From positions 1-64,000 of the forward strand of contig NZ_QJTI01000001.1 in NCBI RefSeq assembly GCF_003217325.1: a stretch of 64,000 nucleotides of DNA, read 5' to 3'. This DNA is from Rhodopseudomonas faecalis (GTDB lineage: Bacteria > Pseudomonadota > Alphaproteobacteria > Rhizobiales > Xanthobacteraceae). Positions 1-64,000 of the stretch are shown here, piece by piece; within the stretch, counting starts at the first letter, position 1, and each line of letters begins with the position of its first letter. The notes below the pieces were generated by a model, which saw nothing but the letters and a program-made list of their open reading frames with translations, searched no databases and had not been told where the DNA came from. Made by a program: the position numbers and the translations under genes.

Positions 1-2
1 AC

Positions 3-83
3 AACTTCAGACCTCACCAGGCCCTCGGCGGCAAAACCCCCAAGGACTTCGCCACCAACAAAACCATTCGATCAACGAATTAG
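3..83 (+). pseudogene. C-terminal fragment of an integrase-core (IS3/IS481-type) transposase
   Basis: The frame open from the window edge reads a 26-residue tail ending in TAG. It carries the motif RPHQALGGKTP, typical of the last residues of DDE integrase-core transposases of the IS3 and IS481 groups. Only the C terminus lies inside the window, so it cannot be told whether the gene is complete to the left. No terminal inverted repeat of an insertion sequence could be recognised just downstream, where a dispersed chromosomal repeat begins about 17 bp later. Confidence 0.6.
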
Positions 84-99
84 TGAACTCGCACAATTG

Positions 100-178
100 C
101 GAGCGTAGCGAAGCAATCCAGGTGCCGGGCACTGGGTTTCTGGATTGCTTCGTCGCTGCGCTCCTCGTAATGACGGGT
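100..178. repeat. Dispersed inverted-repeat element, family A
   Basis: Two imperfect arms of about 20 bp (101-120 and 141-163) face each other around a short GC-rich centre. Each arm reads as gagcg(t/c)agcga...agcaatcca. The element ends near tcgtaatgacggg. Elements of this kind are common between genes in Bradyrhizobium and Rhodopseudomonas genomes, but no second copy was found in this window. It would fold into a long hairpin in RNA. Confidence 0.7.
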
Positions 179-236
179 AGATGTCTGATTTCAGCAATGG
201 ATGTCATTTCTTGTTGCAGTGCTCGCCGCGCATTCA

Positions 237-372
237 CCTCTCCCCGCGTGCGGGGAGAGGTCGTCCGGCGAAGCCGGGCGGGTGAGGGGGCGCCTCAGCT
301 CGTCGCAGCGCTGCTGATGTAGCAACGCCCCCTCATCCCGACCTTCTCCCCGCACGCGGGGAGAAGGAGCGC
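237..372. repeat. Dispersed repeat element, family B (copy 1)
   Basis: This element is a composite of two small palindromes, cctctccccgc/gcggggagagg at the left and ccttctccccgc/gcggggagaagg at the right. Between them are gggtgagggggcg and its near-complement cgccccctcatccc. A close relative with the same architecture lies at 28208-28340. The whole unit could fold into a long branched hairpin. Together with the family A element it fills the gene-free stretch 84-495; nothing else was recognised there except the start-proximal ribosome binding site of the next gene. Confidence 0.8.
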
Positions 373-495
373 GCCGCCTTTGCGGAGACGCATCGAACTA
401 CCCCGATCGTCGCAAAGGGGCACGCGCGACCTTGATTGCACCGTCATGACGACCCCACTTTGTGTTAGCCTTCGGGTAACCGCAGGGAGGTCTGC

Positions 496-1350
496 ATGCG
501 ATCCGTCGTTGTCACCGGCGCGTCCACCGGGATCGGGCACGCCACCACAAAGCTGCTGCTGCAGCGCGGTTTCCGCGTCTTTGGCAGCGTGCGCAAAGAA
601 GCCGACGCCGAACGGCTGAGCCATGAGTTCGGCGCCGCCTTCACGCCGCTGATCTTTGACGTTACCGACGAAGCGGCGATCAGCGCCGCCGCCGATCAGG
701 TGCGATCGGCGCTCGATGGCGAGCGGCTGGCCGGGCTGGTCAACAATGCCGGCATCGCGGTTGGCGGGCCGGTGCTAGAACTGTCCGCGAGCGAATTCCG
801 CCGCCAGTTCGAGGTCAATGTGATCGGGCCGATCCTCGCCACCCAGGCGTTCGCGCCGCTGCTCGGCAGCGATCCGACGCTCTCCGGCGCCAAGGGCCGG
901 ATCGTGATGATGAGTTCGGTCGCCGGCCGGTTCGGCAATCCGCTGATGGCAGCCTATTCCGCCTCAAAGCACGCGCTGGAAGGGCTGTCGGACGGGCTGC
1001 GCCGCGAGCTGATGCTGTTTGGCATCGACGTCATCATCCTGGCGCCGGGCGCGGTCAAAACGCCGATCTGGGCCAAGGCCGAGCACGACGATATGGCGCG
1101 CTATGCCAACTCACTTTATCGGCCGGCGATGGAGACCATGCGGGCGCTGCTGCCGCAGATGGACGCCAGCGGCCTGCCGCCGGAGACGATCGCTGAGGCG
1201 GTGCTTGAGGCGCTGACCGCCGACAAGCCGAAGGTACGGCGCACGCTGACGCCGTCGCCGCTGTACCATCTGGTGATGCGCGTACTGCCGACCCGGCTGA
1301 TCGACAAGCTGATCGCCAAGCGCATGAAGCTGCAGCCGCCGTCCCCATAG
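496..1350 (+). CDS. Short-chain dehydrogenase/reductase (SDR), classical type
   Basis: The 284-residue protein is a cytosolic NAD(P)-dependent oxidoreductase of the classical SDR family. The cofactor motif TGASTGIG is at residues 7-14, the NNAG motif at 83-86, and the catalytic Ser near 140 with Y154-x3-K158 (YSASK). The ATG is preceded by GGGAGG at a good distance. The last 40 residues are basic and unlike the core, ending in a KLIAKRMKLQ stretch. The substrate cannot be deduced: the next gene encodes an unrelated envelope protein. SDRs of this length with the AYSASKHALEGLSDGLR pattern are often annotated as fatty-acyl, steroid or retinol-type dehydrogenases, but that is not evidence for this one. 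Confidence 0.9.
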   Translation: MRSVVVTGASTGIGHATTKLLLQRGFRVFGSVRKEADAERLSHEFGAAFTPLIFDVTDEAAISAAADQVRSALDGERLAGLVNNAGIAVGGPVLELSASEFRRQFEVNVIGPILATQAFAPLLGSDPTLSGAKGRIVMMSSVAGRFGNPLMAAYSASKHALEGLSDGLRRELMLFGIDVIILAPGAVKTPIWAKAEHDDMARYANSLYRPAMETMRALLPQMDASGLPPETIAEAVLEALTADKPKVRRTLTPSPLYHLVMRVLPTRLIDKLIAKRMKLQPPSP

Positions 1351-1443
1351 CCTGCGCGGGTGCGGCGCTGCTGCGCCTCGGCCCGCGACCTTGGCGGCAC
1401 GCCTGGTCGCCGATAGGATCAAGGCGGGACAGGATGGGCTTGG

Positions 1444-2259
1444 ATGGAGCGCCTCACAGCGAGCGAAACGGCAGTGCCCAAACTGCCGATCCGGATAGCG
1501 GCGGCGGCTTCGGTCGCCGCGCATCTGGCGTTGCTGGTGCTGGTGGTGTCCGCCGGGGTCTATCCCTATGATCAGGCCGGCTCGCAGGCCATCCTCGCCG
1601 AAATCGTGACGCCGGACGCCGCGCCGCCGCCTCAGGTCGCCGCGCAGCAGGACCAGCAGTCGCTGGCGCCGCCCGAGCCACAAGCACCCGCAGAGCCGCC
1701 GCCACAACAGCAGCAGGCGGCCGCACCTCCGCCTGAGGCGGCCCGCCAGCAGGCGCCACAGGCCGAGCAGCAGCCACCCAGCCCAGCTCCGGCGGCACCG
1801 GCGCAGGCGCCGCCCGAGACGCCGCCCTGGCCGCCGTTGGGCGCGCAGGCACCCGACATCACCGAGCGGTATCAGGTGATGCTCGGGCTGCCGAGCACCG
1901 AGCTGCCGCCAGAGCCAGCCGAGACCGGCGGCGGCGAGGCGGCCGAGAGCGCTCAGATCACGCGCAGCGTCGTCGACAAGTTGCGCGCCCATCTGCGGCG
2001 CTGCGCGACGCTGCCGGGCGGGGTGGCGCGATCCGACAAGGTGCGGATCGTGATGCGGATTGCGCTGACGCCAGACGGCCGGCTGGCGTCGCCACCCGCG
2101 CTGATCGAGGCCTCGGCTTCAACCAAGGGGCCGGCCTTGATGCAGGCTGCCAGCAAGGCGCTGCAGGACTGCCAGCCCTATGCGATGCTGCCGCGTGAAA
2201 AAAATCGGGAATGGCGGGTGCTCGATCTCAGCTTCACCCCGGCCGACTTCAATGGCTGA
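1444..2259 (+). CDS. TolA/TonB-like energy-transducing envelope protein
   Basis: The 271-residue protein has the three-part build of TolA/TonB proteins. There is one N-terminal membrane segment (about residues 17-36). A long linker made almost entirely of Pro, Gln, Ala and Glu follows (about 58-135). A C-terminal globular domain (about 180-271) contains VRIVMRIALTPDGRL and a closing WRVLDLSFTP strand, as in alphaproteobacterial TolA-like C-terminal domains. Such proteins span the periplasm and couple the inner membrane to the outer membrane. The tolQ, tolR, tolB and pal genes are not adjacent, so this may be a stand-alone paralogue. TolA-like is favoured over TonB because no TonB-type YP motif is obvious. 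Confidence 0.7.
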   Translation: MERLTASETAVPKLPIRIAAAASVAAHLALLVLVVSAGVYPYDQAGSQAILAEIVTPDAAPPPQVAAQQDQQSLAPPEPQAPAEPPPQQQQAAAPPPEAARQQAPQAEQQPPSPAPAAPAQAPPETPPWPPLGAQAPDITERYQVMLGLPSTELPPEPAETGGGEAAESAQITRSVVDKLRAHLRRCATLPGGVARSDKVRIVMRIALTPDGRLASPPALIEASASTKGPALMQAASKALQDCQPYAMLPREKNREWRVLDLSFTPADFNG

Positions 2260-2378
2260 GCGCAGCTGGACAGCGCGCCGCGCCATTGTCGTTGCGAGTG
2301 TCGGGGCGTAGTTTCGGCGCTCGCGTCGCCGCGTCATGCACGCGATGCCAAATGTCTCGCCGCAGGAATCTTCCCATC

Positions 2379-3134
2379 ATGCCGCTCGATCGTGGATTGG
2401 CTCCCAGCTCCAGCGCGGATCGCCAGGTCGCTGAGGCTGCGCCGCTGGCCATTCACCGCGTCGAGCGCGTCGAACTGCCGTTTCGCGCGTTTACATGGCC
2501 GTTTGCCGAGCAGCGCCGCGACGAGATCGCCGCGCATTTTGCCGAGCAGCAGAAGGCCAAGCCCAAAATGTGGAACGGCCGGGTGCTGTTCGGGCGCGAC
2601 CCGGTGATCGCCGAGGGCTGCTTTCGCGCCGCCTGCTTTGAAACCGGCTTTGCCGATTTCCTGGCCTGGCGCGATTGGGGCTTTCCGGATCTGTCGGTGT
2701 TTAACGGCTTTGGCATGGGCGCGCTGCGCAGCCGGGATGGCGCGTTCGTGCTCGGTGAGATGGCGGCGCACACCGCCAATGCCGGACGATTGTATTTTCC
2801 GGCCGGCACGCCCGACCTCAATGATCTGCGCGACGGCGCGCTCGATATGGCCGGCAGCATCCGCCGCGAATTGCTGGAGGAGACCGGGTTCGGCGCCGAC
2901 GACTATCAGGCGGCGCCTGGATTCGACTGCATCCCGGCGGGGCCATTGATCGCCTTCATCCAGCGGTTCGATGTCGATCTGCCGGGGGAGGCGCTGCGCG
3001 CCCGCATTCTGGACAATCTCGCTCGGCAGCGGCAGCCGGAGCTGAGCGACATCCGCCTAGTCCGTTCGCCCGCGGACTTCACCGCGGCGATGCCGCCGTT
3101 CGTCACCGCCTATCTCGCCGCGCAATTCGCCTGA
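2379..3134 (+). CDS. NUDIX-superfamily hydrolase with a degenerate Nudix box
   Basis: The chosen ATG at 2379 has AGGAA upstream and gives 251 residues; an in-frame ATG at 2352 is possible. The C-terminal half of a Nudix box, REx2EExGF, is present at residues 163-171 (R163, E164, E167, E168, G170), which would bind the catalytic metal. The upstream part of the consensus is not conserved: the Glu expected eight residues before the Arg is Leu and the Gly fourteen before is Asp. The fold and a diphosphohydrolase role are therefore likely, but the substrate and full activity are uncertain. An extended N-terminal domain of about 130 residues precedes the box. Confidence 0.75.
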   Translation: MPLDRGLAPSSSADRQVAEAAPLAIHRVERVELPFRAFTWPFAEQRRDEIAAHFAEQQKAKPKMWNGRVLFGRDPVIAEGCFRAACFETGFADFLAWRDWGFPDLSVFNGFGMGALRSRDGAFVLGEMAAHTANAGRLYFPAGTPDLNDLRDGALDMAGSIRRELLEETGFGADDYQAAPGFDCIPAGPLIAFIQRFDVDLPGEALRARILDNLARQRQPELSDIRLVRSPADFTAAMPPFVTAYLAAQFA

Positions 3135-3208
3135 CGCCGCGTTCGGAAACGCTGGCATCGCCGCCGTGTGCCTTGTACCGTCAGGGCAGGAACCGGAGGC
3201 GTCCCGTC

Positions 3209-4297
3209 ATGTCGGACACGCGCAAAACGTCGCTCGCGGCCAAGCTCAAACCCTATGTCGCGCCGTTTCGCGTCGATGGCTCGACGCGGTTCCATCTGAA
3301 AGCGCACAAGACCAATGAGAAGGGCGGGCTCGACAAGGAGCAAGCCGCGCGGATCATTGAGGCCAACCGCAAGCGGCTCAATGATTTTCAGGAGATGCTG
3401 TACGCCCAGGACCGCTGGTCGCTGCTGCTCATCTTTCAGGGCATGGATGCCGCCGGCAAGGACACCGCGATCAAGAGCGTGTTCGAGGGTGTCAATCCGC
3501 AGGGCTGCGAGGTTTATTCGTTCAAGACGCCGACCGTGCACGAACTCGACCATGATTTTATGTGGCGCGCGGCGATGAGCCTGCCGCAGCGCGGCCGGAT
3601 CGGCATCTTCAATCGCTCGTACTACGAGGATGTATTGGTGGTGCGGGTGCATCCCAAAATCCTCGCCGGCCAGCATTTGCCGCCATCGCTGATCACCAAG
3701 AAGATCTGGCGCGAGCGCTTTGCCGACATCTCGTCATTTGAGCGCTACCTGACCCGTAACGGCACCGTGGTGCTGAAATTCTTCTTGAACGTGTCCAAGG
3801 AGGAGCAGCGCCAGCGCTTCCTCAGCCGGCTGGAAGACCCGGCCAAGAACTGGAAATTCTCGATGGCCGACGTCGAGGAGCGCAAGCTGTGGCACCGCTA
3901 TCAGGCCGCTTATCAGGATGCGATCGCGCACACCGCGACGCCGGAAGCGCCGTGGTACATCGTGCCCGCCGATCACAAATGGTTTGCGCGGGTGGTGATC
4001 GGTTCGGCGATCGTGTCGGCGCTGGAAAAGCTCGATCTGCATTTCCCGAAAACCGATCACGGCGATCTGTTGGAATACCAGAAGGTGCGCGCAGCGCTCG
4101 AGCAGGAAGGGCGCAGCGTCAAGCGCAATGATAAGTGCAAAGAGCAGGGCGATAGCAGCCCGCCGCCGCGCAAAGTCGACAGCGCCGCGCCAGCGCAGGC
4201 TGCCTCGCGCCAGCGCAGCACTGCCAAAGTGGGGCGGGTGGCCAGCACGAAGGGCGCGGCTGCGGCCAAGCCGCGATCACGCGCGCGCAAAGACTGA
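3209..4297 (+). CDS. Polyphosphate kinase 2 (PPK2) family protein
   Basis: The 362-residue protein belongs to PPK2, which transfers phosphate between polyphosphate and nucleotides. The Walker A-like loop GMDAAGKD is at residues 78-85 and the second motif NRSYYEDV at 135-142. The start at 3209 follows GGAGG by about ten bases. The core ends near residue 290. A tail of about 60 residues rich in Lys, Arg, Ser and Ala follows, which may be disordered or bind polyanions. Whether it phosphorylates AMP, NMPs or NDPs cannot be read from the sequence with confidence. It stands alone, with a dispersed repeat downstream. Confidence 0.88.
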   Translation: MSDTRKTSLAAKLKPYVAPFRVDGSTRFHLKAHKTNEKGGLDKEQAARIIEANRKRLNDFQEMLYAQDRWSLLLIFQGMDAAGKDTAIKSVFEGVNPQGCEVYSFKTPTVHELDHDFMWRAAMSLPQRGRIGIFNRSYYEDVLVVRVHPKILAGQHLPPSLITKKIWRERFADISSFERYLTRNGTVVLKFFLNVSKEEQRQRFLSRLEDPAKNWKFSMADVEERKLWHRYQAAYQDAIAHTATPEAPWYIVPADHKWFARVVIGSAIVSALEKLDLHFPKTDHGDLLEYQKVRAALEQEGRSVKRNDKCKEQGDSSPPPRKVDSAAPAQAASRQRSTAKVGRVASTKGAAAAKPRSRARKD

Positions 4298-4330
4298 TAC
4301 CAACGGAAATTGATACCAACCACTCCGCAC

Positions 4331-4420
4331 GTCATGGCCGAGCGCCGTCCCGGCCATCCACGTCTTTGATCTTGCGGCGCTTTCAAGACGTGGATGTCCG
4401 CGACAAGCGCGGGCATGACG
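4331..4420. repeat. Dispersed inverted-repeat element, family C (copy 1)
   Basis: The element begins gtcatggccg, contains ccatccacgtctttga near the middle and the partial complement caagacgtggatg, and ends gcgggcatgacg. A second copy at 37500-37591 shares the same ends and interior. It sits between convergent genes (PPK2 and bioB). Confidence 0.75.
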
Positions 4421-4465
4421 AGTCAATGGTAGGAGCCGTTGGTATAACGTCTCAGCACGTCGTGA

Positions 4466-4487
4466 GCGGCCCGCCGTGGCGGGCCGC
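4466..4487 (-). terminator. Strong hairpin downstream of bioB
   Basis: A perfect 10-bp inverted repeat, gcggcccgcc/ggcgggccgc with a 2-base loop, lies just after the bioB stop codon. There is no U-run on the minus strand, so it may act as an RNA 3-prime stabiliser or a weak terminator between the convergent genes. Confidence 0.5.
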
Positions 4488-4495
4488 AGATCAGG

Positions 4496-5512
4496 TCAGA
4501 CGTCGCTGTGGGCGTGCACGCCGAGTTCGCCGCGCGCGGTGATGCCGAGCCGGGCGAACAACTGACGGTCCTTGCTGTCGCCCGGATTGGGCGTGGTCAG
4601 CAGCTGCTCGCCGATGAAGATCGAGTTGGCGCCGGCCAGGAAGCACAGCGCCTGCATCTCGTCGCTCATCGCGGTGCGGCCAGCGGCGATACGCACGTCG
4701 GACTTCGGCATCATGATGCGCGCCAGCGCGATGGTGCGCACGAATTCGAACGGGTCGATCGGCGTCGCGGTTTCCGCGATCGGCGTGCCTTCGATCGGGA
4801 TCAGCATGTTGATCGGCACGCTCTCCGGATGCTGCGGCAGGTTGGCGAGGGTGCGCAGCATCTCGACGCGGTCGGTCGGCTTTTCGCCCAGGCCAAGAAT
4901 GCCGCCGCAACACACTTTGATGCCGGCGTCATGCACCTTGTTTACGGTGTCGATCCGGTCGGCGAAGCTGCGGGTCGAGACCACGTTCGGATAGAATTCT
5001 TCCGAGGTGTCGATGTTGTGGTTGTAGTAATCGAGGCCGGCGTCTTTGAGTTGCTTGGCCTGGTCATCGGTGAGCATGCCGAGCGTCACGCAAGCTTCCA
5101 TGCCGAGCGCCTTCACGCCCTTCACCATCTCGATCACCGGAGCCATGTCGCGCTCCTTGGGCTCGCGCCAGGCCGCGCCCATGCAGTAGCGGGTGGCGCC
5201 GGCGTCGCGCGCCGCCTTGGCGCTCTCGATCACCTTCTTCGGGTCCATCAGCTTGGAGGCGGGCAGGGCGGTGTCGTGATGGGCGGACTGGCTGCAATAG
5301 CCGCAATCCTCGGCGCAGCCGCCGGTCTTGACGTTGAGCAGCTGATTGCACTGCACTTCGTTCGGATTGAAGCTCTGGCGGTGAATGGTCTGCGCCCGGA
5401 ACATCAGGTCCGCGAACGGCGCGTGATAGATCGCCGCGGCTTCCTCGCGGGTCCAGTCGTGGCGGATGGTCGGGGTGGCGTCGGCCAAGGCCGGCATGTC
5501 GATCGAGTTCAA
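4496..5512 (-). CDS. bioB: Biotin synthase
   Basis: BioB is the radical-SAM enzyme that inserts sulfur into dethiobiotin, the last step of biotin synthesis. The 4Fe-4S ligands appear as CAEDCGYC (C66, C70, C73 in the numbering used here), followed by SQS. The downstream signature VRIAAGR also fits. The start is set at a TTG at 5512 because GGGAGCC lies six to eight bases upstream, whereas the in-frame ATG at 5497 has no ribosome binding site. This gives 338 residues, normal for BioB. The gene is about 13 kb from bioFDA and on the other strand. No BioR-type operator was recognised upstream. Confidence 0.93.
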
Positions 5513-5775
5513 GCGGGGCTCCCTCGCGGCGATGGTGCGGTTTACCGTCAGCCATAGTGGGTTTCCGGCCTCGGAGAAACCCCAATTCCCAAGGGAAATG
5601 GCCGCCCGGCGCATGGTTTAGGTCAGGTGTTCTGACGCTTTACCGCGCGCCAGCCGCCCGTTTTTGCCGTTGCGGATCGCTGCGATTGTCGTTTACAAGA
5701 ATTGTTGAGGCGCATCGCGTCGGGCAACGAACCGTCAACGGTTCTGTCGGACGATGTGCCGTGAAGGTGTAGGCA

Positions 5776-5901
5776 ATGCTGATTCGCAGCGCACAGACTG
5801 AATTCGACGCGGAGACGGTGACCACCGTCGGTTCCGGCGCGATTTCGGCTGCGACCCTGGCCTCCCTGCTGCTTGGCGGGCTGCTTCTTATTCGCCCCTG
5901 A
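5776..5901 (+). CDS. Leucine-rich 41-residue ORF, candidate leuA leader peptide
   Basis: This short ORF starts at an ATG with AAGG eight bases upstream and ends at TGA, 108 bp before leuA. Its C-terminal part reads LASLLLGGLLLIRP, with seven Leu codons in eleven followed by Ile. That is what a transcription- or translation-attenuation leader for a leucine biosynthesis gene should look like. The stop codon lies in the left arm of an inverted repeat (5895-5902 with 5930-5937). The alternative is a small one-pass membrane protein, because residues 18-39 are continuously hydrophobic. Function as a leader is inferred from position and codon content. Confidence 0.55.
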   Translation: MLIRSAQTEFDAETVTTVGSGAISAATLASLLLGGLLLIRP

Positions 5902-5978
5902 GGGCCGTCTGGGCGATCACGCCTGGGCACTCAGGGGATTTGCACCATCCTCCATCCAGCCTGTTTTAGCGCCCGCCA
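5874..5978 (+). promoter_or_regulatory. Candidate leuA attenuator structure
   Basis: Two nested perfect pairings are visible upstream of leuA. An inner hairpin cccctgag/ctcagggg (5895-5902, 5930-5937) overlaps the stop codon of the leucine-rich ORF. An outer pairing tggcgggc/gcccgcca (5874-5881, 5971-5978) would sequester its Leu codons. A ribosome paused on Leu codons would block the outer pairing. No clear U-tract follows either stem, so classical rho-independent attenuation is not proven; control at the level of translation is also possible. Confidence 0.4.
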
Positions 5979-6009
5979 CGGTGCGCATCCGATCAAAGGA
6001 ATTTTGCAT

Positions 6010-7575
<1,566 letters not shown>

Positions 7576-7608
7576 CAGTGTCGAATGGTCGCAGCAATAA
7601 CTAGCGAG

Positions 7609-7637
7609 ACGCAGCGCTTCGGCGCTGCGTTTTTTTT
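7609..7637 (+). terminator. Rho-independent terminator after leuA
   Basis: A perfect 9-bp stem, acgcagcgc/gcgctgcgt, with a stable ttcg-type tetraloop, is followed directly by a run of eight T. Confidence 0.92.
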
Positions 7638-7759
7638 CTGCACTGCAGTAGGAACGAAAAGCCCCTGCTAACGGGCAATGGTATTTGCAAGCGAGTGTCT
7701 GTAAGAGTGCGAACGAGTTGGAGCGGGTAGGGCCGCTCCAAAGCTGACTGGGAGGTCAA

Positions 7760-8764
7760 ATGCGCAAGTTGATTTTGGCCGCGGCGTCGGTCGCGGTTCT
7801 GGCCATGGTGGCGCCGGCGGCGGCGCAGCAGCCGATCGTAATTAAATTCAGCCACGTGACGGCACCGAACACCCCGAAGGGGCTGGCTGCCGACAAGTTC
7901 AAGGAACTGGCGGAGAAGTACACCGAGGGCAAGGTCAAGGTCGAAGTCTATCCGAACTCCCAGCTCTATAAGGACAAGGAAGAACTCGACGCGCTGCAGC
8001 TCGGTGCGGTGCAGATGCTGGCGCCGTCGATCTCGAAGTTCGGCCCCGCGGGCGTCAAGGAATTCGAGGTGTTCGATCTGCCCTATATCCTGCCGGACAT
8101 TGCGGCGCTGCGTAAGGTCACCAACGGCCCGGTCGGCGCCAAGCTGTTCAAGCTGCTGGACGCCAAGGGCATGACCGGTCTCGCTTATTGGGACAACGGC
8201 TTCAAGATCATGAGCGCCAACAAGAAGCTGATCGCGCCGGACGACTACAAGGGTCTGAAGTTCCGCATCCAGTCGTCGAAGGTGCTGGACGCCCAGTTCC
8301 GCTCGCTCGGCGCGATCCCACAGGTGATGGCGTTCTCGGAAGTGTACCAGGCGTTGCAGACCGGCGTGGTCGACGGCCAGGAGAACACCCCGTCGAACAT
8401 GTACACCCAGAAGATGCACGAGGTGCAGAAGTACACCACCGTGACCAACCACGGCTACATTGGCTACGCGGTGATCGTGAACAAGAAGTTCTGGGACGGC
8501 GTGCCGGCTGAGCTTCGCACCCAGCTCGACAAGGCGATGGCCGAAGCCACCGAATACGGCAACAGCCAGTCGCAGAAGGAAAACGACGAAGCGCTTGAGG
8601 AGATGAAGAAGTCCGGCAAGACCGAGATCATCACCCTGACCGCCGAGCAGAACGCCGCGATGCGCAAGGCGATGGCGCCGGTCTATGACGAAGTCGGCAA
8701 TCGCGTCGGCAAGGCGCTGATCGAGGAATTCCTCAAGGAAAGCGGCGGCGGCCCGGCCAAGTAA
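7760..8764 (+). CDS. TRAP transporter solute-binding protein (DctP family)
   Basis: This 334-residue periplasmic protein captures an organic acid for the TRAP permease encoded just downstream. A Sec signal peptide occupies about residues 1-22, ending in APAAAQ. The mature domain shows the DctP-family pattern, including the FRIQSSKVLDAQFRSLGA helix region and VDGQENTPSN, where the conserved Arg contacts the ligand carboxylate. The ATG is preceded by GGGAGG. A hairpin between this gene and the permease genes probably keeps the binding protein more abundant than the permease. The substrate is not determined; C4-dicarboxylates are the commonest guess for the family. Confidence 0.9.
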   Translation: MRKLILAAASVAVLAMVAPAAAQQPIVIKFSHVTAPNTPKGLAADKFKELAEKYTEGKVKVEVYPNSQLYKDKEELDALQLGAVQMLAPSISKFGPAGVKEFEVFDLPYILPDIAALRKVTNGPVGAKLFKLLDAKGMTGLAYWDNGFKIMSANKKLIAPDDYKGLKFRIQSSKVLDAQFRSLGAIPQVMAFSEVYQALQTGVVDGQENTPSNMYTQKMHEVQKYTTVTNHGYIGYAVIVNKKFWDGVPAELRTQLDKAMAEATEYGNSQSQKENDEALEEMKKSGKTEIITLTAEQNAAMRKAMAPVYDEVGNRVGKALIEEFLKESGGGPAK

Positions 8765-8776
8765 GTCATCAACGAC

Positions 8777-8806
8777 GGAACGCCCGCGGCTAACAGCGGG
8801 CGTTCC
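8777..8806 (+). terminator. Intercistronic hairpin after the TRAP binding protein
   Basis: A perfect 11-bp stem, ggaacgcccgc/gcgggcgttcc, with an 8-base loop and no U-run. It is well placed to stabilise the upstream mRNA or to cause partial termination within the TRAP operon. Confidence 0.6.
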
Positions 8807-8912
8807 GGTCCTGGCACCGATCACTGCCTGATGGCTTTGCCATCCCGGCGTCCACGACCGTCATAATAAGCCGCTTCGCCTGCCGACCGGCCGATCCACA
8901 CGGGGGGAATAA

Positions 8913-9497
8913 ATGTTGATGCGCATCCTCGACCGGCTTGAGGAAATATTGATCGCCACCATGATCGGCGGCGCCACGCTGCTGATCTTCATCGCGGTGA
9001 TGCACCGCTATCTGGTCGGTGTGCCGTTCCTCTATCCGATCCTGTTCCCGATCGACCTGTCCTGGGCGCAGGAACTGTGCATCTATATGTTCGTGTGGAT
9101 GGCGAAATTCGGTGCCGCCTATGGCGTGCGCACCGGCATCCATGTCGGCGTCGACGTGCTGGTCAACATCATTCAGCCGCGCATCCGCAAAATGGTGATC
9201 CTGTTCGGATTGTTCTGCGGCGCGCTGTTTACTTCGATCATCGGTACTATGGGCGCCAAGTTCGTCTATGGCCTGATGGGCACCAACCAGACCTCGCCGG
9301 ATCTCGAGGTGCCGAGCTGGATCGTCTATCTGTGCATTCCGCTCGGGTCCTATCTGATGTGCTTCCGCTTCCTGCAGGTCGCCTACCACTTCTGGCGCCA
9401 CGACCATCTGCCGCATCATGATCACAGCCATGTCGAGGGGGTCGACGACCCGCATATGCCCGGTTCGGCAGCGGCGGCGGCGGAGGCGGTGCGATGA
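8913..9497 (+). CDS. TRAP transporter small permease (DctQ family)
   Basis: This 194-residue inner-membrane protein has four predicted membrane segments. It contains the family-typical region SWAQELCIYMFVWMAKFGAA, followed by YGVRTGIHVGVDVL. It pairs with the large subunit, whose start codon overlaps its stop codon by four bases. The C-terminal tail of about 35 residues is unusually rich in His and Asp (HDHLPHHDHSH) and is not needed for the DctQ fold; it could bind metal. Confidence 0.9.
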   Translation: MLMRILDRLEEILIATMIGGATLLIFIAVMHRYLVGVPFLYPILFPIDLSWAQELCIYMFVWMAKFGAAYGVRTGIHVGVDVLVNIIQPRIRKMVILFGLFCGALFTSIIGTMGAKFVYGLMGTNQTSPDLEVPSWIVYLCIPLGSYLMCFRFLQVAYHFWRHDHLPHHDHSHVEGVDDPHMPGSAAAAAEAVR

Positions 9498-10819
9498 ACA
9501 CCGCAATCATTTTCGGGCTGCTGATTGCCCTGATGCTGACCGGGATGCCGATCTCGATCGCGCTCGGTCTCACGGTGCTGTCGTTCGTGTTCCTGTTGAC
9601 CAATGTGCCGATCGAGGCGGTGTCGCTAAAATTGTTCACCGGCATCGAGAATTTCGAGATCATGGCGATCCCGTTTTTCATCCTGGCCGGCAGTTTCCTC
9701 ACCCATGGCGGCGTCGCGCGCCGCATGATCAATTTCGCGACCTCGATGGTCGGCCATTGGCATGGCGGCCTCGGGCTTGCCGGCGTGATGGCCTGCGCGC
9801 TGTTCGCGGCGGTGTCGGGCTCATCGCCGGCCACCGTGATCGCGATCGGCTCGATCATGCTGCCGGCGATGGTGAAGCAGGGCTTTCCCAAGCGCTTTGG
9901 CGCCGGCGTCATCACCACCTCGGGCGCGCTCGGCATTCTGATTCCGCCCTCCATCGTGATGGTGGTCTATGCGGTCGCCACCGGCGGCTCGATCGCGCTC
10001 GATCCGGCCGGCAACCGCGTGTCGTCGGCCTCGGTCGGCCAGCTGTTCATGGCTGGCGTTATTCCCGGGCTGATGCTGGCTTCGCTGCTCGGCCTCACCA
10101 CTTTCTACCGCGCCTGGAAGCATAATTATCCGCGGCTGCCGAAGGCGAGCTGGGCGGAGCGGTTCGATGCGTTCCGCAAGTGCATCTGGGGGCTGCTGCT
10201 GATCGTGATCGTGCTCGGCGGCATTTACGCGGGCCTGTTCACGCCGACCGAAGCGGCGGCGATCAGCGCGGTCTATGCGTTTGTGATCGCGGTGTTCGTC
10301 TATCGCGACATGGGCTTGCGCGACGTGCCGCGGGTGCTGCTCGGCTCCGCCAATATGAGCGCGATGATCCTGTACATCATCACCAACGCGGTCTTGTTCT
10401 CGTTCCTGATGGCCAACGAAAACATCCCGCAGCAGATCGCCAATTGGATGTCGTCCGCTGGCGTCAACTGGGTGGTGTTCCTGCTGGTGGTCAACGTCTT
10501 GCTGCTGCTCGCCGGCAACGTGATGGAAGCGACCTCGATCGTGCTGATCATGGCGCCGATCCTGTTCCCGGTGGCGGTGCAGCTTGGCATCCATCCGGTG
10601 CATCTCGGCATCCTGATGGTGGTGAACATGGAGGTCGGCATGTGCCACCCGCCGGTGGGGCTCAATCTCTATGTCGCCTCAGGCATCGCCAAGATGGGCA
10701 TCACCGAGCTCACCGTCGCGGTGATGCCGTGGCTGTTGACCATGATCGCGTTCCTCGGCCTGGTCACCTATGTGCCAGAACTGTCGCTGTGGCTGCCGCG
10801 AACGCTGGGGCTACTCTAG
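9494..10819 (+). CDS. TRAP transporter large permease (DctM family)
   Basis: This 441-residue protein has about twelve hydrophobic segments and forms the sodium-coupled transport channel of the TRAP system. Family signatures include FFILAGSFLTHGG and SGSSPATVIAIGSIM in the first half, and GNVMEATSIVLIMAPILFP followed by HPPVGLNLYVA in the second. It overlaps the small permease gene by ATGA, showing translational coupling. The whole P-Q-M set runs in one direction from 7760. Confidence 0.93.
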   Translation: MNTAIIFGLLIALMLTGMPISIALGLTVLSFVFLLTNVPIEAVSLKLFTGIENFEIMAIPFFILAGSFLTHGGVARRMINFATSMVGHWHGGLGLAGVMACALFAAVSGSSPATVIAIGSIMLPAMVKQGFPKRFGAGVITTSGALGILIPPSIVMVVYAVATGGSIALDPAGNRVSSASVGQLFMAGVIPGLMLASLLGLTTFYRAWKHNYPRLPKASWAERFDAFRKCIWGLLLIVIVLGGIYAGLFTPTEAAAISAVYAFVIAVFVYRDMGLRDVPRVLLGSANMSAMILYIITNAVLFSFLMANENIPQQIANWMSSAGVNWVVFLLVVNVLLLLAGNVMEATSIVLIMAPILFPVAVQLGIHPVHLGILMVVNMEVGMCHPPVGLNLYVASGIAKMGITELTVAVMPWLLTMIAFLGLVTYVPELSLWLPRTLGLL

Positions 10820-10847
10820 CCCGTGGCACAACCTTACGAGGGACTGA

Positions 10848-10880
10848 ACGGCGCATTACATCTTGGTAACAGTGCGCCGT
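10848..10880 (+). terminator. Hairpin downstream of the TRAP operon
   Basis: The stem acggcgca/tgcgccgt encloses a 17-base loop about 30 bp after the dctM stop. The sequence after it is only weakly T-rich, so it is a probable rather than certain terminator. Confidence 0.45.
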
Positions 10881-10951
10881 CTGTCCAATCGTTAAGTTGA
10901 ACGGCCCGGGCAGGGCGACCATCTTCGAAGCACCTTCAAAGGAGGTTTGCT

Positions 10952-11515
10952 ATGAAGAAAGCTCTGCTCGCCGGTGTCGCCGCTGTGATGCTCGCCGGCT
11001 CCACCGCGGCGGTCTACGCTGAGCCGTGGTCTCACCGTCACCATTCCCGCATGTCCGTGGAAGATCGCGCGGCCTATGCCGATGCCCGCATTGCCGCGGT
11101 CAAGGCCGGGCTCAAGCTGACGCCGGATCAGGAAAAGCTGTGGCCGCCGGTTGAACAGGCTGTGCGTGATCTGATGAAGCAGCGCATCGAGCGCAGCAAT
11201 GCCCGCATGCAAGCCCGCAGCGACGCCGAGCGCGACGGCAAGACCGTCGATCCGGTGGCGCGGCTGCGCGACCGCGCCGACGCCATGGCGGCCTCCGCCA
11301 GCGCGATGAAGCGCGTCGCCGATGCCGCCGAGCCGCTCTACAAAACCCTCGACGATGGCCAGAAGCGCCGTTTGGCGACGCTGACCCGCAAGGAGGGGCG
11401 GCAGATGTTCCGTGACCACTGGCATCACGGCGGCTGGTTTGATCGCGACAAGGACCGCGACAACGACCGTCGTCCGGGTCGCGACGAACAACGCGACGGC
11501 TCCGGCCGGCTGTAA
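10952..11515 (+). CDS. Spy/CpxP-like periplasmic protein (LTxxQ family)
   Basis: The 187-residue protein has a Sec signal peptide (about 1-23) and a mostly helical mature part. It carries the LTxxQ motif (LTPDQ, residues 56-60) and a later related repeat around LDDGQKRRL. The family includes Spy and CpxP, ATP-independent periplasmic chaperones or stress sensors. The C terminus is a short highly charged Arg/Asp tail. The ribosome binding site AAAGGAGG is very strong. It is followed by tRNA-Lys and shows no partner kinase gene nearby. Confidence 0.82.
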   Translation: MKKALLAGVAAVMLAGSTAAVYAEPWSHRHHSRMSVEDRAAYADARIAAVKAGLKLTPDQEKLWPPVEQAVRDLMKQRIERSNARMQARSDAERDGKTVDPVARLRDRADAMAASASAMKRVADAAEPLYKTLDDGQKRRLATLTRKEGRQMFRDHWHHGGWFDRDKDRDNDRRPGRDEQRDGSGRL

Positions 11516-11806
11516 CGGCCGCGGATGCGTGGCGCTGGCGGCGCCGCGATTGTGATCGCAGCCGCGTCGCAATCGCCGCCGCCCGTGCCGATCGGCCATG
11601 ACTGGCGCCGAACGTCTGGTTTTGCAGCGTTTTTCGCTGCTGCCTCCGCACCCGGCGCCGCTCGCCAAGCGGGCCGTCCACAGCACCGGACGGCTCCGCA
11701 ATTTTTCTTCCGATTTTTGTCAGAAAAAGCGTTCGGCTTGCTGGACATCGGGGGGCACCTTTGTTACACGAACGCCGTCCCCGAACGGACTTCCGGACGT
11801 GGCTCC

Positions 11807-11882
<76 letters not shown>

Positions 11883-12340
11883 AATATCCCGCAAATCGAC
11901 AATCCGATGAAAGTTAGTCCCCTCCAGGGGACGCTTGTCGTTTGTGCCATTGCGTGCCGCCTGGATCAGGCGGTGCGTGGCATTGTTGTTGGGCGATCGC
12001 TGCGACGGCGCTGATGTGAGGCATGCCGATCGTCATGCCGTGTTTGATGGCGGCTCGCGTTGACGAGGCGAGGGCGGGCAATGTCGCCCGTCATCCATCG
12101 CCTGAGCTTTAGTCATCAGCACCACCTCGCCACCTAAGCCGCGCTGCTAACAGCCCCGCACGCGCCGTCGGCGGCCATTGGCGGTCGGCACGGGTGTCCG
12201 CCGCGGCAACCGCGCGCGGCTATAGATTGCCTGATCTGCCGAGCCGCTGCCCGCTGCGCGCCGCTGTTCGGCCCGGGAACCCTCTTGTTCCGGTGCGGGT
12301 GGTCCGTCACAATGCCTCGTCTTCATGTGACGAGCGCCTC
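11883..12340. other. Gene-free stretch after tRNA-Lys
   Basis: This stretch holds a small hairpin, gtcccc/ggggac with a 4-base loop at 11917-11932, which could help end the tRNA transcript although it lacks a U-run. A 35-codon frame at 11907-12014 shows no ribosome binding site and no recognisable sequence. The rest shows nothing that could be identified; the region just before 12341 presumably carries the promoter of the PliG-like gene. Confidence 0.5.
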
Positions 12341-12811
12341 ATGCCGACGCTTCGAGCTCTGTCGATCGCCCTGGTGCTGGCCTTAGGCGTGGCCGGGGCC
12401 GCGCGTGCCGGCGAGCGTCAGGTGTCGTTTGCCAAGGGCGCCACCACGGCGCTGGTGTCCGGCAAGATCGTCGGCCGCGATGACGCCAGCTATCGGATCA
12501 ACGCCGGCACCGACCAGACGCTGCGCGTGCAATTGAAGGCGTCGAACCGGTCCTGCTACTTCAATCTGTTCGCTCCGGGCGCCGCGGAGGCCGCCCATAT
12601 CGGCTCGACAGCCGGCGACCAATTCAGCGTCGATCGCACCAGGCCCGGCGCCTACCGCGCGCAGGTCTATCTGATGCGCAATGCCGCGCGCCGCCAGCAG
12701 AGCTGCAGCTTTCGGCTGACGATTGAGCTGACGCCCGCGATGTCACCAGGCGGGACCGGCAGCGATCATCGCAATTGCGGGCAGAGGCCGGCGACGCCGA
12801 CCTGTCTCTGA
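12341..12811 (+). CDS. PliG-like secreted protein (inhibitor of g-type lysozyme family)
   Basis: Starting at the ATG at 12341, the 156-residue product opens with a clean signal peptide (about 1-23, ending ARA). The mature part has the pattern VSFAKGATTALVSGKIVG, then YRINAGTDQTLRVQL, then YFNLFAPG, and finally VYLMRNAARR. This layout matches what is known of periplasmic PliG, the inhibitor of goose-type lysozyme. It differs in having Cys residues in the core (NRSCYFN and QQSCSF) that could form a disulfide. The C-terminal 25 residues are unrelated to the family. Identification is by remembered family pattern, so inhibition of lysozyme is inferred. Confidence 0.65.
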   Translation: MPTLRALSIALVLALGVAGAARAGERQVSFAKGATTALVSGKIVGRDDASYRINAGTDQTLRVQLKASNRSCYFNLFAPGAAEAAHIGSTAGDQFSVDRTRPGAYRAQVYLMRNAARRQQSCSFRLTIELTPAMSPGGTGSDHRNCGQRPATPTCL

Positions 12812-12830
12812 CCCCGACGGTGCAGCGCCG

Positions 12831-13895
12831 ATGGTGATGGAAACCCCAAAACCCGGATCGCCCACCGTGCAAGGCGTGGCCGCGCTGTTTCAGATCGAGG
12901 GCGAGAGCTATCTCGACCGCGCGCAGACGCGGCAGGCGGTCGCGGCCGGCGCAAGGCTGTCGGTCAGCTATTTTTTGATGAACGCGGCGGCGACGCTGAT
13001 CGCCGGCTATGGGCTGCTGGCCAATTCCGAAGCGGTGGTGATCGGCGCGATGCTGATCGCGATGCTGTATGGCCCGATCCTCGGCATCGGCCTCGCGCTC
13101 GCCGAACTCGATGTCCGGCTGCTGGTCGGCGCGCTGTTGACCGAAGTGCTCGGCGTGGTGTGGGTGGTCGCGATCGGCATCGGGGTCGGCTGGCTGCATA
13201 ACAACGTGCCGATCAGCGAGCAATTATTGGCGCGCACCACGCCCAATCTGCTCGATATGATGATCGCGTTGGTTGGCGGCGCGGCCGGCGCTTACGCGAC
13301 TGTGGCTAAGCGCATCAGCGGCGCGGTGGTCGGCGTCGCGATCGCGACCGCGCTGTGCCCGCCCTTGACCGCGTGCGGCATCCTGATCGCGCATGGCTAT
13401 CTCAATCTCGCGGGCGGCGCGTTCCTGCTGTTCCTGACCAATCTCACCGCGATCGCCGCCGCGGCGATGGCGGTGTTCCTGATCCGCGGCCATCGTGCGC
13501 GGCCGAGCGGGGCGTCATTCGGCGCCACCTGGTCGGCGCGGTTGGTGCCGCTGGTGGTGCTGCTGATCCTCAGCGTCTATCTGGTCGATGCGCTGCGCAA
13601 GAACATTGATGACAGCTCGCTGCGCAGCAGCGTGCAGCGCGTGCTGGAAGAGGGCCTGCGCGCTCAGCCCGGCGCGCGCGTGATCGAAGTGCGGCTGACC
13701 ACCGAATCCGGCAGGCGCAATGCGTTCGCGGTGGTGCGCTCGCCCGAAGCCCTGACGGCCGACATGGTGGCGCATCTCAACGACAAGCTCGACAGCATGA
13801 CCGGGCGCCAGATCCTGCTGCATGTCCGCACCGTGCCGGTGCAGGAGATCACCCGCGACGGGCCGGTGTTCGTGCGCTCGCCGTCGATCAGATAG
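12831..13895 (+). CDS. DUF389 family membrane protein
   Basis: The 354-residue protein has a short cytoplasmic N terminus, a core of about six or seven membrane segments (roughly 45-240) and a soluble C-terminal domain (about 260-354). The core contains the conserved stretches NSEAVVIGAMLIAMLYGPI and GVAIATALCPPLTACGI, characteristic of the DUF389 (TIGR00341-like) family. The function of this family is not established. It starts 19 bp after the PliG-like gene and so may be cotranscribed with it. Two start codons six bases apart (12831 and 12837) are equally possible. Confidence 0.82.
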   Translation: MVMETPKPGSPTVQGVAALFQIEGESYLDRAQTRQAVAAGARLSVSYFLMNAAATLIAGYGLLANSEAVVIGAMLIAMLYGPILGIGLALAELDVRLLVGALLTEVLGVVWVVAIGIGVGWLHNNVPISEQLLARTTPNLLDMMIALVGGAAGAYATVAKRISGAVVGVAIATALCPPLTACGILIAHGYLNLAGGAFLLFLTNLTAIAAAAMAVFLIRGHRARPSGASFGATWSARLVPLVVLLILSVYLVDALRKNIDDSSLRSSVQRVLEEGLRAQPGARVIEVRLTTESGRRNAFAVVRSPEALTADMVAHLNDKLDSMTGRQILLHVRTVPVQEITRDGPVFVRSPSIR

Positions 13896-14167
13896 CGCGT
13901 GGCGCTCAGCGCCGCGCACGTTCAATGATGAATCGGGAACGCTGGCGGCGCGAGAGGCGCGAGAACAGAGCCGCAGTTCCGGTCCGGCGGCGCTGCGATG
14001 ACAAAAATTGTTGTGCTGCCGGCCGCGCGGCCGCGAAAGAAATCTGCTGCCGCTTAAGCGCCATGGCAAACGGCTTTCCAAACTTCTCCCCCTGTATTGA
14101 CGCTTGAGATCGCGCCCGCTCTGTTGCGCTGGAGCAGGCCGATTTCGCCTGCCGATGACAGAGAAGA

Positions 14168-15577
14168 GTGAGAGAGATTGTGAGCGTTGCGGAACTAATC
14201 GACTTTGACGAACGGCCGGCAACGGGCGTGATCGACTTGATCGGCAATACCCCGCTGATCGAGTTGACGCGGTTCGATACTGGCTGCTGCCGGCTGTTTG
14301 CCAAGCTTGAGGGCCAAAATCCCGGCGGCTCGATCAAGGATCGCGCGGCGCTTGCGATGATCAGCGCGTTTGAGCGTGACGGCCGGCTGCGGCCGGGCGG
14401 CACGCTGGTCGAAGCGACCGCGGGCAACACCGGGCTCGGGCTTGCGCTGGTCGCGGCGCTCAAGGGCTATCGCCTGATCCTGGTGATCCCCGACAAGATG
14501 AGCCGCGAGAAAGTGCTGCATCTGAAGGCGATGGGCGCCGAAGTGGTGATGACCCGCTCCGATGTCGGCAAGGGCCATCCGGCCTATTATCAGGATCTCG
14601 CCGCGCGTATCACCGCGGAGACCCCTGGCGCGGTTTATGTCAATCAGTTCGAGAATCCCGCCAATCCGCTGGCGCATGAGAGCGGCACCGCGCCGGAAAT
14701 CTGGCGGCAGATGAACCAGCGCGTCGATGCCGTGGTGTGCGGCATCGGTTCCGGCGGCACCATGACCGGCATCGGCCGGTTCTTCGCGCGCGTGTCGCCG
14801 ACCACCGAGATGGTGCTGGCCGATCCACGCGGCTCGGTGCTGGTCGATGTGGTCGAAGGCCGCGCGCCGGGTCCGGTCGGCAGCTGGCTGGTGGAAGGCA
14901 TCGGCGAGGATTTTGTGCCGGACAACGCCGATCTTGAGTTGGTGTCGCGCGCTTATGCGATCTCGGACGCGGAGTCGTTTCATGCCGCGCGCGAATTGCT
15001 GCGGCGTGAGGGCGTGCTGGCCGGCTCGTCGTCCGGCACCATGCTGGCGGCGGCGCTGCGTTATTGCCGCGAGCAGAAGACGCCCAAGCGCGTGGTGACG
15101 TTGATGCCGGATGGCGGCAACAAGTACTTGTCGAAGATGTTCAACGACACCTGGATGTCGGATCAAGGATTTGTCGAGCGGCGCCAGCTAGGCGATCTGC
15201 GCGATCTGATCGTGCGCCGCCATGATGAAGGCGCGTCGATCACGGTCGGGCCGGACGACACGCTCAACCACGCTTATTCGCGCATGAAGCTCTATGAGGT
15301 GTCGCAGCTGCCGGTGCTGGCAGGCGATCAGGTGGTCGGCATCATCGACGAATCCGATCTGTTGCTTGCCACCATCGCCGATCCGGCGAAGTTTGCGGCG
15401 CCGGTGCATAGCGCGATGAGCGCACGGGTTGAGACCGTGCAGGCCTCCGAATCGTTCGAGAGCCTGATGCCGGTGTTCAACCGCGGCCATGTCGTGGTGG
15501 TGGTCGATGGCTCGCGCTTCCTCGGTCTGATCACCCGGATCGACCTGATCAATCATTTGCGGAACAAGGTTTCTTGA
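14168..15577 (+). CDS. Cystathionine beta-synthase with C-terminal CBS domain pair
   Basis: The protein is a PLP enzyme of fold type II that joins homocysteine and serine into cystathionine. The PLP-binding Lys lies in GGSIKDRAA (K57), and the phosphate-binding loop is GIGSGGTMTG. A pair of CBS domains fills about residues 350-469, as in eukaryotic-type CBS enzymes with regulatory Bateman modules. The start is ambiguous between GTG at 14168 (469 aa) and GTG at 14180. The cystathionine gamma-lyase gene starts one base after the stop codon, so the two form a reverse transsulfuration operon making cysteine from homocysteine. Confidence 0.9.
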   Translation: MREIVSVAELIDFDERPATGVIDLIGNTPLIELTRFDTGCCRLFAKLEGQNPGGSIKDRAALAMISAFERDGRLRPGGTLVEATAGNTGLGLALVAALKGYRLILVIPDKMSREKVLHLKAMGAEVVMTRSDVGKGHPAYYQDLAARITAETPGAVYVNQFENPANPLAHESGTAPEIWRQMNQRVDAVVCGIGSGGTMTGIGRFFARVSPTTEMVLADPRGSVLVDVVEGRAPGPVGSWLVEGIGEDFVPDNADLELVSRAYAISDAESFHAARELLRREGVLAGSSSGTMLAAALRYCREQKTPKRVVTLMPDGGNKYLSKMFNDTWMSDQGFVERRQLGDLRDLIVRRHDEGASITVGPDDTLNHAYSRMKLYEVSQLPVLAGDQVVGIIDESDLLLATIADPAKFAAPVHSAMSARVETVQASESFESLMPVFNRGHVVVVVDGSRFLGLITRIDLINHLRNKVS

Positions 15578-15578
15578 G

Positions 15579-16751
15579 ATGGATAAGGCAATTCACATTC
15601 GGCCGCGTGGCATCAACACCAGGGCGGTGCATGGCGGTCAGCAACGCGACCCTTCGACCGGCGCGGTCACCACGCCGATCTATGCGACGTCGACCTTTGC
15701 GCAATCGGCGCCGGGCGTGCATCAGGGCTATGAATATGCTCGCTCGCAGAACCCGACCCGCGCGGCGTTCGAGGCGGCGATCGCCGACGCTGAGCACGGC
15801 CATGCTGGTTTTGCGTTTGCGTCCGGGCTCGCGGCGGAAGCGGCGCTGTTGGAACTGGCCGGGCAGGGCAGCCATATCGTTGCGTCCGAAGACGTCTATG
15901 GCGGCAGCTGGCGGCTGTTCCATCGGGTGCGCAGCCATTCGGCGGGGCTGAGCGTCAGCCATGTCGATCCGGCTGATCTCGATGCGCTGCGCGCGGCATT
16001 GCAGCCCAACACGGCGTTCATCTGGATCGAGACGCCGAGCAACCCGACGCTGCGGCTCGCGGATCTGGAAGCGATCGCCGCGATCGGCCGTGAGCGCGGC
16101 GTGCTCACCGTGGTCGACAACACCTTTGCCTCGCCCGCGGTGCAGCGGCCGCTCGATCACGGCATCGATATCGTGGTGCATTCGGTCACCAAATATGTCG
16201 GCGGTCACTCCGACATCGTCGGCGGCGCGATCGTGGTGCGCGATCCGGAATTGGCGCAGCGGCTGAAATTTTTGCAAAACGCCACCGGCGGCATTCTCGA
16301 TCCGTTTTCCAGCTTCCTGGCGCTGCGCGGCATCAAGACGCTGCCGCTGCGGCTCGAGCGGCACAGCGCCAATGCGCTGGCGCTGGCGCGCTGGCTGGAG
16401 GCCCATCCCAAGATCGACCGGGTGGTCTATCCCGGGCTCGCCAGCCATCCCCAGCACGCGCTGGCGCGGCGGCAGATGCAGGGCGGCGGCGGCATGGTCG
16501 CGGCCTATCTCAAAGCCGATGATCAGCAGACCGCGGCGGTGCTGAGCCGGTTCCGGCTGTTCACGCTGGCGGAAAGCTTAGGCGCAGTCGAAAGCTTGGT
16601 TGGGCAGCCCTGGACCATGAGCCACGGCTCGCTGCCGGAGCAGGACCGGCGGCAGCGCGGCATTTTGCCCAATCTGATCCGGCTGTCGGTCGGCATCGAA
16701 GATGTCGAAGACCTGACCGACGATCTCGAACAGGCGCTATCGATCCTGTAA
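15579..16751 (+). CDS. Cystathionine gamma-lyase / gamma-synthase family PLP enzyme
   Basis: This 390-residue enzyme belongs to the Cys/Met-metabolism PLP family. The PLP Lys is K205 in HSVTKYVGGHSD, and the earlier signature YEYARSQNPTR contacts the cofactor phosphate. It follows the cystathionine beta-synthase gene with no gap. That pairing favours gamma-lyase activity (cystathionine to cysteine, 2-oxobutyrate and ammonia) over gamma-synthase activity in methionine synthesis. The sequence alone does not separate the two cleanly. Confidence 0.9.
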   Translation: MDKAIHIRPRGINTRAVHGGQQRDPSTGAVTTPIYATSTFAQSAPGVHQGYEYARSQNPTRAAFEAAIADAEHGHAGFAFASGLAAEAALLELAGQGSHIVASEDVYGGSWRLFHRVRSHSAGLSVSHVDPADLDALRAALQPNTAFIWIETPSNPTLRLADLEAIAAIGRERGVLTVVDNTFASPAVQRPLDHGIDIVVHSVTKYVGGHSDIVGGAIVVRDPELAQRLKFLQNATGGILDPFSSFLALRGIKTLPLRLERHSANALALARWLEAHPKIDRVVYPGLASHPQHALARRQMQGGGGMVAAYLKADDQQTAAVLSRFRLFTLAESLGAVESLVGQPWTMSHGSLPEQDRRQRGILPNLIRLSVGIEDVEDLTDDLEQALSIL

Positions 16752-16885
16752 TCGCGCTGTTCGCAGCGGCCGCGCGCTGATGCGCAGCCGCTGCGTTGTG
16801 CGGTCCGTCATGCGCTGCCGCAAATGATTGCGGCGGCGGTTGCCGTATAAGCTCGCAGGTCACAGACCTTGCTGAGGACCGCATT

Positions 16886-17929
16886 GTGCATATCGATCTC
16901 AACCCAAAACTGGATTTCCGCGACGTTCTGATCCGCCCGAAGCGGTCGGTGCTGTCGTCCCGGTTCGAGGCCAATATCACCCGCAGCTTTCGCTTCCGCT
17001 ATGCCAGCTGCGGCTGGACCGGCTTTCCGCTGATCGCCTCCAATATGGATACCATCGGCACGCTGCAGATGGCCAAGGCGTTCCAGCCGTTCAATGCGCT
17101 GGTGGCGCTGCATAAGTTCTATCAGCCCGAGGCGCTGATCGCGGCGCTGCGCGAAACGCCTGAGCCGAATTTCTTCATCACGGTGGGTACCGCCCCCGGC
17201 GATTGGGAGCGGCTGGCGGCGGTGAAGAAAGAGATTGCGGTGCCGATGCTGAACATCGACGTCGCCAATGGCTACACCGAGAATTTCGTGAAATCGGTAT
17301 CAAGGCTGCGCGACGACAATCCCGATGCCATCATCATGGCCGGCACGGTGGTCACCGCCGAGATGGCCGAGGCGCTGATCCTCGCCGGCGCGGATATCGT
17401 CCGGGTCGGCATCGGCTCGGGCTCGGTGTGCACCACGCGCGATCTGACCGGGGTCGGCTATCCGCAATTATCGGCGGTGATCGAATGCGCCGATGCCGCG
17501 CACGGGCTGAAGGGCCATGTCTGTTCCGATGGCGGCTGCACGGTGCCGGGCGATCTTGCCAAGGCGTTCGGCGGCGGTGCGGATTTCGTGATGCTGGGCG
17601 GCATGCTGGCCGGCCATGCCGAATGCGGCGGCGAAATCCAATATCAGCAGCAGGGCGGCGAGCGCGTCGCCAAGACCATGCTGTTCTATGGCATGTCCTC
17701 GGAAACCGCGATGAACAAATATCACGGCGGTGTCGCCGATTATCGCGCGGCCGAGGGCAAGACCGTCGAAGTGCCGTATCGCGGCGAGGTCAAGCGCACG
17801 CTCGACACCATCGCCGGCGGGCTGCGCTCGGCGATGACCTATATCGGCGCCGAAAACCTCAAAGAAGTGCCCAAGCGCACCACCTTTATTCTGGTCAATG
17901 CGCAGCGCAACACGGTGTTCGACCGCTAG
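16886..17929 (+). CDS. guaC: GMP reductase
   Basis: GuaC reduces GMP to IMP with release of ammonia, using NADPH, and recycles guanine nucleotides to adenine. Starting at a GTG with GAGGA about eight bases upstream, the product has 347 residues, the length of the E. coli enzyme. The N terminus DFRDVLIRPKRS and the active-site loop GIGSGSVCTT (Cys182) are diagnostic for GMP reductase rather than IMP dehydrogenase. The CBS insert of IMP dehydrogenase is absent. A purine salvage gene, gpt, is also in the window at 61.3 kb. Confidence 0.93.
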   Translation: MHIDLNPKLDFRDVLIRPKRSVLSSRFEANITRSFRFRYASCGWTGFPLIASNMDTIGTLQMAKAFQPFNALVALHKFYQPEALIAALRETPEPNFFITVGTAPGDWERLAAVKKEIAVPMLNIDVANGYTENFVKSVSRLRDDNPDAIIMAGTVVTAEMAEALILAGADIVRVGIGSGSVCTTRDLTGVGYPQLSAVIECADAAHGLKGHVCSDGGCTVPGDLAKAFGGGADFVMLGGMLAGHAECGGEIQYQQQGGERVAKTMLFYGMSSETAMNKYHGGVADYRAAEGKTVEVPYRGEVKRTLDTIAGGLRSAMTYIGAENLKEVPKRTTFILVNAQRNTVFDR

Positions 17930-18134
17930 CGCCGCGGGCGCCGACTCTCGGCTATGCGTCTGTAAATCAACAGGAAACGACCCGCGATTAGCCGCTTTCG
18001 CGCGGGCGGCGCATCGCCGGAGCCGGCCGGCTCTGCCGTGCAGGCCGTGCAGGGCGGCTGCGGCACCGAAGTCCTTGTTCTCGCCGCCGCCGCGTGGTTT
18101 GGGATGTGCAATCCCTTCACACGAGTTCATACCC

Positions 18135-19280
18135 ATGCACACGCAAAAGCTCGGCACCTATGTGGCCGCGCTCCAGGATTTGGATAAGCAGGACCGGCTG
18201 CGGCGGCTGTCACCGCGCGCCGGGCTCGATTTTGGATCGAACGATTATCTGGCGCTGGCCAGCGCGCCGCGCATGCGCCAGGCGCTGCAAAGGGCGCTGG
18301 AGGCCGGCACGCCGGTCGGCGCCGGCGGCTCGCGGCTGCTCGGCGGCAATTGCCCGGAGCATGAGAGCCTGGAGGCCGCGGCGGCAAAATTCTTCGGCGC
18401 CGACACCGCGCTGTATTTCGGTGGCGGCTATGTCGCCAATTTCGCGGTGCTGACCACGCTGCCGCAGCGCGGCGACCTGCTGCTGATGGACGATCTGGTC
18501 CATGCCAGCATGCATGAAGGCGCGCGCGCCGGCCGTGCCGAGGTGCGGATGAGCCGGCACAATGATCCGGCCGCCGCCGAGGACAATATCCGCGACTGGC
18601 GCGCCAAGGGCGGCGTCGGCCGGGTCTGGATCGCGATCGAGAGCGTGTACAGCATGGACGGCGATCTCGCGCCGCTCGCCGACTATATCGAGCTGGCCGA
18701 TCGTCACGATGCCTTTCTGATGGTCGATGAGGCGCACGCCACCGGCGTGTTCGGCGAGCAGGGCCGGGGCCTGACCGCCGGCTATGAGGGCCGCGAAAAC
18801 CTGGTTGTGCTGCACACCTGCGGCAAGGCGCTCGGCGCCTCCGGCGCGCTGGTCACCGCCAACGGCGTGCTGCGCGACTTTTTGGTCAATCGCTGCCGGC
18901 CGTTCATCTTCGCCACCGCGCCGTCGCCGTTGATGGCGGTCGCGGTCGAGGAGGCGCTGGCGATCCTGCGCGAGGAGCCGGAGCGGCAGCAGCAGCTCGC
19001 GGCGCTGGTCGACTACACCCACCGCGAGTTCTTGAGCCGCTTTGGGCAACTGCCGTCGCAGTCGCAGATCGTGCCCTATATCGTCGGCGACAATGCGCTG
19101 GCGATGTCGCTGGCCGCGGCGTTGCAGCAGCGCGGCTTTGACGTGCGCGGCGTGCGGCCGCCGACCGTGCCACCCGGCACCGCGCGGCTGCGGCTGTCGC
19201 TGACGCTGAACGTCACCCAGCAGGATGTCGGCGCGTTGCTGGATGCGCTCGCCGAGGAAACCCGCGGGGCAGCGCAATGA
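18135..19280 (+). CDS. bioF: 8-amino-7-oxononanoate synthase
   Basis: BioF joins pimeloyl-thioester and alanine in the first dedicated step of biotin ring assembly. The 381-residue protein carries the PLP Lys in [12 protein letters not shown] (K231), preceded by the cofactor-contacting VDEAHATG. The ATG at 18135 gives a start typical of the family; longer versions of the frame run into the end of guaC. The gene overlaps bioD by ATGA. The 205 bp upstream should hold the operon promoter, but no operator was recognised there. Confidence 0.93.
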
Positions 19281-19906
19281 CCAAGCTCGTGGTCACCGGC
19301 ACCGACACCGGCATCGGCAAGACCGTGTTCAGCGCCGGGCTGACGGCGCTGCTCGGCGCCGATTACTGGAAGCCGGTGCAATCCGGGCTCGATGAGGAAA
19401 CCGACTCTGAGCTGGTGGCGCGGCTCGCCGCGCTCGCGCCCGGCCGCGTGTTGCCGGAGCGCTACCGGCTGCGCACCCCGGCTTCGCCGCATCAATCCGC
19501 GGCGATCGACGGCGTGCGCATCGATGTCGAAGCGCTGACGCCGCCGCTAGGCGGCGAGCGGCCGCTGGTGATCGAAGGCGCGGGCGGGCTGATGGTGCCG
19601 CTCACTGACCGCGATCTGTTCATTGATGTGTTTGCGCGCTGGCGCCTGCCGGTGGTGCTGTGCGCGCGCACCGCGCTCGGCACCATCAATCACACGCTGC
19701 TGTCGATCGAAGCGCTGCGCGCCCGCCAGCTTGAGCCGATCGGCGTCGCCTTCATCGGCGACAGCCATCCGGAAACCGAGCAGGCGATCTGCGATCTCGG
19801 CCAGGTGCGGCGGCTCGGGCGGCTGCCATGGCTGTCGCCGCTCGATCCGAGCACGCTGCGCACCGCCTTTGCCGCCGCCTTCAACAAGGATGATTTCGTC
19901 TCATGA
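19277..19906 (+). CDS. bioD: Dethiobiotin synthetase
   Basis: BioD closes the ureido ring of dethiobiotin with ATP and CO2. The 209-residue protein starts with the P-loop GTDTGIGKT (residues 8-16) and contains [11 protein letters not shown], both characteristic. The start overlaps bioF by four bases and the stop overlaps bioA by four bases, so all three are translationally coupled. Confidence 0.94.
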
Positions 19907-21177
19907 GTGCCACCCGCTCGCCGATCTGGCACCCCTTCACCCAGCACGCGCTGCACGGCGCGATGACCAAGATCGTGCGCGGCGAGGGCGCCTATCTTTT
20001 CACCGAGGACGGCCGCCGCATCATCGACGCGATCTCGTCCTGGTGGGTGGTGACGCACGGCCATTGCCATCCAGCGATCGTCGCGGCGATCCAGCAGCAG
20101 GCGCCGCTACTCAACCAGATCATCTTTGCTGGCTATACCCACGAGCCGGCCGAGCAGGTGGCAAAACTGCTCCTGAAGCTGACGCCGCCCGGCCTCGACC
20201 ACGTGTTCTTTTCCGACAGCGGCTCGACCAGCGTCGAAGTGGCGCTGAAAATGGCGCTCGGCTACTGGCACAATATCGGCAAGCCGCGCTCGCGCGTGGT
20301 GGTGATGCAGCATTCCTATCATGGCGACACCATCGGCACGATGTCGGTCGGCGAGCGCGGCGTGTTCAACGCGCCCTATGGACCGCTGCTGTTCGACGTC
20401 ACCGCGATTCCGTTCCCGGAGGAGGGCTGCGAGCAGCAGACCTTGGCGGCGCTGCAACAGGCCTGCGAGCAGCACCAGCCGGCGGCGTTCATCGTCGAGC
20501 CGCTGATCCTCGGCGCGGGCGGGATGCAGATGTATTCGCCGCCGCTGCTGCGCGAGATGAAGCGGATCTGCGAGGCTGCCGATGTGCTGTTCATCGCCGA
20601 TGAGGTGATGACCGGCTGGGGCCGCACCGGCGCGCTGTTCGCCTGCGAACAGGCCGAGGTGGTGCCCGATATCGTGTGCTACTCCAAGGGGCTGACCGGC
20701 GGTGCGGTGCCGCTCGCGGTCACGCTGTGCCGCAGCGCGATCTATGACGCGCATTATTCGACCGACCGCTCGCGCACCTTCTACCATTCCAGCTCCTACA
20801 CCGCCAATCCGGTGGCCTGCGCCGCGGCGCGCGCCAATCTGGAGCTGTGGCAGGACCCGCAGCTCCGCCAGCGGCCGCAACAGGTCGCTGCCATGCAGGA
20901 GCAGCGCATCGCCGCGTTCCGCGACGATCCGCGCTTTGCCAATGTGCGCCGCACCGGCACGATCACCGCGCTCGATCTGAAAGTGCCGGATGGCGGCTAT
21001 CTCGCCGGCGTCGGGCCGACGCTGCTGGCGTTCTTCCAGAGCCGGAACCTGCTGCTGCGCCCGCTCGGCAACACCATCTATGTGATGCCGCCTTATTGCG
21101 TCACCGAGGGCGATCTCGACGAGATCTACGACGCGATCAGCGCCGCGGCCGATCACGTGCGCGCGAAAACCGGCTAG
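19903..21177 (+). CDS. bioA: Adenosylmethionine-8-amino-7-oxononanoate aminotransferase
   Basis: BioA transfers an amino group from S-adenosylmethionine to the BioF product. The 424-residue class III aminotransferase opens with WHPFTQH, has [25 protein letters not shown] (233-243) and the PLP Lys K262 in CYSKGLTGG. These are the standard BioA signatures. It ends the bioFDA operon. The operon lacks bioB and also lacks obvious pimelate-forming genes such as bioC, bioH or bioZ in this window. Confidence 0.94.
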
Positions 21178-21386
21178 CCGGAACCCATGACGCGGTGAGA
21201 TGGCCGCGGTGACATCGCCGCGTCACGCTCCTGCGTTATCGGGGCGGCTGATGGCGCAGGCCCGCTGCGCTGCAATGTCAGAGCCTGTTGGCCAGAGAGT
21301 TGCATCGCATCCGGCGGGTGGGTGGGCCTTAGCAACTTAACGCCGTTGTCGGCGTTGAATGGCCTCACCGATGGGGAGTAGCCTGC

Positions 21387-21572
21387 ATGACAAGAGTGCT
21401 GAGCCTGCGTGATCAGGAGGCGGTTTGCCGCGAGCGTGCGCAGCGTGATGGCGAGCGGCGGGCGTTCTGGTCCGCCGAGGCTGAAGCTTGGCAGCGCGTG
21501 GTGCGCGACGAGATCGCTGCGGCGTTTCGCGGCGGGCTGCGCCGCGGCCCGGAACTGGAGAGGATGGCGTGA
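21387..21572 (+). CDS. Small hypothetical protein, charged and helical
   Basis: The 61-residue product is rich in Arg, Glu and Ala and has no signal peptide or membrane segment. A GGGAG ribosome binding site stands nine bases before the ATG, and the stop overlaps the start of the next small gene, both of which argue that it is real. The sequence suggests one or two amphipathic helices. No family was recognised. Confidence 0.55.
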   Translation: MTRVLSLRDQEAVCRERAQRDGERRAFWSAEAEAWQRVVRDEIAAAFRGGLRRGPELERMA

Positions 21573-21820
21573 GCACTGGCCGGATCGCAATGGCCGCCGC
21601 CGTGGTGGCGCTCGGGCTGCTGACCTCGCCCGCGATCGTGCGGGCGGCGCCGCCGACCGTGGTGCCGTCGCCGGGCTATGATCTGCGGCTGCAAGAATCG
21701 CGGCGGGCGCGCGCCGCCGAGCATTATGCACCGTCTTATTACGGCGCGCCGGTGCAGGTGGCGCCGCGCGCGACCCGGCCGCCGGATCGCTGGAAAAGCC
21801 GGCCGCGCCGGCTCTATTGA
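21569..21820 (+). CDS. Small secreted protein, hypothetical
   Basis: A GTG start overlapping the previous stop codon (GTGA) gives an 83-residue protein. It has a clear signal peptide (about residues 1-27, hydrophobic AAAVVALGLLTSPAIV, then RAAPP). The mature part is short, basic and rich in Pro, Tyr and Arg, ending in RPRRLY. No enzymatic motif is visible. Coupling to the upstream 61-residue gene suggests that both are made together. No family was recognised. Confidence 0.5.
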   Translation: MSTGRIAMAAAVVALGLLTSPAIVRAAPPTVVPSPGYDLRLQESRRARAAEHYAPSYYGAPVQVAPRATRPPDRWKSRPRRLY

Positions 21821-22234
21821 GAGATTTGCGGTAAGTTGGTAGGTTTGGGCGCCGCGTAGCGCCTGGCGTTGGCCGTCTTCGGCGCGCGATCGATGGCGTG
21901 CGCGCCACCGCCGCTCAATCTCCGAGACATCCCCGATTCCTGTCCTCGATTTCAGCCAGTAGCCGACGCCGTCGTGGCGATGCGGCTGGTACGCGCCTTG
22001 GCGGAGCGGCCTTGCGCCTATCGACCGCGGGAAACCAAGCGCTAATCACGATTGCGCGTAGCAGGGCGGGGATTTGCGCGATTCCACTCGCCTTTTGTTC
22101 CCATTTTGCGCCACGATCTCGGCCTAGCATGGTCACGAATGGTGCTTTGCAGGAAGCACCTGCAACCTTTGAAATCCGGTGCGGTTATTCGACAATCGGA
22201 CTATCGAAAGGACATCGATCGAAAGGACTGCGCG
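21821..22234. other. Gene-free stretch upstream of the Tyr/Gly-rich protein
   Basis: This 414-bp region has no convincing gene. It includes a small hairpin, ggtgctt/aagcacc at 22141-22160, and presumably the promoter of the next gene. Nothing else was recognised. Confidence 0.45.
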
Positions 22235-22660
22235 ATGTTGAAGAAAACTGCTGTTGTTGCGACCATGGTCGGTGCGCTGGCGCTGGTGACGCAGCCTGCC
22301 GAGGCGCGTCGCGGTTGGGGGCCGGGCCTCGCCGGCGGGCTCGCAGTAGGTGCGATCCTCGGGGCGGCGGCCGCGTCGAGCGCCTATGCCTATGATCCGT
22401 ACTACTACCGTCCGCGCTACTATCGGCCGGCGTATTACGGCTATGGCCCGCGCTATTATCGCCCGGCCTATTCCGGCTATTATGGCGGCTATTATCGGCC
22501 GCGTTATTACCGGCCCGCTTACTACGGCTATTACGGCCCGCGCTACTATCGTCCGTATCGTCCGTCCTATGGCTATTACCGCTATGGTGGCGGCTATGGC
22601 TACTATGGCGGCGGCCCGGTGATCTCGGTCGGCTTCCCCGGTTACGGCTGGGGCTGGTGA
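22235..22660 (+). CDS. Tyr/Gly-rich secreted low-complexity protein
   Basis: The ATG at 22235 has AAAGGA upstream and gives 141 residues. A signal peptide (about 1-24, QPAEA) is followed by a short Gly/Ala hydrophobic stretch. About 90 residues are then built almost wholly from Tyr, Pro, Arg and Gly, in units such as YYRPRYYRPAYYGY. Proteins of this composition in related bacteria are sometimes labelled sulfur-globule-like, but that name is based on composition and is not evidence of function here. A cell-surface or matrix role is possible. Confidence 0.7.
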   Translation: MLKKTAVVATMVGALALVTQPAEARRGWGPGLAGGLAVGAILGAAAASSAYAYDPYYYRPRYYRPAYYGYGPRYYRPAYSGYYGGYYRPRYYRPAYYGYYGPRYYRPYRPSYGYYRYGGGYGYYGGGPVISVGFPGYGWGW

Positions 22661-22671
22661 TTAGGCATCGT

Positions 22672-22732
22672 GATCAGGCCTCTTGATCAGGCCTCTTGAT
22701 CAGGCCTTTTGATCAGGCCTTTTGATCAGGCC
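22672..22732. repeat. Tandem repeat, 13-bp unit, nearly five copies
   Basis: The unit gatcaggcct(c/t)tt is repeated four times with a final partial copy, immediately after the Tyr/Gly-rich gene. Copies differ only by a C/T change, which suggests recent expansion. It is too short and has no spacers, so it is not a CRISPR. It could be a useful variable-number marker. Confidence 0.85.
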
Positions 22733-22873
22733 ATGGCTGTGATGCCGCGCGGTGCGCCGGGCGGCATCAGCCGGATGACTTGATCCCTGCTGGCCTGATC
22801 TTGACGGCTTGATCCAGCAGCCGACCGAGGCCAAGTGAGGCGAGGGAGGGAGCGCGGCGCGCAGCCGCTGCGC

Positions 22874-25021
22874 TTACGCAGAACGCGCGCTGCCGGAAGC
22901 GGCACTGCCAGGCGGTTCGTTGCCACGGAGCGCCTGCGCAAGGCGCTCGCGCAGCGTCTCCAGCGAATAGGGTTTGGGCAGCAGCACAAAGCCTTCTTCC
23001 AGCGCCGTGGTGGAACGGTCGCTGTAGCCCGAGGTCAGCACCACGGGCAGCTGCGGATAGCGGCTGCGCACGATCCGGCCGAGTTCAAGGCCGCTCAAGC
23101 CCGGCATCACGATATCGGAAAACACCAGCTTGATATCGCCGCGGCTCTCCAACAGTTGCAGCGCGGCTTCGGCCGAGTTCGCCAGCACCACGGCATAGCC
23201 GCATTGCTCGGCATAGTCGGTCGCCACCGCCGCCACGTCGGGATGATCCTCGACCAGCAGCAGCGTGGCAACGGGCGCGCGCTGCGCCGGCACCGGCGGC
23301 GCGGCTGCCGGATCGTCACGCGCCGGCGGGTCATAGCAGATCGGGAAGGTCAGCTCGAAATGCGTGCCCATGCCGAGCTCGCTGCGCAGCGTGATCTGTC
23401 CCTTGGATTGCTGCACAAAACCGTAGATCTGGCTGAGTCCGAGTCCGGTGCCGCGATCGACCGGTTTGGTGGTGAAGAACGGCTCGAACACCTTGTCGCG
23501 GATCTCTGGCGAGATGCCGGTGCCGGTATCGCCAAATTGCAGCACCGCAAGCTCATCGCCCAAAATGTCGTCGCTCTCGGTCAGCGGCCGCCGCCGGCCG
23601 ATCGAGATGGTGATGCGGCCGCCATCGGGCATTGCGTCGCGGGCGTTCAAGGTCAGGTTCAGCAGCGCGATCTCGAACTCGTTGGGATCGAGCCGCGCCA
23701 CCACCGGCGCCGGCGGCTGCTGAATGATGATGGTGATATTGCTCGGCACTGATTGCCGCAGCACGTCGCTAAAGCGCTGCACCCGGTCGCCGAGATCGAT
23801 CGGCACCGCGTCCATGGCGTTGCGCCGCGAGAACGATAGCAATTGCCGCGTCAGGCTGCTGCCTTTGCTGACCGACTGCTCGATCATATCGATCGCGCGC
23901 TGCTCCTGCGGCGAACTCGCGGTGCGGCGCAGCTTGCGGGCCGCGCCGCCGACCACCATCAGCAGATTGTTGAAATCATGCGCGACGCCGCCGGTCAGCC
24001 GGCCGAGCGATTCCAGGCGCTGCGATTGCTTGAGCGCGTCCTCCGCGCTTTGCCGCAGCCGGGCCTCCTCATACATGCGCCGGGTGCGTTTCAGCGCCAG
24101 CGCCACCAGCGCCAATAGCGCGGCGGTGGCCGGAATGCCGAAAATGAGCTGGTTGCCGATCACCGCCAGCCATTTGGCGCGGATCGCCTCGGTCTCGAGG
24201 CCCGCCACCACATAGACCGGCAGGTCCGGCAATTTGCGATAGGCCAGCTTGCGCTCGCGGTGATCGATCGACGAACGCACCGTCAGGATGCCTTCCAGAC
24301 TGCCTGCGCGCATCAGTTGCGACAAGTCGGCGCTCGGGCGCAGCTGGCCATTGCCGTCGAGCGCCGGATAGCGCGCCAGAATGGCACCGTCCTGGTGGAT
24401 CAAGGCGGCGTAGCTGCCGCGGTCGCCGCTGATCTTGGCGTAAAACCCTTCAAAATATTCCGGCAGCAGCGAGGCCTGCACCACGCCGGCAAACTCGTTG
24501 CCGGGCGCGATCCGGCGCCGGCTGACGCTGAAGAACGCCGCGCCGCCATAGGGCGCGCGTGGCTGCAATATCGGTCCGATAAAGGTGCCGACGTCGCGGT
24601 TGCGGTGAATGGCAAAATAGTCGCGGTCGGCGAGGCTGACCGAGGACGACGGGTAGCTGAGCGTATCGACCAGAGCGCGGCCATTGCGGTCCAGGATCCA
24701 CAGCGACTTGACCTGTTCGGAGGAGGCCGCGATCCGCTTCAGGCGCTGATGCAGCAATTCGCCACGCTGCAAGAGCTCGTCGTCGCTGAGATCCCGGATC
24801 ATTTCGTTGATCTCGGCGATGCTGTGTTCGACCGACTCGAACACTTTCAGCGCGTGTTCGGTGAGCACGTCCCGGGTCTGGGCGATCTCGCGATCATTGG
24901 TGGCTTCGTTGCTGCGATAGGTCAGCCAGGACGCATAAGCGAACAGCGCCACCGGCAACACCAGCGATGCCGCAAACACCACCCGCAGCAGTCGAATGGA
25001 ATCCCGCTGCGCCTTCAGCAT
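22874..25021 (-). CDS. Hybrid sensor histidine kinase with periplasmic Cache-type sensor and REC domain
   Basis: The 715-residue inner-membrane kinase has membrane segments at about 13-34 and 290-310, flanking a periplasmic double-Cache-like sensor with the DRDYF motif (132-136). The kinase core has H348 in GGVAHDFNNLL, the N box around N459, G boxes DTGTG (498-502) and GTGLGLS. A C-terminal receiver domain follows (about 586-700) with D636 in FSDIVMPG and K683. No separate response regulator gene is adjacent. The HDFNN-type H box places it in the HPK4-like group often found with a C-terminal receiver. Confidence 0.92.
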   Translation of the reverse strand: MLKAQRDSIRLLRVVFAASLVLPVALFAYASWLTYRSNEATNDREIAQTRDVLTEHALKVFESVEHSIAEINEMIRDLSDDELLQRGELLHQRLKRIAASSEQVKSLWILDRNGRALVDTLSYPSSSVSLADRDYFAIHRNRDVGTFIGPILQPRAPYGGAAFFSVSRRRIAPGNEFAGVVQASLLPEYFEGFYAKISGDRGSYAALIHQDGAILARYPALDGNGQLRPSADLSQLMRAGSLEGILTVRSSIDHRERKLAYRKLPDLPVYVVAGLETEAIRAKWLAVIGNQLIFGIPATAALLALVALALKRTRRMYEEARLRQSAEDALKQSQRLESLGRLTGGVAHDFNNLLMVVGGAARKLRRTASSPQEQRAIDMIEQSVSKGSSLTRQLLSFSRRNAMDAVPIDLGDRVQRFSDVLRQSVPSNITIIIQQPPAPVVARLDPNEFEIALLNLTLNARDAMPDGGRITISIGRRRPLTESDDILGDELAVLQFGDTGTGISPEIRDKVFEPFFTTKPVDRGTGLGLSQIYGFVQQSKGQITLRSELGMGTHFELTFPICYDPPARDDPAAAPPVPAQRAPVATLLLVEDHPDVAAVATDYAEQCGYAVVLANSAEAALQLLESRGDIKLVFSDIVMPGLSGLELGRIVRSRYPQLPVVLTSGYSDRSTTALEEGFVLLPKPYSLETLRERLAQALRGNEPPGSAASGSARSA

Positions 25022-25255
25022 CGTCTACGCCGTTCGAAATACCTGACCATCAATCCCCGGCGAGCCACCGCCAGCCTGCGGCAAGCGGGCCTTTTTACAG
25101 TCGGGTGTGAGTCCCGGTTTGTCAACGCCGCGGTATTGACGGTCCCTCGGGATGGCGGCCGCGCGGCAAACGGCTCTATCGTTCCTGTTCCCCATGCATT
25201 ACAAGCGATAGGCTGCTCCGTCAGCACACTAGGTTTGGCCACCAAAGGATTGACC

Positions 25256-25570
25256 ATGCGCCGGTTTGCCTTCGTCCTGAGCCTCGCGCTCGTGCCCCTG
25301 ATGAGCGGATCGCTAAAGGCCGCTGACGCCGACAAAGGCAAGATTATCGCGGAGCGCTGGTGCACGTCCTGCCATGTGGTGTCGGATACGCAGCGCAAGG
25401 GAACTGACGCCACGCCGTCATTTGCGGCGATCGCTGATCAATCCGGTTTTGACGCCGACAAGCTGGCGTTCTTCCTGCTCGATCCGCATCCGATCATGCC
25501 GAATTTCGCACTGAGCCGCGCCGAAGCTGCCAATCTCAGCGCCTATATCGCGACTTTCAAGCGCCGCTGA
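25256..25570 (+). CDS. Small class I c-type cytochrome
   Basis: This 104-residue protein has a signal peptide (about 1-22) and a single heme site CTSCH (C36, C39, H40). The probable axial Met is M81 in IMPNF. The ATG has AAAGGA six bases upstream. It is a periplasmic one-heme electron carrier, transcribed away from the sensor kinase gene. No oxidase or dehydrogenase partner is adjacent, so its redox partners are unknown. Confidence 0.88.
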   Translation: MRRFAFVLSLALVPLMSGSLKAADADKGKIIAERWCTSCHVVSDTQRKGTDATPSFAAIADQSGFDADKLAFFLLDPHPIMPNFALSRAEAANLSAYIATFKRR

Positions 25571-25728
25571 TCGCGTCGGTCGCCGCCGCGCGACATAAGC
25601 GCGCGAGCCGCTCCAGCCGTTCCGCCGCCCTTGCGGAACGGCACGTCTCGAATCAGCCACTCGACGCAAGTGAGCCGGACGGTTTCCCGGCATCCTCCGC
25701 CCGCCAATGGCTGATTGCGGGTGCGAGC

Positions 25729-26868
25729 TTGTCCAAAAGTCCCTTCTATACCGCCGACCACAGCGCGTTCCGTGACGTGGTGCGGCGCTTCGTCCAAAAC
25801 GAGATTGAGCCTTACGCCACCGAATGGGACGAGGCTGGCGGGTTTCCGCGCGAGCTGTACCAAAAGGCCGCGGCGATCGGTCTGCTCGGTCTCGGCTTTC
25901 CGGAGGAATATGGCGGCACCCCGGTCGATCCGTTCATGTGGATCGTCGCGGTGCAGGAACTGGCGCGGGCCGGCGCTGGCGGCGTCGCCGCCAGCCTCAA
26001 TTCCAGTTCGATCGGCGCGCCGCCGATCGCGCGCGCCGGAACGCCGGAACTGAAAGCCAAGGTGCTGCCGGAAATTCTGTCCGGCCAAAAGATCTCGGCG
26101 CTGGCGATCACCGAGCCGTCTGGCGGTTCGGATGTCGCCAATCTGCGCACCACCGCTAAGCGCGACGGCGATCATTACATCGTCAACGGCGAGAAGACCT
26201 TCATCACCTCAGGGATGCGCGCCGACTACATCACCGTGGCGGTGCGCACCGGCGGCGAGGGGCCGGGCGGCGTCAGCCTGCTGCTGATCCCCGGCGACAC
26301 GCCGGGCCTGACACGCACGCCACTGAAAAAGATGGGCTGGTGGGCGTCCGACACCGCGACGCTGCATTTTGACAATTGCCGGGTGCCGGTCGGCAATCTG
26401 CTCGGTCAGGAGGGCATGGGCTTCCTGATCATCATGATGAACTTTAACAGCGAGCGCATCTCGATGGCGGCCGGCTGCATCGCCGCGTCGCAAGTGTGCC
26501 TCGACGAAGCGATCGGTTACGCCAAGCAGCGCGTCACCTTTGGCAAGCCGCTGGTGAAGCATCAGGTGATCCGCCACAAGCTGGTCGATATGGCGCAGCG
26601 TATCAACGCCTCGCAGGCGATGCTGGAGTTGCTGGCGTGGCGGCTGTCGCAGGGCGAGAACCCGATCGCCGACATCTGCATGCTGAAGAACCAAGCCACG
26701 CAGACCATGGCGTTCTGCGCGTCCGAGGCGGTGCAGATTTTTGGCGGCACCGGCTACATGCGCGGCGTCAAGGTCGAGCGCATCTATCGCGACGTCAAGG
26801 TCAACGCCATCGGCGGCGGCGCCGAGGAGATCATGAAGGATCTCGCCAGCCGGCAGATGGGGCTTTAG
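25729..26868 (+). CDS. Acyl-CoA dehydrogenase (first of two)
   Basis: This FAD enzyme oxidises acyl-CoA to 2-enoyl-CoA. The 379-residue protein shows the family signatures ITEPSGGSDVANLRT (FAD and substrate binding) and, near the C terminus, QIFGGTGYMRGVKVERIYRD followed by IGGGAEEIM, where the catalytic Glu lies. The only reasonable start is a TTG at 25729 with a weak ribosome binding site; no in-frame ATG lies upstream, so the N terminus is uncertain. It opens the large catabolic cluster extending to 37.3 kb. Confidence 0.88.
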   Translation: MSKSPFYTADHSAFRDVVRRFVQNEIEPYATEWDEAGGFPRELYQKAAAIGLLGLGFPEEYGGTPVDPFMWIVAVQELARAGAGGVAASLNSSSIGAPPIARAGTPELKAKVLPEILSGQKISALAITEPSGGSDVANLRTTAKRDGDHYIVNGEKTFITSGMRADYITVAVRTGGEGPGGVSLLLIPGDTPGLTRTPLKKMGWWASDTATLHFDNCRVPVGNLLGQEGMGFLIIMMNFNSERISMAAGCIAASQVCLDEAIGYAKQRVTFGKPLVKHQVIRHKLVDMAQRINASQAMLELLAWRLSQGENPIADICMLKNQATQTMAFCASEAVQIFGGTGYMRGVKVERIYRDVKVNAIGGGAEEIMKDLASRQMGL

Positions 26869-26878
26869 CCCCAAGGGA

Positions 26879-26992
26879 GTCATTCCGGGGCGCGCGTGCA
26901 ACGCGCGAACCCGGAATCCCGAGGTGAAGGACAACATCGAAGAAAGCTGAGATTCCGGGTTCGCGCGCCTTCGGCTCGCGCCCCGGAATGAC
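26879..26992. repeat. Dispersed inverted-repeat element, family D (copy 1)
   Basis: The element begins gtcattccggggcgcgcg and ends with its complement cgcgccccggaatgac. Two internal arms, gaacccggaatc and gattccgggttc, also pair. It fills almost the whole gap between the two acyl-CoA dehydrogenase genes. Related shorter forms occur at 37385-37430 and 47699-47752. Confidence 0.8.
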
Positions 26993-27006
26993 AAGGGAAG
27001 AGACGC

Positions 27007-28179
<1,173 letters not shown>

Positions 28180-28207
28180 TCGAGCGACGACCGCGAGCGT
28201 AACCGAA

Positions 28208-28340
28208 CCTCTCCCCGCAAGCGGGGAGAGGTCGGATTGCGCAGCAATCCGGGTGAGGGGGCGTTGCCATGGGGCTCGACCTCGCGGAGATGCCCCCTCA
28301 TCCCTGCCTTCTCCCCGCAAGCGGGGAGAAGGAGCGCGCC
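28208..28340. repeat. Dispersed repeat element, family B (copy 2)
   Basis: It has the same architecture as the element at 237-372: cctctccccgc/gcggggagagg at the left, gggtgagggggcg with its complement in the middle, and ccttctccccgc/gcggggagaagg at the right. It fills the gap between the second acyl-CoA dehydrogenase and the GST gene. Confidence 0.82.
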
Positions 28341-28400
28341 GTGCGCCGAGGCTGCGGCCTCGGCTACTAAGACCAAGCGACAGACAGGGAACACCGCACC

Positions 28401-29051
28401 ATGATCACGCTCTATCACTGCCAAGCCGCGCGCTCGTTCCGGCCGCTGTGGATGCTGGAGGAACTTGAGCTGCATTATGAGCTGAAAATGCTGCCATTCC
28501 CGCCACGGGTGTTCGCCAAGGATTATCTGGCGATCAATCCGCTCGGCACCATCCCGTTCATGATCGACGGCGACACCAAGATGACGGAGTCGACCGGCAT
28601 CTGCCATTATCTCGGCACCCGCTATGGGCCGACGCCGCTCACGGTCGATCTCTCCGAGCCCGATTACGGCGCCTATCTCAACTGGCTGTTCTTCAGCGAT
28701 GCGACCCTGACCTTCCCGCAGACCCTGGTGCTGCGCTACGGCGCGCTCGAGCCGGCCGACCGCCGCCAGCCGCAGGTGGTCGAGGACTACACCAAATGGT
28801 TCTTGGGCCGGCTGCGCGCGGTCGAGACCGCCACCGGCAATGCCGAATGGCTGTGCGGTGGCCGCTTCACTGCCGCCGATATTGCGATCGGCTATGCGCT
28901 GCGGCTCGCCGATACCATCGGCCTTGGCCAGCATTTTGGTCCGAATGTCGCCGCCTATTGGCAGCGGCTGCAGCAGCGCGACGGCTATCGCCGCGCGGTG
29001 CAGGCCGAGCAGAGCGAGGCAACGCGGCAGGGTGTCGCGCGCGGCTTCTGA
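28401..29051 (+). CDS. Glutathione S-transferase family protein
   Basis: The 216-residue protein has a thioredoxin-like N-terminal domain starting ITLYHCQAARSFRPLW and containing NPLGTIPFM with the cis-Pro, then ES(T) for glutathione binding in MTESTGICHYLG. The helical C-terminal domain includes GGRFTAADIAIGYAL, a GST signature. Its place inside a catabolic gene cluster suggests a role in processing a pathway intermediate or by-product, which is inference. Confidence 0.88.
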   Translation: MITLYHCQAARSFRPLWMLEELELHYELKMLPFPPRVFAKDYLAINPLGTIPFMIDGDTKMTESTGICHYLGTRYGPTPLTVDLSEPDYGAYLNWLFFSDATLTFPQTLVLRYGALEPADRRQPQVVEDYTKWFLGRLRAVETATGNAEWLCGGRFTAADIAIGYALRLADTIGLGQHFGPNVAAYWQRLQQRDGYRRAVQAEQSEATRQGVARGF

Positions 29052-29169
29052 ACCGGCGCGGCTTTGCCCGGTGACAACGGGTCGGTTTTCTGTATTCTCA
29101 GCGGGCCCCACAGAGGGCCGCAGCAATACGGAGACAGGCGACAGCAAACGCCTTCCTGAGGGACGACCC

Positions 29170-29991
29170 ATGAGCGAGATGTCATGCCCGGGCTCCGGGC
29201 ATTTGATGCTGATCAGCCCGGAACGGCTGTTTTATGCCGGGCTGCTGGGCCGGCCGCGCCGCCGTGCGGTTGGCGGTTTTGGCATCTACACCGCGATTGC
29301 CGGCGAGTTGCGCGTCACCATCGAAGGTCTGCCGACCCAGACCGGCGTGATCGCGATCGTGCCGCCTTATCACGCGCACACCATCCAATCCGACCATCTC
29401 ACCATCACCAATCTGGTGATCGAGCCCGAAACCATTGCGCCCGGCGCGATGGCGTCGCTGGCGGCCGCCGATCAGCACATGCAGCACAAGCTCGCGGTCC
29501 GGATTCGCGCCGCCTATAGCGAGCTCTTGGCCACCCGCCGCCGCGACGGCTTCACCACTGCGGAATTCGACGCGATCTTTTTTGGCGAGCCATTGCCGCG
29601 CCGCGATCTTGATCCGCGCATCGCGCGTGCGATCGCCTGCATCAGCGAATTTTCCGGCAATGCGGTGACCGCGGCCGATTGCGCGGCGCTCGCCAATCTG
29701 TCGCAGTCGCGCTTCCTGCATCTGTTCAAGGACGAAACCGGCATTGCGTTCCGCGCGTTCCGGGCCTGGAAGCGGGCGCGGCATATGCTGCATTTCGTCA
29801 ATGAGGACATCAACCTTGCGCATCTGGCGCAGGACATCGGCTATCCGGACTCCACCCATTTCAGCCATTCGATTCGTCGCTTCTATGGGCTGAAGCCGCG
29901 CGCGATTTTCTCCGGCTCGCGCGACCTGGCGATCTATCGCGGGGGCCAGTCGGTGGCCGAGCGCGGCGCAATGCGGCAGGGGCGGGCGTAA
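29170..29991 (+). CDS. AraC-family transcriptional regulator
   Basis: The 273-residue protein has an N-terminal cupin-like ligand domain (IVPPYHAHTIQ) and a C-terminal double helix-turn-helix (about 175-265). The latter contains LANLSQSRFLHLFKDETGIAFRAFRAWKR and the AraC signature DIGYPDSTHFSHSIRRFYGLKPRAI. The start at 29170 has GAGGGA upstream. It lies within the catabolic cluster on the same strand and is the likely local regulator. No operator could be identified. Confidence 0.9.
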   Translation: MSEMSCPGSGHLMLISPERLFYAGLLGRPRRRAVGGFGIYTAIAGELRVTIEGLPTQTGVIAIVPPYHAHTIQSDHLTITNLVIEPETIAPGAMASLAAADQHMQHKLAVRIRAAYSELLATRRRDGFTTAEFDAIFFGEPLPRRDLDPRIARAIACISEFSGNAVTAADCAALANLSQSRFLHLFKDETGIAFRAFRAWKRARHMLHFVNEDINLAHLAQDIGYPDSTHFSHSIRRFYGLKPRAIFSGSRDLAIYRGGQSVAERGAMRQGRA

Positions 29992-30078
29992 GCGTCGCAG
30001 CGGGTAGCGGCTGAACGCAAGAAGCCGGCGGCGCGGCTTCGCATCATGCACGGGCAATCGAAACGGAGTGTTCCCGGC

Positions 30079-30945
30079 ATGAGCGACAAAGCCGTCATCA
30101 CCTGCTCGCTGAACGGCGTGCTGACCGACCCCAAGCAGCACCACGTGCCGGTGACGCCCGAGGAGATGGCGCGCGAGGCCAAGGCCGCGTTCGACGCCGG
30201 TGCCACCGTGATGCACATCCATCTGCGTCAGCAGGCGCCGAATATGGGCCATCTGCCGACCTGGGATTTGACGGTGTCGCGCGAGGTGCAGCAGGCGATC
30301 CGCGAAGCCTGTCCGGGCGTGATCATCAACCACACCACCGGCACGGTCGGGCCGCGCTTTGAGGGCGCGCTCGCTTGCGTGCGCGAAACCAAACCGGAGA
30401 TGGCGGCCTGCAATGCCGGCTCGCTGAACTATCTCAAGGTCAAGGCCGACAACAGCTGGGCCTGGCCGCCGATGATGTTCGACAATCCGGTCGAGAAAGT
30501 GCAGCAGTTCCTCGACGTGATGAAGGAAGCCGGCACCATTCCGGAATTTGAATGCTTCGATGTCGGCATCGTGCGCTGCGTCGGCATGTATCGCCAGACC
30601 GGCATGTATTCAGGGCCGCTCGAGTACAATTTCGTGATGGGCGTCGCGTCCGGCATGCCGGCCGATCCCGAGCTGCTGCCGATCCTCTTGAAGCTGAAAG
30701 CGCCGGACGCGCATTGGCAGGTCACCGCGATCGGCCGCGCCGAGATCTGGCCGCTGCACCAGCGCTGCGCCGAACTCGGCGGCCATCTGCGCACCGGGCT
30801 GGAAGACACCTTCTATCAGCCGGACGGCACTAAGGTGACCTCCAACGGCCAGTTGATCGAAACCATGGCCAAGCTGGCGCGCCAGGCCGGCCGCGAGATC
30901 GCCAGCCCGACTGAGGCGCGGCAGATTTTTGGGCTGTTGCATTAG
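30079..30945 (+). CDS. Beta-keto acid cleavage enzyme (BKACE, DUF849) family protein
   Basis: The 288-residue protein belongs to the BKACE family, whose first member cleaves 3-keto-5-aminohexanoate with acetyl-CoA. The zinc-binding HIHLR is present with His46 and His48, and NHTTG and GLEDTFY also match the family. Different BKACEs use different beta-keto acids, so the substrate is open. In this cluster it could exchange the acyl end of a beta-keto acid with acetyl-CoA, a step usually done by a lyase or thiolase in related pathways. The start at 30079 is chosen for its GGAG site over an ATG at 30046. Confidence 0.87.
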   Translation: MSDKAVITCSLNGVLTDPKQHHVPVTPEEMAREAKAAFDAGATVMHIHLRQQAPNMGHLPTWDLTVSREVQQAIREACPGVIINHTTGTVGPRFEGALACVRETKPEMAACNAGSLNYLKVKADNSWAWPPMMFDNPVEKVQQFLDVMKEAGTIPEFECFDVGIVRCVGMYRQTGMYSGPLEYNFVMGVASGMPADPELLPILLKLKAPDAHWQVTAIGRAEIWPLHQRCAELGGHLRTGLEDTFYQPDGTKVTSNGQLIETMAKLARQAGREIASPTEARQIFGLLH

Positions 30946-31030
30946 CGATCGCGCAACGCACCGTGATCGCCCAACCGCATCGATCACTCGGGCAGCCGCA
31001 AGAGCTGCCGGCAGCACAGGGGAAACGGAC

Positions 31031-32632
31031 ATGAGCAATCTCGAAGCGACCGGCGGTGTGCCGGGGCCAGGGCGGATCGGCCGGGTGGCGATCGGCGACA
31101 TTTTGCGCAAATCAGCGCGCCGCTTTCCGGACCGGATCGCGCTGACCGAAGGCGCCCGCCAGGTCAGCTATCTTGAAGTCGAGCGCGACGCCAATCGCTT
31201 TGCCAATTATCTGGTGTCGCGCGGTCTGAAACCCGGCACCAAGATCGCGACCATCTGCAACAACTCGGTCGAGTTCGTCAAAGCGCTGTTCGGCATTCAT
31301 CGCGCGGGGCTGGTGTGGGTGCCGATCAACACCATGCTCGGCACCTCCGATATCGAATACATCCTCGGTCATGCCGAGGTGAAATTCGCGCTGATCGACG
31401 ATTATCTGTACGGCATCCCGGATCGCCGTGCGCTGCTGGAAAAGCTCGGCATCGACGCGGTCGGCATCGATCTTGCCGGCAAGGCCGCGGCGTTGCAGCT
31501 CGGCAGTTTTACCCAGCTGATCGAAGGTCAGTCAGAGATCGAGCCGGAGATCGCGTTCGACGAGCGTGATCTGGCGATGATCATCTACACCTCGGGCACC
31601 ACCTCGCGGCCGAAGGGGGCGATGCACTGCCATCTCGCCGTCACCATGGCGGTGATGAGCAACGCCATTGAGCTGCATCTCGACCGCAATGATGGCATCA
31701 CCGGGCAATTCCCGCTGTTCCACTGCGCCGCCCATGTCATGCTGCTGTCCTATTTCGCGGTCGGCGCCAAGGTCGCGCTGATGCGCGGCTTTGATCCGCT
31801 GGCGTGCCTGGAGGCGATCCAGCGCGACCGGCTCACGGTCTTCATCGGCCTGCCGCTGATGTATCAGGTGCTGCTCGATCATCCGCGCCGCAAGGATTTC
31901 GATTTGTCGTCGCTGCGCTGCTGCATCTACACCATGGCGCCGATGCCGCGGCCGCTGCTCGAGCGCGCCATTCAGGAGCTGTGCCCGAACTTCATGCAGC
32001 CGAGCGGCCAGACCGAAATGTATCCGGCGACCACGGTGTCGCAACCCGATCGACAGCTCAAGCGCTTTGGTAATTACTGGGGCGAGTCGACCATGGTCAA
32101 CGAGACCGCGATCATGGACGACGAGGGCAATCTGCTGCCGCCCGGCCAGGTCGGTGAGATCGTGCATCGCGGCCCGAATGTGATGCTCGGCTACTACAAG
32201 GATATCGCCGCGACCGAAGCGTCGCGCAAATTCGGCTGGCATCACACCGGCGATCTCGCCTTGGTCGATGAACATGGCGAGGTGCTGTTCCTCGATCGTA
32301 AGAAGGACATGATCAAGTCCGGCGGCGAGAACGTGCCCTCGGTGAAGATCGAGGAAACGCTGCTGGCCCATCCTGCGGTGATGAATGCCGCGGTGGTCGG
32401 CCTGCCGCATCCGCAATGGGGCGAGGCGGTGTCGGCGTTCGTCAAGCTCAAGCCGGGGGCTTCCGCGACCGAAGCCGAGATCATTGAGCATTGCCGCGAT
32501 CAGCTCGGCGGCTTCCAGGTGCCCAAGCTGGTGCGGATTGTCGCGGAGATGCCGATGACCGCGACCGGCAAGCTGCGCAAGGTCGAGCTGCGCAACGAAT
32601 TCGCCGACTATTTTGCGACGGTGCAGGCGTGA
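31031..32632 (+). CDS. AMP-forming acyl-CoA synthetase
   Basis: The 533-residue enzyme activates a carboxylic acid to its CoA thioester through an acyl-adenylate. The AMP-binding motif YTSGTTSRPKG is at about 186-196. The later motifs GWHHTGDLA, DRKKDMIKSGGENV and the C-terminal TATGKLRK (catalytic Lys about 519) are all present. AGGGGA precedes the ATG. It is the probable entry enzyme of the cluster and may correspond to AtuH-type synthetases, though the acid it activates cannot be read from the sequence. Confidence 0.92.
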   Translation: MSNLEATGGVPGPGRIGRVAIGDILRKSARRFPDRIALTEGARQVSYLEVERDANRFANYLVSRGLKPGTKIATICNNSVEFVKALFGIHRAGLVWVPINTMLGTSDIEYILGHAEVKFALIDDYLYGIPDRRALLEKLGIDAVGIDLAGKAAALQLGSFTQLIEGQSEIEPEIAFDERDLAMIIYTSGTTSRPKGAMHCHLAVTMAVMSNAIELHLDRNDGITGQFPLFHCAAHVMLLSYFAVGAKVALMRGFDPLACLEAIQRDRLTVFIGLPLMYQVLLDHPRRKDFDLSSLRCCIYTMAPMPRPLLERAIQELCPNFMQPSGQTEMYPATTVSQPDRQLKRFGNYWGESTMVNETAIMDDEGNLLPPGQVGEIVHRGPNVMLGYYKDIAATEASRKFGWHHTGDLALVDEHGEVLFLDRKKDMIKSGGENVPSVKIEETLLAHPAVMNAAVVGLPHPQWGEAVSAFVKLKPGASATEAEIIEHCRDQLGGFQVPKLVRIVAEMPMTATGKLRKVELRNEFADYFATVQA

Positions 32633-32668
32633 GCACGATCACAGCGTCATTCGGGGGCGCGCTCTTTT

Positions 32669-32838
32669 CCCTCCCCCTTGTGGGGAGGGTGGACCGGCGT
32701 AGCGCAGCGAAGCCGGGCCGGGTGGGGGAGACCAGGCAGTGCCTTTGAACCCCCACCCCGGCCTCCGCGGAGCCTGTGCCCGGACGGCGCTAAGCGCCGA
32801 TCCGGGTGCTCGGCCGACCCTCCCCGCAAGGGGGAGGG
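32669..32838. repeat. Dispersed repeat element, family E (copy 1)
   Basis: The left palindrome ccctccccc/ggggaggg and the right palindrome ccctccccgcaagggggaggg flank a centre. The centre has gggccgggtgggggag and its near-complement cccccaccccggcc. It is related in style to family B. It lies between the acyl-CoA synthetase and the carboxylase genes. A partial copy is at 44580-44660. Confidence 0.8.
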
Positions 32839-32869
32839 ATGCCACGGTCGTCATGACAAGGACAATCCA

Positions 32870-34489
32870 ATGGCACTGATTGAATCCACCATTGCTCCCG
32901 GCGGCGCCGCGTTCAAGGCGAACCGCGACGGCATGCTGGCGCTGATCGCGCGCATCCGTGATCTTGAGGAGCGGGCGCGCAAGGCCTCGGCGGCCTCGGC
33001 CGAGCGCTTTCACAAGCGCGGCCAGCTATTGCCGCGCGAGCGGGTGGCACTGCTGCTCGATCCCGGTACGCCGTTTCTCGAATTGTCGACGCTCGCCGGC
33101 TACATGTTCGACAATGGTGATCCGTCCAAAAGCGTGCCGGGCGGCGGCGTGATCGCCGGCATCGGCTTTGTGTCCGGCATTCGCTGCATGATCAGCGCCA
33201 ATGATTCCGGCATCGATGCCGGCGCGCTGCAGCCGTTCGGGCTCGACAAATCGCTGCGCGTGCAGGAGATGGCGCTCGAAAACAAGCTGCCCTTCGTGCA
33301 ACTGGTGGAAAGCGCCGGCGCCAATCTGATGCGCTACCGCGTCGAGGATTTTGTGCGCGGCGGCAACATCTTTCGCAATCTGGCGCGGCTGTCGGCGGCC
33401 GGGCTTCCGGTGGTGACGGTGACGCACGGCTCATCGACCGCGGGCGGCGCCTATCAGACCGGGCTGTCGGACTACATCGTGATGGTGCGCGGCCGCACCC
33501 GGGCGTTTCTGGCCGGACCGCCGCTGCTCAAGGCCGCGACCGGCGAAATCGCCACCGAGGAAGAACTCGGCGGCGCCGAGATGCACACGTCGATTTCCGG
33601 CCTTGGCGATTATCTCGCCGAGGATGATCGCGACGCGCTGCGCATCGCGCGCGACATCATGGCCGGGCTGAATTGGGACCGGCCGGAGCCGGGGCCGAGC
33701 GGATCGTTCAAGCCGCCGCGCTATGACGCCGAAGAACTGCTCGGCATCATGCCGATGGATCACAAGCGGCCGGTCGATATGCGCCAGGTGATCGCGCGCA
33801 TTGTCGATGATTCCGATTTCACCGAGATGGCGCCGAATTATGGTCCGGCGACGGTGTGCGGCCAGGCACGCATCGAGGGCCACGCGGTCGGCATCATCAC
33901 CAATAACGGCCCGCTCGATCCGGCCGGCGCCAACAAGGCGACCCATTTCATTCAAGCGTGCTGTCAGTCGCAAACGCCGTTGCTCTATCTCAACAACACC
34001 ACCGGCTACATGGTCGGCAAGGCCTATGAGGAAGCCGGCATGATCAAGCATGGCTCCAAGATGATCCAGGCGGTGACCTCGGCGAACGTGCCGCAGATCA
34101 CGCTGTATTGCGGCGCCTCGTTCGGCGCTGGCAATTACGGCATGTGCGGCCGCGGTTTCCATCCGCGGTTCTGCTTCTCCTGGCCCAATGCCAAGACCGC
34201 GGTGATGGGCGGCGAGCAGGCGGCGAAAACCATGGCGATCGTCACCGAGGCCGCCGCGGCGCGGCGCGGCGTGCCGGTCGAGCAGGATAAGCTCGAAAAG
34301 ATGCAGAAGAGCATCACCTTCATGTTCGACGGGCAGATGGACGTGTTCGCCACCTCGGCGCGCGTGCTCGATGATGGCGTGATCGATCCGCGCGACACCC
34401 GCGCGGTGCTGGCGGAAACGCTGGCGATTTGTCGTGAAGCGGAAGCGCGCAGGCCGGCGCGCATGCAATACGCGGTGGCCCGGCCATGA
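32870..34489 (+). CDS. Acyl-CoA carboxylase, carboxyltransferase (beta) subunit
   Basis: The 539-residue protein has two crotonase-like carboxyltransferase halves and is the length of MCC/GCC beta subunits. Conserved stretches include FHKRGQLLPRERVALLLDPG, GSSTAGGAYQTGLSDY in the first half, and NNTTGYMVG then CGASFGAGNYGMCGR in the second. It transfers carboxyl from carboxybiotin to an acyl-CoA. The usual MCC sequence AGGAYVPAMSDE is altered to AGGAYQTGLSDY, so the substrate may not be methylcrotonyl-CoA. Its stop overlaps the alpha subunit start by four bases. Confidence 0.9.
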   Translation: MALIESTIAPGGAAFKANRDGMLALIARIRDLEERARKASAASAERFHKRGQLLPRERVALLLDPGTPFLELSTLAGYMFDNGDPSKSVPGGGVIAGIGFVSGIRCMISANDSGIDAGALQPFGLDKSLRVQEMALENKLPFVQLVESAGANLMRYRVEDFVRGGNIFRNLARLSAAGLPVVTVTHGSSTAGGAYQTGLSDYIVMVRGRTRAFLAGPPLLKAATGEIATEEELGGAEMHTSISGLGDYLAEDDRDALRIARDIMAGLNWDRPEPGPSGSFKPPRYDAEELLGIMPMDHKRPVDMRQVIARIVDDSDFTEMAPNYGPATVCGQARIEGHAVGIITNNGPLDPAGANKATHFIQACCQSQTPLLYLNNTTGYMVGKAYEEAGMIKHGSKMIQAVTSANVPQITLYCGASFGAGNYGMCGRGFHPRFCFSWPNAKTAVMGGEQAAKTMAIVTEAAAARRGVPVEQDKLEKMQKSITFMFDGQMDVFATSARVLDDGVIDPRDTRAVLAETLAICREAEARRPARMQYAVARP

Positions 34490-36504
34490 GTGGTGCAGCC
34501 GTGACGAAACCTTCGCCCTTTCGCAAAATCCTGATCGCCAATCGCGGCGAGATCGCGCTGCGGGTGATGCGCACCGCGCGCCGGCTCGGCTATGGCGTGG
34601 TCGCGGTCTATTCCGATGCCGACGCCGGCGCGCTCCATGTGCGCGAGGCCGATGAGGCGGTGTGCATCGGCGGCGCGTTGCCGGCGCAGTCTTATCTGCG
34701 CATCGACGCGATCATCGCCGCCGCGCGCCAGGCCGGCGCTGATGCCGTGCATCCCGGCTACGGCTTTCTGGCCGAGAATGAGGACTTCGCCGCGGCGTGC
34801 CGCGACGCCGGGCTGGTGTTTATCGGGCCGTCGCCGCAAGCAATCGAGGCGATGGGCAACAAGGCCGGTGCCAAGGCGATCATGCTCAAAGCCGGGGTGC
34901 CGTGCGTGCCCGGCTATCAGGGCGAAGACCAGAGCGACGGCGCAATGCTGGCGCAGGCGCAGCGCATCGGCTTTCCGGTGATGATCAAGGCGGTCGCCGG
35001 CGGCGGCGGCCGCGGCATGCGGCTGGTCGCTGACGCTGCTTCGTTTCCGGACGCGCTGCGTAGCGCGCGCTCCGAGGCGCAGGGCGCGTTCGGCGATCCG
35101 ACTGTCATTTTGGAGCGCGCGATCATCGAGCCGCGCCATATCGAAATTCAGGTGTTTGGCGATCGCTATGGCAACGCCATTCACCTTGGTGAGCGCGATT
35201 GTTCGGTGCAGCGCCGCCATCAAAAGCTGATCGAAGAGGCGCCATCGCCCGCCGTGTCGGCCGAGCTGCGCGCCAAGATGGGCGAGGTAGCGGTCGCAGC
35301 CGTTAAGGCGCTCGGCTATGAGGGCGCCGGCACGCTGGAATTTCTGCTCGATCAGCAGGGCGAGTTCTATTTCATGGAAATGAACACCCGGCTGCAGGTC
35401 GAGCATCCGGTCACCGAGGCGATCACCGGCCTCGATCTCGTTGAGCTGCAATTGCGGATCGCGGCCGGCGAGCCGTTGCCGCTAAAACAGCAGGACGTGC
35501 GCTTTCATGGCCATGCCATCGAGGTGCGGCTGTGCTCGGAAGATGCGACGCATGATTTCATGCCGCAATCGGGCACCATGGTGCGCTGGCAGATGCCGGG
35601 CGAACTGCGGGTCGAGCACGCGCTGCGCTCCGGCGCGGAGATCCCGCCTTATTACGACTCGATGATCGCCAAGATCATCGCCCATGGCGCGAGCCGTGAT
35701 GAAGCGCGGCGCCGGCTGCTGCATGGCCTCGACACCACCATCGCGTTTGGCGTCGCCACCAACCGCGCGTTTCTGGCTTCCTGCATCCGCCACCCGGCGT
35801 TTGCGGCGGGCGAGGCCACCACCGGCTTCATCTCCAAACATCGCGCAGAACTGTTTGCGGCGGCGCCGGATGATGAGGTGCCGGCGAGCGCGGTCGCGGC
35901 CTTGCTCTGGTATCTCACCGATGGCCACGCGCCGCGCTGGCGCCAGGGCCGCTCGCTGGCCGCGACCTTTCCGGTGCGGCTGCGGCTTGAGATCGACGGT
36001 GACGCGATTGATCTCGCCGTGCATCGCGAGCGCGACGGCAGCTATCTGGTGCACAATGGCGAGCGCAGCGTCAGCTTTGATCTCGATGCCTGCAGCGATG
36101 GCGAGCTGCGCTTCCGCGCCCGCGGCCTGTCGGAATCGGCGGTGTTTTGCCGCGACGGTGATTGGCTCTATGTGCAGCGGCTTGGCGTCACCACCACGAT
36201 CCGTGATCTGACGAGGGCGGCGCCGGCGCGCGCCAGTGCGGGCGGCGGCGATGGCCGGGTGCGTGCCGCGATGAATGGCCGGGTGGTTGCGGTGCTGGTC
36301 AAGGCCGGCGACCTTGTCAGCGCCGGGCAGCCGGTGCTGACGCTGGAAGCGATGAAGATGGAGCACGTGCACGCCGCGCCGATTTCGGGCATCATTTCGG
36401 CGATCGATGTCGCCGAGGGCGAGCAGGTCTCCACCGGACGGATCGTCGCGGAGATCGAGGCCGAGCCGTCGCGCGGCGAATCTGCGACGTCGCCTGCGGC
36501 GTGA
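34486..36504 (+). CDS. Acyl-CoA carboxylase, biotin carboxylase/biotin carrier (alpha) subunit
   Basis: The 672-residue protein has an N-terminal biotin carboxylase (KILIANRGEIALRVMRT; ATP-grasp Gly-rich loop KAVAGGGGRGM; catalytic region EMNTRLQVEHPVTE). A middle linking domain and a C-terminal biotinyl domain follow, with EAMKMEH and K624 as the biotinylation site. It forms the alpha-beta carboxylase with the upstream gene. The architecture fits MCC, GCC and related enzymes. It is the biotin consumer in the window, giving a link to the bio genes. Confidence 0.93.
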   Translation: MSGAAVTKPSPFRKILIANRGEIALRVMRTARRLGYGVVAVYSDADAGALHVREADEAVCIGGALPAQSYLRIDAIIAAARQAGADAVHPGYGFLAENEDFAAACRDAGLVFIGPSPQAIEAMGNKAGAKAIMLKAGVPCVPGYQGEDQSDGAMLAQAQRIGFPVMIKAVAGGGGRGMRLVADAASFPDALRSARSEAQGAFGDPTVILERAIIEPRHIEIQVFGDRYGNAIHLGERDCSVQRRHQKLIEEAPSPAVSAELRAKMGEVAVAAVKALGYEGAGTLEFLLDQQGEFYFMEMNTRLQVEHPVTEAITGLDLVELQLRIAAGEPLPLKQQDVRFHGHAIEVRLCSEDATHDFMPQSGTMVRWQMPGELRVEHALRSGAEIPPYYDSMIAKIIAHGASRDEARRRLLHGLDTTIAFGVATNRAFLASCIRHPAFAAGEATTGFISKHRAELFAAAPDDEVPASAVAALLWYLTDGHAPRWRQGRSLAATFPVRLRLEIDGDAIDLAVHRERDGSYLVHNGERSVSFDLDACSDGELRFRARGLSESAVFCRDGDWLYVQRLGVTTTIRDLTRAAPARASAGGGDGRVRAAMNGRVVAVLVKAGDLVSAGQPVLTLEAMKMEHVHAAPISGIISAIDVAEGEQVSTGRIVAEIEAEPSRGESATSPAA

Positions 36505-36534
36505 ATGAAGGCAATCAGCAAAAGCGAGCTCAGC

Positions 36535-37314
36535 ATGAGTGATGAGACTGTGGTGATCGAAATGCGCGAGCAGGCGCTGTGGATCACCATCAACCGGCCC
36601 GACAAGCGCAACGCCATGAATGCCGCGGTGATCGAAGGCATCGCGCGCGGTTATCGGCAGGCGCATGACGATCCGTCGATCCGCGCCATCGTGCTGACCG
36701 GCGCTGGCGACAAGGCGTTTTGCGCGGGCGCCGATCTGCAGGCCTCAGGCGCGGCATTCGGTTTCGATTTCTCGCGGCCCAATGGCGACTACGCCGATCT
36801 GTTGCGGCTGACGCAAAACGCCACCAAACCGTCGATCGCGCGCGTCAACGGCACCTGCATGGCCGGCGGCATGGGGCTGCTCTGCATGACCGATATGGCA
36901 ATCGCCGCCGATCACGTGCAGTTCGGGCTGCCGGAGGTCAAGGTCGGGGTGTTTCCGATGCAGGTGATGAGCTTGCTACAAAACATCGCGCCGCGCCGGT
37001 TGATCAATGAATGGGCGCTGACCGGCGAGCCGTTCGATGCCAAGGCGGCGCTGGCCGCGGGTCTGCTCAATTATGTAGTGCCGGCCGCCGAGCTCGACGC
37101 CAAGGTCGAATGGCTGACCAATCGGCTCACCGACAAATCGCCGACCGCGATCCGGCGCGGCAAATATGCCATGCGCGCGATCGCGGCGATGTCGTTCGAC
37201 GAGAGCATTGCCTACACCGAAAGCCAGATCGCGATCACGGCGATGACCGAGGATGCCAAGGAGGGCATGCGGGCGTTTGTCGAGAAGCGCAAGCCGGTGT
37301 TTCCGGGCAGGTAG
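36535..37314 (+). CDS. Enoyl-CoA hydratase/isomerase family protein
   Basis: The crotonase-fold protein (259 residues from 36535, or 269 from an ATG directly after the alpha-subunit stop at 36505) has ITINRPDKRNAMN and GAGDKAFCAGADL (oxyanion hole). NGTCMAGGMGLLCMTDMAIAA comes next. Adjacent to an acyl-CoA carboxylase, it is likely to hydrate a glutaconyl-CoA-type product, like LiuC or AtuE. No HMG-CoA-lyase-type gene follows, so cleavage of the hydrated product would need an enzyme elsewhere or the BKACE at 30.1 kb. Confidence 0.9.
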   Translation: MSDETVVIEMREQALWITINRPDKRNAMNAAVIEGIARGYRQAHDDPSIRAIVLTGAGDKAFCAGADLQASGAAFGFDFSRPNGDYADLLRLTQNATKPSIARVNGTCMAGGMGLLCMTDMAIAADHVQFGLPEVKVGVFPMQVMSLLQNIAPRRLINEWALTGEPFDAKAALAAGLLNYVVPAAELDAKVEWLTNRLTDKSPTAIRRGKYAMRAIAAMSFDESIAYTESQIAITAMTEDAKEGMRAFVEKRKPVFPGR

Positions 37315-37384
37315 GCGTGGGCGCCAGGGCGGGCACGCGCTGAGATAGCAACGCCGGCCGGTCTCTTCGTCTTCGCCGCAACAG

Positions 37385-37591
37385 CGAGATTCCGGGTCTG
37401 CGCCGCGAGAACGGCGCATCCCGGAATGACCAGCGAAATCTTGCTGCTGATCGATCGGTTGCGCGGTGCGCCGGTCAATTGATGGCAGTAACTTCGAACG
37501 TCATGGCCGGGCTCGTCCCGGCCATCCACGTCTTTGAACATGCTGCCACGCTATTAAGTCGTGGATGCCCGCGACAAGCGCGGGCATGACG
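37385..37591. repeat. Two dispersed elements in tandem: family D short form and family C (copy 2)
   Basis: At 37385-37430 is a short element bounded by gagattccggg and cccggaatgac, matching half of family D. At 37500-37591 is a near copy of the element at 4331-4420, starting gtcatggccggg, with ccatccacgtctttga inside and ending gcgggcatgac. They sit between convergent genes. Confidence 0.75.
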
Positions 37592-37597
37592 AAGTCC

Positions 37598-38851
37598 TCA
37601 CAAATTACTATCGGTGATGGCGCTGTAGACCAGCGTGCGCAGCTCGCGGCGCACCGGGTATTGGCTCGAGGGCAACAGCTGCGTCATGAAGATGGTGATC
37701 AGCTCCTCGGCCGGATCGATCCAGAACGCGGTCGAGGCGGCGCCGCCCCAATAATATTCGCCAGGGCTGCCGGGCAGCAGCGTCTTGGCCGGGTCCATGG
37801 TGACCGCAAAGCCGAGCCCAAAACCGACGCCGGCATTGGTGGCTTCGGAAAACATCGAGCGCGACATTTCGGTGAGGTCGCGGCCTCCGGGCAGATGATT
37901 AGCGGTCATCAGCTTGAGCGTTTTCGGGGCGATCAGCCGCACGCCGCCAAGTTCGCCGCGATTGAGCAAGGCCCGGCAGAACACCAGATAATCGGCCGCG
38001 GTCGAGACCAGCCCGCCGCCGCCCGAGATAAACGACGGCGGTTCCAGGAACGAACTGGTGGTGGGGTCGTCCTGCAGCGTCATGCCGCCCTTGCCGTCGG
38101 CGGCGTAGCAGGCGGCGAGCCGGTGCGCTTTCGCGGCCGGCACATGAAAGCCGGTGTCGTGCATGCCGAGCGGATCAAAAATGCGCTGCTGCAAAAACTG
38201 ATCGAATGGCTGGCCGCTGATCTTTTCCACCAGATAGCCGACGACGTCGGTCGAGACCGAATAGTTCCAAGCCTCGCCCGGCGAAAACTCCAGCGGGATC
38301 GACGCCAGATCGTCGATCATCGACTGCATCGTGCCGGATTTTTCGATCTCGCCGATTTTCTTGTCGCGATAGGCGGCATCGACATTGCTGCGGTTCTGAA
38401 AACCGTAAGTGAGGCCGGAGGTGTGGCGCAACAGATCGACGATCTGCATCGGCCGCACCGGCGGCCGGGTCAGGAACGGCGCGGTGATGCCGGCCTGGAA
38501 CACGCCGAGATTGGCCCATTGCGGGATGTATTTGGCGACCGGCTCATCGAGCGCGACCCGGCCTTCCTCGACCAGCATCATGAACGCCACCGAGGTCAGC
38601 GGCTTGGTCATCGAATAGATGCGGAACAGGGTGTCGGGCTTCATTGGCACGCGCCGTTCGAGATCGGCAAAGCCCGCCACCTGATGATGGACGATCGCGC
38701 CGCGGCGATAGACCAGCACCTGCGTGCCAGCAAAGCGCCCGGAATCGAGATAGCGCCGCTGCAGATGATCGTCGATCCGTTGCAGGGCCGTGGCCGACAT
38801 GCCGGCCGCGGCGGGCGAGGCGGTGGTAGCAAGCAGCGACGATGTCGGCAT
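37598..38851 (-). CDS. Serine hydrolase, class C beta-lactamase fold (family VIII esterase type)
   Basis: The 417-residue protein starts at an ATG with GGGGGA upstream. The nucleophile motif SMTK (S80, K83) and the second motif WNYSVSTD (Tyr of YxN type) define the beta-lactamase/D-peptidase fold. There is no typical signal peptide, and the third motif is not a clean KTG. This favours a cytoplasmic esterase or amidase of carboxylesterase family VIII over a true beta-lactamase. The substrate is unknown. It lies convergent to the catabolic cluster and could hydrolyse an ester that feeds it, which is only a guess. Confidence 0.85.
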   Translation of the reverse strand: MPTSSLLATTASPAAAGMSATALQRIDDHLQRRYLDSGRFAGTQVLVYRRGAIVHHQVAGFADLERRVPMKPDTLFRIYSMTKPLTSVAFMMLVEEGRVALDEPVAKYIPQWANLGVFQAGITAPFLTRPPVRPMQIVDLLRHTSGLTYGFQNRSNVDAAYRDKKIGEIEKSGTMQSMIDDLASIPLEFSPGEAWNYSVSTDVVGYLVEKISGQPFDQFLQQRIFDPLGMHDTGFHVPAAKAHRLAACYAADGKGGMTLQDDPTTSSFLEPPSFISGGGGLVSTAADYLVFCRALLNRGELGGVRLIAPKTLKLMTANHLPGGRDLTEMSRSMFSEATNAGVGFGLGFAVTMDPAKTLLPGSPGEYYWGGAASTAFWIDPAEELITIFMTQLLPSSQYPVRRELRTLVYSAITDSNL

Positions 38852-39049
38852 GGCAGCGTTCCCCCAAAAGACTGGCCGCGCGCGGGGCTGAGTTGGCCTG
38901 CAACTGCGCTCGCCAGTTAATCCCGATATCTTAGTTGTGGCCAAGGTTCCACGTCGCGCTGTGCGGCGCAACGGCGAAGTTTCGCAGATCGAAACGGCTC
39001 GCGCAGGAATGCATGACCTGGCCGCGGATTACGCTCTTGCGACAAATCG

Positions 39050-39064
39050 GCAAACATCGTTTGC
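39050..39064. promoter_or_regulatory. Palindrome in the divergent promoter region
   Basis: The perfect palindrome gcaaac-atc-gtttgc lies between the divergently transcribed serine hydrolase and EamA genes, about 68 bp before the latter. It has the size and symmetry of a repressor operator, but the regulator is unknown and chance occurrence cannot be excluded. Confidence 0.3.
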
Positions 39065-39131
39065 TGACATGATTGTTTTCATCATCGCCGTTTTCGGAGT
39101 TTATCTTCCCTCCTAATCATCGGGCCGCCTG

Positions 39132-40067
39132 TTGACGACCACGACTCCTTCCGACTTGGCGCGCGCCACGCTGCGTCATGATGATCACCCGTTTCGCGGT
39201 ATCGCTCTTCTGATCGGCGCGACCCTCTGTCTCGCCACTTCCGACTCGCTCGCCAAATATCTGTCGGCGACGCTGCCCTCGATCGAAATCGCCTGGATCA
39301 GGTTTGTGGTGTTCGTGCTGCTGCTGGCGCCGGTGGCCTTTGCCGGCGACCGCGCGCCGCTGCGCTCGCACAAGCCGGTGCTGCAGGTGTTTCGGGCGCT
39401 GGCGCTGGTGGTGTCGTCGCTGCTGTTCATCACCGCGCTGCGCTATCTGCCGATCGCGGAAGCCTCGGCGACCTCGTTCGTGGCGCCGCTATTCGTCACC
39501 GCGCTGTCGATCGTGGTGCTGGGCGAAGTGGTCGGCTTGCATCGCTGGGCGGCAACCTTGGTTGGGCTATGCGGCGTGCTGATCGTGGTGCGGCCCGGCA
39601 CCGCGGCGTTCGATCCGGCCTCGATTCTGCCGGTCGCGTCGGCTTTTGCCTGGGCGATCACGCTGGTGATGACGCGCATGATCAGCGGCGCCGATCGCAT
39701 CATCACCACCATGGCCTATTCCGCGGTGGTCGGGGTGCTGGCGTTGAGCGCGCTGGTGCCATTTGTCTGGGTGATGCCGAGCTGGCGCGATCTGCTGCTC
39801 GGCGTCGGGGTCGGCGTCGCGTCCAGCGCCGGGCACTGGCTGGTGGTGCTGGCATTCCGTCACGCGGACGCCTCGGTGCTGGCACCGTTCTCCTACGTGC
39901 AACTGGTGTGGGTCACGGTGATCGGCTTTGTGGTGTTTGCCGAACTGCCGGATCTGTGGACCTTCGTCGGCGCCGCGTTCATCATTGGCAGCGGGCTGTA
40001 CACCGCGCATCGCGAACGGCGCCGCCACGCGAAAACGGTTCCGGCCGAGCCCAATCCCACGGCCTGA
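39132..40067 (+). CDS. EamA/DMT-family transporter
   Basis: The 311-residue protein has about ten membrane segments arranged as two EamA repeats, with FRALALVVSSLLFITALRYL and FVAPLFVTALSIVVLGE in the first and FSYVQLVWVTVIGFVVFAE in the second. Such proteins usually export metabolites or amino acids. The start is a TTG at 39132 because there is no in-frame ATG near the first membrane segment; the ribosome binding site is weak. A short basic tail (HRERRRHAK) follows the last segment. Confidence 0.87.
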   Translation: MTTTTPSDLARATLRHDDHPFRGIALLIGATLCLATSDSLAKYLSATLPSIEIAWIRFVVFVLLLAPVAFAGDRAPLRSHKPVLQVFRALALVVSSLLFITALRYLPIAEASATSFVAPLFVTALSIVVLGEVVGLHRWAATLVGLCGVLIVVRPGTAAFDPASILPVASAFAWAITLVMTRMISGADRIITTMAYSAVVGVLALSALVPFVWVMPSWRDLLLGVGVGVASSAGHWLVVLAFRHADASVLAPFSYVQLVWVTVIGFVVFAELPDLWTFVGAAFIIGSGLYTAHRERRRHAKTVPAEPNPTA

Positions 40068-40181
40068 CGGCGGCGTCGCTGTGGCATCGCCGCTCGCAGT
40101 TGCTATATCTTGCTGGCACAGTGCGGCCCCGGACGTTGGGTGCAGCCGCGCCACAGCCTTCATCCGCAAAAGAGGTACACG

Positions 40182-41612
40182 ATGGTCAATCGCATGCAGT
40201 TCTACATCGATGGCGCTTGGGTCGATCCCACCGTCAAGAAGACGACGCCGGTGGTCAATCCCGCGACCGAAGAAGCGATGTACGAAGTTGCATTGGGATC
40301 GAAGGCCGATGTCGACAAGGCGGTCGCGGCCGCGCGCCGCGCCTTTGAGAGCTACTCACAGACCAGCCGCGAGGAGCGGGTGGCGCTGCTGGAGAAGATC
40401 ATTGCCGTTTACAAGGCGCGGATGAAAGAAATTGGCGCGGCGATCTCGGATGAGATGGGCGCGCCGCTGCCGTTCGCTGAGCGTTTCCAGGCCGGCGCCG
40501 GGCTCGGCCACATCATGACCACGCTCGACGTGCTGAAGAACTACCCGTTCGAGGAGCCGCTCGGTTCAGCGCTGCTGGTGCGTGAACCGATCGGCGTGAT
40601 CGGCATGATCACCCCCTGGAACTGGCCGCTCAATCAGATCGCCTGCAAGGTGGCGCCGGCGCTGGCCGCCGGCTGCACCATGATTCTCAAGCCGTCGGAA
40701 TTCACGCCGACCTCGGCGTTGATCTTCGCCGAGATTTTGCACGAAGCCGGTGTGCCCAAGGGCGTGTTCAACCTCGTCAACGGCCTTGGCCCTGAGGTCG
40801 GCGCGGCGATGAGCGAGCATCCCGAGATCGATATGATCTCGTTCACCGGCTCAACCCGCGCCGGCATTGACGTTGCGCAGCGCGCGGCGCCGACCGTGAA
40901 GCGCGTCAGCCAGGAGCTGGGCGGCAAGTCGCCGAACATCATTCTGGAGGACGCCGATCTGCAGAAGGCGGTCACCGGCGGCGTCGCCCATGTGTTCAAC
41001 AATTCCGGCCAGTCCTGCAACGCGCCGACCCGGATGATCGTGCCGGCCTCGAAGATGAAGGAGGTCGCCGAGATCGCCAAGGCGGTGGCCGACAAGACCA
41101 AGGCCGGCGATCCGCGCGCCGAGGGCACCACCATCGGTCCGGTGGTGAACCGTGCGCAGTGGGAGAAGATCCAGGCGCTGATCAACAAGGGCATCGCCGA
41201 GGGCGCGACGCTGGTGGCCGGTGGTCCCGGCCTGCCGGATGGCGTCAACAAGGGCTTCTATGTGCGGCCGACGGTGTTCGCCGATGTCACCAACGACATG
41301 ACGATCGCGCGCGAAGAAATTTTTGGGCCGGTGATCACCATCATCGGCGCCAAGGATGAGGACGACGCGGTGCGCATCGCCAATGACACGCCCTATGGCC
41401 TCGCGGGCTATGTGTCGGCCGGTTCGGTCGAGCGCGCCCGCAAGGTCGCGCGCCAGATTCGCGCGGGTAACGTCAATCTGCAGGGCGCGTCCAATGAGCG
41501 CGCCGCGCCGTTCGGTGGCTACAAGCAATCGGGCAATGGCCGCGAATGGGGCAAGTTCGGCCTGGAAGAATATCTCGAGGTCAAGGCGATCGCCGGCTTC
41601 AACGCCGCTTAG
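40182..41612 (+). CDS. Aldehyde dehydrogenase family protein
   Basis: The 476-residue NAD(P)-dependent enzyme oxidises an aldehyde to its acid. The catalytic Glu is E245 in QELGGKS and the catalytic Cys C279 in GQSCNAPTR. The cofactor-binding region PWNWPLNQIACKVAPALAAG and FTGSTRAG are intact. AAGAGG precedes the ATG. A strong terminator about 100 bp downstream closes the unit. The aldehyde is not known. Confidence 0.93.
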   Translation: MVNRMQFYIDGAWVDPTVKKTTPVVNPATEEAMYEVALGSKADVDKAVAAARRAFESYSQTSREERVALLEKIIAVYKARMKEIGAAISDEMGAPLPFAERFQAGAGLGHIMTTLDVLKNYPFEEPLGSALLVREPIGVIGMITPWNWPLNQIACKVAPALAAGCTMILKPSEFTPTSALIFAEILHEAGVPKGVFNLVNGLGPEVGAAMSEHPEIDMISFTGSTRAGIDVAQRAAPTVKRVSQELGGKSPNIILEDADLQKAVTGGVAHVFNNSGQSCNAPTRMIVPASKMKEVAEIAKAVADKTKAGDPRAEGTTIGPVVNRAQWEKIQALINKGIAEGATLVAGGPGLPDGVNKGFYVRPTVFADVTNDMTIAREEIFGPVITIIGAKDEDDAVRIANDTPYGLAGYVSAGSVERARKVARQIRAGNVNLQGASNERAAPFGGYKQSGNGREWGKFGLEEYLEVKAIAGFNAA

Positions 41613-41711
41613 CCACGTCCTTATGGTCTTGTGCTTATGGCCTCGTGATTCTGGCTCGGTGACTGTGCCAGATCGGGGCAGGGCACTACTTGCCCGACGA
41701 CAATAGCAATC

Positions 41712-41747
41712 CGCCGGAGCGAATCAGTTTCGCCCCGGCGTTTTTTT
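41712..41747 (+). terminator. Rho-independent terminator after the aldehyde dehydrogenase gene
   Basis: The near-perfect stem cgccggagcgaa/tttcgccccggcg is followed by seven T. It lies in the 343-bp gap 41613-41955, which otherwise holds nothing recognisable. Confidence 0.88.
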
Positions 41748-41955
41748 GGTGAGGCAGGCCCGCGTCGTGTCCCGCAGCGCCATGCCGGTGCCACACTATT
41801 GCCATCAATCGGGGCCCTATGCAGCAGGCATGGATTGGCCCGCTTCGCTGAAGCGCGGCCGGTCGGGCGGTCCGTTGCCGCTCACTGCTGGATCCCTCGT
41901 GCTGCCGTAACCTCCATTGGTCGCGGCGGCCGCTGATGAAGGCCTATTATCTGTT

Positions 41956-42060
41956 ATGAATGCTACACTGCCTCAAGCCACGGTACGCCATCTGCTGGTG
42001 ATCGGAATCGGCGGCGTTGCCGTGTTTTGCGCGCTCTGCGTGGCCGCGCTGGTCTCCTGA
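41956..42060 (+). CDS. Possible 34-residue one-pass membrane peptide
   Basis: The short frame encodes a peptide with a polar start followed by a single hydrophobic helix (about residues 12-33, LLVIGIGGVAVFCALCVAAL), ending in TGA. Its composition is what a small membrane protein would have. The ribosome binding site is weak (AAGG about 14 bases upstream), so the gene is only a candidate. It is convergent with cowN. Confidence 0.35.
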   Translation: MNATLPQATVRHLLVIGIGGVAVFCALCVAALVS

Positions 42061-42130
42061 CCAAAACCCTCCTGCACCGCGCGCGGTCCTGATCCGCGCG
42101 CGGAGGTCACCGCCCCGCCGCCTAGCGGCC

Positions 42131-42409
42131 TTACATGCAGGTGACTTCCAAATCTTCAAGCAATTCCAAGGTTTCGAGATCGCCGCAATCTTCCAGCAGC
42201 TCGCGTAGCGTTGGCAGATAGTTGTGCAGCACGCGCAAATCGTCGAGCCCCTGCTTGGCGCGTAGTTCATCGCGCTTCTTCGCAAAATAGGCCCAGAACG
42301 GATTGTCGGCGGCGTCGATATGGCGCTGCAGCCGCGCCATCACCCGCTGCGATTTGCCTTCCCAATCGGCGTTCTTGAAGCTGACATAGCGATCGAACGG
42401 GACGGACAT
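42131..42409 (-). CDS. cowN: N2-fixation sustaining protein CowN
   Basis: The 92-residue soluble protein matches the remembered CowN pattern: [19 protein letters not shown], then [17 protein letters not shown], then [14 protein letters not shown] and a C-terminal Cys. CowN lets Mo-nitrogenase keep working in the presence of carbon monoxide. Strong support comes from a sigma-54 type promoter, TGGCAC-N5-TTGCT, 34 bp upstream of the start codon. AGGGAG precedes the ATG. No nif gene is in this window, so the gene stands apart from the main nitrogenase cluster. It implies that the organism fixes nitrogen. Confidence 0.88.
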
Positions 42410-42442
42410 CCGGCACTCCCTAAGACAATAGCGCTGCTCTCA

Positions 42443-42458
42443 AGCAAACGTTGTGCCA
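42443..42458 (-). promoter_or_regulatory. Sigma-54 (-24/-12) promoter of cowN
   Basis: On the minus strand TGGCAC (42458-42453), five bases and TTGCT (42447-42443) match the RpoN consensus TGGCAC-N5-TTGCW with exact spacing. Its position just before cowN suggests NifA-dependent expression. No clear TGT-N10-ACA NifA site was found in the next 120 bp. Confidence 0.8.
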
Positions 42459-42646
42459 GCGAGCAGGGCGTGCGTAGGGCGGACACTAATCGTGCGCCAA
42501 TTCGTTAACTTTAAATCGTAATTAACTCAAATCCGCCCTAATGCCGCTGCGCAGTCCTGGCAAAACGCTGTCCGACGTGGTTGCCGAGGGTGTTGCGCAA
42601 GTCTGCCTCTTTGCTGCCATTAAACGCTGGTGCAAGGGGGCCATGG

Positions 42647-43801
42647 ATGGGTGGCGTCAAGCGAATGCGTAATTCAACCGGCATGGCGAACACCGCAACG
42701 GGCCGCGCACGCGCGTCGCGGCCTTCGAGTCCGTTCAGCCGGATCGGTGTGGTCGCCGTCACCGGCCTGGTGCTGGCCTGTGCCAGCGCCGTCTATTCCA
42801 ACGTCTTCAGCAGCGGCGCTTATCCCAGCGTGGGCGGTTTTGAGGATCGTTTCTCGGCCGCTCCCGTGCCGACCACCAATCTCTCCGCCGCCAGCCATGT
42901 CGTCGCCAAGACGCAGGGACGGCCGCATGTCGCGCTGGCGAGCCTCGCCCCGGCCTCCGCTCCCATGCAGGACATCGTCGCTGTAGCGCCCGCTGAGCCG
43001 GCTCAAGAGCCTTCGCGCGCCGGCCTGTCCCGCGAAGAATTCGCCGCCCGCTTTGCGCCGCGCTCTGTTTCGGTGGCGCCGGCTCCGGTGCCCGAGGCCG
43101 CTCCGCAGGTGGCTGCCGCGCCGCAACCGGCACGGCAACAGGTCGCCGCTCTGGTGCCGCTGCCGTCGGCGCGGCCGAGCGAGGCGTCGGCGCAGGTCGC
43201 CGCCCGCGGCAGCGACAAGGGGCCGTCGCTGCGTGAGATCGCCCAGGCTAACCGCCAGGCCAGCATTGCCGCCAACAACGCGCCCAGCAAGGCGGCCAGC
43301 ATTTTTGAAAAACTGTTCGGCAAGTCGGAGCCGCTCGGCGCCGTGCTGGCCTTTGCCTCGCCCGATGGCGGCGTGCTCAGCGATGGCCGCGACGCGCCGC
43401 AAAATACCGGCCGCTATGACCGCTTCACCGCGGTGTACGACATCTCGGCGCGCAAGGTGTATCTGCCAGACGGCACGCAGCTCGAAGCCCATTCCGGCCT
43501 CGGCGCCCGGATGGACGATCCGCGCTATGTGCACGAGCGGATGCGTGGCGCCACCCCGCCGCATCTCTATGACCTGTCGATGCGTGAAGCGCTGTTCCAC
43601 GGCGTCGAGGCGATCCGCCTCAACCCGGTTGGCGGCGCGGGCGCGATCCACGGCCGCACCGGCTTGCTGGCGCACACCTACATGCTCGGCCCGCGCGGCG
43701 ACAGCAATGGCTGCGTGTCGTTCAAGGACTACCAAGCCTTCCTGCGCGCCTTCAAGAACCAGCAGATCAAGCGGCTCGCGGTGGTCGCCAGCCTCGACTA
43801 A
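42647..43801 (+). CDS. DUF2778/Tlde1-like L,D-transpeptidase-type protein with membrane anchor
   Basis: The 384-residue protein has a basic N terminus and one membrane segment (about 32-50). A Pro/Ala-rich linker leads to a C-terminal DUF2778 domain. That domain ends with a His-to-Cys active-site pattern: HGRTGLLAH (H335, H343), then SNGCVSF (C356), as in the T6SS effector Tlde1, which acts on peptidoglycan stem peptides. An N-terminal membrane anchor and isolated location suggest a housekeeping cell-wall role rather than a secreted toxin. No immunity or T6SS gene is nearby. A terminator follows. Confidence 0.78.
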   Translation: MGGVKRMRNSTGMANTATGRARASRPSSPFSRIGVVAVTGLVLACASAVYSNVFSSGAYPSVGGFEDRFSAAPVPTTNLSAASHVVAKTQGRPHVALASLAPASAPMQDIVAVAPAEPAQEPSRAGLSREEFAARFAPRSVSVAPAPVPEAAPQVAAAPQPARQQVAALVPLPSARPSEASAQVAARGSDKGPSLREIAQANRQASIAANNAPSKAASIFEKLFGKSEPLGAVLAFASPDGGVLSDGRDAPQNTGRYDRFTAVYDISARKVYLPDGTQLEAHSGLGARMDDPRYVHERMRGATPPHLYDLSMREALFHGVEAIRLNPVGGAGAIHGRTGLLAHTYMLGPRGDSNGCVSFKDYQAFLRAFKNQQIKRLAVVASLD

Positions 43802-43830
43802 CACCGGCAATCCTCACTTTTGCTTCGTCA

Positions 43831-43862
43831 TGCCCGCGCTGTCGCGGGCATTGGCGTTTTTT
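43831..43862 (+). terminator. Terminator after the DUF2778 gene
   Basis: The 8-bp stem tgcccgcg/cgcgggca with a 4-base loop is followed by ttggcg and a run of six T. The stem itself resembles the end of the family C dispersed element. Confidence 0.65.
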
Positions 43863-43990
43863 GAGGCTTAGCTGCGCCGCGTTTGCATGGGGCCTGCCGC
43901 GTTCAATGCTGATTGCGTTCAGACAACGGCGCGCTAGGCTGATCACGCCCGCGGCCGATGGCTGCGGCTGATAGCGAGGGAGGACCGATC

Positions 43991-44428
43991 ATGGACGACC
44001 TCATTCGCAGCCTGACGGCGCTGCATACCAGCCTGATCGATGCCCGCAGCGGCTACCAAGAAGGGCTGAAGGACGCGCACGGCCAAGGGCTGACGCCGCT
44101 GTTCACCGAACTGATCGCGCAACATGACCAGGATGCCGAGGCGATCGCCGCGCAGCTGCAGCGCCTTGGTGCGCCGCCCGGCGAGGGCGGTTCCTATATG
44201 GGCATGCTCGATCGCGCGGTGATGAAGCTGACCTCGCTGGTCATCAATCTCGATGACAAGATTTTGCCGAACCTGATCGATGGCGAGCAGACTGTGCTGG
44301 CTCATTACGATCAGGCGATTGCGGCGTCATCGCCCAGCAATGCCGAATATCCGGTCCTGACGGCGCAGCGCGCGGCGCTGGTGCAGCGGATCGATGCGAT
44401 GACGGCGCGGGCAGGGCAGGCGAGCTGA
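43991..44428 (+). CDS. DUF2383 four-helix-bundle protein
   Basis: The 145-residue protein has the all-helical, ferritin-like pattern of the DUF2383 (PA2169-type) family: LIRSLTALHTSLIDARSGYQEG, then FTELIAQHDQDAEAIAAQL, followed by GSYMGMLDRAVM. The start at 43991 has AGGGAGGA eight bases upstream. The function of the family is unknown; stress-related bundles of this kind are common in proteobacteria. It is the last intact native gene before the accessory region. Confidence 0.78.
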   Translation: MDDLIRSLTALHTSLIDARSGYQEGLKDAHGQGLTPLFTELIAQHDQDAEAIAAQLQRLGAPPGEGGSYMGMLDRAVMKLTSLVINLDDKILPNLIDGEQTVLAHYDQAIAASSPSNAEYPVLTAQRAALVQRIDAMTARAGQAS

Positions 44429-44579
44429 GCGCCTTGCAGCGACGCGCAGCGGCTGTGCGCGCAGTCAGCCGTGGGGCGACTGCGCTGTGCTTAGAGCGCT
44501 TCATGTTTAGCCAGAAGCGTATCAGGCAGCGAGGAGGCTTTGCTCCAGAGTCGTCGGGATGGACGCCACGCGCCCTCTT

Positions 44580-44660
44580 ATCCCTCCGCCTTGCGGGGAG
44601 GGTGGACGGCCCGATGCCGATCGGGCCGGACGGGTGGGGGGCATCGGGTGAGCGGTCCGT
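44580..44660. repeat. Partial dispersed repeat element, family E (copy 2)
   Basis: It contains ccctccgccttgcggggaggg, then gggccggacgggtgggg, matching the left half of the element at 32669-32838. It has apparently broken the antitoxin-like reading frame that follows on the minus strand. With the neighbouring remnant it explains most of the 704-bp gap 44429-45132. Confidence 0.65.
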
Positions 44661-44671
44661 CTGCGAGCAAA

Positions 44672-44804
44672 GCCAGTTGGCGTCGCGCGCGATGCGGTCG
44701 TCGAACCGGGCGGCGTCGAAGGCATCGAACCAAGCGCGAAACCGCGCCAGATCGCCGGGGGCGAGCGCTGCGATGGCTTTTTCGATGTCTTCGACGCTGC
44801 TCAT
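44672..44804 (-). pseudogene. Antitoxin-like gene remnant, copy A
   Basis: Reading leftward from an ATG at 44804 the frame gives MSSVEDIEKAIAALAPGD, then LARFRAWFDAFDAARFDDRIARDA. It then runs into unrelated sequence and the repeat at 44580-44660. The start resembles small antitoxin-type proteins found upstream of RelE/ParE-like toxins in Rhizobiales. The same start occurs in copy B at 47579, next to a toxin fragment. The 3-prime end is lost here. Confidence 0.6.
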
Positions 44805-44821
44805 CGGTGGAGATTAGCAGT
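44709..44821. repeat. Direct repeat flanking the accessory cassette, copy A
   Basis: About 112 bp from ggcggcgtcgaaggcatcg to agattagcagt recur at 47485-47595 in the same orientation. Visible differences are one substitution (caagcg/caggcg), one missing T in copy B and two substitutions near the right end. The repeat covers the 5-prime part of the antitoxin-like gene. Confidence 0.9.
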
Positions 44822-45132
44822 TTGTGTGGGAGCGAGAAGTCGGAAGCGGCAGGGACGGTCGGCAAGCGCGGAATGACCGACGGAGGCGGCAGAGCGCAAG
44901 AGCGAAGCGTCTTGAGCACGCACGGCGCCTGCAGGATACGGCCCGGGAATCCCCAACGATTCCCTCAAGGCATGAAACGCTCTAGGAATGCACCTACGAT
45001 GCGACCAGAGGTTGATGTCGTCGCGTGCGACAATTTTCGCGCTACCCAACGCTGCAAATTGGGATCAAACTGTCCTAACCATCACTCACATGTCTGATGG
45101 CTTCGACAACCTAATCTGAAAGGAGATTCGAA
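44822..45132. other. Left junction of the accessory cassette
   Basis: No gene was recognised in these 311 bp. GC content falls from left to right. There is a hairpin gggaatc/gattccc (44945-44964), and catgaaacgctcta (44973-44986) is the near-exact inverse of tagagcgcttcatg at 44491-44504. The region ends with the strong ribosome binding site AAAGGAG of the next gene and must hold the cassette promoter if there is one. Confidence 0.45.
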
Positions 45133-45405
45133 ATGGGTCTCCGTGTATGGAATTTCAACGTCTTCTGTGACTACGCGACTCCTGACAAATACTCGGCGGT
45201 CGAGTTGCACATGGAACTGCCGATCCCACACGAGGACTTGCAGAAAGTTCAAGGCTGGCTTGGCCAAGGCGAGTGGGAAGCTGCCGAAAGCTATCTGGCG
45301 AGCAAGTACCCTCAGCACCGCGCTCTCTTGAGCGAGTGGCTCGCCGCGAGCAAGGCGCGTAATGAGGGCGCCTCAACGCCGGTCAAGCTCGCAGCTGTAG
45401 GCTGA
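45133..45405 (+). CDS. Unknown 90-residue protein, first gene of the low-GC cassette
   Basis: An AAAGGAG site stands directly before the ATG. The product is soluble with no signal peptide: an aromatic-rich N terminus (LRVWNFNVFCDYATPDKY), then mostly helical sequence, and a short flexible tail (EGASTPVKLAAVG). No family was recognised. The MFS exporter starts 11 bp after its stop, so the two are coexpressed. It could be a small enzyme or binding protein, or a precursor peptide whose tail is processed; the sequence does not decide between them. Base composition is clearly lower in GC than in neighbouring genes. Confidence 0.7.
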   Translation: MGLRVWNFNVFCDYATPDKYSAVELHMELPIPHEDLQKVQGWLGQGEWEAAESYLASKYPQHRALLSEWLAASKARNEGASTPVKLAAVG

Positions 45406-45416
45406 TTGGCATTGCC

Positions 45417-46631
45417 TTGAACGCTATTGAGCAAGGCATCGAGAAGACCAAATCGAGAGGTTTGGTATGGGCGGCCGTTACCCGTTTTGTAACGGTCGCC
45501 CTATTCTTCGATGCGCTGGCTCCGCTATTTCCTCAGATTGCCGCTAGTCATAGTCTATCAGACAACTTCTTTCAGGCTCTACTGGGAGGTTGTTACATTG
45601 CCTTTGCATGCTCACAACTGGCATCCGTTCCCGTAATTCGCGTCATTGGTCTCTATCGCACCTCGGCTCTTTCATGCATTTTCCTAGGTCTTGCCACTGC
45701 TCTGATTTTTATCAATGAGAATGCTCATCTCTTCGCGGCTGTCTTCATCTCTATGTTCGCAGTGAACAGTATCGGATCAAATGCAACCCGCGTAGTCTTA
45801 CGAGACGCAACATCGGATGATGGATATAAGAGGCTACTCGCCTGGGCTAGCGGCGCGGTTGAAATCATGCAAATCGCAATGCCCCTCGTAGCCGGGGTAT
45901 TGGTGGCCGCTTTCGGATGGCGCTGGGCTTTGGTAGCTCTTGTTGCGCCTGTGGTCATCGCTGGAGTCTGGATTGAAATCGTTGACCGAGGACAACTGGG
46001 GAGAGAGGATCGCATAAGATCGGACGCTTCCACGTCATCCGAAGGCTCAAGCTGGAAAGCCGTCTTGGCAAGGCCAGCCTTCATTATCCCAACTCTCATC
46101 GCGGCTTCATTCCAAGTGGCATTCAGCCCGCTCAGCGCCCGCCTGCCCTTCATCCTGAGCAATGAAGCGGAACTTTCCCCCGCGATGGTAGGCCTCGTCT
46201 TATCTCTGGCGAGCGGCGTGGTCGCCTTAGGTTTTTTCGTGAGCGGCTATTTGGTGGCTCATCTATCGAGCGAAAATCTAATACAGGTAGGAATAGCACT
46301 AATGACCGCCGGCCTCGCGTTCATGAGTGTTGGCTACATCTGGCACGTCTACTACACAATCTCTGGCATCATCCTTCTGCAAGCGGCGTTTGGATTCATA
46401 ATTACCCCCTGTTCTGGCGATGCCTTGAACACACATGGACAACACAGGCCAATAGCCTCGGCTGTATTTGGCTTTGTACAGCCTATGGCTGGTGGTTTTT
46501 CCGTGGCAATGACTGGAGTGCTCGGGTTACCTCAAATCGGAGGTTCGATTGGCCTGACCGTTGTTTCAATCGGACTAATATTCATTACTATTATTGTTGC
46601 GCGTGGACAACGCCAAGCCAAAGATCATTGA
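45417..46631 (+). CDS. MFS transporter, efflux type
   Basis: The 404-residue protein has about twelve membrane segments of the major facilitator superfamily, with a central cytoplasmic loop (about 195-215) rich in Ser, Asp and Arg. Its build resembles small-molecule efflux pumps. The start is a TTG at 45417, 11 bp after the preceding gene; the frame has no suitable ATG before the first membrane segment. One 60-base line of this gene (45541-45600) counts 45 percent GC, against 72 percent for a line in the carboxylase gene (34561-34620), which supports horizontal acquisition. Confidence 0.85.
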   Translation: MNAIEQGIEKTKSRGLVWAAVTRFVTVALFFDALAPLFPQIAASHSLSDNFFQALLGGCYIAFACSQLASVPVIRVIGLYRTSALSCIFLGLATALIFINENAHLFAAVFISMFAVNSIGSNATRVVLRDATSDDGYKRLLAWASGAVEIMQIAMPLVAGVLVAAFGWRWALVALVAPVVIAGVWIEIVDRGQLGREDRIRSDASTSSEGSSWKAVLARPAFIIPTLIAASFQVAFSPLSARLPFILSNEAELSPAMVGLVLSLASGVVALGFFVSGYLVAHLSSENLIQVGIALMTAGLAFMSVGYIWHVYYTISGIILLQAAFGFIITPCSGDALNTHGQHRPIASAVFGFVQPMAGGFSVAMTGVLGLPQIGGSIGLTVVSIGLIFITIIVARGQRQAKDH

Positions 46632-46723
46632 TCGGCAGTGCTTGCTCATCGATGATGCTACGGCAAATACCTCAAGCGAAATAATAGGTGTTTTGGGATT
46701 TCTGCGAGTGACCTCCAGAAATT

Positions 46724-47302
46724 ATGGAGGACATGCGGATCTTCCTTAGTTTTCATGGCGCTGACGCGATCCCGTCCATTGACAAGGCTCACCTTGCGAC
46801 CTTGCCGCCAAAGTCAAAAGTCCTGGACTTGGGATGTGGCGCCGGGATTCCTATCGCCGAACGATTGTGCCTCGCTGGTCACGCAGTGACTGGGGTGGAC
46901 AGTTCTGCTCGGCAAATTGAGATCGCGAGGGAGCGAGTTTGCCGCGCCACTTTCCTGCAAAGCGATATGATGACGGTGGACTTGCCCGTCTCGTCAATTG
47001 ATGGGGGTGCGGCGTTCTATTCGATCACGCACGTTGCGGCGACTGAGCAAGGGTTACTGTTGAGCCGAATTGGCGAATGGCTGAAACCGGCCGGGGTGTT
47101 TGTCGGCAGTTTTGGTACCGGGAGTGCGCATGACTGGGTGGGCAAATGGCTCGGCACAGAGATGTTCTTTAGTCACAACAGCGATGCGGTAACGTTCGAT
47201 TTCGTGCGCCAGGCCGGTCTTCAGATGGTTCGCGCGGAGGTGGTTCAACAAGACAATGAAGATGCCCGTTTCCTATGGATCGTTGCTCGCAAGATGAATT
47301 GA
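46724..47302 (+). CDS. SAM-dependent class I methyltransferase, possibly N-terminally truncated
   Basis: The 192-residue protein has motif I VLDLGCGAGIPIAERL, then VTGVDSSARQIEIAR (acidic loop binding the ribose) and a LKPAGVFVGSF strand, all typical of Rossmann methyltransferases. The frame is open one step further upstream as PPEIM and is then stopped by a TGA, beyond which residues WDFCE appear in the same frame. This looks like the loss of a short N-terminal segment. The stop codon lies exactly at the right border of the cassette, where the truncated toxin gene begins. The substrate is unknown. Confidence 0.78.
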   Translation: MEDMRIFLSFHGADAIPSIDKAHLATLPPKSKVLDLGCGAGIPIAERLCLAGHAVTGVDSSARQIEIARERVCRATFLQSDMMTVDLPVSSIDGGAAFYSITHVAATEQGLLLSRIGEWLKPAGVFVGSFGTGSAHDWVGKWLGTEMFFSHNSDAVTFDFVRQAGLQMVRAEVVQQDNEDARFLWIVARKMN

Positions 47303-47416
47303 CTGATGGCGCGGGTCGGCCTTGAGCAGGGCGAAACTCTTGTCGGCGAGGTCGCGGATCGGCGCGGGGAGGCGGCGATAGGCCGACCAGAATTCCGGGC
47401 TGGCGAAATGCCTCAC
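47300..47416 (-). pseudogene. RelE/ParE-type toxin gene fragment
   Basis: Leftward from a GTG at 47416 the frame reads VRHFASPEFWSAYRRLP, then PIRDLADKSFALLKADPRH, the N terminus of a small RelE-like toxin family. It continues only about six native residues further before entering cassette sequence at about 47302. The GTG overlaps the antitoxin stop (GTGA), the usual arrangement of a toxin-antitoxin operon. The C-terminal half is missing. Confidence 0.65.
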
Positions 47417-47579
47417 AGCTCGCGGGTTTGGCCGTCGCGGTGGTCGCTCAGCGCTCGCTCCGCCAGCGCGTCGAGCTTGCCGGAGGCGGCGTCGAAGGCA
47501 TCGAACCAGGCGCGAAACCGCGCCAGATCGCCGGGGGCGAGCGCTGCGATGGCTTTTCGATGTCTTCGACGCTGCTCAT
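47413..47579 (-). pseudogene. Antitoxin-like gene remnant, copy B (frameshifted)
   Basis: From the ATG at 47579 the sequence matches copy A, but one T is missing in the run after MSSVEDIEK, which shifts the frame. After the shift the rest can be read as FRAWFDAFDAASGKLDAL, then AERALSDHRDGQTREL and a stop. Relative to copy A it lacks RFDDRIARDA. It is followed by the toxin fragment. Confidence 0.65.
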
Positions 47580-47595
47580 CGGCGCAGATTAGCAG
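47485..47595. repeat. Direct repeat flanking the accessory cassette, copy B
   Basis: This is the same sequence as 44709-44821 in the same orientation, about 2.8 kb away. Together they bracket the three-gene cassette and mark a duplication of the toxin-antitoxin locus. Confidence 0.9.
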
Positions 47596-47698
47596 TATTG
47601 CGATTTATCGAAAAGTGGCTCTGGATGCCGCTGCTGCGGCGCGACAGGCTCTATCTTCGCTGCGGTGCTGCAAGTTGCGATGACGCACCGCCCGTCGC

Positions 47699-47752
47699 GA
47701 TCCCGGGTCTGCGAAGCAGCACTGCGTGCTGCATCGCGCCCGGGATGACGAG
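47699..47752. repeat. Dispersed inverted repeat, family D-like short form
   Basis: Bounded by gatcccgggtctgcg and cgcgcccgggatgacg with gcagcactgcgtgctgc in the centre, it forms a long hairpin. It lies between the toxin-antitoxin remnant and the groEL terminator and accounts for the remaining gene-free sequence there. Confidence 0.65.
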
Positions 47753-47768
47753 ATAATATCACCCAAAC

Positions 47769-47795
47769 AAAAAGCCCGGGATTGCTCCCGGGCTT
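47769..47795 (-). terminator. Rho-independent terminator of groESL
   Basis: On the minus strand the perfect stem agcccggga/tcccgggct with a short loop is followed by a run of T, 30 bp after the groEL stop codon. Confidence 0.9.
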
Positions 47796-47824
47796 CGTTG
47801 TGTTTGCGATCGAAGGTGGCTGGA

Positions 47825-49498
<1,674 letters not shown>

Positions 49499-49612
49499 TC
49501 ATCCTGAGCGCGGGGCGGGTGCCGGCCGCGCCTCCAAGGGCGAGGGGAACGGTGATCAGTGGACGGATGTTCGACCTGCGAGCCGTGGCCCGGCCGGTCG
49601 AACGGCGCAGGC

Positions 49613-49927
49613 TTAGGCAGCCTTCTTCTTGCTGCCGGCGTCGGTCAGCACGCCCAGGATGTCGCTCTCCTTCATGATCAGGAGTTCCTGGCCGTCGATC
49701 TTCACCTCGGTGCCGGACCACTTGCCGAACAGCACGCGGTCGCCAACCTGGATGTCGATCGGGATCAGCTTGCCGGTTTCGTCGCGGCCGCCCGGGCCAA
49801 CGGCGACGACTTCGCCCTGCGAGGGCTTTTCCTTGGCGCTGTCAGGGATGATGATACCACCGGCGGTCTTCTCTTCGGCGTCGATGCGCTTGACCACGAC
49901 GCGGTCGTGAAGCGGACGGAAGTTCAT
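49613..49927 (-). CDS. groES: 10-kDa co-chaperonin GroES
   Basis: The 104-residue protein caps the GroEL chamber. The start [23 protein letters not shown] includes the mobile loop, and [14 protein letters not shown] is also typical. AGGAGG precedes the ATG on the minus strand. Two CIRCE-like repeats lie 130-220 bp upstream. Confidence 0.96.
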
Positions 49928-50056
49928 ACAAGTCCTCCTAAGTTTCTGAAGTTATTCATGAAAGTGAATATAGCAGTCGCGCGGACAGAGTGCCAGCGCG
50001 CGTGGCCAGGACATAGGGCAGCGCATTCGGTTCAACAAGGGTCTGGCCCAAAAAAA

Positions 50057-50083
50057 TTGGCACTCATCTGGAACGATTGCTAA
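50057..50083. promoter_or_regulatory. CIRCE operator of groESL
   Basis: The sequence ttggcactc-N9-gattgctaa differs from the CIRCE consensus TTAGCACTC-N9-GAGTGCTAA at only one position in each arm, with exact spacing. It is the expected binding site of the heat-shock repressor HrcA, about 130 bp before the groES start. Confidence 0.82.
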
Positions 50084-50123
50084 CGGCGCGGAAAGCGGCG
50101 GCTGAAGATCGCTGCCCAGGCTG

Positions 50124-50150
50124 TTAGCAGTCGGCGTAAGTCGCTGCTAA
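50124..50150. promoter_or_regulatory. Second, degenerate CIRCE-like element
   Basis: A perfect 7-bp inverted repeat, ttagcag/ctgctaa, with 13 bases between has the same 27-bp span as CIRCE. The left arm ttagcagtc matches the consensus 8 of 9 and the right arm cgctgctaa 6 of 9. It starts 67 bp from the first element, toward the usg gene. Confidence 0.5.
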
Positions 50151-50241
50151 TGCTCATGAATTCAACGGAACGTTAAATTTTTAGGCTTGAGATCAAGCGT
50201 TGTCGTGCGTCAGGATTTTCATGCAAGCAAAGGAGGTTGGC

Positions 50242-50526
50242 ATGAGTTCGGTGGACGGCGTTTCCAGCGACTTTCGCAAGATGGTGCTGGGTTATGGGTT
50301 GACCACGGCGGAGATCTTGTACCGCCGGCCGGATCGCGATTGGCTGCTGCAGAGCTATGTCTGGCAGCAATACGACCTGTATCCGCATTTCCCGGCGCTG
50401 AAAGAGTTTCTCAGTTTTTGGGAAAGCAAGCTGGACGGCAAGCTGTTCGCCGTGACGGTCGCCCACTCCAAGCTGGTCAAGCCGGCCGAAATGCGCGCCG
50501 TGGACGGCGTGTTCCGGCTGCATTGA
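50242..50526 (+). CDS. Usg family protein
   Basis: The 94-residue soluble protein matches the alphaproteobacterial Usg family: GLTTAEILYRRPDRDWLLQ, then YVWQQYDLYPHFP, and VAHSKLVKPAEMRAVDG. The function of the family is not known; the name comes from its position in some tryptophan operons. The start at 50242 has a consensus AAGGAGG site. It is transcribed away from groESL, so the second CIRCE-like element lies just upstream of it and could affect it too. Confidence 0.85.
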   Translation: MSSVDGVSSDFRKMVLGYGLTTAEILYRRPDRDWLLQSYVWQQYDLYPHFPALKEFLSFWESKLDGKLFAVTVAHSKLVKPAEMRAVDGVFRLH

Positions 50527-50577
50527 CGGCGGTGCCGGCCGGCGCCTGATGCGCCGGTCGGGTGTTTTCGGACGAAG

Positions 50578-51831
50578 TTAGGGCCAGGTCAGCACGCCGA
50601 CCACGGCGCCGATCAGGCAGGTGGTCAGGGTGCCGGACACCAGCGATTTCAGGCCGAGGCTGGCGATTTCCTCGCGCCGCTCCGGCGCCATCGCGCCAAG
50701 GCCGCCGATCATGATGCCGAGGCTGCCGAAATTGGCAAAGCCGCACATCGCATACAGCATGATCAGCTTGGAGCGCGGATCGAGCGCGTCGGCCGGCAAT
50801 TTTGCAAAATCGAGATAGGCGATCAGCTCGTTGAGCACGGTCTTGATGCCCATCAGCGAGCCGGCGGTGACCGCCTGCTGCCAGGGCAGGCCGAGCAGCC
50901 AGCACACCGGCGCCATCACATAGCCAAGCAGCCGTTGCAGCGTGACCGGCTCGCCGCCCAGGTTCGGCAGCAGACCGAGCCCGGCATTGAGCAGGTACAC
51001 CAGCGCTACCAGCACGATCAGCATCGCCACGATATGCAGCAGCAGTTCCAGGCCAGCCACGGTGCCCTTGGAAATCGCGTCCATGGTGCCGTGGCATTCG
51101 GCGGCGGGATCGACGCTGCCGCCGGTGCGATAGGTTCCGGTTTCGGGAACCATGATCAGGCTGATCAGGATCGCCGCCGGCGCACCGATCACCGAGGCGA
51201 TCACGAAATGCGCGGCGGCATCGGGGATCACCGGCGCCAGCAGCGTGGCATAGAGCGCCAGCACCGTGCCGGCGATGCCGGCCATGCCGCCAGTCATTAC
51301 CAAGAACAGCTCGCTGCGGGTCAGCTTGGCGAGATAGGGCCGGATGAACAGCGGCGCTTCGACCATGCCCAGAAACACATTGGCGGCGGTCGACAGTCCG
51401 ACCGCGCCGCCGACCCCAAGTGTGCGGCCGAGCAGCCAGGACAGGCCGCGCACGATCGGCGGCAGGATGCGCCAGTAGAACAACAGCGTGGTCAGCACGC
51501 TCATCACCAGCACGATCGGCAGCGCCTGCAGGGCCAGGATGAAGGTGGCATTGGGATTGGTGACGTCGAACGGCAGCGCGCCGCCGCCGAGATAGCCGAA
51601 CACAAAGCTGGTGCCGGCGCGGGTCGCGCTGGAGATCGCCCCGACCGCGTCGTTGACCACGTCAAAGGCATGGGCCACGCCCGGCAGCTTGAGCAGCACG
51701 AGCGCGGTGGCAAACGTCGCCAGCACGCCGATCGCGACCTGTCGGAACGACACCGCACCACGGTTTTCGCCGAACGACCACGCAATCATGAGCAAAGCGA
51801 AAACGCCGAACGCAGACTGTAGTTGAAGCAT
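50578..51831 (-). CDS. Concentrative nucleoside transporter (NupC/CNT family)
   Basis: The 417-residue membrane protein carries the CNT signatures GMVEAPLFIRPYL and GGMAGIAGTVLALY. NELIAYLDF and the C-terminal CGFANFGSLGIMIGGLG complete the pattern. It imports nucleosides with protons or sodium. The start at 51831 is the family-typical LQLQSAFGVFALLMIAWSFGENR opening. It would supply bases to the purine salvage enzymes found elsewhere in the window (guaC, gpt), which is inference. Confidence 0.92.
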   Translation of the reverse strand: MLQLQSAFGVFALLMIAWSFGENRGAVSFRQVAIGVLATFATALVLLKLPGVAHAFDVVNDAVGAISSATRAGTSFVFGYLGGGALPFDVTNPNATFILALQALPIVLVMSVLTTLLFYWRILPPIVRGLSWLLGRTLGVGGAVGLSTAANVFLGMVEAPLFIRPYLAKLTRSELFLVMTGGMAGIAGTVLALYATLLAPVIPDAAAHFVIASVIGAPAAILISLIMVPETGTYRTGGSVDPAAECHGTMDAISKGTVAGLELLLHIVAMLIVLVALVYLLNAGLGLLPNLGGEPVTLQRLLGYVMAPVCWLLGLPWQQAVTAGSLMGIKTVLNELIAYLDFAKLPADALDPRSKLIMLYAMCGFANFGSLGIMIGGLGAMAPERREEIASLGLKSLVSGTLTTCLIGAVVGVLTWP

Positions 51832-52039
51832 GATCACCCCAAAACCCTTGCGACGAGTAGGCCACCGCGGCGTGCGAAGCAAGTCAGCCGAAATGCTGTG
51901 GTGTCGTAGTGGGGAGGGCGGCCGGCGGCGGGCCCTGGGTTAATCGGTGGTGAATGAAATCGGGTGTTTCCGTAGGGATCATTCACGCACCAGTTATTGG
52001 TCTGTTCTATAGCCTTGAGCTCACGCGTCGGGCACACAG

Positions 52040-54232
52040 ATGGCTGTTGTCAGGGATTTTGTCGCCAACCTATTCCGTCGTCTGAAGGGCGGTCCTGCGC
52101 TATTGGTGCGGCTGCTGCGACCTTATGCCAGCCTGCTGGTGGCGGCCTCGGTGATCGGCACGGTGTGGGCCGGCATTCTGTACAGCATTTCGGTCGAGCG
52201 CGCCCGCACCGAGCGCGCGGTGCTGAAGGACAACAACAATCTTGCCCGGGTGTTCGAGGAGCAGATCATCCGCTCGATCAAGGCGGCCGACCAGACCCTG
52301 CTCTATGTCCGCGACTCCTATTCCAAGAACCCCGACCGCTTCGACATGTCACTGTGGTCGAAGAACAGCCAGTTTCTCTCGGACTTCTCATTCCAGGTGG
52401 TGGTGATCGGCAAGGACGGCATCATGCTGGCCAGCAATATCGATCCCAATCTCAAGGGCGTCGATCTGCATGATCGCGAACATTTCCGGGTCCATGCCGA
52501 TGGCACCGACGACTTCCTGTTCATCAGCAAGCCTGTGTTCGGTCGCGTCTCCAACAAATGGTCGATCCAGCTGACGCGCCGCATCATCCTGCAGGACGGC
52601 TCGTTCGGCGGCGTGGTGGTGGTGTCGCTCGATCCGGATTATCTGGCGCGGTTCTATGGCTCGGTCGAGATCGGCAAAAAAGGCGCGGTCACTGTGGTCG
52701 GGCTGGACGGCATCGTTCGCGCCCGCGGCGCCTCGGGTACGGCGGTGATCGGGACATCGATCCGCAATGGCCGGCTGATGTCGGAACTGGCGGCGCAGCG
52801 CCGCAGCGGAACGTTCACCGCGCCGAGTGCGTTCGACGGCATTGAGCGCGTCTATTCGTTCCGCCAAGTCGCCGATTATCCGCTGGTTGTCACCGTCGGC
52901 CAGGCCATTGACGAAGTGTTCGCCACCTATCGCAGCGACCGCGACAAGAACCTGATGGTCGGCGCGCTGCTGACTTTGGTGATTGTTGTGGTGTCGGCGC
53001 TGATCATCCGCTACCAGACGGGGCTCGCCAAATCCCGCGATGCCGCCGAGCGTGGCACCCGGGCGCGCTCGGAATTTTTGGCGATGATGAGCCACGAAAT
53101 CCGTACGCCGATGAATGGCGTGATCGGACTAGCCGACCTGCTGGTGACCGCCAACCTGCCGCCCGAGCAGAAGAAGATCGCGATCACGCTGCGCGAGTCC
53201 GCCGACTATCTGCTGCAACTGCTCAACGACGTGCTGGATTTCTCAAAGCTCGACGCGCACCGGCTGGAAATCGAGCGCGTCGAATTCAACCTGCATCGCT
53301 CGGTACAGGCCACCATCGACCTGCTGTCGCCGCGCGCTCATGAAAAGGGCCTGACGCTGACCGCGAGCTTCGGGCCGAGCGTGCCCGAGCTTATCCGCGG
53401 CGATCAGGCCCGGATTCGCCAGGTGCTGTTCAATCTGGTCGGCAACGCCATCAAATTCACCGAAACCGGCTCGGTGAAGGTCATGGTCGAAGCCGCGCCC
53501 GCCGGCCTTGCGCCAGCGAGACTGGTGTTCAAGGTGATCGATACCGGCGTCGGTATTCCCCGGGAGGCATTCGGCCTGCTGTTTCGCGAATTCTCGCAGG
53601 CCGATAGCTCGATTTCGCGGCGCTTTGGCGGCACCGGCCTTGGCCTTGCGATCTGCAAGCGGCTGGTAACGTGCATGGGCGGCGAGATCTCGGTGCAGAG
53701 CACGGTCGGCCAGGGCAGCACGTTCCAGTTCTCGGTGCCGATCGAGCCAATCATCGAAGAGGATATCGCGGCACGCGGCGATCAGCCCGCCGCCGCCTAT
53801 GTCGATGAGGCGCAGCCCGAGGCGGCCGCGATCACACCGCCGCTGCGGGTGCTGGTCGCCGAAGACAACGTCACCAATCAGTTCGTGATCCGCAAACTTT
53901 TGGAAAGCCTCGGCCACGAGGCTGATCTGGTCGACAATGGCGTGCATGCGCTCGAAGCCGTTCAGAACCACCATTACGATCTGGTGCTGATGGACATCAT
54001 GATGCCGGATATGGACGGGCTGGCCGCGACCCGCGCCATCCGCCGGCTGCCGCCGCCGCTGCGCGATATCTACATCGTGGCGCTGACCGCCAATGCCAGC
54101 GCCCAGGACCGTCTCACCTGTCTGGCCGCGGGCATGAATGATTTCGTCAGCAAGCCGGTGACGGGAAAACCGCTCGCCGCGGCGTTGCAGCGTGCCACCG
54201 CGGCCATGCAGCACGAGCGAATGATCGCATGA
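52040..54232 (+). CDS. Hybrid sensor histidine kinase with Cache-type sensor and REC domain
   Basis: The 730-residue protein has membrane segments at about 31-50 and 305-324 around a periplasmic double-Cache-like domain with the DREHF motif. The kinase core has H352 in [12 protein letters not shown], the N box VGNAIKF, the G boxes DTGVGIP and [10 protein letters not shown]. The receiver domain has EDN, D652 in [11 protein letters not shown] and K705. The H box and receiver differ from those of the kinase at 22.9 kb, so the two are of separate lineages despite the same layout. A small unknown gene follows 50 bp downstream. Confidence 0.92.
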
Positions 54233-54282
54233 CCACGCCCGATCTCGCGCAAGACGAAGCGGCAGAAACAGGAGCGAGTTGA

Positions 54283-54537
54283 ATGATCGGCGATGTGATT
54301 GAGATCGAGCGCGTCAAATACATGCTGGCGCGCTCCGGCCTGGGCGAGGCCGCGCCCGAGCAGCAACAACTGACCGATCCCATGCTTGCGGTCACCGACG
54401 CGCCGTCGATCGTGAGCGAGCTGCCTGAAGGTGAGACCGCACAGGCCGCGTCACTGCAGCCGTTCGAGCGCAGGCTTTTCGGCTTGAAGCCAATGGTCGG
54501 GATCGGCCGGGTGCATGAGCGCTGCGAAGCCGGCTAG
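54283..54537 (+). CDS. Small hypothetical protein downstream of the hybrid kinase
   Basis: The 84-residue soluble protein has AGGAG nine bases before its ATG and lies 50 bp after the kinase gene on the same strand, so it may be cotranscribed. It is acidic, with Gln/Glu-rich and Pro-containing segments and a basic end. No family was recognised and no signalling motif is visible. Confidence 0.5.
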   Translation: MIGDVIEIERVKYMLARSGLGEAAPEQQQLTDPMLAVTDAPSIVSELPEGETAQAASLQPFERRLFGLKPMVGIGRVHERCEAG

Positions 54538-54563
54538 TTGCCTAAGCACGGCGAGGCGTGTGC

Positions 54564-55325
54564 TCAGCCGCGCCCGACAAACGGCATCTGGCTGGCCATC
54601 ACCGTCATGAACAGCACGTTGGCGTCGAGCGGCCGGGTTGCCATATAGACCAGCGCTTCGGCGACATTGCTGACATCCATCCGTGGCTCAATCAGCGTGT
54701 CGCCCGACGGCTGCAAAATGCCGGCTGCCATCCGTTCGGTCATCTCGGTGGCGGCATTGCCGATGTCGATCTGGCCGCAGGCGATATCATAGGCGCGGCC
54801 ATCGAGCGCGGTGGCTTTGGTCAGGCCGGTGATGGCGTGTTTAGTCGCGGTGTAGGCCGCCGAGAACGGCCGCGGCGCGTGCGCCGAGATCGAGCCGTTG
54901 TTGATGATGCGGCCGCCGCGCGGGCTCTGCTGCTTCATGATGCGGAACGCATGCTGGCTGCACAGAAACGGCGCGGTCAGATTGGTATCAACCACCGCCT
55001 GCCACTGCGCCAGCGACACATCCTCGAACGGTAGCGGCGGCGCGCCGATCCCGGCATTGTTGAACAGCAGATCGAGCCGGCCAAAGGTCGCGACCGTGCG
55101 CTCGAACAGCGCGGCGATCGAGGCCGGATCGGTCATATCGGCCGGCACCACCAGCGTGCGGCCGCCGGCGGCGCTGGCGGCCTCTGCGGTGTCGTTGAGC
55201 GTTTCGATGCGGCGCCCGGTCAGCACCACGATGAAGCCGACCTTGATCAGCGCCAGCGCGCAGGCGCGGCCGATGCCCGAGCCGGCGCCGGTGACGATCG
55301 CGATTTTGTTGGTGTTGGCCGTCAT
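54564..55325 (-). CDS. Short-chain dehydrogenase/reductase (SDR)
   Basis: The 253-residue classical SDR has the cofactor motif TGAGSGIG, the NNAG motif ([12 protein letters not shown]) and the catalytic YTATK (after [16 protein letters not shown]). The active-site Ser is in GSISA. It is a cytosolic NAD(P)-dependent oxidoreductase of unknown substrate. It follows the GNAT gene with a 29-bp gap on the same strand. Confidence 0.9.
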
Positions 55326-55354
55326 GCTCTTGATCGCTAGCTCGCGCGCGCCGC

Positions 55355-55894
55355 TCAGGCTGCGTTCAGCTCGCGCAGCATGTAGCAGGCTTCGGCGTCA
55401 TAGCTTGCCAGTTTGTCGGCCAACGCCTGATCCTGCAATGGGCTAAAACCCTGGCGCCGCCAGAACGAGGACGAGTTGTTGACCGCCACCAGCGAGAGGT
55501 TGCGATGCTGCTGCGCGCTCGCGTGCTGCACCAGCCTGGTGACGATGCGGGGGCCGGCCCCCAGGCCGCGCGCCTGCGGCAGCAGTGCCAGATCGTGCAG
55601 ATAATAGGTCGAGGCCGGCGCGGGCAGGGTGCCGAGCATGATGTTGAGTGCGGGCGGCTGCCCAAGATGCCAGGGGTGGCTGATCATGTAGCCGAGCGGT
55701 CCGGACTGGCTGTCGAGGATGAAGCAGCCGTCGGGATAGAGCGTCAGCCGTTCGGCAAACACCGCGTCATCCTCAGGGTATGCGACATGTACGCGCGCGG
55801 CGATGCTGGCCACGGCGCCGAGGTCGCCTTCGGTCATGGCGCGCCAGGTGGCGGAAGATTGCGGCGGAGTGGAATTTGCGGGAGTGTCGGTCAT
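55355..55894 (-). CDS. GNAT-family N-acetyltransferase
   Basis: The 179-residue protein has the GNAT pattern. It has a variable start, a central beta strand [18 protein letters not shown] with the acetyl-CoA-binding Q/RxxGxG/A-like loop (QARGLGAG), and a final strand [15 protein letters not shown]. The first 20 residues are a low-complexity Ser/Thr/Pro stretch. The target amine is unknown. It lies 152 bp downstream of the Anbu operon on the same strand, so a link to that system is possible but unproven. Confidence 0.85.
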
Positions 55895-56046
55895 GGTCGG
55901 TGATTTCGGGGACAGGAACTAAGCGCCCGGCGGCCTGCAAGGCTGCTCCGGGAACGGCAGGCCACACGCGGATCGGCATTGTGGCGCGACCCAGAACCTA
56001 GCAGCTCTCAGCTCGCGATGGCCACCGCAAATCGTCGCTGCGGCAA

Positions 56047-56799
56047 TCAGCTCTGCGACTGGGTTTTGTAGGGCGGCAGCGGGATGTTTTTGTGCGCGGC
56101 GCGCAGCGCCGCCGACCAGCGTGAGCGCAGATCGTGGAAATAGGGCTCGCCGGCTTCGACGCGGTGATGCAGATCGGCATCGCACACGCCATCACGCACC
56201 ACCAGCACGTCGAGCGGCAGGCCGACGCCGAGATTGGAGCGCATGGTCGAGTCCATCGAGATCAGCCCGGTCTTGAGCGCCTCATAGAGCTCGATATCGT
56301 AGTGCATGGCGCGGTCCAGCACCGGCTTGCCGTATTTGTGCTCGCCGATTTGCAAGTACGGCGTATCGATGGTGCATTCGATGAAGTTGCCGGCCGGATA
56401 GACCATGAACAGCCGCATCTTCTCGCCCTTGATCTGGCCGCCGAACAGAAACGACACCTCGGCCAAAATGTCCTCGGCGCGCAGGGCCGGGCCTTCGGTG
56501 GCGTTGATATGGCGGATGGCGCGGCCGATGCGCTGCGCGGCCTTGAACATGCTGGGGGCGTTCATCAGCGTTTCCGGCTCGCCCTCGGGGGAGTCGGGCA
56601 GGCCTTCATTCAGCGTGCTGAGCACCGATTGGCTGATCGCGAGATTGCCGGCGGCGGCCACCGCCAAGATCCGCTCGCCCGGCTTGCTGAATACGTGCAG
56701 CTTGCGGAACGTCGAGACGTTGTCGAGCCCGGCATTGGTCCGGGTGTCGGCAATCATCACCAGCCCTTCGCGCACCAGCAATCCGCAACAATAGGTCAT
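56047..56799 (-). CDS. Anbu-type proteasome-like peptidase
   Basis: The 250-residue protein is an Ntn-hydrolase of the Anbu family, a bacterial relative of the HslV and 20S proteasome subunits. The N terminus MTYCCGLLVREGL, then VMIADTRTNAGLDNVSTFRK, exposes the Thr nucleophile after Met removal. The Asp in SDTR-like position and a Lys in the expected region (RKLHVF) complete the site. The start at 56799 is chosen so that Thr becomes the second residue. Its neighbours (transglutaminase-like, alpha-E, ATP-grasp) are the canonical partners. Substrates are not known. Confidence 0.9.
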   Translation of the reverse strand: MTYCCGLLVREGLVMIADTRTNAGLDNVSTFRKLHVFSKPGERILAVAAAGNLAISQSVLSTLNEGLPDSPEGEPETLMNAPSMFKAAQRIGRAIRHINATEGPALRAEDILAEVSFLFGGQIKGEKMRLFMVYPAGNFIECTIDTPYLQIGEHKYGKPVLDRAMHYDIELYEALKTGLISMDSTMRSNLGVGLPLDVLVVRDGVCDADLHHRVEAGEPYFHDLRSRWSAALRAAHKNIPLPPYKTQSQS

Positions 56800-56880
56800 C
56801 GAAAATCCCCCGATCTGCGGCGCGTTGCTACACAGCTGCGGCGCGGACGGCAACAATCACTTCGCGAAGAGAGCGGCCAA

Positions 56881-57717
56881 TCACCTCAGGACCCGGGTGT
56901 GATTCGGCCGACCGACCGGCTCGACCTTGACCTCGACCGCCAGTGTTTCAGTGCCGCCGCCAAAACGGGTGCCGCGCACCGGGGCCGCGCCGAGATAATC
57001 GAGGCCGACCGCAAACCGGGCATGGGCCTCGGTGGTGCAGATCGCATTGGCCGGATCGAACCCGACCCAGCCGAGGCTCGGGATATAGGCCTCGGCCCAG
57101 GCATGGCCGGCTTCCTGATGGACGATGCCGTCGGCACGCAGGAAATGACCGGCGACATAGCGCGCCGGCACGCCGCCCCGGCGCGCGCAGGCGATGAAAA
57201 TATGGGCGTAATCCTGACAGACGCCGCGTTTCAGGGCAAAGGCCTCGGCAGCCGACGTGCCGCTATGGGTCGGGTCGGTGTCGAAGGTGACGATCTCATT
57301 GATCTTCTTCATCAGCGCGTGCAGGAAACCGAGCACGTCGTCGCCGAAATCGCCGCGCAGTTCCTGTGCCAGCCGGGTCATGGCCGGGCTCGCCTCGGTG
57401 AGCGCGGTCGAGCGCAAAAACAGGCTGGGCGGGAACCGCTCATCGGTTCCCTTGAGCACGCCGCCAGTGTCCGAGGTCTCGATCAGCCCCTCGACATGAA
57501 TGGCGAGATCGGCGATCGGCCCATGGCTGAGCACATGGGTCAGGTTGCCGAACGCATCGATATGGCTGTCGAGCTTGGTATCGCTCGAGGTTTCGATCTG
57601 CCAGCGCACGACATATTGGCCGTCGTGGCTGCTCGGCGACATCCGCAGCACCTGGATCACCCCCGAAGCCGGCGGCTCGTAGCGATAAGTGGTCGAGTGA
57701 GCGATACGTAAGCGCAT
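56881..57717 (-). CDS. Transglutaminase-like cysteine protease of the Anbu operon
   Basis: The 278-residue protein has an N-terminal beta domain followed by the transglutaminase core with a complete triad: Cys167 in KRGVCQDYAH, His205 in GHAWAEAYIP and Asp221 in WVGFDPANA. Members of this group are thought to act as peptidases or amide-bond hydrolases rather than cross-linking enzymes. It starts 30 bp after the alpha-E gene and is followed 81 bp later by Anbu, so it is part of one operon. Confidence 0.9.
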   Translation of the reverse strand: MRLRIAHSTTYRYEPPASGVIQVLRMSPSSHDGQYVVRWQIETSSDTKLDSHIDAFGNLTHVLSHGPIADLAIHVEGLIETSDTGGVLKGTDERFPPSLFLRSTALTEASPAMTRLAQELRGDFGDDVLGFLHALMKKINEIVTFDTDPTHSGTSAAEAFALKRGVCQDYAHIFIACARRGGVPARYVAGHFLRADGIVHQEAGHAWAEAYIPSLGWVGFDPANAICTTEAHARFAVGLDYLGAAPVRGTRFGGGTETLAVEVKVEPVGRPNHTRVLR

Positions 57718-57747
57718 CTTATCAAGGGTCCGGCGGCGTGAGATCGG

Positions 57748-58692
57748 TCAGGTCAGGTATTGTCGGGCGATGATTTCGCCAAGCCGGGCGTTATCTGCAA
57801 TAAACTCCTGGATGAATTCGTGCACGCCACGCTGGAAAATGTCTTCAATTTGACTCTGTTCCAGCCTGTTGCGAATGCCGCGCGCATGGCGCTGTGCCGC
57901 GCCGTGCCGGCCATAGGCGACGCCGATCTGGTCGAGATTGGTGACCAAATTCTCGTAGCACGAGGCCAGTGAGCGCGGCAGCGAGTCGTTCAGGATCAGC
58001 AGATCGGCGATCAGCCAGGGTTGCAGGGTCTGACGATAGACCCAGTGATAGGCGGTGAGCGCCGACACCGAACGCAGGATCGACGACCACTGATAGTAAT
58101 CGAGTGGCCCGCCGATATGTTCCTGGTCCGGCAGCAGCAAATGATATTTCACGTCGAGAATGCGCGCGGTGTTGTCGGCGCGTTCCAGATGCAGGCCGAG
58201 CCGCGAGAACCAATAGGCGTCGTTGCGCAGCATGGTGCGATAGGCGCAGCCATCAAAGCGCAGCGAGGTTTCCTGCACGAAACGCAGGAACCTTGAGATG
58301 TCTTCGCGGCTGACCGCGCCGGAACTCCAGGATTCGCGCAACTCGATCCAGGCGCCGTTGATGGCGTCCCACATCTCGCCGGTCAGCGCGGTGCGCACCG
58401 CGCGGGCGTTGAGCCGGGCGTTCTGGATGCAGTTGCGGATCGACGACGGATTGTCTTCCGAGAACGACAGATATTCGACGACGTTGCGCTCATTGGCTTC
58501 GTCGTAATGTTGGTGGAAACTCGAGGACACGCCGACCGTGAGCAGCGCGCTTTCCCACTCATTGGTATGGCCGATATAGGTGCTCGGCAATGAGGTCAGC
58601 CGCTGCGTGGCTTCGATCGAGCGGGCGACATATTCGGCGCGCTCGACATAGCGCGCCAGCCAGAACAGGTTTTCAGCAGTGCGGGACAGCAT
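57748..58692 (-). CDS. Alpha-E domain protein
   Basis: The 314-residue all-helical protein begins with the family hallmark MLSRTAENLFWLARYVERAE. It also carries RTMLRNDAYWFSRLGLHLERADNTARILDVKY, rich in conserved Arg, Glu and Trp. The alpha-E domain is found beside circularly permuted ATP-grasp proteins and Anbu. Its biochemical role is not established. Confidence 0.92.
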   Translation of the reverse strand: MLSRTAENLFWLARYVERAEYVARSIEATQRLTSLPSTYIGHTNEWESALLTVGVSSSFHQHYDEANERNVVEYLSFSEDNPSSIRNCIQNARLNARAVRTALTGEMWDAINGAWIELRESWSSGAVSREDISRFLRFVQETSLRFDGCAYRTMLRNDAYWFSRLGLHLERADNTARILDVKYHLLLPDQEHIGGPLDYYQWSSILRSVSALTAYHWVYRQTLQPWLIADLLILNDSLPRSLASCYENLVTNLDQIGVAYGRHGAAQRHARGIRNRLEQSQIEDIFQRGVHEFIQEFIADNARLGEIIARQYLT

Positions 58693-58814
58693 GGTCGTTC
58701 CTTTCCCGCGCGGCGCGGGAGAGCGGAGCCCAAAGCCGCACGCCGCGGCCGAGGTGGCGGGAGCCGCAAGCCGGCGCTGCGGCGCGTGACCGATAGCGGG
58801 GGCCGGGGGCCTGA

Positions 58815-60233
58815 CTAATCATCGAGAATCCATGTGTCCTTGGTGCCGCCGCCCTGGCTGGAATTGACCACCAGCGAACCTTCTTGCAGTGCGACCCGGG
58901 TCAGACCACCGGGCACCACGGTGATGTCGTCCCTGCCGCTGAGTACGAACGGCCGCAGATCGACATGGCGCGGCGCCAGCCCGCTGGCGGTGCAGGTCGG
59001 GCAGGTCGAGAGCGCCAGCGTCGGCTGGGCGATGAAACCATCGGGCTCGCGCTTCAGCTTGTCGCGGAACGCTTCGATGGTGGCTTTGCTGGAGGCCGGG
59101 CCGATCAACATGCCGTAGCCGCCCGAACCGTGCACTTCCTTGACCACCAGTTCGTCGAGATGGTCGAGCACATAAGCAAGGTCGGCGGGCTCGCGGCAGC
59201 GCCAGGTCGGCACGTTCTTCAGGATCGGTTCTTCGTCGAGATAGAAGCGCACGATGTCCGGCATGTAGCTGTACACCGCCTTGTCATCGGCGATGCCGGT
59301 GCCGACCGCATTGGCGAGCGTGACCTTGCCGGCCATATAGGCCGACATCAGCCCCGGCACGCCGAGCGCCGAATCCGGTCGGAAGGTGAGCGGATCGATA
59401 AAATCGTCATCGACGCGGCGATAGATGACGTCGACCCGCTTCAGACCCTCGGTGGTACGCATGAACACTTCGTCATTGCGCACTACGAGGTCGCGCCCCT
59501 CGACCAATTCGACGCCAAGCTTGTCGGCGAGAAAACTGTGCTCGAAATAGGCGGAGTTGTAGATGCCGGGCGTCAGCAGCGCCACGGTCGGCTCGGTGGT
59601 GGCGGAATGCGGCGCCACCGAGCGCAGCGCCGATAACAGCGCGTCCGGATAGTCTTCGACCGGCGCGATGCGGTGGCGCGCGAACAGGTCTGGAAACAGC
59701 CGCATCATGATCTCGCGGTTTTCCAGCATGTAGGACACGCCAGACGGCGTGCGCGCATTGTCTTCCAGCACGTAAAAATCGTCGGCGTCGATCCGCACCA
59801 CGTCGATGCCGGCAATGTGCACATAGACGTTGTGCGGCACGTCGAGCTGATTCATCTCCGGGCGGAACACCGGATTCTGGAAGATCAAATCTTCCGGAAT
59901 GCGGCCGGCGCGCAGGATGTCGCGCTCATGGTAGATGTCGCGCAGAAACAGATTGAGCGCGCGCACGCGCTGCTTCAATCCGGTCTCGAGCCGCGCCCAT
60001 TCCTTGCCGGACAGGATGCGCGGGATCACGTCGAATGGGATCAGCCGTTCCTGGGCGGCGGCGTCGCCATAAACCGCGAAAGTGATGCCGATTCGGCGAA
60101 ACAGCAGCTCTGCCTCGTGTCGCCGGTATTCCAAAGCGTCAGGCGGCGTTTCGCTTAGCCAACGGGATAGCTCCTGATAGGCTTGGCGAATATCGCCGTT
60201 ACCGCCATTCATTTCGTCGAACGCAACTGCCAT
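58815..60233 (-). CDS. Circularly permuted ATP-grasp type 2 protein
   Basis: The 472-residue protein matches the circularly permuted ATP-grasp family of Anbu operons, with RRIGITFAVYGD, then IPFDVIPRIL near the start. VRIDADDFYVLEDNARTPSGVSYM and KEVHGSGGYGMLIGP follow, and the ATP site is rebuilt from both ends. These enzymes are predicted to form amide or peptide bonds at the expense of ATP. The start at 60233 removes an unrelated N-terminal stretch. It heads the operon; the promoter should lie between it and the divergent CinA-type gene. Confidence 0.9.
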   Translation of the reverse strand: MAVAFDEMNGGNGDIRQAYQELSRWLSETPPDALEYRRHEAELLFRRIGITFAVYGDAAAQERLIPFDVIPRILSGKEWARLETGLKQRVRALNLFLRDIYHERDILRAGRIPEDLIFQNPVFRPEMNQLDVPHNVYVHIAGIDVVRIDADDFYVLEDNARTPSGVSYMLENREIMMRLFPDLFARHRIAPVEDYPDALLSALRSVAPHSATTEPTVALLTPGIYNSAYFEHSFLADKLGVELVEGRDLVVRNDEVFMRTTEGLKRVDVIYRRVDDDFIDPLTFRPDSALGVPGLMSAYMAGKVTLANAVGTGIADDKAVYSYMPDIVRFYLDEEPILKNVPTWRCREPADLAYVLDHLDELVVKEVHGSGGYGMLIGPASSKATIEAFRDKLKREPDGFIAQPTLALSTCPTCTASGLAPRHVDLRPFVLSGRDDITVVPGGLTRVALQEGSLVVNSSQGGGTKDTWILDD

Positions 60234-60455
60234 GCTCGTCGCTTGTCTCGCGATGGTGCGAGGAAAAGTCCCCGAGTTCAGCTTAGCAAGTGGCGGGCCA
60301 GCGGCAATATGCCTCCGGACTGCGCATTTCGCCGCGGAACGCCTGCTCATGCTCAGAAAAGCGACCGAACCCTGCACAAATTAATGGCAGGGCCTCGTGG
60401 AATGATGGTGGGCCGTGCTAAGCGAGGCAGCAGAAATAGTTGTGCTGGAGGCCCC

Positions 60456-61193
60456 ATGACCGAAATCGTTACGGCTGGCGTTCTGGTGATCGGCGACGAG
60501 ATCTTGTCGGGCCGCACCAAGGATCAGAACATCGGCTTCATCGCCGAATACCTGACCAATATCGGCATTGATCTGCGCGAGGTGCGGGTGGTCGCCGATG
60601 ACGAGGCGGTGATCATCGAGGCGCTCGACGCGCTGCGCGCGCGCTACCATTATGTGTTCACCACCGGCGGCATCGGTCCGACCCATGACGACGTCACCGC
60701 CGACGCGGTCGCCAAGGCGTTCGGGGTCGGCATCGATCACCATCCCGAGGTGGTGGCGCGCTTCCGCGAGCGCTTTACCGAGGCCGAACTCAACGAAGCG
60801 CGGCTGCGCATGACCCGGATTCCGGACGGCGCCGAGCTGATCCAGAGCGCGACCATCCTGGCGCCCGGCTTCAAGATCGGCAATGTCATCGTGCTGGCCG
60901 GGGTGCCGTCGATCATGCAGGCGATGATGGACATCGTGTCGCCCAAGCTGAAATCGGGCGCGCGCATGCTGTCCGAGACCATTCGCGCCAATGCGCGCGA
61001 GGGCGATATCGGCGGGCCGCTGCGCGCACTGGCCGAGGCTCATCCCGAGGCGATCATCGGCAGCTATCCGTTCCTGGACGAGGACCGCAAGCCCAACACC
61101 AACCTGGTGGTGCGTTCGCGCGACCCCGAGCAGCTGCGGGTCGCGGTCGCGGCGGTCAAGGACATGCTGACCAAGCTGCACACACCGCATTGA
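60456..61193 (+). CDS. CinA N-terminal-type molybdopterin-binding domain protein
   Basis: The 245-residue protein has the MoaB/Mog-like fold of the CinA N-terminal (COG1058) domain: [15 protein letters not shown], then [23 protein letters not shown]. The C-terminal nicotinamide-nucleotide amidase domain of full CinA is absent. Stand-alone proteins of this type may act as pyrophosphatases on ADP-ribose or similar nucleotides, or bind molybdopterin; the sequence does not decide. GGAGG precedes the ATG. The gpt gene follows 88 bp later. Confidence 0.88.
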
Positions 61194-61281
61194 GGTTGGT
61201 GCGGCAAATGCCGTATGCCTTGCTGGCGAGCGACGCGGCGCCGCGTCGCTGCCAGCCAAAGCGCGATCGGGGAGCAAACAC

Positions 61282-61803
61282 ATGACGGCAAGCGATCTCA
61301 GCAAGCAGGATCGGACAGGGCGGCCGTTTCCGGTGTCGTGGGACCAGTTTCACCGCGACTGCCGGGCGCTGACTTGGCGGTTGAACGAGGTCGGGCCGTT
61401 CAAGGCGGTGATCGCGATCACCCGCGGCGGATTGGTGCCGGCGGCGATCGTGGCGCGCGAACTCGGCATCCGCGTGATCGATACCGTGTGCATTGCCTCC
61501 TATGATCACGACAAGCAGGAAGCGTTGCAGTTGCTAAAACCGATCTCCGCCGACATCGTCGCGCTCGGCGCTGGCACCGGCGAGGGCGTGCTGATCGTCG
61601 ATGATCTGGTCGACACCGGCGCCACCGCGCGCGTGGTGCGCGACATGATGCCGGCGGCGCATTTCGCCACCGTCTATGCCAAGCCGCTCGGCCGGCCGCT
61701 GGTCGATACCTTCATCACCGAAGTCTCGCAGGACACCTGGATCTATTTTCCGTGGGATCTCGGGTTGTCGTTCCAGCCGCCGATGAAGGACGGCGCCGGC
61801 TAG
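61282..61803 (+). CDS. gpt: Xanthine (xanthine-guanine) phosphoribosyltransferase
   Basis: The 173-residue enzyme converts xanthine or guanine with PRPP into the nucleotide. The PRPP-binding motif [15 protein letters not shown] is at 103-117 and the N-terminal [13 protein letters not shown] and [12 protein letters not shown] fit Gpt. The C terminus [15 protein letters not shown] is also typical. With guaC and a nucleoside transporter in the same window it belongs to purine salvage. Confidence 0.92.
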
Positions 61804-61881
61804 CGTCGTCGTTTCGGCGCGCGCACGGCGCGGGAGTCCTGGTTGCCTGGCCTTGCGCCCGCCATCACGGGAGGAGCGCCG

Positions 61882-62529
61882 ATGCCGCTGCAAAACCGCG
61901 TGCTGCCGACCGGTGAGATCGTGGCGCTGCCGCTGCGCGGCCTGTTCACCGGCAATCGCGGCATCATCCATGATCCTGAGACAAAAACGCTGCTGGCGCG
62001 GCGCTGGAGCAGCAAGGCCTGGATCATCTGCGTTTGCGAGTTTCAAGGCCGGCGCCGCGATGTGATGGCGACCCGCAGCTGGACCGAGCTGTTCTTTCTG
62101 GACGAGGCGACCGCGATGGCCGCCGGCCATCGGCCCTGTTTCTATTGCCGGCGTCCGGCCGCAACCGCATTCGCAGCGGCCTGGGCGCGCGCGCATCATT
62201 CGCCCCATGAACGCCAGCCGCGCGCCAGCGCCAAAGAGATCGATGCCGTGCTGCATCAGCAGCGGCTGCAGGACGGCGCGCCGCGCCGCCATCCGCTGCC
62301 GGCCGCGCTTCCGGCATTGCCGGACGGCGCCATGGTGTTGGCCCCCACCAGCGGCACCAGCTTTGTGATCGTGCAGGGCCGGGCGCTGCAATGGCATTCG
62401 GATGGCTATCGGCCTGCATCACCGATCGACGCCGCCGAGCTGCAATTGTTGACGCCGCCAGCGACGCTGCGCGCGCTAGCGGCCGGCTATCGCCCGGTGC
62501 TGCATCCCAGCGCCGGGGCTGATCGATAG
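61882..62529 (+). CDS. Unknown protein with an Ada-like four-cysteine module
   Basis: The 215-residue protein has a GGGAGGAG ribosome binding site. Residues 20-92 resemble the zinc-binding methyl-phosphotriester domain of Ada: FTGNRGIIHDP near the start, then LFFLDEATAMAAGHRPCFYCRRP. Four Cys (C50, C52, C86, C89) could form a zinc site, spaced CxC and CxxC instead of Ada's Cx3C and CxxC. No AraC or methyltransferase domain follows; the rest is a basic helical stretch and a small beta-rich end. The resemblance is a reading of the motif and could be coincidental. No other family was recognised. Confidence 0.6.
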   Translation: MPLQNRVLPTGEIVALPLRGLFTGNRGIIHDPETKTLLARRWSSKAWIICVCEFQGRRRDVMATRSWTELFFLDEATAMAAGHRPCFYCRRPAATAFAAAWARAHHSPHERQPRASAKEIDAVLHQQRLQDGAPRRHPLPAALPALPDGAMVLAPTSGTSFVIVQGRALQWHSDGYRPASPIDAAELQLLTPPATLRALAAGYRPVLHPSAGADR

Positions 62530-62615
62530 GCGTCAGCCGGGCGTGAGGTGACAAGGCGCGCGGGCGCGGTCTAGGATTGACGAAATCCACCAAGAGGGAT
62601 GGTCAGGGGAGCGGC

Positions 62616-63329
62616 ATGATCGATCTTTATTACGCGCCGACGCCAAATGGCTGGAAGATTTCGATCATGCTGGAGGAATGCGGGCTGCCATACCGCGTGA
62701 TCCCGGTCGAGCTGGGGCGCGGCGACCAGCACCAGCCGGACTATCTCAAGCTCAATCCGAATGGCCGCATGCCGGTGATCGTCGATCAGGCGCCGGCCGA
62801 TGGCGGGCCGCCGCTGCCGGTGTTCGAAAGCGGCGCGATCCTGATTTATCTGGCGGAAAAAACCGGACGCTTTCTGCCGGCCGAGCCGCGCGCCCGGCTC
62901 GACGTGCTGCAATGGCTGATGTGGCAGATGGGTGGGCTTGGTCCGATGCTCGGCCAGAACGGTCATTTCTTGCTGTACGCGCCCGAACAGATACCTTACG
63001 CGATCGATCGCTATGGCCGCGAGGCGCGGCGGCTCTACCGCGTGCTCGACGGCCACCTGGAAGGTCGCGACCACATCGCCGGCGACTACTCGATCGCCGA
63101 CATGGCGTGCTTTCCCTGGATCATGACGCACAAGGCGCAGGGCCTGACGCTCGATGATTTCCCGAACCTGAAACGCTGGTACGCGCTGCTGCGGGCCCGG
63201 CCGCAATTGCAGGCCGGGCTGGCGCTCGGCAAGGAGGAGCGCAGGCCGATGGACGAGCAGGCCCGCAAGATCATGTTCGGCGTCGACCAGCCTGCCTATG
63301 CCGACGCGCAGGCGCAGCAGCAGCAATGA
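62616..63329 (+). CDS. Glutathione S-transferase, YghU/YfcG-like
   Basis: The 237-residue protein has the thioredoxin-like start IDLYYAPTPNGWKISIMLEE, NPNGRMPVI with the cis-Pro, and FESGAILIYLAEKTG for glutathione binding. The C-terminal domain contains WQMGGLGPMLGQNGHF and YSIADMACFPWI. This matches the nu-class YfcG/YghU type, which acts as a disulfide-bond reductase with glutathione. GGGGAG precedes the ATG. Confidence 0.9.
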   Translation: MIDLYYAPTPNGWKISIMLEECGLPYRVIPVELGRGDQHQPDYLKLNPNGRMPVIVDQAPADGGPPLPVFESGAILIYLAEKTGRFLPAEPRARLDVLQWLMWQMGGLGPMLGQNGHFLLYAPEQIPYAIDRYGREARRLYRVLDGHLEGRDHIAGDYSIADMACFPWIMTHKAQGLTLDDFPNLKRWYALLRARPQLQAGLALGKEERRPMDEQARKIMFGVDQPAYADAQAQQQQ

Positions 63330-63384
63330 TCGGCAAGCGCGCTGTCGCGCGGCGCGAACAACAACAAATCAGGAGGAACCGCCG

Positions 63385-64000
63385 ATGATCGAATTCTTCT
63401 TCGATATTTCCAGCCCCTGGACGTATCTTGCGTTCCACAACATCCAGCCGCTCGCCAAAGAGTTTGACGAGGAGATTGAGTGGCGGCCGATCCTGGTCGG
63501 CGGCATCTTCAACACCATCAATCCCAGCGTCTATGAAATGCGCAAAACGCCAGTGCCGGCCAAGGCGATCTATATGCTGAAAGACCTTGGCGACTGGGCG
63601 CGCTCGGCCGGGCTCGCCATCAAGATGCCGCCCTCGGTGTTTCCGGTGAACAGCGTCAAGGCGATGCGCGGCTGTCTGTGGTTGCTGCGTGAGCAGCGCG
63701 CTGTGATGGTGCCATTTGCGACCGCGGCTTTTGCGAGTTACTGGGGCGATGACCGCGACATTTCCCAGGATGCGGTGCTGGCCGAGATTTGTGCGCGGGT
63801 CGGCGTCGACCCGCAGGCGTTGTTGGCCGGCATCGCCGAACAATCGATCAAGGATCAGCTCAAAGCCAACACCGATGACGTGATCGCGCGTGGCGGCTTT
63901 GGTTCGCCGACCATCTTTGTCGATAAGACCGACATGTATTTCGGCAATGACCGGCTGCCGCTGATCCGCGAAGTGCTGGCGCGGCGCCGCGCCCATGCCG
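63385..64000 (+). CDS. 2-hydroxychromene-2-carboxylate isomerase/DsbA-family protein (3-prime end outside window)
   Basis: AGGAGGAAC precedes an ATG, and the frame stays open to the window edge (205 codons). The start IEFFFDISSPWTYLAF, with the active-site Ser in place of the Cys of DsbA, and GGFGSPTIFVDKTDMYFGNDRL near the end are typical of the HCCA isomerase branch of the thioredoxin fold. Such enzymes use glutathione to isomerise aromatic ring-cleavage products; here the substrate is unknown. The neighbouring GST suits a glutathione-dependent pair. Confidence 0.85.
   Translation, partial: MIEFFFDISSPWTYLAFHNIQPLAKEFDEEIEWRPILVGGIFNTINPSVYEMRKTPVPAKAIYMLKDLGDWARSAGLAIKMPPSVFPVNSVKAMRGCLWLLREQRAVMVPFATAAFASYWGDDRDISQDAVLAEICARVGVDPQALLAGIAEQSIKDQLKANTDDVIARGGFGSPTIFVDKTDMYFGNDRLPLIREVLARRRAHA

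Follow-up and report, generated by a model that had tools for sequence, protein, structure and literature searches.

A leucine-codon leader with a conserved stop-codon hairpin precedes leuA in many Alphaproteobacteria and suggests ribosome-mediated attenuation

Leucine synthesis begins with leuA, and we found the same leader element in front of this gene in Rhodopseudomonas faecalis and in many related bacteria. It combines a small upstream open reading frame (uORF) ending in rare leucine codons with a hairpin whose stem includes the stop codon of this frame. Our results suggest that the element is probably a leucine-responsive, ribosome-mediated attenuator with a conserved stop-codon hairpin and a lineage-specific output, working without an intrinsic terminator. 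Judging from its sequence, the leader would place leuA under the control of leucine. The element was analysed in 64,000 nucleotides of R. faecalis (contig NZ_QJTI01000001.1, positions 1 to 64,000, hereafter the window) and in the upstream regions of leuA in other genomes.

The leader reading frame and its distribution

The uORF covers positions 5776-5901 of the + strand, has 41 codons with a TGA stop at 5899-5901, and lies just upstream of leuA (6010-7575, + strand), which is a good match to 2-isopropylmalate synthase. The predicted leader peptide is MLIRSAQTEFDAETVTTVGSGAISAATLASLLLGGLLLIRP and the frame ends in CTG CTT CTT ATT CGC CCC TGA. The leucine-rich frame reported before leuA in the preliminary description is real: 7 of the 11 codons at 5857-5889 (+ strand; codons -14 to -4, counted back from the stop) encode leucine, and a near-invariant stretch, CTT A...GC CCC (5887-5898, + strand), stands directly 5' of the stop. 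The gene divergent to the leader is bioB (4496-5614, - strand), and a DctP-type TRAP solute-binding gene follows leuA (7760-8764, + strand).

The element is widespread. Our leuA sample included 110 loci: the window's genome and its relatives contributed 30 and named loci made up the other 80, with some genomes present in both sets. An ORF ending in CTT, two codons, CCC and a stop was found upstream of leuA in 107 of the 110 loci, the window's included, and all 107 (96 of them distinct) had the full seven-pair complement of CCCC plus stop downstream. Two loci (L098, L100) lack such an ORF end upstream of leuA and a third (L027) has TGG for the stop; these three rows were dropped. Codons were then counted in 121 distinct loci, left after the removal of duplicates from 135. 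The score used to pick ORFs favoured leucine and a proline codon, not CTT or CCC as such, and loci added later were picked by patterns with CT[TA] and a stop, so that their counts at codons -4 and -1 are conditioned.

In all 121 loci the frame runs open through at least the 15 codons that precede its stop; the other two frames do so in 73 and 97. Leucine occupies codon -4 in all 121 loci, codon -6 in 117, codon -5 in 110, codon -7 in 79 and codon -10 in 78. Codon -4 is CTT in 120 of the 121, and in all of the 107 loci chosen without the CTT pattern; in L140, CTAA replaces CTTA. Codon -1 is CCC (proline) in every locus, codon -2 is mostly NGC whichever residue results (Arg, Cys, Ser or Gly), and the stops are TGA (112), TAG (6) and TAA (3). 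Codons -5 and -6 stay leucine while their third base drifts. The codon used is a rare one: CTT makes up 3.2% of 3110 leucine codons in leuA genes and 48% of 431 at leader codons -5 to -10, an enrichment of about 15-fold. Hence, codons -4, -1 and -2 appear to be under RNA constraint and codons -5 and -6 under codon constraint. A leader frame rich in codons for the end product of the pathway is thus present, and conservation at the level of codons points to its translation. The preliminary description also considered that the frame might be conserved as a membrane protein with other hydrophobic residues in place of leucine, which is at odds with leucine at codon -6 in 117 of 121 loci. No NCBIfam or Pfam model matched the leader peptide of the window or any of three others (two of them also tried in Pfam), and the N-terminal parts of the leader peptides listed vary widely among genera. 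The A that follows the last CUU (A5890 in the window) is near-invariant in homologues, where its codon specifies Ile, Ser, Thr, Met or Arg; a search by eye found no partner for it.

The long leucine run is not universal across the class, because codon -5 is often CGA in class-wide loci (22 of 36). CGA is itself rare in leuA (44 of 3061 arginine codons), and these other lineages place a different rare codon between two leucine codons. The order CUU CGA CUU A occurs in several class-wide loci; examples with CGA at -5 are L149, L152, L154, L161 and L210.

A covariance model of the element found one strong copy in the window's genome (74.1 bits, the next best match scoring 19.8 bits). At E<=0.01, with E-values that are rough, it matched 73 of 289 alphaproteobacterial genomes, with one copy in each, and leuA was downstream at all 29 best loci fetched among these 73 matches, the window not counted, at 77-274 nt from the element in the 28 loci measured. 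In a phylum sample of 299 genomes, 51 matched, all of them Alphaproteobacteria, and none outside this class; family f24, which belongs to the window's order, had no match in its 15 genomes listed in this sample. A leuA gene was found at E<=1e-120 in 75 of 143 class genomes, and 36 of the 66 class leuA loci examined passed a strict test of motif plus helix. Some of the loci failing this test still score weakly with the covariance model, and 14 of the 30 failing loci come from genomes no larger than 2 Mb. A second LeuA-like gene (G000, contig C2, 292731-294317) is 31% identical and has a LeuA_dimer domain; its contig has no match to the model. A comparison of window positions 4500-8000 with Rfam gave no leader match at E up to 10, and 20 other loci gave only three tRNAs at gathering scores.

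The stop-codon hairpin

The inverted repeat noted over the stop codon in the preliminary description was confirmed. In the window, CCCCTGAG (5895-5902) pairs with CTCAGGGG (5930-5937) to form P1, a helix of 8 bp that includes the stop codon. P1 closes a hairpin at 5895-5937, which continues with P2 (5904-5906/5926-5928), a bulge of 3 nt (5907-5909) and P3 (5910-5915/5920-5925), all on the + strand; the covariance-model match of 74.1 bits spans 5884-5940. The predicted energy of the 43-nt hairpin is -27.5 kcal/mol; for dinucleotide shuffles it is -17.6 (sd 2.8), and 3 in 500 of them are equally stable. The stability of the whole leader of 245 nt is unremarkable (z -0.35, with 68 of 200 shuffles being as good). 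Since only the local hairpin stands out, the signal is carried by this hairpin and by the codons, not by the stability of the leader as a whole.

The hairpin also covaries. In an alignment of 67 non-redundant cores (67 of 68, L103 having been excluded by hand), its positions pair in 93.2% of cases, against 87.4% with shuffled partners, and 11 of the 17 pairs show changes on both sides, where 4.6 are expected and none of 500 shuffles reaches this number. These shuffles ignore relatedness, for which sliding the partners by 1-3 columns allows in part; the slides lower pairing to at most 56%. Covariation was read from this alignment and not from one fitted to the covariance model. The stop codon changes together with its complement (UGA-UCA, UAA-UUA, UAG-CUA or, by wobble, UUA). 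Two loci (L190, L195) have a compensated CCTCTGAG/CTCAGAGG helix, in which CCTC replaces the otherwise constant CCCC and the arm reads AGAGG. In L027, where TGA has become TGG, a G-U pair preserves the helix and the end of the ORF lies three codons further on; in this case the helix may be more important than the position of the stop.

The alignment proposed in the preliminary description as a check thus yields conserved leucine codons with synonymous drift, and compensatory changes in the stop hairpin. The second pairing of that description, an outer one over the leucine codons, fared differently. This pairing (about 5874-5881 with 5971-5978, + strand) is present in the minimum-energy fold of 5776-6020 and is absent when a shorter stretch that stops just within leuA is folded. 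Among 43 related leaders, only three (the window, L002 and L016) can form 7 or 8 of its 8 pairs; its three innermost pairs are possible in 35-39 of the 43, but these columns barely vary and carry little information. Conservation supports the stop hairpin and not the outer pairing. The reading of this region as an attenuation layout is accordingly upheld by the conserved leucine codons, the open frame and the covarying stop hairpin, and the outer pairing lacks such support.

From a paused ribosome to leuA expression

We propose the following model. When charged leucine tRNA is low, the ribosome would pause at the rare CUU codons of the uORF. The leading edge of a ribosome lies about 12 nt past its A site. 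With codon -4 in the A site this edge would lie over CCCC, and a ribosome paused at codon -4 or -5 would cover this strand of the stop hairpin (strand 1) and block its pairing, which could account both for the starting point of the helix and for codon -4 being more constant than the others. The 3' arm of the hairpin (strand 2) would then be free to pair with a stretch of the C-rich linker (strand 3), hiding the linker, and leuA would be expressed. When leucine is ample, the ribosome would finish at UGA and depart, the stop hairpin would form and the C-rich linker would be exposed, leading to lower expression, most likely because Rho terminates transcription ahead of leuA. Elsewhere in the class, pairing of the leucine codons with the leuA Shine-Dalgarno sequence may serve as the output, instead or in addition. 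Apart from the terminator, whose place Rho or this pairing would take, the scheme follows classical attenuation. We infer the waiting ribosome, its footprint, the response to leucine and the use of Rho, which is the least supported step of the model. A broader proposal, which we make tentatively and regard as rather unlikely, is that the near-invariant CUU at codon -4, one footprint before the stop-codon helix, is a fixed sensor whose outputs were swapped among lineages: sequestration of the Shine-Dalgarno by leucine codons in many of them, and occlusion of a Rho site by the 3' arm in the Bradyrhizobium-like ones.

The most serious competitor of this model, to which we give somewhat less than an even chance, is translational attenuation of the actinobacterial LEU type. 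Here, the leucine codons pair with the leuA Shine-Dalgarno, the paused ribosome frees the latter, and the hairpin merely juxtaposes the strands. For the six nucleotides of codons -6 and -5, 23 of 118 loci do have an exact complement downstream, where permuted leaders give 6.2 and none of 500 permutations reaches this count (the 118 result from strict duplicate removal; with duplicates the count was 27 of 142). Fourteen of the 23 complements are no more than 24 nt away from the assigned start of leuA, and leader and downstream words change together: CTTCTC/GAGAAG (11 loci), CTTCGA/TCGAAG (5), CTGCTT/AAGCAG (2) and five more once each. In both groups outside the window's lineage, duplexes of leucine codons and Shine-Dalgarno are better than those with swapped leaders (p=5e-5 and 2e-3), bearing in mind that group labels were given by eye from named records, that membership was assigned by hand and that all our tests count related loci as separate. 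Yet, in the window's own group these duplexes are no better than shuffles (12 of 35), and the window's Shine-Dalgarno, AAAGGA at 5995-6000 (+ strand), is predicted to be mostly free (0.72 unpaired). Tests based on folding do not distinguish real from shuffled leaders either: predicted accessibility of the Shine-Dalgarno is lower with the leader than with the leader masked (52 of 77 and 20 of 27 loci), but within groups native and shuffled leaders do not differ (42 of 77, p=0.2; 14 of 27, p=0.18). This result also counts against the model that we favour, as does the lack of any change in this accessibility when strand 1 is masked instead of the hairpin being left free (45 of 97, p=0.43). Of the 28 loci with CGA at codon -5, 5 have a complement, each of them with CTT at codon -6, and none of the 11 with CTG has one. 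Finally, the excess of complements peaks at leader positions -20..-13, and there is a weaker one at -14..-7 (5-6 against 1.5-2.8) for which the LEU-type mechanism does not account.

We also considered, and rejected, a pairing between the 5' half of the hairpin and the start of leuA, which reaches -25.5 kcal/mol in the window but is no better with own than with swapped partners (52 of 99 loci, p=0.36). In the window, CUGGGCGAUCA (5909-5919) is nearly perfectly complementary to the start of leuA, AUGACCGCCCAG (6010-6021); this match ranks second of 99 and is not conserved, and it could hide the window's start codon. A folding of the window with the ribosome at successive positions was dominated by pairing with the coding start of leuA and was left unused.

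In the attenuator model that we favour, the output in the window's lineage depends on the linker between hairpin and leuA (5938-6009, + strand). It is rich in C and poor in G (38% and 18% in the window, the last 12 nt omitted) and might be a Rho-loading stretch. C exceeds G in 95 of 120 linkers, in 49 of 121 stretches further upstream and in 14 of 29 control flanks of the window; C-richness is a weak sign of Rho. Strand 3 (5959-5983, + strand) is the part of the linker able to pair with the 3' arm, at -16.5 kcal/mol in the window, which is weaker than the mean of its group (-20.3). Across the loci kept for pairing tests, from which we removed those whose arm could not be recognised or whose linker was very short or very long, strand 2 and linker pair at -18.2 kcal/mol against -15.9 for dinucleotide shuffles (p=5e-9, own pairing lower in 76 of 101), and they also do better than reversed linkers (p=2e-6, 68 of 101). 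Own pairing is better than the shuffle mean in 32 of 35 loci of the window's group, in 31 of 43 other loci with a consensus arm and in 15 of 27 with divergent arms. Own partners are hardly better than swapped ones (p=0.48 overall; p=0.047, 0.59 and 0.11 by group), and thus this pairing lacks support from covariation, a result that near-invariance of the two sides would lead one to expect. Own pairing is worse than swapped by 3.1 kcal/mol in 29 divergent loci; the interaction term of that comparison is open to a floor effect and was left aside. The two structures would exclude each other in this model; covariation backs the stop hairpin, and shuffle tests, not covariation, back the strand 2:linker alternative. 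A further candidate, pairing of the 27-nt leucine-codon stretch with the linker, was rejected: it beats mononucleotide shuffles in 73 of 120 loci, and dinucleotide shuffles in 21 of 27 divergent loci but in only 35 of 74 of the consensus group.

The order of strands 1, 2 and 3 would also suit classical transcription attenuation, with an intrinsic terminator formed by a local hairpin, P4 (GCGC...GCGC, 5969-5986, + strand), or in some species by the stop hairpin itself. P4 is a family-level feature suitably placed between strand 3 and the Shine-Dalgarno. In addition, at least five T occur in the 8 nt after the stop hairpin in 4 of 121 loci (L002, L072, L079, L083), four T follow it in 12, and the window's nearest relative (L002) has T5 directly after it; L191 has rebuilt a stop-codon hairpin of other sequence, followed by ATTTTT, which resembles an intrinsic terminator. 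We nevertheless consider this mechanism improbable. No T run follows P4, the T5 of L002 is absent from the window, which has T3 only, and fewer than four T follow the hairpin in 105 of the 121 loci. A simple scan of 5550-6100 (+ strand) found two terminator-like sites, before the ORF (5669-5686) and over the leucine codons (5865-5880), where chance would give 0.8. From the end of the ORF to leuA it found none, in line with the preliminary description, which had seen no clear U-run terminator. Such sites occur in 3 of 121 linkers (0-1 in shuffles), and linkers alone are no more structured than shuffles (own lower in 45 of 101). The window's genome seems to use intrinsic terminators, because a GC hairpin with T8 follows leuA (7610-7637).

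The hairpin might instead be a site for protein binding or for mRNA stability, for example a 5' end left by RNase E cutting at CUUA, with the uORF being incidental. The very strong conservation of CUUA....CCCC, of P2 and of the bulge, which an attenuator explains incompletely, speaks for such a role, but the selection for leucine codons and the open frame require translation, and we hold this explanation to be unlikely too.

Proline before the stop, found in all 121 loci (the picking score favoured proline), recalls ribosome-arrest peptides of the TnaC or RAPP kind, in which the nascent chain stalls the ribosome. Yet, only CCC is used, although leuA genes prefer CCG (817 against 494), NGC is kept at codon -2 while its residue varies, and in 4 of 36 class loci proline is replaced by leucine (CTC) with the helix held by a GU pair or by compensation. 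All three features imply that the constraint acts on the RNA. The conserved C-terminal peptide with proline that defines TnaC and RAPP is not seen here, which leaves an arrest peptide very unlikely and led us to reject it as a general mechanism. Least credible of all is a programmed frameshift at CUU-A that would couple the uORF to leuA with the hairpin as stimulator, since, although a stem starts five nt after CUU-A and the window's +1 frame reaches the ATG of leuA, these frames are not kept across loci (leuA is reached by the +1 frame in 39 of 99 and by the -1 frame in 25 of 99), which rules it out as a general mechanism.

Known systems and implications for leuA control

The enterobacterial leu attenuator (leuL) has tandem rare leucine codons, a hairpin round the end of the leader and an alternative downstream pairing, and it uses CUA as the rare codon. 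The leader of leuA shares rare tandem leucine codons, a hairpin at the end of the leader ORF and a possible alternative pairing downstream with it. It differs in using CUU instead of CUA, in having no Rfam match and in the intrinsic terminator, which was found neither before leuA in the window nor in more than 3 of 121 linkers. Because no U-run terminator follows, the enterobacterial mechanism cannot be carried over unchanged, as the preliminary description had suspected.

Among known systems, the LEU element of Actinobacteria (Seliverstov et al. 2005, PMC1262725) comes closest; its authors describe a conserved pseudoknot. As outlined there, it also has a uORF with a leucine run before leuA, which we observe here, structured RNA between the two and no terminator. 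Its leucine run can pair with the leuA Shine-Dalgarno, and our data support such a pairing in other alphaproteobacteria and not in the window's group. The pseudoknot in that outline contrasts with the hairpin containing the stop codon found here. The C-rich linker has a parallel in Sinorhizobium meliloti, where, according to the accessible sections of PMC12218461, a Rho-dependent attenuator lies between a uORF and a DUF1127 gene, with a stretch of 45 nt (38% C, 18% G) after the uORF stop. Gene and signal are different there, and these sections present neither leucine codons nor a stop-codon hairpin. The ilv leader of Caulobacter, a branched-chain amino acid leader peptide presented as transcription attenuation in the available text of PMC4117421, comes from the same bacterial class but belongs to another operon, and the word leuA is absent from this text.

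Amino-acid leader-peptide attenuators are thus a known kind, of which a leucine variant with a stop-codon hairpin may be new. An ilv leader in alphaproteobacteria was reportedly described by Vitreschak and colleagues in 2004. Our literature search found no description of an alphaproteobacterial leuA leader, which could still be in print, most likely in Vitreschak 2004 or Lopatovskaya 2010. The accessible parts of PMC12218461, PMC11109978, PMC4117421, PMC10117765, PMC4833913, PMC13236596, PMC1273637 and PMC9426467 do not describe it.

The same search gave no account of the control of leuA in Alphaproteobacteria, be it in rhizobia, methylotrophs, Caulobacter or others. A conserved leader that is absent from Rfam and has a clear anatomy is directly testable. 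It offers a natural series in which to follow ribosome-mediated sensing without an intrinsic terminator and the evolutionary change of the output arm.
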